DNA from: Panopea generosa
Taxonomy: Eukaryota > Mollusca > Bivalvia > Adapedonta > Hiatellidae
DNA length: 64,000 nt
Reading direction: 5' to 3'
Assembly: GCA_029582155.1 (NCBI GenBank)
Contig: CM055901.1
Span: 21,121,597-21,185,596 of the forward strand
Shown here in pieces: positions 1 through 64,000 of this stretch. Both the position numbers and the translations under genes were made by a program. The notes below the pieces were generated by a model that did no database searches, was not told the DNA's origin, and saw only the letters and a program-made list of their open reading frames with translations. Position 1 is the stretch's first letter. Each line of letters begins with the position of its first letter.

Positions 1-228
1 AATGATCAATATATGGAGTATACAAAGCTGGATTTTAGGAGAAAAAACTACAAGATATATTCAACCTCTTGACAGAGGGTTGTATTCGTACAATTTTGTG
101 CTTCAGGCGATACTCTTTTACAACCACGAAGACAAATATAATGTCCCGAACACATGGTTTCTCAAATATAGCAATTTCATGAGAGAATGTGCACCGTAAC
201 GTGGTGTATAAATTCAAATTATTAGATT

Positions 229-604
229 GGTAACGTATCTGTGAGTAACGTATCTGTTGCACAATATTTATTATCATTGCAAATTTATATGGGTTTATAA
301 ATGATCACTTCAAATGTGATTTTCCAATGACTAGAAAGAGCCTACTGCATGGTTAGATAGTTAAAACTGGTAAAATATTTAAAACAGTTAGATAAATATG
401 GTAACGTATCTGTTCCTATTTGAACATAACTCTTCCAGCTTCAGTTGTGTGACTGCATTTTTATGAAGATACATGATAACTGATCATTAAATGTTTTATT
501 ATTATGTTCGTACCCACTACATAGTATGCCAATGTAATATGCGTTTATTTAATATGAACATAACTATAGTCTCAGGTCCATTGACATGTTGGTAACGTAT
601 CTGT
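229..604. repeat. Four spaced copies of GGTAACGTATCTGT
   Basis: The motif GGTAACGTATCTGT (the second copy lacks only the first G) occurs at 229-242, 245-258, 400-413 and 591-604. Some flanking words, such as 'gaacataact' and 'ctgcattt', also recur, so this may be a decayed repeat with monomers of roughly 150-190 bp. No coding or RNA feature explains it. Confidence 0.6.
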
Positions 605-696
605 TCAGTAATTCAGGGACATCTGCATTTCCAGTATTTTGAAAAGAAAATGAAAGAAATGTACATATGTATTTCAAAATGCTTTTAATTGAATGA

Positions 697-894
697 ATGG
701 ACACCCTGTTAATAGAAATAAACAATAAATGTGATCAAATAGAAGTTGTGCCTGTAACTATGAGACATGGTAAATGTACACTTCACCCAGGGACACAGCA
801 AACTGGTCTAATGTTCAACAGTACAAGGATAATTTTGGAAAAAGGTACACGTTACACTGGCAGGGTTATTTCAGTTTGTGCAGACCCATCATAA
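697..894 (+). CDS. Small doubtful ORF, 65 codons
   Basis: An ATG-initiated ORF follows directly after an in-frame TGA and ends at a TAA at 892-894. An AATAAA lies about 220 bp downstream at 1116-1121, on the same strand. The translated text is not low-complexity and has a beta-strand-like run (residues 36-60), but I recognise no family and see no splice acceptor that would extend it in frame. It could be a small gene, a fragment of a mobile element, or chance. If real, it converges on the minus-strand gene at 1324-2769. Confidence 0.22.
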   Translation: MDTLLIEINNKCDQIEVVPVTMRHGKCTLHPGTQQTGLMFNSTRIILEKGTRYTGRVISVCADPS

Positions 895-1115
895 TGCATG
901 AACTAACACTGAAAAAAACCATACAATGTTAAAAAACTTTCTCTTGAAACTCCAGGGACATTAAAAATGGCAATTGGCTTCTATTAGTGGAGAATGAATG
1001 TGTAGCGTTTGGTTAATTTTGTTTTTTAAAAAATGCCATAATTCAATGTCCACAATATTTTCATTGTTCGATTTGTTTCTGCTTGCTTATATTAAATACA
1101 TGAAAAAAATGAAAG

Positions 1116-1121
1116 AATAAA
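1116..1121 (+). terminator. Candidate polyadenylation signal AATAAA
   Basis: A canonical AATAAA hexamer on the plus strand, downstream of the small ORF ending at 894. In AT-rich DNA such hexamers are common, so support is only positional. Confidence 0.25.
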
Positions 1122-1229
1122 AAGTCCCTGTCGCGTATAATCATTTACTGCACAGCTTGATCACAACGACATAAACAGGCCTATGTCTTTAGAATAAATG
1201 CCGGATAAAAATGCGAATTGCAGAATGTG

Positions 1230-1235
1230 TTTATT
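1230..1235 (-). terminator. Candidate polyadenylation signal for the 481-codon gene
   Basis: The plus strand reads TTTATT, i.e. AATAAA on the minus strand, about 90 bp past the stop codon at 1324-1326. The spacing suits a short 3' UTR. With the plus-strand AATAAA at 1116-1121 this suggests two convergent transcripts. Confidence 0.4.
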
Positions 1236-1323
1236 TTTGCATTATCGAATGTCAAAAAGTTCTCAAAACATCACCTAATGTTCCCATAACTTCATTAAAT
1301 ATTCCCATGACTTCATTAAATGA

Positions 1324-2769
1324 TCACATAACATCACTGTTGTTACTGGATCCAGATTCTTTGCGACGGGTCGCTCGAAGATATCTACATTTGCTCAACT
1401 CCTTATAAATGTTTTGCTCCGGTTCTTTATCTATCGTGGAATGATTCGCTGCCTCTTCTCTCTCCATCTCGGTGGCAAGTAAAGCAATGTACCTTAACTT
1501 TGCCGCCCCATGATGAGAATCGACCATCAGTTGAAGTGTGGTTGATGTCATGCTCTGACGACGCCCTGTGCGTGACACGGATATATTTGACTTGCTGCTA
1601 CTGCGGATAGACGAACAATCACTCCCGCTTCTTTGTCGTATTGAGGATTGGTCGTCAAACGTGACGCTTTTCACGCTCAGACTGTCATGCGGTATACTGC
1701 TATGTCGCAAAATGGATTGCGATTGAGGAATAGTTGGAAAACTAACGTTGCTTAATCTGCTCTCTGAAGCATCAATTTCACTATCAGCTCTTGGAGATTT
1801 ACATTCCGATTCAGAGGGTTCTCCTTGTATGAAAACTGTGGCATTGGCAACTGGTCTAGGCAAGGCCTTCAGTCGCTGAGCTTCATTGGTAAAATCGGTT
1901 ACCTTTATCTCCGGAACGGCTGGATGGTCAAAAAGAGATGCTCTTCTCCTTGGAATCTTTTTCACAATCTTGTTATTTTTCTCGTTGCTCACCTTATCTC
2001 TTAAATCTGGGTTAGACAGAGATTGTCTCCTCGGATCTTGAGTTTGTTTATTTGAAATATTTTTATTAATGTTTGGTAGTTTTATACTCGAGTCAACAGA
2101 AAAACGACGAGCTGCTTTTAAAGTACGTTTTCTACCAATTCCTTGGATGTCTTGTATTTCTGTGTCCAGAACATTGTCGTCAAACATTTCACTTATAGTG
2201 TTTACTTCAATTGGTTTCAAAGACCGTCTTCTTTGAAGAGATGCAACTACTTTGTTATCAGTCTGTTCATGATTTTTAGTTTTTAACATGTCTTTATTAT
2301 TATTATTATTGTTTTTTTCTGCTTTAGAAGTTCCATATAAAATATCTTTTTTATATGCATCTATAATATTTTGCTCCGTGTCAACCATCATATTCCAAGT
2401 GTCGAAGGAATATGGATAGTTTCCGTTAATCACGTCGCGTCCAAGTGACTTTCCCGTTGTTATTTCATCTGAACGACTCGACGGCCTACTTGTAGCGTTC
2501 GCTTCTGCTATTCTGAGTATAGAGGCGTCTATGGAACTTCTGCGACTGCTTCGGCTGCTACATGCTCGTGAAGGAATGTTCAACGTGTATTTGTCATATT
2601 TCCGTAAAAATGCATTTTCTGTGAAATTTAACTCGCGCAGTTTCTTTACCTTAGCGTAGTCTAAATCCGTTTTATGTCGGTGCAGTACAAAGTTCTCTTG
2701 CACATGAGCACTGAAAAGTTTTTTCAAATCATTTGTTGGATTTTCAGTACTTTGTCTAGTTGAACCCAT
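1324..2769 (-). CDS. Unrecognised 481-residue low-complexity protein rich in RRxS sites
   Basis: One uninterrupted ORF starting MGSTRQ and ending SDVM-stop. I do not recognise the family. The protein is rich in Ser, Arg, Lys, Asp and Asn, has an asparagine run (about residues 153-158) and no membrane segment or signal peptide, so I expect it to be largely disordered. Its striking feature is six matches to R-R-x-S-hydrophobic, the classic PKA-type basophilic kinase consensus, with serines near residues 79, 183, 224, 250, 278 and 406. The only long stretch that looks helical is near the C-terminus (about 410-445). It is intronless as read, in contrast to the intron-dense neighbour gene, and uses the full codon range without a repeat unit, which argues for real coding. 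A minus-strand AATAAA follows 90 bp after the stop. The start is the first ATG of the frame. A role as a multiply phosphorylated scaffold or regulator is inference only. Confidence 0.72.
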   Translation of the reverse strand: MGSTRQSTENPTNDLKKLFSAHVQENFVLHRHKTDLDYAKVKKLRELNFTENAFLRKYDKYTLNIPSRACSSRSSRRSSIDASILRIAEANATSRPSSRSDEITTGKSLGRDVINGNYPYSFDTWNMMVDTEQNIIDAYKKDILYGTSKAEKNNNNNNKDMLKTKNHEQTDNKVVASLQRRRSLKPIEVNTISEMFDDNVLDTEIQDIQGIGRKRTLKAARRFSVDSSIKLPNINKNISNKQTQDPRRQSLSNPDLRDKVSNEKNNKIVKKIPRRRASLFDHPAVPEIKVTDFTNEAQRLKALPRPVANATVFIQGEPSESECKSPRADSEIDASESRLSNVSFPTIPQSQSILRHSSIPHDSLSVKSVTFDDQSSIRQRSGSDCSSIRSSSKSNISVSRTGRRQSMTSTTLQLMVDSHHGAAKLRYIALLATEMEREEAANHSTIDKEPEQNIYKELSKCRYLRATRRKESGSSNNSDVM

Positions 2770-3852
2770 GTTTTAAACATAGTTAAAGTCATGTATTTAA
2801 AGATCGAAATCCAAAATGTATCTATAATACAATAAGAAATACAATATTTCTCCAGATTCGATATATACATCGATACGCGATCACGTTAAAACAGAGCTTT
2901 GCATCTTGTACTGTCAATTCAACGCACTCAACCAAACTCATAATGCAGACTAACTGCAACTAACAAAACTTTAAAAGTTGTCGGGGTTTAAAATTATTTG
3001 GATTGACACCTTTTCGGGAAGCCACCGATTTCATTGGCCAACCGGAAAAAATTAACAGATTAAAATATTAATTAATGTGACTCGCCACTTATATACTGAA
3101 TTTAATTTGCCGTTAATAATCCTAACATCAAGCCGGGATTGTAACCATTCAGGGTTGAATAACACGTCCCTATACAGGGTGCATATCATGTATTCATTTC
3201 AACAATTTATGGACGAACATGACGACTCGGCAGTTAAAGACGTGCGGTACTGGACAATCTGAAGTGATTTCTTTTGTGAGTCTTTTTGGTCACCCGCCTT
3301 TTCGTAGAAATCTAAGGTCCCCCGTCCTTACTGTCACACAGTAGTCCCAATCGGGTCCATTAAATAGCTGAGTACAGTCGAGCACGTTCATTGGTCAGTT
3401 GCTTTAGGAAAAGTCATAGTTTAGTAAGCGTTTAATTGATATGCGTTGTAGGACATACATACAATTCTCTACTTTTTTCAATGAGGATTAATAGACCCGA
3501 TTCGGAAGATGACTGTTTACAGATATAGAATAGTTACAGAGTAGATCTACGCCTGCACTTCTTATGCAATTCAATGTTGATAGTGTTGTTGTTTGTTGGA
3601 GAACCTTATTTCAAGGGATTTACGTATTCGTTTTCAATCCACAATAGGTTTAATTCAGAACAAAACAATATTGATTATTCAATGATTTATATAGAGTCCT
3701 TGATACATTGTTTAACTTTTTTTTGTATTGGAAAATGTTGAACATGTGCTAGCATCATATTGACGATTAATTATGTGTTTTTTTTTCAGGAGTGGACTAC
3801 CTTGTAACAGATAATGGACACATGGCAATCAGACTATTTAACATTTATATTT
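2770..3852. other. No gene seen; upstream region of the 481-codon gene
   Basis: AT-rich DNA with short ORFs only. A stretch at about 3412-3520 ('agtttagtaagcgtt' followed by 'ttaatagacc') is repeated at about 48485-48600, so part of this is a dispersed repeat. I see no clear TATA box or conserved exon. The promoter of the minus-strand gene should lie here but cannot be pinpointed. Confidence 0.5.
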
Positions 3853-4424
3853 AAAGGGACTATATCAGGAAAACACGCGGCAATAAATGTCTTAAAACAT
3901 AAACTAATTATTAATGTGGATATAAATCATTTCATTATCATTAATAAATAGAATCCGAATGGCTTGGTATGTCAAATCCATAAAAACGTGACAAAAACGT
4001 GACAAAATCGATATTTAAACTGAAGCTGTAAACTTGAAATGAAATCCCCATTCTTAAAATAGTCAGCACTTAAATACTGCTTGACGTCATTTTGACTCTT
4101 TTTTAAGATGAAACAGTTTTTACTACGTTTAAGCCAGTACCAATTACGGATATTTTCTTTAAAAAAACAGAATATGTCCCCCACCCCACCACATAAACTC
4201 CTATATTTTATTAAGTTTCACCAGAAACATAGACATGGGTCTATGTCTCTGGTTTCACTGTTTTTCTACTGAAAAACATGTGTATCCATTTTGATTTTGT
4301 GCTGCACTCCTCTAAACTCAAATCCTGGATCCGCCCCTGTACGTAACGGATCAAAATGAAATCATATAATACCTTACAATATATCTTGCACTTTTAAAAT
4401 TTAAACAATCCTGATCAATTCCCT

Positions 4425-4426
<2 letters not shown>
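3853..4426. mobile_element. MITE-like element with AAAGGGA...TCCCTTT inverted ends (copy 1)
   Basis: The left end reads AAAGGGACTATATCAGGA and the right end reads CCTGATCAATTCCCTTT, which are inverted relatives. The interior is alignable by eye with 27023-27577 (shared words 'aaatccccattcttaaaata', 'aagatgaaaca', 'aaaatgaaatcat'). There is no coding capacity, so it is a non-autonomous element. The TIR does not let me name a superfamily. Confidence 0.6.
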
Positions 4427-4465
<39 letters not shown>

Positions 4466-4469
4466 AGAC

Positions 4470-4508
<39 letters not shown>

Positions 4509-4654
4509 CACAGAGAGTCACAGAGAGAGAAAGAGAGAGACACACAGACAGAGAGAGAGAGAGACAGACAGAGAGACACAGAGAGAGAGACAGACAGAGA
4601 GACAGAGAGAGAGAGACAGACAGAGAGACAGAGAGACAGACAGACAGACAGATA
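4427..4654. repeat. GA/CAGA microsatellite
   Basis: About 230 bp of (GA)n interrupted by CAGA and CACAGA words, ending in (CAGA)n and GATAGATA. It abuts the right end of the preceding inverted-repeat element. The serine/leucine/cysteine ORF on its reverse strand is an artefact of the repeat. Confidence 0.95.
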
Positions 4655-5127
4655 GATATAATGGTAATGAATATGCTGGTGCTAACAATGTATTTATTAA
4701 CAATACAGTTTATGTGATATTATGAGCTGTAAATATATTATGACAATATATTCATATAAAAATAAAATATCTGATCTGTTCTGTTTTGATCTGCTATTTA
4801 AGTGTGTGTGTACTGAAGCGACTGTTGGTAATGGTAATGGTTACCGTCCTTCCTGTTACAGAGTATTTTCCTGGGCTGTGTTCAGTTCACTTGACTATTT
4901 AATTTGTTTGCAAATATTTGATAACAGAATTGTACTGAACGATGTGCTTGCTTTAAACGTTTCCTGAGTAAACGCCTTCGAGAGCAGCCTGCTTGTGTTT
5001 AGTCACGTATCTTAAAGAAAAATGCAGGTATAGCACAGATGTGGTCCGATTTACACTTTCATATTGTTCATTTGACCACCGTTTGCATTTATAAACAGAG
5101 TAAACATGTTTAACCGTCGTACTGAGT
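4655..5127. other. No feature seen
   Basis: Unique-looking AT-rich sequence between the GA microsatellite and the 33-bp minisatellite. It holds only short ORFs, with no recognisable coding text. Confidence 0.5.
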
Positions 5128-5908
5128 GCATGCAACATTCTTAAGGATTTACTAAGACATTAAATGGAACATTTTTTAGAACTAACTAGGCATTAAATGC
5201 AACATTCTTTAGGATCACCTGGACATTAAATTCAATGTTCTTTAGGATCACCTGGACATTAAATTCAATGTTCTTTAGGATCACCTGGACATTAAATTTA
5301 ATGTTCTTTAGGATCACCTGGACATTAAATGCAATGTTCTTTTGGACCACCTAAACATTACATGCAACATTCTTAATAACCAACTAGACATTAAATGCAA
5401 TAATTTTTAGGGTCACCCTGACATTAAATGCAGCATTCTTTAGGATAACATGGACATTGAATGCAATGTTCCTTAGGACCACTATACATTACATGCAACA
5501 TTCTTAATGATCAACTAGACATTTAATGCAATATTCTTAGGATCACCTGAACATCAAATGCAACATTCCCAGGGACCAACTAGACATTAAATGCAACATT
5601 TTTAAAGACAACCTTGACATTAAATGCAACATTCTTTAAGACCAACTAGACATTGAATGCAACATTCTCAGGGCCCAACTAGACATCAAATGCAGAATTC
5701 TTTAGGATCACCTGGACATTAAATGCAACATTCTTAAGCATCACCTGGACATTAAATGCAATATTCTGTAGAACAATCTACACATTAAATGCAACATTCT
5801 TTAGGATCACCTGGACATTAATGCAACATTCTTTAGGATCACCTGGACATTATATGCAATATTCTTTAGGATCACCTGGACATTAAATGCAATATTCTTA
5901 AAGGGATT
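5128..5908. repeat. 33-bp minisatellite, about 23 copies
   Basis: The unit contains TTAGGATCACCTGGACATTA followed by AATGCAACATTC or a close variant. The word 'aggatcacct' recurs exactly 33 bp apart (5211, 5244). Units diverge at both edges. One isolated unit ('acctggacattaaatgtaat') lies at about 6365-6390, directly before the next minisatellite. Confidence 0.93.
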
Positions 5909-6364
5909 ATATTGGCATATTACCATCAATTTCCTGTCCTAAATACACATGCCCAGCATGAAGATACACTTATAACTTAGAGATATACCTGACTAAAGTG
6001 TCTAATTACATAACCTCTTTATTACAATTATTGGGTTTCTGAAGTCACGTTTTTGTTTACATTCACCATTTTCAATAAACCGCTTTCGGGTTTCCGATCA
6101 TTCATCGGATAACATTGTGAAGACTCATTCCCGATCTCATTTTCGAGGCTTTGTTCGGGAAGTTTACTGAGTTCAATGTAAGCATTGCACAATTCTTTAT
6201 TGCAGGACGTATTAAAGTTTTGGCCAATATTCAATTACTGTTAATTTTCATAACTTTCAAGTAAATAAAGGTTATTATACCGCATTACATAAGCATTATT
6301 TTGTGCACACTGCATACAGGAAAAGTCTGGATTAACAGCGTGTTTGTGTTACTTGCTAATATAT
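5909..6364. other. Spacer between two minisatellites; no supported gene
   Basis: Holds a minus-strand open stretch at 6028-6234 with fairly normal codon use and an AATAAA on the minus strand at 6018-6023. It has no ATG, an in-frame stop sits just upstream, and I see no convincing acceptor, so I do not call it a gene. The start ('cttaaagggattatattgg', 5908-5926) faintly resembles the AAAGGGA inverted-repeat ends. Confidence 0.4.
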
Positions 6365-6392
6365 TACCTGGACATTAAATGTAATAATCTTT

Positions 6393-6840
6393 TGTAGAGC
6401 TTTGTGTTGCTGATCAGATCAGTAGAGCTTTGTTAATTTGATCAGTAGAGCTTTGTTGATCTGATCAGTAGAGCTTTGTTGATTTGATCAGTAGAGCTTT
6501 GGTGTAGAGCTTTGTTGATCTGATCAGTAGAGCTTTGTTGATTTGATCAGTAGAGCTTTGGTGTAGAGCTTTGTTGATCTGATCAGTAGAGCTTTGTTAA
6601 TTTGATCAGTAGAGCTTTGGTGTAGAGCTTTGTTGATCTGATCAGTAGAGCTTTGTTGATTTGATTAGTAGAGCTTTGGTGTAGAGCTTTGTTGATCTGA
6701 TCAGTAGAGCTTTGTTGATTTGATCAGTAGAGCTTTGGTGTAGAGCTTTGTTGATCTGATCAGTAGAGCTTTGTTAATTTGATCAGTAGAGCTTTAGTGT
6801 AGAGTTTTGTTGATCTGATCAGTAGAGTTTTGTTGATCTG
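6393..6840. repeat. GTAGAGCTTTG minisatellite with 59-bp higher-order unit
   Basis: The basic unit is 23 bp (GTAGAGCTTTGTTGATCTGA plus TCA). From about 6503 it is arranged as a 59-bp super-unit: a 23-mer with 'gatctgatca', a 23-mer with 'gatttgatca' and a truncated 13-mer GTAGAGCTTTGGT. Super-units start at 6503, 6562 and 6621 and continue to about 6835. Confidence 0.93.
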
Positions 6841-7994
6841 AGGGAAACACAATGTAATGCTTAGACATCAATTGTTTGTCTAAGGAAAATGGCGGATTAG
6901 CAACAAATATCAATGACTGATTGAATTACTTACTTGTTTTATTGACAGCCCATGTCAGCTCAATTTTTCTGATAAAGAATTTGCGATGAAATAAGAACAC
7001 ACACACAAAAAAGGTATCCTTGTTCCTTTTTATTATAAACAAATTGCACCTGGCTACAAAACAGAGTGTAAAGACATGATGTGTAGAGCAGTAGAAAACA
7101 TGAAAAACCCTTAGTTTCTATAACATATCAAAACACAAGAAAAAACATAAGTAAACAACAAAATATAGATATATATATATATTATGAATCAATTGACAAA
7201 CAGCACATCTTGATTAAACAGTATATAATGTATATGAGGTTTATCATATTTTCAAGGTGTATTATTTATTATTATTATTTTTTTTTTTTTGAATGGGGTT
7301 TAACGCCATTTTCAACACATTTAAATAATATGTCTGACAGAAAGGCAATTTCCAGTTATGCATTTTCTAAAACGAGACTTTGACTTGATGTTTCCAGTTT
7401 TGGAATGTTTTGTGCACGGCTGTGTATATATTTTATGCCACCTCTATTCAAAGAATAGTGACGGGGCATTGATTGTTACTTAAGTCCATCACCCCTGTCC
7501 GTCTGATGGTTAGTCCATCAGAGGTAAAAAATTGGTTTCTGATAAATAACTTATGAATGGGGTCTAGACATCTAAGTAATATTTGGTGTGTAGCTGTATA
7601 ATTATACAATTCAGGTCAAACTTGATATTTGCCAAAATTGGTAAATTTTGCAGTAGTTATGGCCCCTTTTTTACATTTTTTTCAGTAAAAATTTAGTTTC
7701 TGATCAATATCAGAGGTATTCATGTTGACAGACGCATTTTTAGTTAAGGACATTTTTGTTGTATAAATTTGGCATCCAGTTTGACCTTTTTGAACTCAGA
7801 ATAAAACATGAATAGAACCATCGTCCTTCTGAAAGTTATTGGTAAACTTTCTCATATAATGCTAGTTGTCAAAACAGTTGAATGTGACAAAACTTAGTAA
7901 ATTTAAAACTTAGAAGTAACGATTTGGACTTGCAACTCTAATCTATAATAAATTAGAGACCAATTTTCCCTCCTCTAATTTTCAGTTTCAGTTC
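6841..7994. other. No gene seen; decayed repeats
   Basis: AT-rich DNA with an (AT) run at about 7164-7182 and a T-run at about 7277-7290. A fragment at about 7290-7400 ('gaatggggtttaacgccatt') matches the distal end of the class II tRNA-headed SINE found at 34320 and 62240. The rest resembles decayed dispersed repeat, with no exon. Confidence 0.5.
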
Positions 7995-8276
7995 AAGTAT
8001 TTAGCATCTTTCTAATGTCATCGAGGGCTAATAGACAATTTGTTTACTAAACCATCCTTTCCTGGGATCCCGGAAGATTAACCAGTACTCCAGCACACCA
8101 ATCCATGCAATAAAATGGTAACTTTTTACTTTAATAAGCAATGAGACACATGAGACAATGACACCCAATGTCATATATTAATCATTACGAAGACAGCGGC
8201 TGGGCGGGGATTCGAACTCACAATCTCTGGATTGATAGTCAAGTACACTACCTACTGAGCTAACAGGGCCCAGGTC
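7995..8276 (-). repeat. SINE family A (tRNA-derived), minus orientation
   Basis: Read on the minus strand, the head contains TTAGCTCAGTAGGTAG (A-box-like) and GAGTTCGAATCCC (B-box-like), followed by a body with 'actggttaa' and ending near 'catcgagggctaat' (plus-strand wording). The same body recurs about a dozen times in the window. The anticodon arm is degenerate, so this is a retroposon and not a tRNA gene. Confidence 0.82.
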
Positions 8277-8534
8277 TTGTCTGTCTCCAACACTCTATAT
8301 TTGGATAAACACAACAGGACCACAGCATTTTATAAATGTCACAAGAGGAACCTGTGATAAATAACAAAAGTGGACAAGAGAAACAACATAGCTATGCTCA
8401 CCTGATGCGAAACCATTTCAATTATATAGATATATCAAGTGCATATTATTCACCCAATAAGTACACATTTATATTATTTTAGAAAGACAGAAAGAAAGGA
8501 ATATGCAACAAGGATATTATTGTTTTAAAAATTC

Positions 8535-8700
8535 AAAATAATGCGAATTTCAAGAACTCAAGGGCCATAACTCAGACAGTAACTACCTTTTCATGCTCAG
8601 CTCTGTTAGTTCTTCTCGTAATTCAAGAATTCAAGGGTCATGACTCAGACAGTAACTACCTTTTCATGCTCAGCTCTGTTAGTTCTTCTCAGAATTTAGC
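8535..8700. repeat. Short tandem duplication, about 67 bp
   Basis: Two adjacent copies of a segment containing 'actcagacagtaactacc' followed by 'tttcatgctcagctctgtta' at about 8568-8618 and 8638-8690. A second small duplication of about 28 bp ('gctcaggtgagctgacatac') sits at about 8876-8927. Confidence 0.8.
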
Positions 8701-9534
8701 ATTTTACGACTAACATGTTAATTCATTTAGGATCTGTTGAAAAATTGCCTTAAACTGCCTTAAAAAACATCATACTTTTATACACTTGTCAATGATGTTG
8801 TGCATACAAAATCTTACAGATACAAGACGATATAAAAAAAGTGAAATTTATAAAAGCCCTCTATAATATTTAGTTTAGCTCAGGTGAGCTGACATACATT
8901 TAGTTGAGCTCAGGTGAGCTGACATACATACACATTAAGGACATTCTGAAACCAGCAGAATGGTCAAGTTGAGCATTTAATTGCATTAACACGATTTTGC
9001 ATACTGTATAGAGAATAATATTTCCGTGAAATATCGTTTTATTTCATCTGAGTCGGCACTGAAGTGCATGGTATGGTCACGGACAGTAAATACCCTGCAC
9101 GTCAATTTCAGTGCTAACAAGTGAAATATATAAATCTAATATTTCACTCAAATTAATGGTTTTCATCTTACAACTTATTACAGCATTTAAATTCACTATG
9201 TTTAACAGTTAGATTATCAAAAAGAATTCACTGAAAAATCTCTTGTAATTCATAAAAAAAACAAACAAGTTAATATTGATTATAACAGTATTAATAATTC
9301 TTATAACAAGTTTATAACAAACTTTTTTCATAGCCGGTAATCTCAGATTAGATAAAACATTATCAAATTCTGAGATTCATTTTACATGTACTACTATAAG
9401 TCTTACTAGTTTACTGTTCATTATGAAACATCAAACATGCAAGAATGTTACATAAATATGACAAGTCATTGACAAGTTTTTAATAATTCGTATCGCATAC
9501 AGATAACATACAGTTGAGTGTTGGATTGCATTAA
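8701..9534. other. No gene seen
   Basis: AT-rich DNA without recognisable coding text. Apart from the 28-bp duplication at about 8876-8927, I find no structured repeat. Confidence 0.45.
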
Positions 9535-9785
9535 TATTTAGCTTCATTTTTATGCCATCAAGTAAGGGCCAACAAATGATCAGTTAACCTCACCACTCTG
9601 TTTTGAATAACCAGCACACCGTTCTCAGCAAGTAATAGCTTTCCCACTTGAATAAAGGTGAGAGACAATGAGACACAATGTCGTATTTCATTCACCACAG
9701 AGATGGGACCAGGCAGGGATTCACAACTAAAACCTCTGGATTGGTAATCAGGCGTGCTACTGACTGAGCTAACCGGGCTCAGCAA
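9535..9785 (-). repeat. SINE family A, minus orientation
   Basis: The head on the minus strand reads TTAGCTCAGTCAGTAG, with a decayed B-box region. The body matches the copy at 7995-8276 ('tttcccacttgaat', 'gagacacaatgtc'). Confidence 0.78.
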
Positions 9786-9884
9786 AGCAGTTTTTCTTAG
9801 ACATTCGTGACTTATCAAACAATTAAAAATTATCAGTCAAAATAGCTTTCAAAACTAATGACATGCTAAAAACGAAGAATGAAT

Positions 9885-10282
9885 GAATAGGGTTTTACTG
9901 GGTACCAACACACTATAGGTTATTCGACGCCAACAGGAAGGAAGATTCCAGGTTCACACTACATGTACAAAAACAACAAATTAACATACAGATTAAAAAA
10001 AATACACCAACAAATGATTATGCTGATTAAACCTAAAACCTTGATACCTTGAGAGTTTCAGCAAATTCTATCGTATTACTCAATTTGTCGCTTTTTATGA
10101 CATGCAAAACCACAGTGATCCTATTCTTGCCATCACTAATGGCTCCCTGGAACCACACAGGGGTTGATAATTTAATCACAATAGTGAACATAACAAAAAA
10201 TCATAAAATGAACATGACACCCATTCGGAGGATTCCTGCCACTCTGCAGAGATTGATAGTGATTCTATTCTTAGCCTGAACC
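9885..10282. repeat. Dispersed repeat, copy 1 of a pair
   Basis: About 400 bp beginning 'gaatgaatagggttttac' and ending 'ttcttagcctgaacca'. It is alignable along its length with 15004-15420. No inverted ends or coding capacity are evident. Confidence 0.8.
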
Positions 10283-10390
10283 ACACATGCTTAAAATTTG
10301 CATGTTATTGTGTATTCTATGAACAATCTACAGTTTCACTTGTATTCAAACCTATTAAGAATCAATAGTTATGTACATGTGGTCGCCACG

Positions 10391-10449
10391 TTGGAACATC
10401 AAGGTGCCATGTGCATGTTTCATACACACATAGCACCTTGATGCTCCAA
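10391..10449 (-). other. Hairpin: 23-bp stem, 13-nt loop
   Basis: The arms at 10391-10413 and 10427-10449 are inverted copies differing at two positions. Transcribed from the minus strand both differences become G-U wobble pairs, so the stem is fully paired; from the plus strand they are A/C mismatches. Flanks 'ggtcgccac' and 'gtgatcgac' partly extend the stem. Size and shape suit a microRNA precursor, but a decayed inverted-repeat element is equally possible. Confidence 0.45.
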
Positions 10450-10697
10450 GTGATCGACATATACAACAAAACAGCAACAAAATTGTAGTGACACTAATTC
10501 CACGAGCCATCAAAAAACATTCATACCCTAAGATGGAATGTCAAGAACATGAATAACAAAATCACTTTAACACATCATCTATGATAAATTTCAATACAAA
10601 ATGTAATATTAATAAAATGTGGAGTAGCAACATATTTCTCTACGAAGGAACAGTGTCAACCATGTTAGATTCATTGAGTTATCTAGAAAACAACAAA

Positions 10698-11427
10698 AAA
10701 CAAGAGGGTCAAGATGGCCCTATATCGCTCACCTCACTGACCTTGAGTCAACCAACTTAAGTAGATTATATACATGTACACTCAAAATTCCAGAAAAACG
10801 AGATGGGCATGTAGTTAGAATTTTGATTAGTTTTGAAGATGTAACAGATGCCTAGAAGAGTTCAAACTTGGTAGAGGTTCACCTGTGGTAAATGTCAGTG
10901 AAATTACATCGAAATCAGGTCAGTAGATTCTGACAAGAAGGCTTTTGAAGTTTTTACTATAGCTGCCTATATAGTAAACTAGCACCTCACTGTGGCAGTC
11001 ATGTTTTTTTAAAAAATCACAACCCCTCACCCCTTGGCCACCATGTTTTTTGACGAATCAAGATGGCTTGAACAAACTTGTTAGAGGGTCACCCAAGGAA
11101 CATTTCTGTGAAATTATTTTAAAATAGAGCCAGTAGTTTCTGACAAGAATATTTTTTAAGTTTTTACTAATTAAACTTGCCCTGCCCCCTGGCGGCCATG
11201 TTTTGGACAAATCAAGATGGTTTGAACAAACTTGGTAGAGGGTCACCCAAGGAACATTTCTGTAAAGTTATATCAAAATTTGCCATGTGATTTCAGAGGA
11301 GAAGTTGTTAGAAGCTAAAAGTGAACGATGAATGACGGACGACGGCAACAGATGATGGACTGACAGACGACGGCATCAGGCGATCACAAAAGCTCACCTG
11401 TGAACCTTTCACTCAGGTCAGCTAAAA
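10698..11427. mobile_element. 'CAAGAGGG...CAGCTAAAAA' interspersed element
   Basis: Starts AACAAAAAACAAGAGGGTC, soon followed by 'tatatcgctcacct', and ends 'cactcaggtcagctaaaaa'. This start/end pattern recurs in several elements here. Inside are two diverged repeats of about 155 bp (around 11045 and 11205, each with 'agagggtcacccaaggaaca'). It has no ORF. I associate such elements with bivalve genomes; the family name is unknown to me. Confidence 0.6.
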
Positions 11428-11559
11428 ATGGCACAAACATGAAGGATTAATTTTACTACTTTTCATGTTTAATTTAGTATTTTTATCTTCATGTTTCATA
11501 AATATAAAAAGATGATAGAATATTTAGTGTCATTATTATGCAATTGTGTGCTAACAGAC

Positions 11560-11778
11560 AATCAGTACATGGGACTCATGAAGGTTTACCAGTACTCAAG
11601 CACAACCCATCTCAGCAAGTGACTGATTACTTTCCCACTTAAATCAGGGGTGAGAAACAATTGATTTTGATATGCAATATCATATATTAACCATCAAGGA
11701 GACGGTGTCAAGGTGTGGAATTCATGACCCCTGGATTGATAGTCAGAAGTGCTACTGACTCGGCTTACCAGGCCTGGC
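11560..11778 (-). repeat. SINE family A inside duplication unit 1
   Basis: Body words 'aaggtttaccagtactcaag' and 'cctggattgatagtcaga', with a decayed tRNA-like head at the right end ('ctgactcggcttaccaggcc'). Its twin lies at 13096-13314. Confidence 0.75.
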
Positions 11779-12684
11779 AAAGGCAAAAATAAAAATAACA
11801 ACAAAAATAATCTAATATCATGTTGAAAAACGCACCACAACAAAAGGACTTGCTGTTACATTAGATGAACTCAAAAACGGTCCTAACAGCATCCATTAAC
11901 ACAATATTACCATTAGTTTTTTAATCTATTTATTGGTTAGGTGCCGTATATTTATTTAATGACAATTTTTCTTTTGATTCATCAGTGAAAATGACAAACT
12001 GAATAGAATGTTGGGTATGCAAAGATGAAAAATTTAAAAAAAAATGAGTTGGATATTGGTGCTGAAATATATATATATATATATTTTCTACGAGAAGAAA
12101 TTATTTTTTGTTTTTTATTAGTTTATTGTCTGTCGTGTTATTTAAAGTATTGATGTCAATAATATATGTATGTTTGAGGGCCCCATGGAAGATTGATTCA
12201 TTCAAATTAATTATCCCATAAATTAAGACATTATTGTTATTCTATATTTTTATACACAACATGATAAATAGGTAAGTAATTTGTCAAAAAGACATCAATA
12301 GCACAGAATAAAAACTTTTACATGGAATTTGACTTTAATTTATCATAATAAAAAGAGCCAGTAAAAAGAAGCTGTATTTGCTAAAAAAAATTAGAAGAAA
12401 AAAAAAGTTGCAAAACAAATCTCAATTATTTCAATAACTCAGACGCAGACCCAATTTACAAAAAAACTATATATATTTTAACACCAATTAAACAAATTCA
12501 TCCCCATATTGTTCAAATCTAAAAAAAATTCAACATTTATTCAAAATATCACAATGTCTATCAATTAATATTCAATATCAATTGACTTAAATTACCTTTA
12601 AAGGTAGCGTATCAGGAAAACGCTACATATATTTTTAAAAATAAAATTATTTCTAAAATGGATACAAAACAGCCCATAAATATA

Positions 12685-12983
12685 CAACAAGAGTTGTCAG
12701 AAGACAACAAAGCTCGCCTCTGGGTGTCAAAGTCCAAAAAGGGCCATTACTGTGCCAAAATGCAATCCAGAGTTATGGTTCTTGTCTCTGTGTGTTCCAC
12801 TGATGATGGTGAACACACATGCAAAGTTTCATTCACATCCGAAGAGTGGTTGCATAGATATCTGAAACTTAAACACAAAAGTTTAACCTTGGTATCTACA
12901 GACGATGCCGCCGCCGATGACAATGCCGCCGCCGGCATCATGGCAATAGCTCTCTTTGGACTTCGTCCCGGCGAGCTAAAAAT
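12685..12983. mobile_element. Short 'CAAGAG...GAGCTAAAA' element, unit 1
   Basis: Starts ACAACAAGAGTTGTCAGAAG (a potential small hairpin TTGTC/GACAA) and ends GGCGAGCTAAAAATC. A GC-rich core holds repeated GATGCCGCCGCC words. It carries a 109-codon open frame on plus (12658-12987) and an overlapping 107-codon frame on minus. Both arise from the element and are duplicated with it. Related internal text ('gagttatggttcttgt') recurs at 52420-52790. Confidence 0.6.
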
Positions 12984-13076
12984 CTGACTGGTTTGATATT
13001 CTAAACTAGCATCAATTAAATACATGACGACTTTCTCATCGTGATTTGGATTCTTTTTCAGATGAAACAATTTCTA

Positions 13077-14612
13077 CAATTGTGTGCTAACAGACAATCA
13101 GTACATGGGACTCATGAAGGTTTACCAGTACTCAAGCACAACCCATCTCAGCAAGTGACTGATTACTTTCCCACTTAAATCAGGGGTGAGAAACAATTGA
13201 TTTTGATATGCAATATCATATATTAACCATCAAGGAGACGGTGTCAAGGTGTGGAATTCATGACCCCTGGATTGATAGTCAGAAGTGCTACTGACTCGGC
13301 TTACCAGGCCTGGCAAAGGCAAAAATAAAAATAACAACAAAAATAATCTAATATCATGTTGAAAAACGCACCACAACAAAAGGACTTGCTGTTACATTAG
13401 ATGAACTCAAAAACGGTCCTAACAGCATCCATTAACACAATATTACCATTAGTTTTTTAATCTATTTATTGGTTAGGTGCCGTATATTTTTTTAATGACA
13501 ATTTTTCTTTTGATTCATCAGTGAAAATGACAAACTGAATAGAATGTTGGGTATGCAACGATGAAAAATTTAAAAAAAAATGAGTTGGATATTGGTGCTG
13601 AAATATATATATATATATATTTTCTACGAGAAGAAATTATTTTTTGTTTTTTATTAGTTTATTGTCTGTCGTGTTATTTAAAGTATTGATGTCAATAATA
13701 TATGTATGTTTGAGGGCCCCATGGAAGATTGATTCATTCAAATTAATTATCCCATAAATTAAGACATTATTGTTATTCTATATTTTTATACACAACATGA
13801 TAAATAGGTAAGTAATTTGTCAAAAACACATCAATAGCACAGAATAAAAACTTTTACATGGAATTTGACTTTAATTTATCATAATAAAAAGAGCCAGTAA
13901 AAAGAAGCTGTATTTGCTAAAAAAAATTAGAAGAAAAAAAAAGTTGCAAAACAAATCTCAATTATTTCAATAACTCAGACGCAGACCCAATTTACAAAAA
14001 AACTATATATATTTTAACACCAATTAAACAAATTCATCCCCATATTGTTCAAATCTAAAAAAAATTCAACATTTATTCAAAATATCACAATGTCTATCAA
14101 TTAATATTCAATATCAATTGACTTAAATTACCTTTAAAGGTAGCGTATCAGGAAAACGCTACATATATTTTTAAAAATAAAATTATTTCTAAAATGGATA
14201 CAAAACAGCCCATAAATATACAACAAGAGTTGTCAGAAGACAACAAAGCTCGCCTCTGGGTGTCAAAGTCCAAAAAGGGCCATTACTGTGCCAAAATGCA
14301 ATCCAGAGTTATGGTTCTTGTCTCTGTGTGTTCCACTGATGATGGTGAACACACATGCAAAGTTTCATTCACATCCGAAGAGTGGTTGCATAGATATCTG
14401 AAACTTAAACACAAAAGTTTAACCTTGGTATCTACAGACGATGCCGCCGCCGATGACAATGCCGCCGCCGGCATCATGGCAATAGCTCTCTTTGGACTTC
14501 GTCCCGGCGAGCTAAAAATCTGACTGGTTTGATATTCTAAACTAGCATCAATTAAATACATGACGACTTTCTCATCGTGATTTGGATTCTTTTTCAGATG
14601 AAACAATTTCTA
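13077..14612. repeat. 1,536-bp tandem duplication, unit 2
   Basis: Near-identical partner of 11541-13076. Substitutions I saw are at about 13490 (a to t), 13560 (a to c) and 13827 (g to c). Such similarity in non-coding DNA implies a recent event, or an assembly artefact. Confidence 0.96.
13096..13314 (-). repeat. SINE family A inside duplication unit 2
   Basis: Identical by eye to the copy at 11560-11778; it arrived by the tandem duplication and not by independent retroposition. Confidence 0.75.
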
Positions 14613-14911
14613 CAATATGTAATCCAGTATGATGAATCAAATAGAAACAAAAAATGAAATCAATGATTCATTTGATAAGCCATAAAATACATTGCAATTT
14701 TAACTGGAAAATCTATTTTAGTGTAATGTTGGCGTATAGGCCAAATTAGCAAATCCCTTTTCAATATACTATTTTCAGATGGTTAAATAGATATCCTTAT
14801 GACAATATGAGGTCATTGAGTATATATAGGCAAGATATATTGGGGGAAAATGTATATAGCCAATTTTAAAATTCTGAAAAGTCCTGAATCAATTCCTGAT
14901 ATACTTCCTTT
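14136..14911. mobile_element. Inverted-end element (copy 2), carrying a nested CAAGAG element
   Basis: The left end AAAGGTAGCGTATCAGGA and the right end CCTGATATACTTCCTTT match the ends of 3853-4426 and 27023-27577. A CAAGAG element (about 14221-14519) is inserted in it. The breakpoint of the 1,536-bp duplication falls inside it, so the first-unit counterpart (from about 12600) is cut off at 13076. Confidence 0.6.
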
Positions 14912-15003
14912 ATAGGCAAAATAAAGAGGTATTTTGTCACTGTCAAGATTCTTACCCTAATGTTTAGTTCGATAATTACATCTTAATCTTTAAATATATA
15001 AAT

Positions 15004-15420
15004 AAATGAATAGGGTTTTACGGCATAGCAACACATTATAGGTTATTCAACGCCAACAGGAATGAAGATTCCAGGTTCACTCTGCATGTACAAAAACAAC
15101 AAATTAACATACAGATTTTAAAAAAAAATACACCAACAAATAAATATGCAGAATGAACCTAGAACCTTAATACCTGCAGAACTGCAGAGTTTCAGAAAAG
15201 TCTATCGTATTACTCAAACTGTCACTTTTTATGACATGCATGGGCCACAGTGGTCCTATTCTTGCCATCACTCATATGGCTCCCTGAAACCACACAGGGG
15301 TTGATAATTTAACCACACTAGTCAACATGACAAAAAATGATAAAATGAACATGACACCCATTCGGAGGGCGCCTACCCATCTGCAGAGATCGGCAGTGAT
15401 TCTATTCTTAGCCGGAACCA
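15004..15420. repeat. Dispersed repeat, copy 2 of a pair
   Basis: Alignable with 9885-10282 ('aatgaatagggtttta' to 'cttagccggaacca'), about 85-90 percent similar by eye, same orientation. Confidence 0.8.
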
Positions 15421-16373
15421 AGCGGGCTCTTAACCTTTAATGATAAACTTCAGATTTAATTAAACATGATACTATTTAAAAACAAGTGTCTCTTGAACTT
15501 TAGAGGTCAGATAAAGAGTTTAATATATTTCCAAGTAAAAAATACGATTCTTGTGTTTTATTGGATAATATTTCTATATATCAATTTATAATATCGAACT
15601 CTGATGTAATCAAACAACATAATTATAATATCTACTGGTACTCATAAATGATTAATATTTAAAAGTCCATTCACCTAAGTTGTATTTTTTTTTTACCTAT
15701 AAAAAAATACATTAAAGAGGTCAGTCAGGTAAATATTTTGTTTGTGTCATTAACTAAGGTCACAACCCTGACATATTACTGGATAAATGTCAATGTTAAG
15801 CAAAAATAACACAACATGTTTTATTAAACCAGTGTCACAATGTAGCAAAAATTGATTATATTAAATTCATTATAGCTAAACAAATAGATTTCCTTTATTC
15901 ATTCCAATATCAAGGTAAGCAAACAAAATTAATGGTATAAGATGTTTATGAACTTGGAACAACACCATGTTGCAGAATAGCAGCAACAGTAACCTTTGTT
16001 TCAGATTCTACTTTGGTGGAAAATTCCATCCGGATGGATAATTGTTTATCCTGAGTGACAGAATTTTCCACATGAACTGAAAAAAAAAAAACATGAAGGA
16101 AAATTTTTTCTTGCATACAACACTGTAAAGATAATTATTCCAGTCTATTTTTTCATAGAAGAGCAAGAATACCAAAATATTTATAAATGAACATGTCAAT
16201 GCGCAAGGTATTTATAAATGAATACGTCATATGGTGTTATATGAAATACAAGGAATCATTTTCTGGTATGCAAGAATATATAATATTTTAATGCCATGTG
16301 AGAGTTAACTTAATGTAAACAGTCTTTATTGTACTTCACTCTGGGGGATCCAATTGCCCCCATTACATTTTTC
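15421..16373. other. Downstream flank of the ABCA gene; no other gene
   Basis: AT-rich, without coding text. Contains a candidate poly(A) signal for the ABCA transcript at 16325-16330. Confidence 0.45.
16325..16330 (-). terminator. Candidate polyadenylation signal of the ABCA gene
   Basis: The plus strand reads TTTATT (AATAAA on minus), about 490 bp past the stop codon at 16820-16822. Other AT-rich hexamers are nearby, so the site is only a candidate. Confidence 0.35.
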
Positions 16374-16553
16374 ATTAATGCAAGCATGCAAAAAATATAG
16401 GATATTTCCCCGACATACAAACAGATGCATTTTTTATCACATGTTTTGAAACTTAAATTTGTAATTAATGCGAACATGCCAAAAATATCAGACATTTCCC
16501 GAAATGCAAACAGATGCAATTTTTATCACGTTTTGAAACTTAAGCATGTTGCT
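16374..16553. repeat. 90-bp tandem duplication in the presumed ABCA 3' UTR
   Basis: Two copies starting 'attaatgc' at 16374 and 16464, each with 'acagatgca' and 'gttttgaaactta'. It lies between the stop codon and the candidate poly(A) signal. Confidence 0.8.
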
Positions 16554-16819
16554 ACTGATTTATGAAACAATGTAATATTGTTTCCGTGTATAAGGCAGCA
16601 CAATATTATAACAAAATATCAACAACTTTAGTTATACATCACATTATCATAACGCATTATCATAACAAAATATTGACTATTAACTGTACATTATAAGAAT
16701 CACACAATCATGATGATACTGTATTCATATCACATACTTTCACATCCAATTTTACGCATGAAGCACTGTAATGGAGGTAATGCCTCCATTTTTTTTTACA
16801 TTTATCTTCTAAAAGTTTT

Positions 16820-16960
16820 TTATATTTCAGGGTCTGGTATGAAACTCCTTGGTGTGTCATCATCAAACTTGCTGATGGGACGACCCTGTTTTGGAGGTCG
16901 TCTTTTTATTTCATCCTCAATATTGAAGTCGTCCCCCTTTGCAACCTCTTCCTCCTTCAT
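16820..16960 (-). CDS. ABCA1-like: ABCA exon w25 (last; tail and stop)
   Basis: Phase-0 exon of 46 codons plus TAA (16820-16822), after an acceptor with a strong T-run at 16961-16962. Encodes an acidic/basic tail beginning [11 protein letters not shown] and ending FIPDPEI. It has no resemblance to the human ABCA1 end and no obvious PDZ-binding terminus. It is separated from w24 by a 5.9-kb intron, so a different last exon is conceivable, though frame and acceptor fit well. Confidence 0.78.
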   Translation of the reverse strand: MKEEEVAKGDDFNIEDEIKRRPPKQGRPISKFDDDTPRSFIPDPEI

Positions 16961-19900
16961 CTAAAAAAAAAAATGGCAGCATTAACTTATCTCAATTCAA
17001 AATAGTACAGCAGTTTGTTGTGTTTTTCCAACTCATCTGGCAGTTTAATGAAGTGCATTTCATTGATTTATCAGGTAGTTTATCATATCACATGTTTATC
17101 AGATCACAAGTTTTCCAGCTGACTTATCAGGCAGCCATATGTATTTTAGTTGACCTGTTAGGTGTATTTGATGTAGAAGTTTATTTATCAGGCAGTCAAA
17201 TGAATTTTAGTTGACCTGTTAGGTGTATTTGATGTAGAAATTTATTTATCCGGCAGTCAAATGTGTTTTAGTTGACCTATTAGGTGTATTTGATGTAGAA
17301 ATTTATTTATCAGGCAGCCATATGTATTTTAGTTGACGTGTTAGGTGGTCATGATGTAGAACTTTATTTATCCGGCAGTCAAATGTATTTTAGTTGACCT
17401 GTTAGGTGGTAATGATGTAGAAATTTATTTATCTGGCAGTCAAATGTGTTTTAGTTGACCTGTTAGGTGGTCATGATGTAGAACTTTATTTATCAGGCAG
17501 TCAAATGTGATTTAGTTGACCTGTTAGGTAGTCATGATGTAGAAATTTATTTATCCGGCAATCAAATGTGTTTTAGTTGACCTGTTAGGTGTATTTGATG
17601 TAGAAATTTATTTATCAGGCAGTCAAGTGTATTTTAGTTGACCTTTTAGGTGTATTTGATTTAGAAATTTATTTATCCGGCAGTCAAATGTGTTTTAGTT
17701 GACCTGTTAGGTGTATTAAATGTAGAAATTTATTTATCAGGCAGTCAAATGTATTTTAGTTGACCTGTTAGGTGTATTTGATGTAGAAATTTATTTATAA
17801 GGCAGCCATATGTATTTTAGATGACCTGTTAGGTGGTCATGATGTAGAACTTTATTTATCCGGCAGTCAAATGTGTTTTAGTTGACCTGTTAGGTGTATT
17901 TGATGTAGAAATTTATTTATCAGGCAGTCAAATGTCTTTTAGTTGACCTGTTAGGTGGTCATGATGTAAAAATTTATTTATCAGGCAGTCAAATGTGTTT
18001 TAGTTGACCTCTTAGGTGTATTTGATGTAGAAATTTATTTATCAGGCAGTCAAATGTGTTTTAGCTGACCTGTTAGGTGGTCATGATGTAAAAATTTATT
18101 TATCAGGCAGTCAAATGTGTTATAATTAACCTGTTAGGTGGTCATGATGTAGAAATTTATTTATCCGGCAGTCGTATGTGTTTAAGTTGACTTGTTAGGT
18201 GCTTAGGTAGTTATGAATGATTACAGAGTTTATATACTGCAATTACAAATCAACAAATTGACTTAAAATTTTACCTCAAACTGCAAAGTATAAATACAAG
18301 ATTATGTTGCAAAGTCATCAAACAATAACAATAACATAAAACTAATATAACATAACATAATTTTATTCAGTCAAAGTTTATAGCCTACAATATAAGAATA
18401 CCTATATTTAATGTACAAGAAAGCAATTACCTGTGCATTTTGAATAGTTATTTCCCAGATATGGTAATAATTCTTCACTTGCTATTTTATCAACATTTAG
18501 TTTGGATGCAGCCCTATGTTAGTCCTTGACAAAATTATTATATTGTATTGATAAAGAAATCAGACCCTAGCTGGGAAGAAACAAGTGCATGATGGGTGTG
18601 TAAGCCAATTAAGTATGTATAGCCATGGGTAGACATTAACTGATGCGAATAAACTAGGACATATTTATATCTGTCTCTTAAGCAGTTTTCCATTTAATTG
18701 ATACAAATATAATCTTGGACAGCATTATAGAGTTATATTTATCTTATAAGAAGTTTTGTATGTAACTGATACAAAATTAGACAGTGTTATAAATGTAAAC
18801 TTAGACAGCGTTACATTCATCTTATATACCAGTACCTGTATGCAGTTTTCTATGTAATTAATACAAATGGACTTGGGCACTTTTAAATCCAGCTATATAA
18901 GCAATTATTTTGTATTTCTAGGCAGTTTTGTATTTTATTTGTACAAACAAGAATTAGACATTGTTACATCCATCTTTTGAGCAAAGTTTTGTATCATATT
19001 AACTTGTTAGACCATTAAATTTCTGCTTAACAAGCAAAGTTTTGTATGTTAATATTAAGAATTCAGAGTATCATAAATCAGAATATCATATGTCCATTTT
19101 ATAAGCAAAGTCTTGTATGTTATTGATACAATACAGAGCTGTGACCTTGACCTTTGACAAACAGACCTAAGTCAGTAGCATGACACATCATCTTGTCACA
19201 GTGAACATTTGTGCAAAGGTATGTAAAAATGCAATCACAACTAAAGAAGATACAGTCCGGACAGGACGAAAAACAGTGTATACATTGGATTTACAAACAC
19301 TTGACCTTAAGCTATGACCTTGACCTTTGACAAACAGACCCAAGTCATTCACATGACACATTGTCTTGTCCAAGTGAAAGTTTGTGCCAATTTATTTAAA
19401 ATTTCAATCTCAACTAAAGAAGATAAGATCCGGACAACAGCAGACGGAAGGAGCTGTGACCTTGACCTTTGATGAACAGACCCAAGTGAGTCACATGACA
19501 CATTGTCTTGTCCTTGAGAACATTTTTGCCAAGTAATTTAAAATTCCAATTTCAACTAAAGAAGATACGGTCTGGACAAGAGGAAACAGTGTATACATTA
19601 GATTTTCAATGACTTGACCTTGAGCTATGACCTAGACCTTTGACGAACAGATCCAACTCAGTTGAATGTTACATTGTCTTATCCTAGTGAACATTTGTGC
19701 CAAGGGCCTTGAGCTATTACCTAGAACTTCGACAAACAGACCCAAGTCAGTTGCATGTTACATGGTCTTGTTCTAGGGAACATTTGTGCCAATCTATTTA
19801 AAATTCCAATAACAACTAAAGAAGATACAAGATACAGTCCAGACAAGAGGAAACATAGTGTATACATTGGATTTCCATACACTTGACCTTGAGCTATGAC

Positions 19901-22900
19901 CTAGACTTTTGGTGAAAAAAATACATCGTCTTGTACTAGTTAACATTTGTTATTATTTTTTAAAACTCCAATCACAACTGAAGGAAATATGTTGTGGACA
20001 GTAGAGGACATATGGATGGACACAGCCTATTTTATATCCCTATACTCCGCTCTATGAGTAGTGGCGGGGGATAATTAGACAACTATATGCCCATTTTATA
20101 AGCAAGGTTTTGTATGTGACTGATACAAATAAACATAATAAGACGATGATTATATACTTACTTTATAAGCAAGGTTGTATGTTACTGATAGAAATGAACT
20201 TAGACAATTATATATCTTTCTTTAAAATAAGCAATGTTAGTGTATTGGAAAGACAGCCATGTGTTCGTCTGAGCAGGAACATGCTTTACTGTGGTGGAAG
20301 TGTTGCCTGAGTGATGTTATAAATACACAACGATTTTCAGAACTGGCTCAGACCCATTGTCTGTATCCTTTTCTAAGGTTGAAAACAAATATACATGTAA
20401 TCAGAACTACGAAAACACATGAAACTGATGAAAGGTATTCCATTTCTTGCGTACCAGATAAAAATACAGATATTTTTACCTGGATTAGATATTTCTATCT
20501 CACCCAGAGGCTGAGATTAAATTGGTGTTGGAAGCATCTATGACATGACAAACAAAATATGTGACATTAATTACAAAATTTGACATCGTAAAAGTGATCA
20601 TGGTAAAAAGTATAATTAAGATTTTAATCTAAATAATCATTCAGTGTGTTGGGTATGACCCATTTAAGATTCTTATATTCTCACATAACAGACAAGAATA
20701 TCTGCCAGTGACCAGTGATATATTTTTAGATCACCCACAATTAAATATATAAATTCTCATGCTTGTAAAATGAATACGCTAGTGCAGTCAAACCTGTCTT
20801 AAGCAGCCATTCGAGGGAAGCATCAAAAGTGGCCTTTTAAGACAGGTTGTTGTTTTATAAAGGCTAATTTGCTCTGAAAGCATAGAATTTGGAAATACCG
20901 TATATCCCTTATTAACACCCCCGGGGTGTTATATTTTACAAGGTGGAGGCGTTTATAAAAGATAAAAAAAGCAAATTTAACAACAGTTAAAAATGCAATA
21001 AAACCAATAAAACCCTGGAAAAAACCTTAAATCCAGTTTAAATCCCCGAAAAAGTGGTTCAGAATTATTTGAGAGTGAATGAAACAAACGGCATAGGATG
21101 AAAAAAAGCTGAAATTCTGTATAAAATTACTAGTCTGCGAACTGGAATATCCAAATTTATGGTCAGTGTACTCTTCACTTTAAATCACTTGGACGCTTGC
21201 TCTTATCAATGTGGAACAACGAGCTTTCAGCGTACACAGACCAATAGCATTTTCCGACGTTTTGTAATGTTTTAATTGACAGATGGCATATTTACTTGTT
21301 TTGAACGGCAAATATGGGGAAGTGTTTATTCAACCAAAAGTGGTTAAGTGGTTACCCAAGATATAAACAATTGGTTAAGAGTTCAAAGGTAATAAACACT
21401 CCGCTAATTGTTGTCTGTGTAACAAAATAATCGATCAGGGAAAGATGAGCAAATACGCACTCCACTCGCATATATGTTGTTTTTTTTTAATTTTCCATAA
21501 AAAAGAGGGGTGGGGGGGAGGGGGGGGGGGGGCGTTTATTAGAGCTTCATAGAGTTGACCACTAGCACAGGTTTATCTGTATAAATAATTTTATTCTTAA
21601 ACGACGGTTAATTCCAAGCAGATCTCTGGAATGATGATAAGGTGTATGGATTGTCATTTAATAAATGAAATATTGTCGAGAAAAAAAACAAGAGCACCGC
21701 AAGCAGTTGCAGACGCTCATCTTTTTTCCAAATCTATTATGAATTTCATATTCAGTGAAGTAAACTTTTTAAACATGATGGTGATTAGTTTAAAAAATCA
21801 ATACTATTACTGGGTTGATAACAAAGTTGGAATGGGGCTGACCATTTGATTCAATACAAAAAAAAATTAAAGAAAAAAGGCAGTGATTGGGGGTCAGGAT
21901 CTTTGGATCAATACAAAGATGAAATGGGGCAGAGTATTTGATTTTATAAAAAAAAAAAATTAAAAAAAAAAAAAATTGGGGGGGGGTTGCTAGGGGTTGA
22001 GGGTCTTGGGGTTGGTAACAAAGTTGAAATTGGGCAGAGTATTTGACTTAAATACAAAACAAAATTAAAAAAAAAAAATGGCGGGGATGGGGGCTGGGGG
22101 ATAGGTGGGGGGTTGTGTAGGGGTGAGGGTCTCTGCATCGGTAACAAATCTGAAATGGGGCAGAGTATTTGATTTAATACAAAACAAATTTTAAAAAAAA
22201 TAATAAAGAAATGGGCAGCAGTGTGGGGGTCTTGGATGGGCTCGGGCAGGAAGTCCATTAAATAGGTCAGTGATGTAAACTTTTTTTAAGCTGATGTTGA
22301 TCAGCTTACAGAATTATTATTATTATAATCAAATTAATATTACTGAAAAATAAAATTTATTTAAAATAAAAAATAAAAAATTCAAACCAAAAATTTTAAC
22401 TTAAGGTTTTTAAGCAGTTTAGTCACCAAAACATGAGTAGTTTGTTCAAAAACAGAGAAAAAGCTGGGATAAACATAAAACTTTAACCAAACCCAAGCTA
22501 AATAAAAAACTTTAACCTAAGCTTTGAGAGCCCAAAGTATGTAAATTTAGGTAAGTTAGCTATATATATTGTTTGTATAACATGATATGAATGTGTTTAT
22601 GAAGTTTAGTCATCATAACACGAGTAGTTTTTTCAGAAATGAGCTAAACATTAAACTTCAACCAGCGGACATTGATGATAACGCCAGGGTCATGACAATA
22701 GCTCTTCATTTTTTTCAAAGACGAGCTAAAAAGGGCCCAAAACCCCAATTAAACAAAACATGTACATGATAAACATGCAGACTCTGATTCAGATCAAGAG
22801 ACCTAGCTTTCATTACTATGACTGCATATATCACATCCTCATACCTGATATGGTAAACTGATAATCGGTGCGTCATGGTGAATGTCAGGGCGGGTAATAA

Positions 22901-25900
22901 CTGGCTTAGACACCATCTGGTTCATGTTCAAATTGGTCAGGTGCAAGCTGTCATCATCCCCAGTGTCCCGGTTTCGAGATCGGCGCGGGGTCGAGTTTCT
23001 GCCCTGATGCAGCCGCTCATTCTGAATAAGCCCTGCAGTACTGCCAGCCAAACTTTGGTCTTCAAAATCACTGGGGGCACCTTTGTTGGCATTGCCTGGA
23101 ATGTAATAGACAACGTTTTGAAAATATTAGCTAAATGAAATAACACGTATTTCTTTGTGGAGTTAATTACAATGTATAATGAATGGAAAAGTTAATCTGT
23201 CACTTGCTATTTCATGTACCAGTAACCTGGCATTTTATGTTTTTTCTCAAAAAGTATCTTAGCAATTTCTTGAAATTTGTTCTTGAATAAGAAAGTACTT
23301 TGAGATGCAATATCGTATATCAATCATCATGGGAACTGTGTCCAGTTGGAGATTCAAACTGATGGATTGATAGTCAGACACACTACCAACGGAGCTAACA
23401 AGGTCCGTCTTAATGTTCTTATTGAATTGGGCTTATAAAGGCATTCCAGCACATTTCACAGACAGAAACAGAGAGACATCACAGAGAGAGGAAGAGAGTC
23501 ACACCATCCTTCCACACATAACTGGCAACCTTTCTCACAGATGTTTTGGATCAAGCTGGAAACTCTAAACACGGCAAGGCAATAACTGCATGCTTGCTCA
23601 ATATCCTGACCATTATATATAATCTGGAAAGTTTGCTTGACTTGGTGTTTGGCAACTTACGTAAATATTTAATGTCTTCTGGAACATCGTCAACCTCATC
23701 ATCCATCAGGTCTGTCTGCAGCTTGGCAAAATTGATGAAAACCTGAAAAGACACAAATAATTTATTGTGTGTATGCCATTAAGTTGTGGATATAACCCAA
23801 GGGTAATTTGGCATTTATTATTATTTTAAACTGCAGCCATATAGCAGTTCTGTTGTTTCCTGAAATAATTTTTGGAAAAACTGATTCCTCTATTTAACCC
23901 TTTACTCCATAGATACGAATTTTCCCGTACCAATCACAAGAGGCCTTTGAAAACAGTGCAGGAAGAGTTTAGATTGCTCGTAACGAGCAATCTAAACACT
24001 TCCTGCACTGTTTTCCACTCGGTCAGTTAATATAAGCATAATTTACCTAATAATTCAAAAGCCTTCTATATTAGGTGTCCAAAGGCCTCTATATCAGAGG
24101 CTTCTAAACTTCTATATGAAGTTAAGGGTTAAAATACTAATTGGGGTGGTAGTGTAGTAGATAATGTTGGCCGCTCACAACAGAGGTTGTCAGTTTAATC
24201 CCCAGCTCCACTGGAAGCTTCTCAATAAAAACAATCACTCAATACTGTTTCTACCCAGGAAGCAGACTCAAAAGTAGTTTAGTACAAACTAAAATATTTG
24301 AATTTGTTTCTTATTTGAGAGCTGCCTTTTAACAGACATTCATTTAATATATTTTCATTTACTGTTTCTAGTTTCTGTTTTAAGGAAAATGTTGGACTGA
24401 TTATGTGGGGCAGGCAGGTACAGCATTTGTAATTATCAAGTCAATATATGAGCTAAATAGTAGGTCATACTTGCTTGTGTGTAATTTGTTATATAGAAAA
24501 GACAGATCTTGTATGATGCCGTAGTTTTGTAGAGTGGCCTTACTTGAGACATATCTTAAGTAATGTAGTTTGTCTGGAAGCGTCAGTTTTACTGTAATTA
24601 TTTAGGCAAATAACAACCCAACCTGGCCCAGATTAGCTTGTGTTTACAAATACCTGACCCAGTGTAGTTTGTGTTTACAAATACCTGACCCCGTGTAGTT
24701 TGTGTTTACAAATACCCAGAAACCTGGCCCAGATTGGTTTGTGTTTACAAATACTGACATACCTGATCCATGGTAGTTGGTGTTTACAAATACCGACATA
24801 CCTGATCCAGAGTAGTTTGTGTTTACAAATACCAACTTACCTGATCCATGGTAGTTTGTGTTTATAAATTCCAACTTATATGATCCATGGTAGTTTGTGT
24901 TTACAAATACTAACATACCTGGTCCAGAGTAGTTTGTGTTTACAAATACCAACTTACCTGGTCCAGTGTAGTTTGTTATTACAAATACCAACTTACCTGG
25001 TCCAGAGTAGTTTGTGTTTACAAATACCAACTTACCTGGTCCAGTGTAGTTTGTGTTTACAAATACCAACTTACCTGATCCAGAGTAGTTTGTGTTTACA
25101 AATACCAACTTACCTGATCCATGGTAGTTTGTGTTTACAAATACCAACTTACCTGGTCCAGTGTAGTTTGCATTTACAAAATTCCAACTTATCTGATCCA
25201 TGGTAGTTTGTGTTTACAAATACCAACATACCTGATCCAGAGGAGTTGGTGTTTACAAATACCAACTTACCTGATCCATGGTAGTTTGTGTTTACAAATA
25301 CCAACATACCTGATCCAGAGTAGTTTGTGTTTACAAATACCAACTTACCTGATCCATGGTAGTTTGTGATTACAAATACCAACATACCTGGTCCAGTCAG
25401 TGTGTGTTTACAAATTCCAACTTATCTGATCCATGGTAGTTTGTGTTTACAAATACCAACATACCTGATCCAGAGTAGTTTGTGTTTACAAATACCAACT
25501 TACCTGGTCCAGTGTAGTTTGTCTTTACAAATACCAACTTATCTGGTCCAGTGTAGTTTGTCTTTACAAATACCAACATACCTGATCCACAGTAGATGTG
25601 GTTACAAATACCAACTTATCTGGTCCAGTGTAGTTTGTGTTTACAAATACCAACATACCTGATCCACAGTAGATGTGTTTACAAATACCAACTTATCTGG
25701 TCCAGTGTAGTTTGTGTTTACAAATACCAACATACCTGATCCAGAGTAGTTTGTGTTTACAAATACCAACTTATCTGGTCCAGTGTAGTTTGTGTTTACA
25801 AATACCAACATACCTGATCCAGAGTAGTTTGTCTTTACAAATACCAACTTATCTGGTCCAGTGTAGTTTGTGTTTACAAATACCAACATACCTGATCCAC

Positions 25901-28900
25901 AGTAGATGTGTTTACAAATACCAACTTATCTGGTCCAGTGTAGTTTGTCTTTACAAACACCAACATACCTGGTCCAGAGTAGTTTGTGTTTACAAATACC
26001 AACTTACCTGGTCCAATGTAGTTTGTCTTTACAAATATCAACATACCTGGTCCAGAGTAGTTTGTGAGACAGAGTAGTCCTCAATATTTAGCTTTGCCCT
26101 GACAGACTCTATCTGTCCAAACAGAGTTGACAGTTTGACGTCTGATCCCAGCTGGTACTGCAGCATGTTGTGATGTTTCTCCTTGATGGTGGACTGAGGA
26201 AACTCCTTCATGAAGAAATCCATGACAGGATCCATTTCTGGGGTCTCGCCAGAGACGCGTACTATCACAGTATAGCCATCTCCAAACCTGAAGTGTAAGG
26301 TATATATTAGGTTTATGAAAATGTTCGAGGTCTCAACCTACATATTTAGCAGTTTTTAGAACATAATACACCCACAACATATTTTTGATATTAACCTCAT
26401 GTTTTTGTAACCTTGTGATTCATAGCTCTATGCTTTCTATATAACTTGGCTCTCGTAGATAAATGCTTAACTACTTTCCAACTTGACAAATATTTTTTTT
26501 AATGAAGTTTAATACCATTTTCAACATATTTCAGGTTATATATGGCATATCCAGTTTTGTTGGTTGAGAAAGACTTCAGAATGAATCTGAGTAGAACCAC
26601 TGTACTTCCACAAGTAACTGGCAAACTTTCTCACATAAAGTCTTTTGAGCAAGCAGGACTCGAGCCAATCTTAGCGGTGAGATGTAAGTGATCTTAAGAT
26701 GGTGCCTTAAACCACTCAGCCATGGGGGACCCTTGTGGGAATATATAAATTACGTCATTTTTCAAGGTAAAGTGATGTTATTTTCAGACGTTACATCATA
26801 CAACAACTGACAGAAACTATTTTGCCTGATTTATTCTTCTTCCTCACAAGTGATCTGTTAAGTTTTTATTTTTTTTATCTTTTTTGTGGATCTATCTTCA
26901 ATAAAAAAATATTGATCTTTTAAAAAAAATATATTTTTAATGAAAATAAAAAGGGTCAAGGCCGCATGAAAGTTACGAGGTGGGCGAGGATGACAATTAA
27001 GCAATCAATTTATTATGGCCTTAAAAGAAGTATATCACGATAACACACCATAAATGTGACAGTCTTCAAAAATAAAATAATCATCAAAATGGGTAAAAAG
27101 CATCTCATTATCATTAATAATATAATTTGAATAGTTAAGTATGTCAAATCTGCCAAAACGTGACAACATCGACAACTTAAATGAGAGTGATAAACTTGAA
27201 ACCAAATCCCCATTCTTAAAATAGATGGTATTCAAATACTGTTTGATGACATTCACATCGTCACTTCTGACTCTTTCTAAGATGAAACAATATTTACTAT
27301 GTTTGTAAACCTTTACAACGGATCGAACTGAAATCAAAATGAAATCATGCAACTCATATAATACGTCACAAAATATGTTGCCATTTTAAGTGGGAAATCT
27401 ATCTTACGGTAGTCTAACCTAGGTGCATAGCCCAAGTTAGGAAAGTCTTTTTAAATATACTATTTAGTCATTTTTAAATAGGTATCTTTTTGGCAATATG
27501 GGGTCAGTGAGTATATATAAGCAATGTAAATGTTTATAGACGATTTTAAAATTTCAAAATCCTGATATACTCCCTTTAAATGTACACTCTACGAGCTCAG
27601 AATTATTCATGTTCGCTCACTTAAAGGGGAACAACCCATGATAACGTAAAAAAATGAAAATGATCCAAATTCAATGGACAAGTTGAGATGGCATAATTTG
27701 GGAGTTGTTTTATAAAATGTTCAATTAAATGTTGATTAATAAATATCAAATGACCAATGACTACAGGGGATACACTTACTTGTTTTTCAGATGTTGTATA
27801 CTTCCAAGGCACCTGAATCTACCATTCACCATAATGGCGAGACGCCCACACAAGGCCTCACATTCCTCCATACTTAAATATAAAATATATAAATGTAAGT
27901 CCAAGGTGTTTCAAAGGAATCAAATTGGTTCTTAAATGAACAAAATGGTGCCAATCCATGTGAACCCATAATTTGTATGGGTGAAAGGTAAGTGGTGATT
28001 AGACAACAGTGCTTTAGATTACTCAGCCACAGACGACCATAATTATAAGTGATGTTTTTATATCAGTTGGAAGATCAAAGAGTAGTAGCTACGTTTGAGG
28101 CCAGTCCCAGTTAGCTCAGTCGTTAGCATAGCTGTCTATCAATCGAGGTGTATTGAGTTTGAATCCCCGCCTAGCCACAGTCTATGTGACAACTGATATA
28201 TGACATGTAAACCCTCTATGGCATGAAAATGATGCTAAATATTCAAACAAAGAAAACCAAACTACCTATGAGATGTAAGAATGACAGATCGGCCGTCCTT
28301 GACAATGTTGCTAATACAGTTCCACAAGAAGCGACGTGCTCCGGGGTCCATACCTGTAGTTGGCTCATCCTGAAATTATACATGTTTAATCAACCTTGGA
28401 TTCTCGTACCACACATATTGCAGACAAGACAGAAGTTAATCTATTATAATGTGAATCTATAAAGTGAATCTACAATGTGAATCTATAATGTAAATTTATA
28501 ATGTAAATCTATAAAGTGAATCTATAATGTGAATCTATAAAGTGAATCAATAATGTGAATCTATAAAGTGATCAATAATGTGAATCTATAATGTGAATCA
28601 ATAATGTGAATCTATAATGTGAATCTATAATGTGAATCAATAATGTGAATCTATAATGTGAATCTATAATAATATTGTGGTCAAAGAGATGCCATCTGAG
28701 AATTAAATATATGGTTAGTCACAAGAACGTTGCTCTGTCAAATTTTTTACATATATCTTGGTGCCAGGGTTGGATGTTTGTCAAATATTTTACATCTATC
28801 TTGGCGTTAGGGTTGAATATCTGTCAAATATTTTACATTTATCTTGGCGCGAGGGTTGGATGTCTGTCAAAATTTTACATCTATCTTGGCACAAGTGTTG

Positions 28901-31900
28901 GATATCTGTCAAATATTTTACATCTTTCTTGGCATAAAGGTTGGATATCTGTCAAATGTTTTACATCTATCTTGGCAAATATTTTACATCAATCTTGGCG
29001 CGAAGGTTGACTATTTGTCAAATATTTTACATCTATCTTGGCACAAAGGTTGGATATCTGTCAAATATTTTACATCTATCTTGGCACAAAGGTTGGATAT
29101 AATGTCAATTTTATTTACATCTATCTTGGCGCTAAGGTTGGATATCTGTCAATTTTATTTACATCTATCTTGGCACAAAGGTTGGATATCTGTCAATTTT
29201 ATTTACATCTATCTTGGCACAAAGGTTGGATATCTGTCAATTTTATTTACATCTATCTTGGCACGAGGATTGGATATCTGTCAAATATTTTAAATCTATC
29301 ATTGGCGCGAGGTTTGGATATCTGCCAAATGTTTTACATATATCTTGGCGCGAGGGTTTGATATCTGTCAAATGTTTTACATCTATCTTGGCACAAGGTT
29401 GGATATCTGTCAAATGTTTTACATCTATCTTGGCAAAAGGGTTTGACATCTTTACATTTATCTTAGGGATTATAGATTAATTTTCCCAATAAAGAAAATA
29501 TATTGCAGCTGGAATAATAAATAGCTTTCCACAGAAAAATACAGCAGTAAACAGGTAACTTAGCAAAATTATTATAGATGGATCTCTGATATGGGATATT
29601 GCAATAAATAGTTTACTTACCAAAAATATTATAGATGGATTTCCAATGAGGGATATAGCAGTGGATAGTTTCCTCTTGTTTCCTCCAGAATAGTTTGTTG
29701 ATATTTTGTTGGCATGTTGGATTAGTCCTAGCTTACGGATACCCCAGTCTGCTATCTGCACATACAATGACAATATTCTCATATGTGTAAATTATTTCAC
29801 TACATACAGTAAAACAGCCACTTCTATTGAGCAGCCACTTGTCTTAAGCAGCCACAGTTGCTTTTTCCCATTTCTATATCAGAGCAAGTAAATCTTTATT
29901 TAACAACAACCTGTCGTATAAGACTACTTTTGCACCTCCCCTTGGCTGGCTGCTTAAAACAGGTTTGACTGCATGCAATTAATCTCAAAGAAACACATAT
30001 AAAACACTACTTTGAGTCACTATTCTCTCATCAGTCAGAAAATTATATCTTTGCTTGTTTTAAACAGTATCTGTGGATATAACAAAATAATATATACAAA
30101 ATCTTTGTCATATATCAGTTAAATTTTACAAGTAGTTTTAAGGATGATCTAGACTGCTTTTAGTCAAACATGAAGTACAGAGGAGGTAGCACATAGAGTG
30201 TCTTTAGAGTGTTGGCCACTCTTGCCAAATGGTTGCTGGTTCGATCCAGTTTTATTGGTGGAGGAAAACCTAGGAATGAATCTGAGTAGAACCAACAAAC
30301 TTTCTTGCAGGTTATCGGACTAAACTGGGTTCGAACCGATTACCTCAGCAGTGAGAGGTAAGTGGTCATAAGATGATAGCAATATAGACCATTTGGGCAC
30401 AGATGACCCTTATACTTTATCTAACAATCTAACCCTGACCTGTGAAGTTAAACAAGAACACCACAGGCAGGTGCAGATGCTCATACTATTTAATATCCAT
30501 TAAGTAGGTAAAGGTCAGTGACACAAACTTTTTTAACATGATATTGATCACTAAACAGAATCGATACTATTTCTGATAAACAGGTTTTAGAGCCTAAAGT
30601 ATTGAAATTAAAGTTACTTAGCTATATACTTTATCTTTATAACATGATATGAACATGTTTAGGAAATTTAACAAATTAAAAACTATAACATAAGTAGCTT
30701 GTTCTGAAGCTGACAAAAAGCTGCGCTAAACGTAAAAGTTTAACCAGCAGACGAAGGAAACAATGCCCCTGTTAATGCTAGTGCCACCGCCAGGTTCATG
30801 CCAATAGCTTTTCATTTTTTTTTCAAATAGAAGAGCTCAAAAATGCCTTTTTATTTCCGGCTACTCCCATAATGCTACTTACCTGTTTCACTTCCTGTTC
30901 TGGTATACCTCGGAGCCGTGCATAGAAGTGAAGATGTTCAACCCCAGTCAATAAGGGGTCAAGGGCATCAAACTGGGGACAGTAGCCAATATTCTGTCTC
31001 ACCTGTACCATCTCATTCAGGATGCTAACAAAAAATATTACACATTCAAACATTCAATTTTTATCCAAACAGATTACACCGTATGTTGGAACATGTTATG
31101 AATCTTTGTTACTGTCGGCAAATAGCTTTATAACTGGTGTTATTTATTTGTACATCCAACATAAATAAAGGTTCTTGTATACTTACATACATAATATTCA
31201 ATCATTCAATCATTGCTCTACTGGCTATATATACAGAATACTGCTTGGCCTGATGTTCTACCACCGGACCACTCTCAAAACTTTAACTAACTAAATTACA
31301 AAATCAATTGCAGTTTTCCAGTCTACTGACTATACATACTTCAGAATATTATTAAAATCATTCTGATATGTACCATCACTAAAATCTTGCTAAAATCAAA
31401 ATTTGTGGAACGCATGATCCAGTGGTAGACCATGTGTGGTTTCCTTGAGCAAGACGCTTTTTCTTTATAAACTTAGTACTGGTTCTACCCAGGAAGACTG
31501 AGGGTGATTTGAATCAGTCGTAATAACTTGCTTCACAACTGAAGTAAAATAAAATTAAAGAATCAAGAATCAAAACTTAAATCAAGATTTGATTCGACTG
31601 TTCTTTCGTTTATATAGTTAATGTCACTCTTTCCTGAAAGGTTAACCAGTATGTGAACACACCCATCTTTGCAAGTAACAAATAATAAGTTTCCCACTTT
31701 GAATCAGCAGTGAGAGACAAATGACAATGAGACGCAAAATCATATATCAATCATCGAGGAGACTGTGACCAGACAGGGATTCAAACTCTTGACCAATGGA
31801 CTGATAGATGAGTAACAAACTCAACTAACGAGGCCAGACCACCTGACTGTTTTTTAATCACCTGTGATTGTTCACATAGGCATTTCCTCTTGTAAGCCTT

Positions 31901-34900
31901 TCATCTCCTGTCAACATTTTGAATGTGGTTGTCTTGCCTGCCCCATTGACGCCAAGCAGCCCAAAACATTGCCCTTTTGGCACACCAACACACAGCCTGT
32001 CAACCGCTGTCAGCTGACCCTTCTTCCCTCTTGCATTGAACTCCTAATAAAACATAGAAACACAATATATGGAGGTTCTATATGGTTAATGCAAGATTGC
32101 TATTTTAAAAATATGAACAGAGAAAAATTGTGAACAAGGTACGATATTCACATCTCCAAATTCTGACACATAAAAAGTTTGTAAGCTTCTTTACATTTGT
32201 GAAATAGACACCATGATGCTCAGAATCAGGGTCTAGCTGGAAGTTTTTTTGATATACATAATTTTATCACTCATTTGCATTTTGGTGATTAAACAATGTC
32301 CGTTATAATACATTAAAGCGTCATTGCCTGTCGGGTCTTTTTCCCTGCAAGCTCTGAACAATTTTTTAGTTAGAAGGCATGTACAGTATGTTAAAACATA
32401 ATTTGGACATAGAGGGAATAATTGTATGAGAGCAACTTAAACAGATCAGTTTGTATAGCAAATATGTCACTGCTGCATATATTTCTCAACTGGTAATCTA
32501 TATATTGATGAAAAACTCTATTATCATTGATTGACAAAACAAGACGCTGGAGAACTGCTAGCAACACAAAAAAAAAATTCCAGTTTACCAATTGTGTTGC
32601 CATAGCAACTACAATTTTCTGCTGGACTGAAAAAGTAATAAAATGGAGTGTATGATCTCCTCTATCCACAAGATCAGTTTTACAAATGTTCCAGTAGCTT
32701 GGATACAGACATTATCTCCTTATTGCCCTCTTTCAACATGCCAAGTTTCACAAATGTAGCTTGGATACTTTTTTTGTTACCACAGGATCAAAGTTGTACT
32801 ACAGGATCAAAGTTGTATCTATTATTTTACCTATTTTGTTATTATTGCCCTCTTTCAACATGCTAAGTTTCACAAAGCTGGCTTGGAAACATTTTAAGTA
32901 TTTTTATCGGATGAACAGCGGGCAATCCTATAGTCCCCTCCAAAGAAACTGGTATGTGACTAATAATCATACAATATTCATTACTTTTTATCATTCTTTG
33001 TTCCCCACCCCAAATACACACCTTTGTCAGGTTTTCCAACCTCATAACATCGTCTTGTGCATTACCACCCATAACACGTCGTCTCTCGCGGGCAACATCA
33101 TCATCTTCATCATCCAAAGATGAGCCTAAAGGCTTCTTTACTCTGAAAGATGCATACAACAGTCATCATTAACAGTGAGCTTATCATAAAAACCACAAAA
33201 CTGTGTTTTTGTCAATTCATTGCCTTGCTGAAAGACTTAACATTAGGTAATTTTCTACACTGTTGTTTGTTTGTTTGAATGTTTAGCGTCATTTTTATGT
33301 CATTAGGGTTACCACTCTTTTCTGGGATCCTGGAGGGCTTATCAGTACTTGATCATAATCTCTGTGGTTAACTGATAATTTTCTCACTTGAATGAGCAGT
33401 GAAAGACGCATGACAAAGGGACACAATGTCTTGTATCAATCATCACAGAGACTACGACCAGGTGGGGAATCAAACTCGAGAGCCTTATACTGATAGTCAG
33501 ATGAACTTTTGACTGAGCTAATTGGGCCTGGCTATTAGTGTAGAGTGTATGATATGGCTTGTAACTTTTAAATTATATCTCTATACATCTTAAGGATGAT
33601 GTTTATAATAACAAGAGCTGTCACAGGGACAGAGTACTCGACTATTCGAATATTTGTCACAGAAGTACAAATTTGATAGAGACTGATGACAAATTCAAGC
33701 AAATAAGAGTTATCTAACTTCCAAATTGAGAAAATTGAGTAGGTCTTATGACTGCAATATCTTGTATGAAGTTTCAATCAAAAACATGCAGTGACTGATG
33801 AGTTATAAAATTTCTAAGTAAAACAAAGGCTCTGGCAATAATTTGTATTATATTCATGCAAGAGTTATCTAACTTAGTTGTTCTAGTAGGGTTGATGAAT
33901 AGGAAGGTTTGTGTAAAGTTTTAAGGCAATACATGCAATGGTTACTGAGGAAAGGACTTGCATGGAAAACTTTAACAAAGGTGTGACACCGACACCAACG
34001 CCCGGGTAAGTAGAAAAGCTCTCTTTATTCTCCGAATAGTCGATTTTAAAAATGAAATTCAAACTAATATTGAAACAAGCAATTTAGAGAATGGATATCC
34101 CTTGCCTATTGAGGGCACAGGCTGAACATTCAATGTCCACTTGATGTCTGTACCAAGTTTCATCAGATTCAGATAAAAATGTTGGAGTTGCAGAATGTTG
34201 TGAGATTACTATGACAATCTCAACAATACTTGGTGGGATTCAACCAATTCATCAACCAATAATGCCTACAAAGTGGTTTGTGAAGTTTCTATACGATTTG
34301 TCACCTTTTATTGGAATAACTCTTCTGGAATGAGGTTTAATGCCATTTTCAACACTTTTCAGATACACTGTATATGGCATATCCAATTTTATTGGTGGAT
34401 GTTGTTTTTGTTGTTGTTGTATGATGTTTAGCGTCGCTTTCAACGATTTTTCAGTCACACGCTGACTGGTGTCTACTTGAGACAGTATTCTAAGCGCTGT
34501 CACACTGGAGTATCATGCCGCAGACACATGGTATGATACCCCACCGAGTAACATTATACTGACACCGGGCTGACCTGACCTAGAACTTTCCTCTAAATGC
34601 TGAGCATCAAGCGAGGGAGCTTCTAGAACCATTTTTAAAGTTTTTGTATGACCCAGCTGGGTATTGTACCCAGGACCTTCAGCATGCAAGGCAGACGCTC
34701 TACCACTAGACCACACAGCGGTTCTTTATTGGTGGAGGAAGACCTCAGAATGAATTTGAGTAGACACACATAACTGGCAAACTTTCTCGTATGAAGTTTT
34801 TTGAGCGAGCTGAACTTGAACCTACATCCTACATGGTGAGAGGCCTGTGATCTTAAGATGACACATTAGACCACTTGGCCACGAAGGACCCCTTTTCATG

Positions 34901-37900
34901 GGAATAAAAAAGAGAAAATTATTTTTGACGATGACTCACCTGGACCTGATGCAGAAGTTATACTCTATTAGAAGATTGATGATGAAGAACAAGATGCCCA
35001 GCATGAACATACAGAACAGGTTTCTGCCCACCTGCTCCCAGTCAAATGGGTTAGGGAGTCCACCTCCCTCCCCGAGTCTTTCATACACGTCTGCAAACAA
35101 CTGGTTCTTAGCCATGTCGAACAAGGCCGCGCCCAAGACAGTACTGCGGCAGGAGCAGAAACACCTTTTTCAGTATTGCATTGATGTTCTTCAGATCCTG
35201 CAGGTGAACAAAGTTTCGATTCAATAATTTTATTAGGCGTAACATTTATAAAAGTAAATTATGTTTATTTATTTTTAGCTCAATTGCGAAGAAAGCTCAA
35301 TGCCTATGTGAACCGCTTCCTAGGTAATGAATGTTGTTTTTTGAAAGGTATCAGGTTGAGCTGGGATGGAACCCCTCTTGTGTGAGCATCAAAACCCTAT
35401 TCCACAACACTACCACCCTGCTTTTTATTGCCTTTCACAAGGTGGTTATCAAAACAACATATTATAGAGAGAGTACAAACAAACATTGACAATTCCAAAG
35501 ATAACCATAATATAATTATATAGTGCTTTTTTATATAATAATATTAAATACAATAAAACTAATATAATGAGCACAAATGAAGAAAAGAAAGCAATAAGAA
35601 TGAATAACATTAATTGTTTATTACAAACAACATTACTTTCAAACAAATAAATATGCATTACTTTTTCAAATATTTGTATTTAATTATTTGACAAAAGGGG
35701 ACATGACATGACTAGCCCTGTCCATTGCAGAAAGCTGGCGACCAAGGCTGAGGCGACCATGACCGAAGGCAGTGAGGTTTGTATTGATCAACGCAGTTCC
35801 ATTGAACAGAGGCAGTTCCATGGAACTGAGAATAGAAACGCAGCCAAGTGGCTGAAATGATGCAAGGTGATCATGATGAGAAGGTACAAGCGAATTGGTG
35901 TAAGCCCCTGCTTGTACAAGTGTATAAGTATAGGTATGCAGGGATGGCAGGCAAATTTGTTTATAAAAACAAGAGGCCCAAGAGGGCCTGAGGACGCTCT
36001 ACTGACTCATAATGGCCATAGCACTTTTTGAAATTTCACAATATTTACCTTAGAACTTCTAATCGTAAGGATAATTTATATCAAATATGAACACATCTAA
36101 CTGACTGGTTGTTAAGAATAAGATTTATAACAATGTTCAATTTTAACCATTTTGTGACCCCCACCCTGCCCATTTTAGAAAGTCAATCCTTAATATCGAA
36201 AAAAATCTTATTTGTTATGACTAGAAGATGCTTCAAGTCTCAAACTGAATAAAAAAAGTCATTAATGACTGAAACAAAAAAGAATTTTCCATTTTTCAAT
36301 AGTATTCCTATGTAAAACTTAAAAAAACCTTACAGGGGTATAAATACAAGATCCTTGATTTGTACAAACTTTAAATCCATATTCATTGGGATAATCTATA
36401 TCAAATATGAACAAATTTGACTGATTGATTGTTGAGAAGAGTTTAACCCTTTTTTTACCCAACCTGGTCCCTTATGGAAAGTCAATTATCCTTATTGAAC
36501 TAAATCTTATTTCCTATAACTTGATAATACTTCAGAACTCATACTGATCAATTATTTAACCTAAATGTATGAAAATTTTTCTTTTTTCCCATAGTATCCC
36601 TATGTAAAATGTTAAGTCCCCTTTACAGAAAGCGATTTTTGTAATTCCCAATTTTTACCCTTTTGAGGCCTTTCCTGACCCCTTAAGATGTTGGAACCCA
36701 GTCATTTTTACAAATCTGAACCTCCTTGAACAAACAAAGCTTCTGTGAAAATATATGCAATATCAGCTCTTTTTATTCAAAAAAAAATAAATTAATGTTT
36801 ATTATAATAACATGTGTCCCCGAACTTGAACCCTCGGGCGGGGTAATTTCTAACCCTAGGGATGACATTTGAACAGATCTAAAAGAACTATAGTTGGTTA
36901 TCATTACTACATAAACATTTTCAAAATCTGCTGGGCGGTTCATGAGAAGAAGATTTTTTAAGTTTTAAACTAATTTTTAGTAACAGTGGCCATCTTGAAT
37001 TTCAGATAAAAAAAAATAAAATCTTCTGTATAGTCTCCTATGCAACAGAAACATCCATGTGACGTTTGAGTTTAATTGGACCTAGTGGTTTCAGAAAGTG
37101 CTGCTAACGGACGACAGACATCAGAGAACAGAAGACAGGACAACTGACAACGCACCATTGTATAAACCCTTCTGGCTTTTGACCAGTAGAGCTAAAAAAC
37201 ACAGCCTAAAACCAATCAGGACATGTGCATAGACTGGTTACATAACATAGAGCCTAGATAGTAGGCAGTGCAAACACTGAAGTGTCTACCTTGGTTACAG
37301 TCTGTGATTTATTGACTGCATATATAACCAAGTATAGTTGTATGAAGCATACAACAGACAGCACCATTCAAGCTTCAGGAACACAAAATCATGGAGGTGG
37401 TGGAAGTGGATGGCGGTTAGCAAGAGGTGTTATTGCAATGATGTGCACTTTAAGAATGAAGCTAACCCAGGGCCTACATAAAGAAAGATAATCCTGACAG
37501 ACGCTTACTTGCCAATACGAGGCTCAATACACTGTCCCCTGTACCCGTGAAGCTTATTTTGAATATAGACAAAGAACGGTTACCAAACAGCCCATACTTA
37601 TCTATAAATAGAATAGCAGCCTGGAAACATAAGTCTGTAAGATGTAACTAGGTTCTCCCGGGTCAGTTATTTTGATACTACATTGTCAAAATGAATATTT
37701 GTGTTCTTTAAAACCTGGTTGAATAAATTCATCCTGCTCTTGACAAATCTGTGTGAAATACTTCACATTATATTCAAATCATATAAATGTAAGAAAACAA
37801 CAACATTATCAAGGGGTAGTTCTATCATTATTATTACTAGCCACTTGTTTTCTTACATTTACATAATTTTTTATATATTTTTTTACTATAACAAATATAG

Positions 37901-40900
37901 GATGCTCATGTCTAAATGATAACGGTATATAGTATATTTTTAAATAATGAATGATAAGTAGATTAGATTTAGAGGTTATTGTATGGCAGAGGTGTGCCTG
38001 CTGGTCACACCTATATATGTGTATTTGATGACTTTGAATTTCCATGATATACTATGGTCTCTTTTTTATTCAGAAGGAAGAGTAAACAATAGAAAAAATA
38101 ACAGGAAAAAAAAAAACACAAAAAAATTGTCCTGTCGGGGGATAGAACTTTGATCTCCAACTTTACAGGCGAATGCTCTACCACTGGACTAAGGTCCTCC
38201 CCTAAAAGTTTTTATAGCTTAGACTGCCTGAGATGGCATCTGAGGTACTTTGGGGCATACTTTGAGCTAAATTAGTGACTGGTTTTTACTCGATTTTTAT
38301 ATCAGCAAAAGTAAACAAAATTAGTCCTATTATGTTATTAAAGATGTGTTCCATGGAACTGGGTTATAGTATAGAGCCTGCCAATGTTATCATCTTTTAG
38401 GCAGACCTAGATAAACCATAAAGGCAAGGCTTTTTATCATATAGATAGAGAAAAACAAATGAATAACGAAAGTAATATAGTTTTGTGTTTATTTTCGTTT
38501 CTTCCAAAAATATAATTTTTTAAAACTTTTTTTTTATACCTAACATTCTCACTTTCTAATAAATCTGAATCCTTAATTTTATTAATCACAACAGCTTTTC
38601 TACTACCACAAATATTTTTTCTGAATATTTAAAATAGAATGAAAATGGTGAAAGTAGCATTCTATTCTATTTTATTTGTTTGTAAAAATCCAACTATGAA
38701 AGTCTGATTTTGTCCAAATAAAACAGGGTCAGTGTGTAGGAACTGATTCTTTTTAAACATTCAGTGCATAATTATGTAGGTGTTTGCTGTATAGAATATA
38801 TCCACTTTCATCCTGGTGGTTTTCCGTGCAATAAAACACAAACGGCAAAAACTGGAAAATAGTTTGATGTTTAAACAGGGATTAAAAAGCTGCGCATGTG
38901 CGAAGCGATAACTTGTACAACAAAATGGTGAATGATTTGTAATGAATTATATTCCTTGGAGATTAAACAAGAACACCCTCTTGTTATAACTTATTGTTGA
39001 GGAACATTCAATATCTAGTTTGCAAATGATTAAGTGATATTTATTACATTGAAATACAAAAAGAATAAATACAGTAACAATTTCAGAAACGACTTTGCGT
39101 AATGTCTTTTCACAATTTTTTGAGTTTGTTTCTTTTGAATTTCAAGTCAGATTTTTCTAAAATGTTAATGTTAAAGATCATCTTTGATATACAATTATAT
39201 TGACATTTCTTTATCATTGCTTGGCGGTAAAATATATGTAAACCGAAAAGACTGATTGGCTTACAACAGATAAGAGTGGAGCTCAGCAGATTTACATTGA
39301 TCTAAAAAATGACCCTGGTGGCCGCGAAAAAAGTGGAAATCCAATCAGTGGAAAATTCTCATTCAAATTGACTTCAAGATTAAACAAAAACCTGTTTGGA
39401 CCTTTTACTGGATCTATATTTTGTGTTTGGATATATAGCATAATCAACTTGTTGTAAAGGATGAAAATAAATCTTGTACAAGGAAACTGAGAAAGAACTA
39501 GAAATGCATCCATGGGACACAGATGCCCCCACTTTCGTAACTACATTGTTGACATCAATAAAGTCAAATATCAAGTTTCATCAAAATCGGTCCATCAATA
39601 AAGATTTTAGAGATTGTAAACTGTCAGCCAATCAGAGTCCAGATCACCTTATTAATATGCACCAATTCCATCCATTGTTGAACTTGACCTGTGTCTTGTT
39701 GATATATAGCCAAATATAAATTTTCATCAAAATTGGTCCATAAATAAAGACTTTAGAGGCCAGAATCTATCAGCCAATAAGAGCCCAGAACACTGATTAA
39801 CTAGACCTATCACTGTAGTGATGAATACCCCTGAACGCCGCCATGACAGAAAATGGTTAACCATTGTATGAAGTTTTATTAAATTATATCCAATAGTTTT
39901 AAAGTAATGCTCCAGACAAAAGAAATTCTTAATAAAAGAGAATGTTATGGATTGAGTTGTTTGTATTGTTAATTTTTTTATGGTTTTGTTAAAATTAAAA
40001 ACGGTCTTTTTAATTATTGTGCAGTGTACAAGCTTTCATGGCAATCAATAAATGTTATACTTTTTCGAGTTATGTTGAGGGACAACAATTTTATGGATAA
40101 GAAACAAACAAGAGCACTAGGAATACAATATCGAACCTGCTTTGCTCGAACTCCATGTATTCATCAACTTGGTTCTTTCATGAACTTTATTAAACTGTTA
40201 TCACTGATGGCTTTAAAAGTACTTTTAAAGTACTGCACCAGACAAGGGAAATATATCAAAGGGCAATAACTCTGTAATTAGCAAGAATAGAGTTATGTTT
40301 CTTGTACACTGCTCTTCCTGTAGTTATATTCTACCATTGTATGAAGTTTGATGAAATTCCATCAAGTACTTTAAAAGTAATGCTCCGGACAAGGGAAATA
40401 TATCAAAGGGCAATAACTCTGTAATTAGCAAGAATAGAGTTATGTTTCTTGTACACTGCACTTCCTTTCATTATATTCTACCATTGTATGAAGCTTGATG
40501 AAATTCCATCAGGTACTTTTCAAGTTATGCTCCGGACAAGAAAAAATATCAAAGGGCAATAACTCTGTAATTAGCAATAATAGAGTTATGTTTCTTGTAC
40601 ACTGCACTTCCTGTCATTATATTCTACCAATGTATGAAGTTTGATGAAATTCCATCCAGTACTTTAAAAGTAATGCTCCGGACAAGGGAAATATATCAAA
40701 GGGCAATAACTCTGTAATTAGCAAGAATAGAGTTATGTTTCTTGTACACTGCACTTCCTGTCATTATATTCTACCATTGTATGAAGTTTGATGAAATTCC
40801 ATCAGGTACTTTAAAAGTAATGCTCCGGACAAGGGAAATATATCAAAGGGCAATAACTCTGTAATTAGCAAGAATAGAGTTATGTTTCCTGTACACTGCA

Positions 40901-43900
40901 CTTCCTTTTATTATATTGTACCATTGTATGAAGCTTAATGAAATTCCATCTGGTACTTTTCAAGTTATGCTCCGGACAAGAAAAAATATCAAAGGGAAAT
41001 ATATCAAAGGGCAATAACTCTGTAATTAGCAAGAATAGAGTTATGTTTCCTGTACACTGCACTTCCTCTCATTATATTTTACCATTGTATGAATCGTGAT
41101 GAAATTCCATCTGGTACTTTTCAAGTTATGCTCCGGACAAGAAAAAATATCAAAGGGCAATAACTCTGTAATTAGCAAGAATAGAGTTATGTTTCTTGTA
41201 CACTGCACTTCCTCTTATTATATTCTACCATTGTATGACGTTTGATGAAATTCCATCCAGTACTTTTCAAGTTATGCTCCGGACAAGGAAAATTGCGGAC
41301 AGACCGACCGACCGACCTCAGGGTGACTCCAGTATACGCCCTCAAAACTTCGTTTGTCGGGGGTATAATAAGCAGGGATTTTGACGGAAACAATCATGAG
41401 CTGTAGTTTATCACCACACATCTTTCAACCAAATATGAATCAAATACATCCAATCCTTCAAGAGATATCGAGCGGAAACCAATTTCTTGACATTTGTCAA
41501 TAATCTAAGTCCAAAAAGGGGCATAACTCCATCAAAAATCATCAGACTGGAACAAAATATGTATTGCCTGTATGACCTGAATGTGAAGTCACACACCAAA
41601 TTTGGTTTAAATCTGTTCTTTAAAACTCAAGATAAAAGTCAGAAACCATTTTTACAGGACAGTGGTGATACAATATGCCCCCACCACACCCCCGCATTGA
41701 AATGGCGGGAGCATAACAAAGTTGGGTCTCAGAGGTCACAACTCCTGTAAACTTGACCAATGTTCACAAATAATATTCAGGTACTCATGAAACAGTAATT
41801 ATTTAAAAGACCCCTTAAGAAGTTATTGATTAGATGCGAAACCAATATTTACTTTTTACCTCGGAAACACAAATAAACAGATGGACTGGCGTAACACTTA
41901 ATTCTCCTTCACTATTCTTTGGATGGTGGGGACATAAAAATAGATTTATACAGTTTTAAACCTATGGAACAGAATCAGGTTCTGATACCACAAATGATTA
42001 AATCTCTTCTTCTATTTATAAGATAACCTTCTCATAAGAACTTGATAAGTCATATTTTAAAACAACACCTACTGGATCATCCTCTTCCAGAAACTCTATG
42101 ATGAAGGTTGCCATGGTAGCCGTGGTCCCAAGGAAGATATTCACGGATTTCAAAACTACAAGGGCTGTACTTGGCACGCTGAATATCCTCGAGAATGGAT
42201 ACATCATAGGAATCATAGCCCATCTGTAGCATATAAAATAAGACAATTTTATATCATGGCCCATCTGTAGCATAATAAAATAAGACAATCTTATCATGGC
42301 CCATCTGTAGCATAATAAAATAAGACAATTTTATCATTGTCTATCTGTAGCATATAAAATAAGACAATCTTATCATGGTCATCTGTAGCATATAAAATAA
42401 GACAATCTTATCATGGCCCATCTGTAGCATAATAAAATATGACAATTTTATCATGGGCCATCTGTAGCATAATAAAATAAGTCAATTGTATCATGGCCCA
42501 TCTGTAACATAATAAAATAAGTCAATTTTATCATGGGCCATCTGTAGCATAATAAAATAAGTCAATTGTATCATGGCCCATCTGTAACATAATAAAATAA
42601 GTCAATTTTATCATGGGCCATCTGTAGCATAATAAAATAAGTCAATTGTATCATGGCCCATCTGTAGCATAATAAAATAAGTCAATTTTATCATGGGCCA
42701 TCTGTAGCATATAAAATAAGACAATCTTATCATGGCCCATCTGTAGCATAATAAAATAAGACAATTTTATCATAGGCCATCTGTAGCATAATAAAATAAG
42801 ACAATTTTATCATGGCCCATCTGTAGCATATGAAATAAGACAATCTTATCATGGCCCATCTGTAGCATAATAAAATAAGACAATCTTATCATGGCCCATC
42901 TGTAGCATAAAATAGAACAGTAATTTTTGTCATGTGCCATTTGCAGAATAAAATAGGATTTTTTTTTATCATTGTCCATCCATGGTAGAGTACAATGATA
43001 AACTTCATCATTGTCCACACACAGTAGAATATAATAAAAAAAGAAATGTCACTGTTAAGTGTCATACGCCCCCCAACATGTCATGATGTTATGTTGATCA
43101 TTTGTAGCAAGTATCATTAAAATTCATCTATGTATGACAAATTTACAGACCAGAAACGAAATCTCAAACAAACTTAAATTCGCGACCTTGACCTTTGAGG
43201 TACGGGTGTGGGTCTTACTCGCGACACTTCGTCATGTTCTGTTGATCATTTGTTGCAAGTATCAACAAAATCCATCTATGCATGACAAAGTTACAGGCCT
43301 GAAAACGAAATACAGGACGGAAGGACGGATGGAAGGATGGACGGGACAGATGGACTGCTGTGCTTACTATATGCCACCCAAAATATCTTTTTGGGGGACA
43401 TAAAAAATCTTATTCCTTAAAGTCCAAAACTTTCTGCCTGGGTAGAGAGTTATGTAGGAAGTGGCTAATGTACAACAGTTGTATTTAGTACCTGTCAGTT
43501 ATGGTACAGTGTGCTGAAAATAGACCAATTATAATCGTCTGACGAGAGGGTATAAACACAGATCCATGTGTAATTGTTTACAATTCAGAGTGCATGCTCA
43601 TGAGCTCCTCCCTAGAATTTCAATTTTTTTTGGCATACAACAAATACTTTTTAGAAAATATTTTTTCCCAAATTAAATATATTAACAATTTTTTAATTTT
43701 TATTATAATCTTGTTGTATATAATATTATAACACATACAAAGCAGTGGTGACTGAAAGCTTGAAAAAGGGTTCTCTGATTTGAATCATGTATAAAGTTAT
43801 GATAATATAAAATCTGCCCCAGAGCCATCTTGTGAAATGAATCCTGTATATAATATAAAATCTGCTCCAGAGCCATTTTGTGAATTGAATCATGTATATG

Positions 43901-46900
43901 ATAATATAAAATCTGCCCCAGAGCCATCTTGTGAATTGAATCATGTATATGATAATATAAAATCTGCCCCAGAGCCATCTTGTGAATTGAATCATGTATA
44001 TGATAATATAAAATCTGCCCCAGAGCCATCTTGTGAATTGAATCATGTATATGATAATATAAAATCTGCCCCAGAGCCATCTTGTGAATTGAATCATGTA
44101 TATGATAATATAAAATCTGCCCCAGAGCCATCTTGTGAATTGAATAGACAAGCTATATACCTGTTATCATATGGAGTTGAGGGTATATATAAATCATCAA
44201 ACTGTGAGCATGACTGCTTTAACAACACAGAATATTGTGTAGGTTGTAACTTAAACCACAATTAGCCCAGTATTTCTCTCACTATTTTAGTACCACAGTC
44301 ACGGACATTCTTTAGTTTATACTAATTTGTTTTTTAGCTTGATTGTGATGAAAGCTTGAAGCTTATATAAACCGCTCTAGAGTCTGCTTCCTGGGTAGAA
44401 CCAGTACTGAGTGTTGTTTTATGAGAGGCATCAGATCGACCGGGAGATCGAACCCGCAACCTCTGGCGTGAGTGGCCAACACGGTATCCATTACACTATC
44501 GCCCCACTTGAACATTCTTTAAAGGACATACATTGCACACACATATTATTACCAATATTGATGTTATATGATGTTCAGTATCACTTTCAACAATTTTTCA
44601 GTCATATCATGATGGTATCTACTCGAGACAATATCCTAAGCACTGCGACACTGGAATAACATGCCACAAACACATGGTATAATACCCCACCCAGTCACAT
44701 TATACTGACACCAGGCTGACTAGACCCAGAACTATCTTCTAAATGCTGCGTGCCAAGTGAGGAAGCTTCTAATTCCATTTTTCAAGAGTTTGGTTTTATG
44801 ATCTGGCCAGAATTTCTGCATGCAAGGTGAATGCTCTACCCCTAGACCACAGCTGCGGTATTATGGAATGTAAATGGAGGTGTCCAAGGCCATAACTTTC
44901 AGTTTTGCTTTTTCAAAAATGTATTACATTTCCTTGTTTTTTTTGGTTTCTTTTTAATGGATTAAACACTATTTTCAATATACAACACAGGTTATATATA
45001 TGGCATATCCAGTTCAACTGGAGAAAGAAGACCTTGTGAAGAATCTGATAACAACTACAGTCCTACTTCAAGTAACTGGCAAATTTTTTCACTTAAAGTT
45101 TTTGGACAGAGCTGGGCTCAAATCCAACACCTCAGAGGTGAGATGTAAGCGGTCATTAGATGATAGTGCCTTGCATCGCTCAGCAGCAGACATCTGAGTT
45201 TAGTTTTTAGTTTTTTAGGTCTGTTACCAATATTAACTTAAATTCATGATGCAGCAATTGAACAAACAAAATTGACAATGTCACTTACCCATAGAGGAAC
45301 AAGAGTGCCACAAGGCACGGACCATTGACGGGAGACACATATGCCCTGTTGTTGAACGCCAGGAAGATGAAGATACACAGTAATGAAGGTATAATGTAGT
45401 TTATCTGCAAAATAATGACAATATAATATAGTTTATCTGCAAAATAATGAAGGTAAATATACTTTATCTGCAAAATAATGAAGCCATAATATAGTTTATA
45501 TGGAAAATAATGAAGAAATAATATAGTTTATCTGCAAAATAATGGAAGAATAATATAGTTTATCTACAAAATAATGAAGGTATAATATAGTTTATTTACA
45601 AAATAATGAAGATATAATATAGTTTATCTGCAAAATAATGGAAGAATAATATAGTTTATCTACAAAATAATGAAGGTATAATATAGTTTATTTACAAAAT
45701 AATGAAGATATAATATAGTTAATCTGCAAAATAATGAATGGTATAATATAGTTTATCTGCAAAACAAAAGACATCTTTTTTTTAAAAAGCATACAACAAA
45801 TTGAACAGTTTTTATTTCAAATATCAGCAAAACATCTGTTTGCAATACCCTCTCACCTATCAACTGTAACATTTCCATTGTAAAATAACTTTTTCATTGT
45901 AAAAAAATTTACCCAACCACCATCAAAAAATGAAATAATGTTGAAAAACAAAAGTGAAAAAAAAAAATAATCAAGAATAAACATGATAGACATGACTTTT
46001 ATTTTCATCTAAAATATGAATAAAAATTCCTGGCCAAAAACACGTAATTTGAAAATTCATATATTGGACTCAAAATATGACTCGAGATGGGTCTGATATC
46101 TGAGTGATACTCACAAACAAATATTCAACTCAATTTTAGGTTCCTGATTGATTATTAGGTAAATCAATAATTTTTTACAACTATAAAGATGTCTAAATAT
46201 CCAAGATTCTCAATTATGGGTTTAGGACAGAGTTTTGCTTAAACTCGTCACCTCAGAGTTGAGAGTATTTGTTATATGACACTGCCTTAAACAACTTGGC
46301 CACAGATGACCCCATATCGCATTTCACATTCTAATGCACTGTATATAAAATTTATTATTATGACACTATAGGAATAAAAAATCTGGGTGTTGATGCATGT
46401 GTGACATCTAAATTATCATGCACAAAATTTGAGATCATTCTTAACCTCTTTCAAGGTATCATGATCAAACTTTTTATCTTTATCACCTCCATTTGAAGAG
46501 AAGATGCTTAACACAAAGAGCAAACCGGTTGAGTACAATGTATACCAAACATCATGGAAACTGTGAATGGGCTGGGATTTAAACTTACAACCGCTGGATT
46601 GATAATCAAATGTTCAAACAGGGCCCAGTTTGATGACTTTCTACTTGATACCTACCATGTCCCAACAGAAGTTTGAAACCCAGTAGATAATGGGGTTGAT
46701 TCCGCTGACAAACTGGAGATGTTTGGAGTTTGACGTACGTTCTTCTATCAAGTACATGGTGAAGCTAGCAGGGACGAAGGACATGGCAAATATCACACAG
46801 ATGGCTATCATGATGTCCTTGAAACTTGAGTACCTGCAGCACAGCAAGACAAAATGTTAACCATCAAATGCATCTTTCCATTCAGTTTGATTAAAAGGCA

Positions 46901-49900
46901 ATGTGAAAGAAATTATCGCTATAAATAAACAAAGTCAGCATTTCTGTAAACTTTCAAGTAAATTACCTGAAAACTGCGGTAGTAGTTGGCTCATCAAGCA
47001 ATGCAGAATGGTAAATACAGCAATTTTATTAATCGCGATGGCAACAAATGAACATGGAATTAAGTCAGCATCACACTTGATGTTAATCTTGTTTGAAAAG
47101 TTTCAAGTCAATCACTTTCAAATTGTGGAAGTAGTTTGCTTGACAAATTACTAACAGACCGACTGGTGTTGTACGGTGTTTAGCATTGCTTTCAACAATA
47201 TCTCAGTTATATTGGGACTGTGTCTACTAGAGACAGTATTCTAAGCGCTGCCACACTTGATAAAACTTGTACCATTTTTCAAGTATTTGGTATGACTTGG
47301 CCAGGGATCGAACCCACAACCTTCCTCATGCTAGGCAGACGCTTTACCCAAGACAACCAATGAATGACCACTGACCAAACAACACAGTGACTCCAATAAA
47401 TCCCTTCTATCCCTTCTCAAACTTGGTATGTAGGGGTATGATAATGACTCCACTTTTGAAAAATGTTAGGAATGTAAAAGGAAGTAAGTCCCATATTATA
47501 ATGAACAAGCTTAGAAAGTTACAAACACCGATACATACAGAGCTTCATCATTGAGCTGTTCCTTGGTCATCTCCATGGGGTGGTTTATGGCTGTTATACC
47601 ATAGTCTGCGGGGTTCACACCCGTGGGAAGGTTACTACGCAGGATCAGGTTGTTCATCACGTTGATGTAGGACACTGACGCTGCCCAACCTTTATTGTTA
47701 AACCAAACCTGGGAAAACCCATGTATAAGTGAAAATAACATCTAACATTTACTGGAATGTATGTTCCAGTCAAAGGTTTTGCATGTTTTTAATGACTTCT
47801 GTGAATATAATTTTAGTGGCACAAACATCAGATCAGTTCTCATGAAAATTGGAAATTGAAAATCATAACAAAACTGATTTTGAAAGGGAAAAATCAATGC
47901 AAAGTAAAGTGTTGTCAAGGCATCAAATGTCTAAGATAATTTGTTTTAACTTTTGATAATAATTAACTGTAACTATATAATAACTAATGTTTATTAAGGA
48001 GGAAGTCAAGCAGCTTTGTTGTTTTTAAACTTACCTCAACTGTGAAACAAGTTCTTATAACTTAGACATATCACACTCAAGGTCTTCCTGTGTAAAACCA
48101 GTATAAGTATATACGGATAAAGTACTTTGCTCGAGGTTACAACACAAAGCTGTGGCGGAGGATCAAACTCACAAACCTACAATCCTTGGTTTGATGCTCA
48201 ACCACTGGACAGTGTGCTCCACACATCAACTTTATTGATAAATTTACCTTAGCATTATCCCTAACAGCCAGTGTAGGTAGAACTCTGACAAGATCCGCCA
48301 AGAACAAGGTACTGTTGGTTACTGTGTTGTTGCCAAGGGAGATGGGTGTGCCGTTGTTCGCCTGTGTTAAGATGCGCTCCACAGTACTCTGAAGTTGAGT
48401 TGTGTTTGTAATCACGGCGTCCATTTCTATTTCTCCAAATGATAAGCCTCCATATCTGTTAGTAATAAAATTAAGACCTATTACTAAAGGTCATAGTTTA
48501 GTAAGCGTTCAATTGCTATGAATTATGGGACAGGCATATAATTTCCTGCTTTTTTCATTTGTGGTTAATAGACCTTTATTGGGCAGATATCAGGTTCTGG
48601 GATAGACTCCCTGTAACATCACATTGACGGCGATATACCACACTGATCACAGAAATGTAAGCTTTACAACCAAAGCAGCAAATCATTAAGGTGCAATATG
48701 AAGTTCACTTTGAAAAATAAATTCAGCCATAGCTGCAAAAAAGCTGCTGACAGAACTACTGACAGGCAGACCTGCCGACACAGTGACTCATATTTACGTA
48801 TGTCTGTAATATTCTCATTTGATGATTTAAAGGTATATTTGACAAATATTACAAATAAGGCCATTATAAATTAGTTTTTAGGATTTTTTTTATATTTTTC
48901 AGTCCAAACTGACATTGTTCAATTGGAACCTGATTAAAGATGTTGCATTCATCATTGTAACAGCGAAGTATCATCCATATGATAAGATTTTATTTGCCTG
49001 TGTGTTTTAAATATGTTGGGCAGTTGTGTAACTGATAGACAGTGTTGGTTGCTCATGCCACAGGTCTCGGGTTTGATCAAAGGTTAATAAAAAAAAAACA
49101 TTACAAGTTCTACACACAAAATGGACTTGAGCTGAAATACATTTGTAAAAACAAAAATGAATGAGGACAAAACATTCATTATTTCCTCACCTCCTCTTCT
49201 GGTATGGTTTCCATGTTTTTAACAACCAATCACTGATCTGTCTCCCAGTCATGTTGTGCAGGTAGTCGGTGGTTGGCAGAAGTATTCTCGGTGGGTCAGG
49301 TCCGCCAGCACCATCCGGACATCGCTGCCAGCCAGAACTACAGTCACAGTCAATTGTCTGGTTTGTATATACAGACTGAGCAAACGTTTGAAGCCCGACT
49401 GGTTCACACGGGTAACCACTGAAGAAAGAATGATACAGCTTGAATATTACAGTAAAGGCAAGTATACAGGCAAGTACCAAGCCCAAGTTATCACTTAACA
49501 TCTCAACTTGAGATTTTCTTCAATCAAATTTTTTGTAATGCTATAACTTCATTTATATTGATAATTTTGCATGCTATAAAGTACGCTCAACTATTCATCA
49601 TTACTTCAAAAAAACAGGAGTATAAAGCAGTCAATATTTGAAAAGAAACAATAAACAATATTTGTTTGAGATATCAAATGGAGTATATAAGGAAAAAAAC
49701 GCTATAAATTAGACAGTTCTGGCCTTAAATAAATGAGTATTTTGCTATAATGTAATTTTGAGCTAAAAGGGAATAACTCCTGTAATAATATTTATTTAGT
49801 ACTTGTATCTAACAGAAACAGAATTCTTCAACTTAAACATTTTCACCCAGGATATAAAATAATTAACAAGTCACTTACTCAATATTATGATTATTGACAC

Positions 49901-52900
49901 ATCTGTTGCCGACGCCCGGCTTGGTCTGTATCACTTGTTCGAATTGACGACTCACAGGAGACTGGTAGGCATCATTGCTGCAAACAAAACAGAAACTTTA
50001 GCCATTGTATCACAGTATGCATAATTGACAACATAAATGACAGGCACCAAAATGACAAAATCAAAATTAATTTGAACACCTTTTATCTCGGTTTCTGTTT
50101 CAATAACATTTTATTTAAAGTTTTATTCAAATATTTAAGATCTTAACCGTGTTTTGACTTGTTACTGATTTATTCCATGATAAATATTTATAATACAATA
50201 TACAACTGAAGCCAGTTTAAAAACATGAAAGCTTAACTTAGATCAAAACAAATAAAATTGTTAATATAAGTAAAACTAAAGCTTTTTTGCACCAGATATA
50301 AAACATAAAAGATTAAACATTTCAAAAGCATCTAGATGATCATGATCTTAGAATGGCTCTTCAATAATTACAAAAAGTTTTTCAACAATTCTTACATAAT
50401 AATGAAGAAACCAGTCAAGTAATTAGTAGTTATGTTAAGTTTAAAGGGAACACTTCTGAAAATGATGGTGATATTGGAGCAAGGAGTGTAAAATCTTGTT
50501 ATTTGCAAAATTTAATAATCTCACTTAAAATCTATTGGGTGCTTTGGAGACCCAACTTTCTCTGCCCAGGCAGAGAGAAAGTGTAGGCGTGGCTACTGAT
50601 AATCTTATAGCAGCTGATTTCTGCACCTGTAAGTTAGGTTTCAGTGTGCTAAAAATATACCATTAATTGGCTGCTTAGGCTGTCTAATAGTGATGGGACA
50701 TCGGTTGGAAATCATGACAGATTATCGGTTAGAATCTGTTGGTACTTCCGATGCGATTTTACCAATTATAATCAGTTCCAGAATGATCTACTTAAGTCTG
50801 CATGTTAATGGAAGTTTTACTGCTAACCCTGTTTTATTATATATATAATTATTAGTGTAGTAGACTGGCAGTAGTAATTGCTTTCTATAGATGAACCTTT
50901 CAGATCTTCATCACCCTCTGCTTACTGCTTGTTCAGTGGTTGACTTTGTAACACTTAAGTATGGTGAGTGGTAGTGTGATATATGTCTCTGTGAACCAAT
51001 AACCAAACACTATAAAAATTTAGTATCAAATAATTTTGGGGTTCCATGTGCAGAAAGCTGAATAAATCTACTTATTTTTGATTTATTAACAAATAAAAAA
51101 AATAAACATGAGACAATTATGCTCGTTTGTTACACCTTGCGCATATTTGCAGAATACCTAAAATAAATACACAAGTTATTACCTGTGTATTTGGCTAAGG
51201 GTGTTATATTGGTAAATGATCGGCAAATCTTTGAAATGAAATTTTTACTTGTGATTTGTTTATACGACTTGTAATTAGGGCAGCTGGACACACTTTGACA
51301 AAAGGTGGCATTTTTAAGGTAGAAGGGCAGGGTCAAAAAGGGACAAGGTGCTGTGCCCTTCCATTCCATGCAAGAAAAAAAAACACTGGGTGGGTAATAT
51401 TTATACTTTTTTTAGCGATTTCCGTATTTTTTAAAAAATTGATCCGTAGTGCACTTTCAAAATCAGTGCGTAAGATTGCAAAACTTCATCTTCAAACGTG
51501 TAGTTTTATTTTGTAAACAAAAGTAAAACCTGCTGTTTCCAAAATTCAAATGAGCCAATTTCAAAAAATACAAATTGAATTTCCAACAACACAAAAGAAA
51601 ATGAGACACTAGGAAAAACTGTCAAAAAAGGAATGACCAAAAGTCGTTTCGGAAATCATAAATGTATGTATTTTTTGTATATTTTAAAGCCATAAATATC
51701 ATTAAATCATTTGCAAATTTAACATTGAATGTTCATCAACAATAAATTTTAAAATAAACAAGTTCTTGTTGAATCTCCGAAGAAACTTTTCAATACAAAA
51801 TGTACACCATTCTGTTATGTAAGGTATCGAGATGCGCATGCGCAGCTTTCTAATCTTAGGTTAAACATCGAAGTACTTTGCGCTTCCGTGCCGTATCACC
51901 GCTTGTACTCAATAATCGATTATGAAAAATGGTATCGATTATTGGAATCGGTGAGCTTCTTTACGCCACTAATTGATGTCATCTGATTATTGGCCCACCA
52001 CAACTGCCTAGCTATCAATATACAGAGATCCATGTATTTCCTGTTCACAGTTTTAAGTGAATGACCTCACAAGATCCTCACTAGAATTCCAAGCTTTTGT
52101 TTAAACTGCATGTAGCAAATCATTTTTGGAAAACTTGGCCACCGAGGACTGTGTGCTGAAACCCAAACTGCCACGGCTGTTTCTGCCGAGGCTAATAATA
52201 CCTGTAGAACATGTTAAGATGTGGATCCCCTCTTTTGGGTACGTAATGCCATGGGTGAAGTTCTAGGGCAGGTTCTTCGCTGAAGGGTGGGGCTATGAGG
52301 GCAAAGGTCATTGCCAGTAAGATAAATATCACAGGCATCACAATCTGAAATAAAAAGATAAAATCTGATTTAACCATAATTGAAACATAAGCTGTCTAAA
52401 AGTGCAATAATTCTGTCAAAGGGCAATCAAGGGTTATGGTTCATGTCTCTATGAGTTTCCTAGATAATGTTGAACACATATGTAAAGTATTCATATCCAA
52501 CGATAGGTTGATGAAATATGTACCTGCTCAAAACTTTAAATAAAAGAGCCATAATTCTTCCAAAATGTGACCTAGAGTAATGGTTCTTGTGTCTGTGTAT
52601 TCTGATGATGATGATAAACACATGTGTAGTTTCATTCATATCCAATAGTAGGTTAATGTAATATGTACTTGCTCAAAATCTTTACCAAAACCACCATAAT
52701 TCTGCCAAAATGCAACCCAGAGTTATGGTTCTTGTGTCTGTGAGTTCAGTTGATGATGCTGAACACATGTGTAGTTTCATTGATATCTAATGAGTGTCTG
52801 CAAAGATATCTTACCTGATAAAAAATTTAACCTGAAAAAACGACGCCAGGGCCGAAAGTACAATAGCCCCCCCACTTATTCTATGAATAGTCAAGCTAAA

Positions 52901-55900
52901 AAGAAATGATACATTCAGCCCTACCTCCACCAAGAATCCTTTCTTGCTTCTCCGTACGTGATGGAATCGTTTGATGAAGATGGCTAAAAACTGCCGTAGA
53001 GTGAGTCTCCAACCGGTGGTGACTTGGTGGTGTAGACTGTGACTGAAGCCATTTTCACCGTAATCACTGACTGGTCCCGATATCACAGAATCTGGAACAT
53101 ACAAAGTATTGGATTATTATTCATAACCTGCAAAGTTACCCAAAGTGCAAAGGATTTTGTTTGTTTCCTAACAAACTATCAGTTAACTTGACCACTCTTT
53201 CCTGAGATCCTGGAAGGTAAACCAGTAATCAAGCACACCCATCTCCCCAAGTAAGCGGCAATTTATCACTTAAATCAGAGGTAGCGATGAATGACAATGA
53301 GACACAATGTCATATATAAATCAACATGAAAACTGAGACTGAGCAGGGATTCAAACTCATGCCCCCTGGATTGATAGTCAGATATGCTATCAACTGAACT
53401 TACCAGTAACTCTACAGGAATATTACTATAAATAGCTACGGAGTAAAGAAAACAGCATGGAAATATCAGTATAAATAACTACAAAATAATGCAAAAAGCA
53501 TTGGAATATTATTATCAATAGCTAAAGTTATACAAACAGCATGAGAATATTATGATTATCACACTGGGAGTTTTCTATACAGCATGAAAATATAACTATA
53601 AATAGCCACAGAGTTAAACAAACGGTGTGGGATAATTACTGTTAAGTAGTCACAGAATTAAACAGTATGGGATAGTTACTATAAATAGCCACAATGTTAA
53701 ACAGTGTGGGATAATTACTATATATAGCCACAGAGTTAAACAAACAGTATGGAATAGTTACTATAAATAGCCACAGAGTTAAACAGTGTGGGGTAATTAC
53801 TATAAATAGTGACAGATTTAACAGTGTTGGATAATTACTAAAAATAGTCGCAGAATTAAACAAACAGTATGGGATAATTACTATAAATAGCCATAGAGTT
53901 AAACAGTGTGGGATAATTACTATAAATAGCCACAGAGTTAAACAGTGTGGGATAATTACTATAAATAGCCACAGAGTTAAACAAATAGTATGAGATAATT
54001 ACTATAAATAGTCAGAGTTAAACAAACAGTATGGGATAACTAGTGTAAATAGCCACAGAGTTAAACAAATAGAATGAGATAATTACTATAAATAGCCACA
54101 GAGTTAAACAGTGTGGGATAATTACTATAAATAGCCAAAGAATTAAACAAACAGTATGGGATTATTACTATAAATAACCACAGAGTTAAACAGTGTGGGA
54201 TAATTACTATAAATAGTGACAGATTTAACAGTGTTGGAAAATTACTATAAATAGTCGCAGAATTAAACAAACAGTTTGGGATAATTACTATAAATAGCCA
54301 TAGAGTTAAACAGTGTGGGTTAATTACTATAAATAGCCACAGAGTTAAACAAATAGTATGAGAAAATTACTATAAATAGCCATATAGTCCAACAAAAAGT
54401 ATGAGATAATAACTATAAAGAGTCAGAGTTAAACAAACAGTATGGGACTACTTAATTTTATTACTTTATACAGTGAAATTAAGAAAAAATATTACACTGA
54501 GAAATCCCTGTACATTTGTATTCAATCAGGTGAGCTAAAAAACAAAGCTAAAACAAAAGTTGAGACTTCATATATATAAGTGTATGTATTTTTGATAATT
54601 TAGCCAGATGTCAAAATATTGAAACACCGCAAACGACCTTAAATAATTATGTAATCACCTTATTTTAACAATAATTTATTCACAAAAAATGTATGCACTA
54701 AACATTTAAAAAAAATTATCTTAATACCTGAGCAGTATGGAAAACTGTAGAAAAAAAAGAAAGCTTACAAAATTATTTAAATGCTTTAGATATGAAATAT
54801 TTCAAAAGTTTTATAAAAATTGTATTGTCTTAAAGCAATAGTACAGTAGGATCATGCCATAAAGGTGCAAAGGTCAGAAACACAGCATGGAAAAATGAAC
54901 AACATTGTTAGAATTAATTATGCATGCAGACCCAATGCCCACAAGCTATACAAATGTAATAGCATTGTCAATATATAAAAACAGAGCTGATAAAAACTGG
55001 GTATAGTATTACTTCTTCAGGCCTCTATCAGTAATGTATTCACCCACCTCAGGGACAGACAGCCACACCCAAGGAATAAGACAACAAAATCCTGGTATTT
55101 GGGAATTATATAGATACCAACGACTATGGGAGGGGAATTAGATGTTTCAATAGACTCCTGTCCCAGGAAATTTGACTACGATGTCATTTCTAGGAATGGA
55201 AATGAGGCAGCCAGTTTTCAATTTATTCTAATTCCCCTGGTGTGGGAAAACACTGATAGGTGGTAAATCATTGTATAGATTAATGACAAATTATTGTTTA
55301 AGTGCAATAAAAGGATGCCGGCTTTGTGATAAATGTATTGAATGTAATTTAAAGTTCTATCAAGACAGCATGTAATACTGAAAACTCTGTACACTCCAAG
55401 GAGTTTTGAAATATTGAAATTAGTTTAAATATGCAATAAGAAACTTTGTTGTGCATTTATCAGAATTATAAAAAGTAGCAATATCCTGACTCGAGACATA
55501 AAATATTGGGGAAAAGTGTTGTTGAATTTCTTTATTTTGTTCATATAGTTGTTTATTTTAAACCAATTGGGAAACGCTCAAACTTGTCTTGAGTAGAACC
55601 AGTACTAAGCATAATGTGAATAAAAAGTTTTGCTCAAGAACACCACATTTAGGTGTCAAACCCACAACCCTACAATCCTGGGGCCAATGCTCTATCACCA
55701 GATCATTCACTCCACACATATATATTCATGCTTGCATAACCAGAACTTAAAGAATCTTCATTTTACGGCAAATCAAACTATCCGATATTGACAGGAAATG
55801 TTTACACAGAGCATATGACCATCACCAGAACTAAATTTGCTTTTACTAATTTTCAACAGTAATTGGCTGTTCTGTATTAGCTTATATTATTTGCTAAGAT

Positions 55901-58900
55901 TGGATCTATTTACACAGATGTGCCTAGGTAGGACTTATTTATGCAGAGTTGGTAAGATAGGATCTATTTACACAGAATCGCTGAGGTGGGTTTTATTCAC
56001 ACAGAGTTACTGAGGTGGGGCTTCGTTATGCAGAGTTGGTAAGACAGGATCTATTTAGACAGCATTGTCTATTAGCAGAGAGTTGCTAAGATTGGATCTA
56101 TTTACACAGATTTGCCTAAGTAGGACTTATTTATGCAGAGTTGGTAAGATAGGATCTATTTAGACAGAATTGCTGAAGTGGGGCTTATTTAGACAGAATT
56201 GCTGAGGTGGGGCTTATTTACACAGAATTGCTGATGCATGGCTTATTCAAACAGCATTGCTGATTTAGGGCTTATTGAAACAGAATTGCTGAGGTGGGGC
56301 TTACTGAAACAGAGTTGCTAAGGTGGGGCTTATTTACACAGAATTGCTGAGACATAGCTTATTCAAACAGAATTGCTGAGGCGGGGCTTAAGTACACAGA
56401 ATTGCCTTACTGATATTGGAAGACATCTAGTAACATTCAAACTAAAAGGTTCTTAACTGTTTTTCTTTCATGCTTATTAATAGTTTGATATATCACAATA
56501 AATTAGTATTCAATGAGACACAGTATTTATTAGCAATTTCTATTTGGTCAATTTCTTAATAATTTTTTCAGAGGCTTAAACAAATAATTCAAAACTGAAA
56601 ATCTGGTATATAGCTTTAAAAGAAACCTATACAAGTTGTTAAGCAAATCAAATCTCACAAACATTTTAATAAATTAATAGAAGTTATGAGGAATTGGAAA
56701 ATTAAATCTTCTGACGAAATGTTGACAAAATAGCACGTGAAGGATTAATTTCTTGGCAAATTAATTATTCAGAAATCACAGACAATTGCAAATGAATTGT
56801 ACATAATGTAAATTATATGTAACCTTAGATGCTGTATAATTTTTCAATCATGCTAAATTATCTTTATTTAAAAATATTTCAGTTAAGTAAAATGTCAAGG
56901 AATTTTGTTTTATTTTGGTTGCAGTGAACATATTTTTATGATAAAAAGTATTTCAACAATTTTGAACACAAATTACTGGGAATGGTCTCATTTTGTTGAC
57001 AATTTCATTCTGCAAGTAAGAATTTTAATTTGTATTCCTGAGACGAATGGAATTTAAGATAAATGAAAATGAGATTTTGAGATATTTTGCTGGTGCACGT
57101 TCACAAAATCTCTCTCTATGTAATTACTTGAAAAAAAAACACTGCATCTATATCTTAAACATTTACAATAAACATGCACATCAATTTCCAGAAGCTTTCA
57201 CACCTCAAACACACATTTAATAGACATCTTTTACAAAAAAAAAAAAAAAAAAAAGAGGGAAAGAAAAGCAAATAAGAAACAGTAAAATTGAAAGGATATT
57301 ACAAATAAAGAGCAGAAAGCAAACTTAAACAATCCATGATTCACAAATGCTGTTTTCTTGAACATGCTGCATTACATACACAATGTAAAATAAAAAAAGT
57401 AAATTGAATATATGTACAGTAAATATAACAGCCTACATGAAATGTTACATATTCTTTCTAAGCATTCCGTTTACCTCCTACAAGCAATCTTGTTCCTACT
57501 GTTGTGGTTGGGGATTATAACGTGTAAGCAAATTTAAATGGTATATTCTAAACTTACTTTCTAAAAGTAAACCTCTTGTATCTAAGCAATCTTCTGTGAT
57601 ATAAAGACAGTAAAATTATAAAACTTGTACAGAATAAAAACTTAATTTGTAATAAACGTCATCTGTTAATATAATGTTTAAATTAGCAAGTGATTTTGAG
57701 ACCGTATCTTAGACCACTCAGCCACAAATGTCTGTCCTATACTAGAACTATCAATAAAACGTCTCAATTCACATAAGCTTGATTGCAAATTAAGCTTAGA
57801 GCTTATATCTGGACTCTTCCTGGGTGGAACAAATATCGATTATTATTTTTTTAGCTGGAGATCGAACCTGCAGCCTCTAGTGCGAGCGGCAACAACTCTA
57901 TCCATTACACTGTAATGATACTACCGGTAATATATTTTGATCAATGTCTTACTGGTATTTAAATTTTCTTATCAGGATCGTTTTTCAAGAAGAATTGCGA
58001 TTGCAATAAATTGTGTTATTGTAATATTAAGATGCTGTCAATCAATAAACAAAACTAACTTAGATAACTCTGTCATACACCTTGCATTTTAAAATAAAAA
58101 TGACATATCATTGAACTGAATTGTTACAGAGCATCTCTAATAATGAAGAAAAACAAATATAAGAATCTGTTACATTCCTTTTTTACATCAATATTTGTTT
58201 TACATCATACTGAATGTTGTGAATTAATAAATCAAGGTTTGCTGTACAAGGTTTAATTGCTTGTACTCAACTGTTAGAGAATGACAGAGTGTGTTACGAC
58301 GAATATGTCCTATAATATAACTGCCAGACAGCATTGTTATCAAGCTTATGAAACATTTTATAATAGACTTTTAGAGTGCTGGCGGCAATAAAACATCTCC
58401 TATAACTAGCAAAACAGGAGTCAGCTACATGATAACAGACATATACAGTCCGGTATGGATGTCCCAGTTTGGCTTTCCACATAGCAAGATGTAGGACCAG
58501 GGGCAGATCTAGAGGGGATCAACAAAAAATCTATAGTGAATTTTAATAAAATATTGGAATAACAGGGGTGTACGCCATTTTTTTTTTTAAAGTGTAGATC
58601 CGCCATTGGGTACAACATTTTTTACAGTTATTGTTTCAGTATGGCAAGCTTTGGTAATAATAAAATTATTGTCTTTCTGCACAAGTAATATTCAATGAGC
58701 AATGCAATTCATAATATTTGTAGCTACATAAATGTTTGCTTGTTTGCCATCGAGGGCTAACAAACAATCAGTTAAGCTAACCACTCTTTCACTGGATCCT
58801 CTATGTTAACCAGTACTCAAAAACACTCATCTCTGCAAGTAACTGATAACTTTCCCACTTGAATCAGCAGTAGGAGCTGAATGAAAATGTTATGTAAGGT

Positions 58901-61900
58901 TGTATATTAATCATCAAGGAGACTCCTGCTCAGTAGGGATTCAAACCCTAGACCTAATTTTACAAAAAATGAACATTTTCATTTAAAAACAATCAATTAG
59001 ATGAAACACTATCAGAAAATATAAAAAAAAAACATTTTTTAACTAAATATTCTGCTATCAAAATGTATCTAAAAATCGGCAGTTCGGGTGTGGGTGTTAA
59101 GACTCCCAAGATTTGATGAATTTGAGCCCAGGACGGAAAATTGTGCAAGTCACTAAGCTGTACCTACATGGAAAACCCTGAACAGACCAGTTGTGAATAT
59201 AATCTATCTTAGAGAGTCAATCAACAACATACTACAGCAGATGTAAAGTCAACTAACCTGTATCTTCTTCTTCCATTAGTTCAGCCTTACTGTCCACACG
59301 ACGTGTTTTTCTACCAAACAGCGACAGTTTCTTCTTTCTCTTGAAGCTCAGTCGTGTCACACTTCTGGCAATGCGTCCTCCTACAAGACATGGCTTGATT
59401 TAACATATAACAACAAGCAAATGCTGTGAATTTATGTCCCCTGCTTTTTTCAAAAGATTCCTTCACGCATTCTTATGTTATTGCACTGAAACCCCCAAAT
59501 ATATGATTTTTCACAAATTAAAGGTGCGTAACTGTAGTATGACAAATGTCACAACCCTTCAAAGTGTATTTAGCCTGTGTTGTGTCATTATAAACATTGT
59601 ATTAAAATTTCAAAAGACTTAATTCAGGCATTCTTAAGTTATTGCACTAAAACCAAAAAAAAATACAATTTTTCACAAATTAAAGGTGCATAACTGTAGT
59701 ATGACAAATGCCACAACCCTTCAAATAGTAGTTAGCCTATATTTTGTCATTATAAACATTGTATTAAAATTTCAAAAGACTTAATTCAGGCATTCTAAAG
59801 TTATTGCACTGAAACCCCCAAAAATACAATTTTTCTCAAATTAAAGGTGCATAACTGTAGTATGACAAACGTCACAACCCTTCAAATTGTGTTTAGCCCG
59901 TGTTGTGTCATTATAAACACTGTATTAAAATCTCAAAAAAATTTCATTTTGGCATTCTTAAGTTATTGCACTGATACGATTTTTCACAAATTAAAGGGGC
60001 ATTACTGTAGTATGACAAATGCCACAACCCTTAAAATCGAAATCAGCCTGTGTTTTGTCATTATAATCATTGTACTAAAACTTCAAAAGATTTGATTGAG
60101 GCATTCTTAAGTTATTGCATGGAAACCCCCAAAAATATGATTTTTCACAAATTTAAGTGGCATAAGTCTAGTACGACAAATGCCACAACCCCTAAAATGT
60201 GTTTTGTCTTTATAAATATTGTATTGCACATTGACAGAACTCATTTATAAAGTGTTTTTTACCATCAGCCATTTCTTCGAGCTTGTTTCTCTTCACTTCA
60301 TCAGATGGCTCATCGACAGCATTTTCTTCAGCAACTTTCAGGAAGACCTGTCAACAAAGTAAAAAATTCAATGTTTGTCTGTGTTTTATAGTTAAGTTGA
60401 TACTAATTTATTTCAGCTCAATTACAAAGAAACCTCAAAGCTTATATAAAGGGCTCTTGGGTAACCTAACCTTTCAACTGTTTCCTGGGATCCTTAATGG
60501 TTAACCAGTACTTGAACACACCCCATTTCCGCAACTGATAATTTTCTGACTTGAATTAGTGGTGAGAGAGGAATGATAATGATACTTAATATCAAATATC
60601 AGTCATCACAGAGACTGTTGCCTGGTGGATATATAGTCAGAGGCACTACCGACTGAACTAACCGGGTCCAGCCTGGGGACTTAACCCACAACCTCTGGCA
60701 TGAGCGGCACACTCATTCATTACACTACCAACCCTGTGTTTTATGGTAAATTCATTTTGATATAATTTTTTATGTATATGAAAGGTACAGGAATAATAGT
60801 TTTAGAGAAATATTTTTATACCTTTAATTAATGGGCAATATCGTGGGTATGGTTATAAGTGACAAAGCCTAGAGTGAGCAAGGCAGTTTCAGTGTTCAGA
60901 AATGAAACTAAAATTGACATTTTACTGAAACCAACTATTTTCATTTTCATTTATAGTTGAAAGTAGCAAAAATACAATGGACTATATAATAGGACATTTG
61001 TAAAGGGGGTTGAAATAATAGGTTTTACCTTCAAGCAAAATTTTTGAAAGGTTTAACTTTACTGGTAAAATTTCATTTTTGATATGTTCAATTAACCAAA
61101 ATGCCTTTGAAATGAAGCTAGCTAATTTTGAAACAGACCCAGCTCAAGTAAATTTATAAAGGTCTAACAGTGTACTATTTTTAATCTCTGGCTCCCATTT
61201 CACAAACATATTTAAGTACTGTGTATATACTTAAATACTTCAGAACTTGAAAACTTAAATCAAAGAAAAGCATCTTGATGATCATGATTTTAGACTGGCT
61301 CCAGAAGAATTGCATTTAGTTGTGTTGACACTGAATAGAAATATTGCTGTAACCTGTCAAAACTTAGTAACATTTTTAAATATTTAAGTAAAATGTTGGT
61401 AAAACTGGAGCTAGGTGCCATTGATAACTCATCATTGCTAATAAAATTACCTCTTCCAGACTTGTATCAGATATTCCAAAACTTGAGATGCCAAGCTGAG
61501 TGTGTGATTGTTCCAATTCAGAGAATAGTTGTTGAAAGTCTCCACGATGTGCTGCCTGATCTGGCAGCTGGTAACATATCTCCGTCATATTGTCCTCGAC
61601 CAGCTTGGCATCAGGAATAAACTTCTTTACAAATGCTGACACCTTTTTCAAAGAGAAATCTGAAACAAACATAAAGTTTATACAAAGTTGCGTTCACAAA
61701 TAACATGTTTTCAATATTTTTTATACTTTCACTTGTTAATATTGCCAGTGTTAGTCAACGTAACACGACTCTAATACATAAAATATCAATCTCCTTCCTC
61801 ACTTGAACAAACACCTAATGTTTTTTTTGTTTGAATATTTGGCCTCATTTTCATGCCATTGACAGCTAAACGATGGTCAGTTAACATAACCATTCTTTTC

Positions 61901-64000: not shown

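Follow-up and report, generated by a model that had tools for sequence, protein, structure and literature searches.

Minisatellite-like duplications that extend across an exon-intron boundary, known as mirages, were described in amphioxus in the gene Adh3 and in the globin genes BflGb6 and BflGb9 (PMC3087553, which cites Canestro 2002, NAR 30:2871). A mirage may involve either the donor or the acceptor junction. Many of its units keep the AG or GT dinucleotide, the units in Adh3 measure 10-72 bp, and the clusters undergo concerted evolution, with diverged edges. Further marks of a mirage are a length that varies between haplotypes or tissues and regular splicing that goes on undisturbed. Two human genes provide related examples. 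In IFI6 (6-16), a minisatellite supplies multiple splice donors, and two downstream units are used, yielding alternative isoforms (PMC4526556; Turri 1995). In UBC, tandem dual-specific splice sites delimit the coding monomers and serve as both 5' and 3' sites (PMC10809524).

Here we describe an array of this type in the bivalve Panopea generosa, in a window of 64,000 nucleotides (assembly GCA_029582155.1, contig CM055901.1, positions 21,121,597 to 21,185,596; coordinates below are those of the window, and all features lie on the minus strand). An ABCA lipid-transporter gene carries a 39-base segment, comprising the end of an exon and its splice signal, in 37 tandem copies inside the intron. 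The array adds to the mirage phenomenon already known in amphioxus, and quite probably it is itself a mirage, that is, a minisatellite spanning the exon-intron boundary that arose by tandem duplication and concerted evolution. In common with the amphioxus cases, the repeats in ABCA span the boundary on either side of the junction, have a unit length in the range of Adh3, retain AG or GT in many but not all units, and display concerted evolution from which the edges are excluded. In contrast to amphioxus, the gene is an ABCA transporter of another animal, the copies number 37, and four junctions are copied in one gene.

Anatomy and origin of the donor-junction array

The copied junction is the end of the ABCA exon e_262 (w22 in the earlier note on this DNA; 26047..26287), delimited by splice signals and by phmmer comparison with human ABCA1, which its 80 residues match at 8e-26; the peptide SVSQTTLDQ terminates both. 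Each unit consists of the last 20 nt of the exon, coding QTTLDQ, and the first 19 nt of the intron, and on this composition segmentation agrees with the earlier note. Unit 0 (26028..26066) contains the real exon end (26066-26047), and it is followed by the 37 intronic copies at 24604..26027, defined by TRF, segmentation and a genome pattern search. The array reported in that note is real, with two corrections: it starts at 26066, not at 26047, and has 37 intronic copies, not about 36. By TRF the 39-bp array extends over 24682-26066, and a 31-bp edge occupies 24621-24716; by segmentation, two intronic units (24704-24674 and 24673-24643) are only 31 nt long, and the outermost one is diverged. 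These two distal 31-nt units resemble, in frame, the next exon. An origin of the array from an exon-exon junction was set aside, since the resemblance was seen post hoc and a simple deletion between GGTA repeats would account for the 8-nt difference; we leave it as a coincidence.

The exon 20-mer, at up to three mismatches, has 31 matches in the window, all of them at 24623-26066, against 0.00 expected, so chance is ruled out. The string CAGGTAAGT occurs 12 times in the window against 0.40 expected, 11 times in the array and once at a true donor of the gene. A search of the species' own genome with a 34-nt unit pattern (up to three mismatches) yielded 27 matches, a number that is a lower bound, and all 27 fall in the ABCA donor array; the reversed control of the pattern had 0 genome matches. 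The 39-bp unit was absent from 41 of the 43 loci examined, the remaining two being the locus of the ABCA array itself. As no unit match at up to three mismatches was found outside the array in this genome, a dispersed satellite, the alternative raised in the earlier note, is rejected. The same note took the exon as the ancestor and the array as its product, and this is borne out by the single locus, by the conserved coding sequence, and by a paralogue that has an intron at the same site as that of e_262 and no array at the junction.

The units are more similar to each other at even lags (0.90-0.91) than otherwise (0.86-0.87). Mean identity is 0.856 for units 1-32 vs 0.704 for the distal units 33-37, and a gradient of divergence away from the exon was not significant over the 37 units (rho -0.18, p 0.30); divergence within the donor array is thus limited to its distal edge. 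The amphioxus mirages show a comparable pattern (PMC3087553). We suggest that the array goes back to the tandem duplication of a 39-bp segment that chanced to straddle the 3' end of the exon and the start of the intron. It would then have grown by slippage or unequal exchange, with concerted evolution homogenising it, in part in the form of a 78-bp dimer. Its persistence would be nearly neutral, because the exon-side copy, with the real exon end and donor, is intact and the extra copies are all intronic. That mis-assembly made the array or its copy number is extremely improbable, given that the units differ from one another in an orderly way and that three further independent junction arrays exist in the gene. 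The exon at 34940-35197 of the same gene carries a frameshift, which may be an assembly error and to that extent would favour this explanation.

Strength of the decoy donors and predicted consequences of their use

CAG|GT is retained in 28 of the 37 intronic units; in the other nine AT replaces GT (eight CAG|AT, one CAT|AT). As judged by both U1 pairing and a PWM, 11 of the 37 decoys are stronger than the true donor and 13 are equal to it: the true donor GTATGT (26041..26046, splice signals) reads CAG|GTATGT, and the 11 stronger decoys read CAG|GTAAGT, a full 9-nt match to U1. The earlier observation that the true donor is trailed by dozens of its own copies therefore holds. That note gave two read-through products, V-C-stop and V-S-W-Y-L-stop. 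Past the true donor, unit 0 reads GTA TGT TGA (26046-26038), with an in-frame TGA at 26038..26040, so V-C-stop stands; V-S-W-Y-L-stop is unreachable, since any decoy-spliced mRNA reads unit 0 first. An mRNA spliced at any decoy would, from the sequence, always end the protein ...TTLDQ-V-C, without the VFINFA tail and without the next exon found (23661..23742, splice signals). The likeness to IFI6, in which minisatellite units also supply splice donors after an exon, ends here: the IFI6 isoforms are coding, and the ABCA read-through is not open but meets a stop at codon 3.

If the array is a mirage, the true donor, being transcribed first and exon-defined, is most likely still chosen, with the downstream copies silent or used at a low level, and leaky use of any decoy would give the one truncated transporter. 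Silence of the decoys is not assured, as 11 of them pair better with U1 and downstream repeat donors are used in IFI6. Conversely, competition between the true donor and its stronger downstream copies could determine how much full-length ABCA is made. Splicing at a decoy would then yield V-C-stop transcripts, which would either undergo decay or be translated into a protein lacking the tail, in a manner resembling IFI6. The stronger or equal decoys, the loss of VFINFA in every decoy product and the human precedent (PMC4526556) agree with such regulation, yet we regard it as improbable: GT is gone from nine of the 37 units, the paralogue does without an array at this junction, the donor columns are no more conserved than the rest, and the arrays at acceptors and donors are alike, suggesting a general by-product.

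The conservation of the donor columns was estimated by parsimony on a unit tree, after omission of unit 37 and masking of those stretches of units 4, 10 and 12 that are shifted. The nine AT units represent two events, later amplified (position +1, two events; +2, none). In total, seven events fall in the nine donor columns vs 37 in the other 30 columns; the probability of a count this low is 0.23, and of one this high 0.86. The earlier note had pointed to CAG-AT in a fraction of units and considered selection against decoys as one cause; the fraction is confirmed, and selection against decoys is not supported, since the columns of the donor 9-mer vary no more than others and AT goes back to about two mutations. 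No coding signature was detected in the exon-derived half of the unit, with 11 of 27 events at third codon positions (p 0.55). RNA structure that hides the decoys was rejected: although the greater part of the array (24900-26066) has a folding energy of -329.7 kcal/mol, eight units of consensus sequence give no better a fold than do shuffled units in tandem (z -0.64), and predicted accessibility is similarly low for true and decoy donors. The array might also act as a U1 snRNP platform, its intronic sites blocking premature polyadenylation (telescripting) or holding U1 near the exon. The GT in most units and the 11 full U1 matches fit this proposal; however, it appears very unlikely in view of the donor columns, not conserved beyond others, and of the two acceptor arrays of the same gene, which have no such role.

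Finally, AG|GT of each unit could act as acceptor and donor at once, and stepwise shortening of the intron would then rebuild the junction. The 28 units with an AGGT core resemble the tandem AGGT units of UBC, where such dual-specific sites are used (PMC10809524), and splicing events inside the array would leave the mRNA unchanged by construction. Nevertheless, there is little probability that the array works in this way, because the unit AG has low acceptor scores, with a mean of 2.0 (maximum 5.7), which ranks at the 77th percentile among the 2041 AGs across the gene; the scores fall within the low end of the range of true acceptors (-0.6 to 13.8, leave-one-out). In contrast to UBC, the ABCA units are intronic and the acceptor of the intron lies outside the array, at 23742; no unit copy is found near it, so the unit does not serve as both 5' and 3' site. 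Intron gain by tandem duplication is rejected on the same observation, together with the presence of the same intron in the array-free paralogue.

Copied junctions in the same gene and in other ABC transporters

Besides e_262, three junctions of the ABCA gene carry copies, two acceptors and one donor, so that the copied junctions are the donors at 26046 and 29620 and the acceptors at 42223 and 45404. The true acceptor of exon e_422 (42073..42223) lies immediately upstream of the exon, before 42223, and 17 clear decoys of this junction lie at 42253..42928 (TRF) in a 40-bp unit of 28 intronic and 12 exonic nt, with a diverged edge copy at 42929-42967 that has no AG. Exon e_454 (45289..45404, splice signals), its true acceptor lying before 45404, has 11 decoys at 45413..45764 (TRF) in a 32-bp unit of 8 intronic and 24 exonic nt. 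Exon e_297 (29755-29621) has its donor junction in a 57-bp duplication at 29544..29657 (TRF), the copies of which are identical at 45 of 57 positions. AG is kept in 17 of 17 e_422 decoys and in 8 of 11 e_454 decoys, and the single e_297 decoy has lost GT (CTAAGT). The true acceptor is outscored by 12 of the 17 decoys of e_422 and by 4 of the 11 of e_454.

The gene is a natural test of splice-site choice, position vs strength, in native context, the material being 37 downstream donors, 11 of them stronger, and 17 plus 11 upstream acceptors, among which 12 and 4, respectively, outscore the true site. Together with amphioxus and one human gene, it suggests that boundary-spanning minisatellites can arise as an ordinary by-product when segments are tandemly duplicated in a genome rich in repeats; such arrays have a bearing on how introns evolve and on errors in annotation.

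In the window, which was chosen for such a feature, 4 of 39 junctions are copied vs 0.91 expected under random founding (P 0.014); the expectation throughout is based on the window's own array density (17 arrays, from hand-merged TRF rows). Outside the window, 2 of 47 junctions are copied, one in a paralogue and one in another ABC gene, vs 1.09 expected (P 0.30), and in all 6 of 86 examined junctions have boundary-spanning arrays (P 0.017). The sample consists of ABC-transporter genes only and is not random. Two paralogues gave 38 junction candidates; visual inspection discarded 14 that are not genuine splice junctions, leaving 24. Among 323 candidate PF00005 loci 19 were scored. L020-L023 were set aside for their long open frames, and L003-L004 repeat the paralogues; 23 junctions were picked by eye from 14 of the 15 loci L005-L019 (none from L011). 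The excess over random founding is significant in the window but not outside it; something beyond chance may favour arrays at junctions. A broader reading is that in a minisatellite-rich genome junctions are hotspots, a few percent of them lying in decoys, that a positional rule, by which the first-transcribed donor and the exon-nearest acceptor are used, beats higher-scoring sites, and that leakage feeds new isoforms and introns; we hold this to be unlikely. At one further locus, L007, an array adjoins an acceptor and stops short of it; this case was excluded from the count.

Founding of the array by an exon junction

By tblastn with pieces of human ABCA1, the minus-strand gene in the window was recognized as coding for the latter half of a transporter resembling ABCA1, and its concatenated ORFs match ABCA1 at 6.4e-207 in phmmer; 20 exons with 39 junctions were identified, and there may be more exons. 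In exon e_352 (34940-35197, minus strand) no single frame is open throughout, two coding stretches being offset by a frameshift of one base, which reflects an assembly mistake or else a genuine lesion. The exon at 26287-26047 (minus strand, true donor GTATGT) ends in SVSQTTLDQ, identical to human ABCA1 there, and a phase 0 intron of 2304 nt separates it from the next exon (23742-23661, minus strand), which encodes VFINFAK. The last 20 exonic and first 19 intronic nucleotides at this donor make up a 39-nt unit, of which the intron carries 37 further copies, reaching position 24604. The exonic 20-mer is matched exactly by three of these copies and at 17 or more of 20 positions by 30 of the 37.

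Searching the 1.47-Gb genome for a 34-nt pattern of the unit, three mismatches being allowed, gave at least 27 matches, every one of them in the main array, and none for the reversed control; thus the dispersed satellite that the earlier note had named as an alternative source was not found by this search. The ABCA paralogue at C8:28871453, on the same chromosome, has an intron at the same site (donor AAT/GTAAGT) with no copy of the unit at the equivalent junction, and the paralogue at C2:60805099 apparently lacks this intron. Protein conservation fixes the exonic half, the search gave no copy at another locus, and the C8 paralogue intron is free of the array; the array is thus derived from the exon junction, as had been proposed.

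Similarity between units is 0.90-0.91 at even lags versus 0.86-0.87 at the others, and therefore a 78-bp dimer was amplified; the distal units 33-37 have diverged (0.704 versus 0.856). AT replaces GT in nine of the 37 copies, which reduce to about two events followed by amplification. No sign of selection was found on the array donors and no coding sign in the units, and the suggestion that the AT units reflect selection against decoys (the intronic copies) is not upheld. Near-neutral tandem duplication is the most likely cause of the array. A frame other than that of the exon is open for 189 residues at 24644-25213 (minus strand) as a 13-residue repeat, because 39 is 3 x 13. Two distal 31-nt units (24643-24704, minus strand) translate in the exon frame into a likeness of VFINFA, probably by coincidence.

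Strength and predicted use of the decoys

CAG/GT is retained in 28 of the 37 copies (11 with CAG/GTAAGT, 13 with CAG/GTATGT and four weaker). The true donor pairs with the U1 5' end at a duplex energy of -8.6 kcal/mol, and the 11 best decoys reach -12.2 to -12.4 kcal/mol, the 15 other donors scored spanning -3.5 to -14.2 kcal/mol. Scoring with a PWM built on the 19 donors of the gene gives the same picture, placing 11 decoys above the true donor and 13 level with it.

Any downstream donor would retain the intronic part of unit 0, the exon-side copy, and translation would therefore end as V-C-stop (GTA TGT TGA, stop at 26038). The predicted product lacks the VFINFA-bearing tail. With decoy 1 the stop would lie 30 nt before the junction; under the usual 50-nt rule for transcript decay such transcripts would likely escape, and from decoy 2 onward transcripts would be subject to decay. 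The VFVNFA motif sits in a helix pinning the two NBDs in a cryo-EM structure and, by the title of a paper cited there, is needed for ABCA1 cholesterol efflux (PMC7932691).

Other copied junctions

Upstream of exon 42223-42073 (minus strand) lie 17 clear copies of its acceptor with 12 exonic nucleotides, all 17 retaining AG; 12 score above the true site, three equal it and two fall below, and one additional diverged edge copy lacks AG. Exon 45404-45289 (minus strand) is preceded by 11 acceptor copies, of which eight keep AG and four outscore the true site. Genome pattern searches with these two acceptor units gave at least 12 and at least 7 matches, respectively, each of them within the array of the unit concerned. 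A single 57-bp copy (45/57 identical, GT lost) lies at the donor of exon 29755-29621 (minus strand). Of 47 junctions examined outside the window, two were copied. An array of eleven 73-bp units straddles the e_283 donor of the C8 ABCA paralogue (C8:28874326-28875141; 33326-34141 of the paralogue stretch), and a 106-bp duplicate lies at the donor of an exon in another ABC-transporter locus (L017, 1600-1811; 40/40 identical around the donor).

Tandem arrays occupy 20% of the ABCA gene span, and repeated sequence covers 23% of 300 random intron positions. Under a null model of array founding at random positions, with junctions inside a founder unit counted, the window, which had been picked for such a feature, has 4 versus 0.91 expected (n = 39, P 0.014). 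The junctions outside it give 2 versus 1.09 (P 0.30), and the pooled set 6 of 86 versus 2.00 (P 0.017). A junction hotspot for array founding is possible.

Genome-wide, three perfect donors CAGGTAAGT in tandem, 15-45 nt apart, gave 572 matches versus 244 for the reversed pattern, both counts being of overlapping matches rather than loci; among the matches listed, such triples occur at many places on contigs. At C3:39989337-39989723 the units of an array, about 34 bp long, each contain a full acceptor-like tract CTTTTTCTCCCACTGCAG separated by about 6 nt from a perfect donor CAGGTAAGT, potentially forming tandem micro-exons.

Relation to known mirages, and minor features

Mirages, in which the boundary at either end of an exon is duplicated in tandem together with adjoining intron, have been described in amphioxus globins and, by earlier work cited there, in Adh3; AG or GT is kept in many, not all, units, and regular splicing is left undisturbed according to globin RT-PCR and Adh3 data (PMC3087553). 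The same report describes their length instability and concerted evolution and proposes a model of intron gain. The ABCA array agrees with amphioxus mirages in the four anatomical and evolutionary criteria that a genome sequence can address, and we classify it as a mirage (PMC3087553). Human IFI6 is a second precedent, where downstream units are used (PMC4526556), and UBC is of a related kind (PMC10809524). Searches of open-licence papers, none aimed directly at this pairing, turned up no mirage-type array in ABCA genes or in molluscs. The array is real, and the anatomy and ancestry first read from it were correct, whereas its function was over-read; it is chiefly valuable for testing, in a natural setting, how splice sites are chosen.

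Elsewhere in the window, two identical 133-aa ORFs (12586-12987 and 14122-14523, plus strand), 1536 bp apart, point to a recent direct duplication. A tRNA-like Rfam match at 34649-34720 (minus strand; 31 bits, E 0.017) is perhaps part of a SINE.
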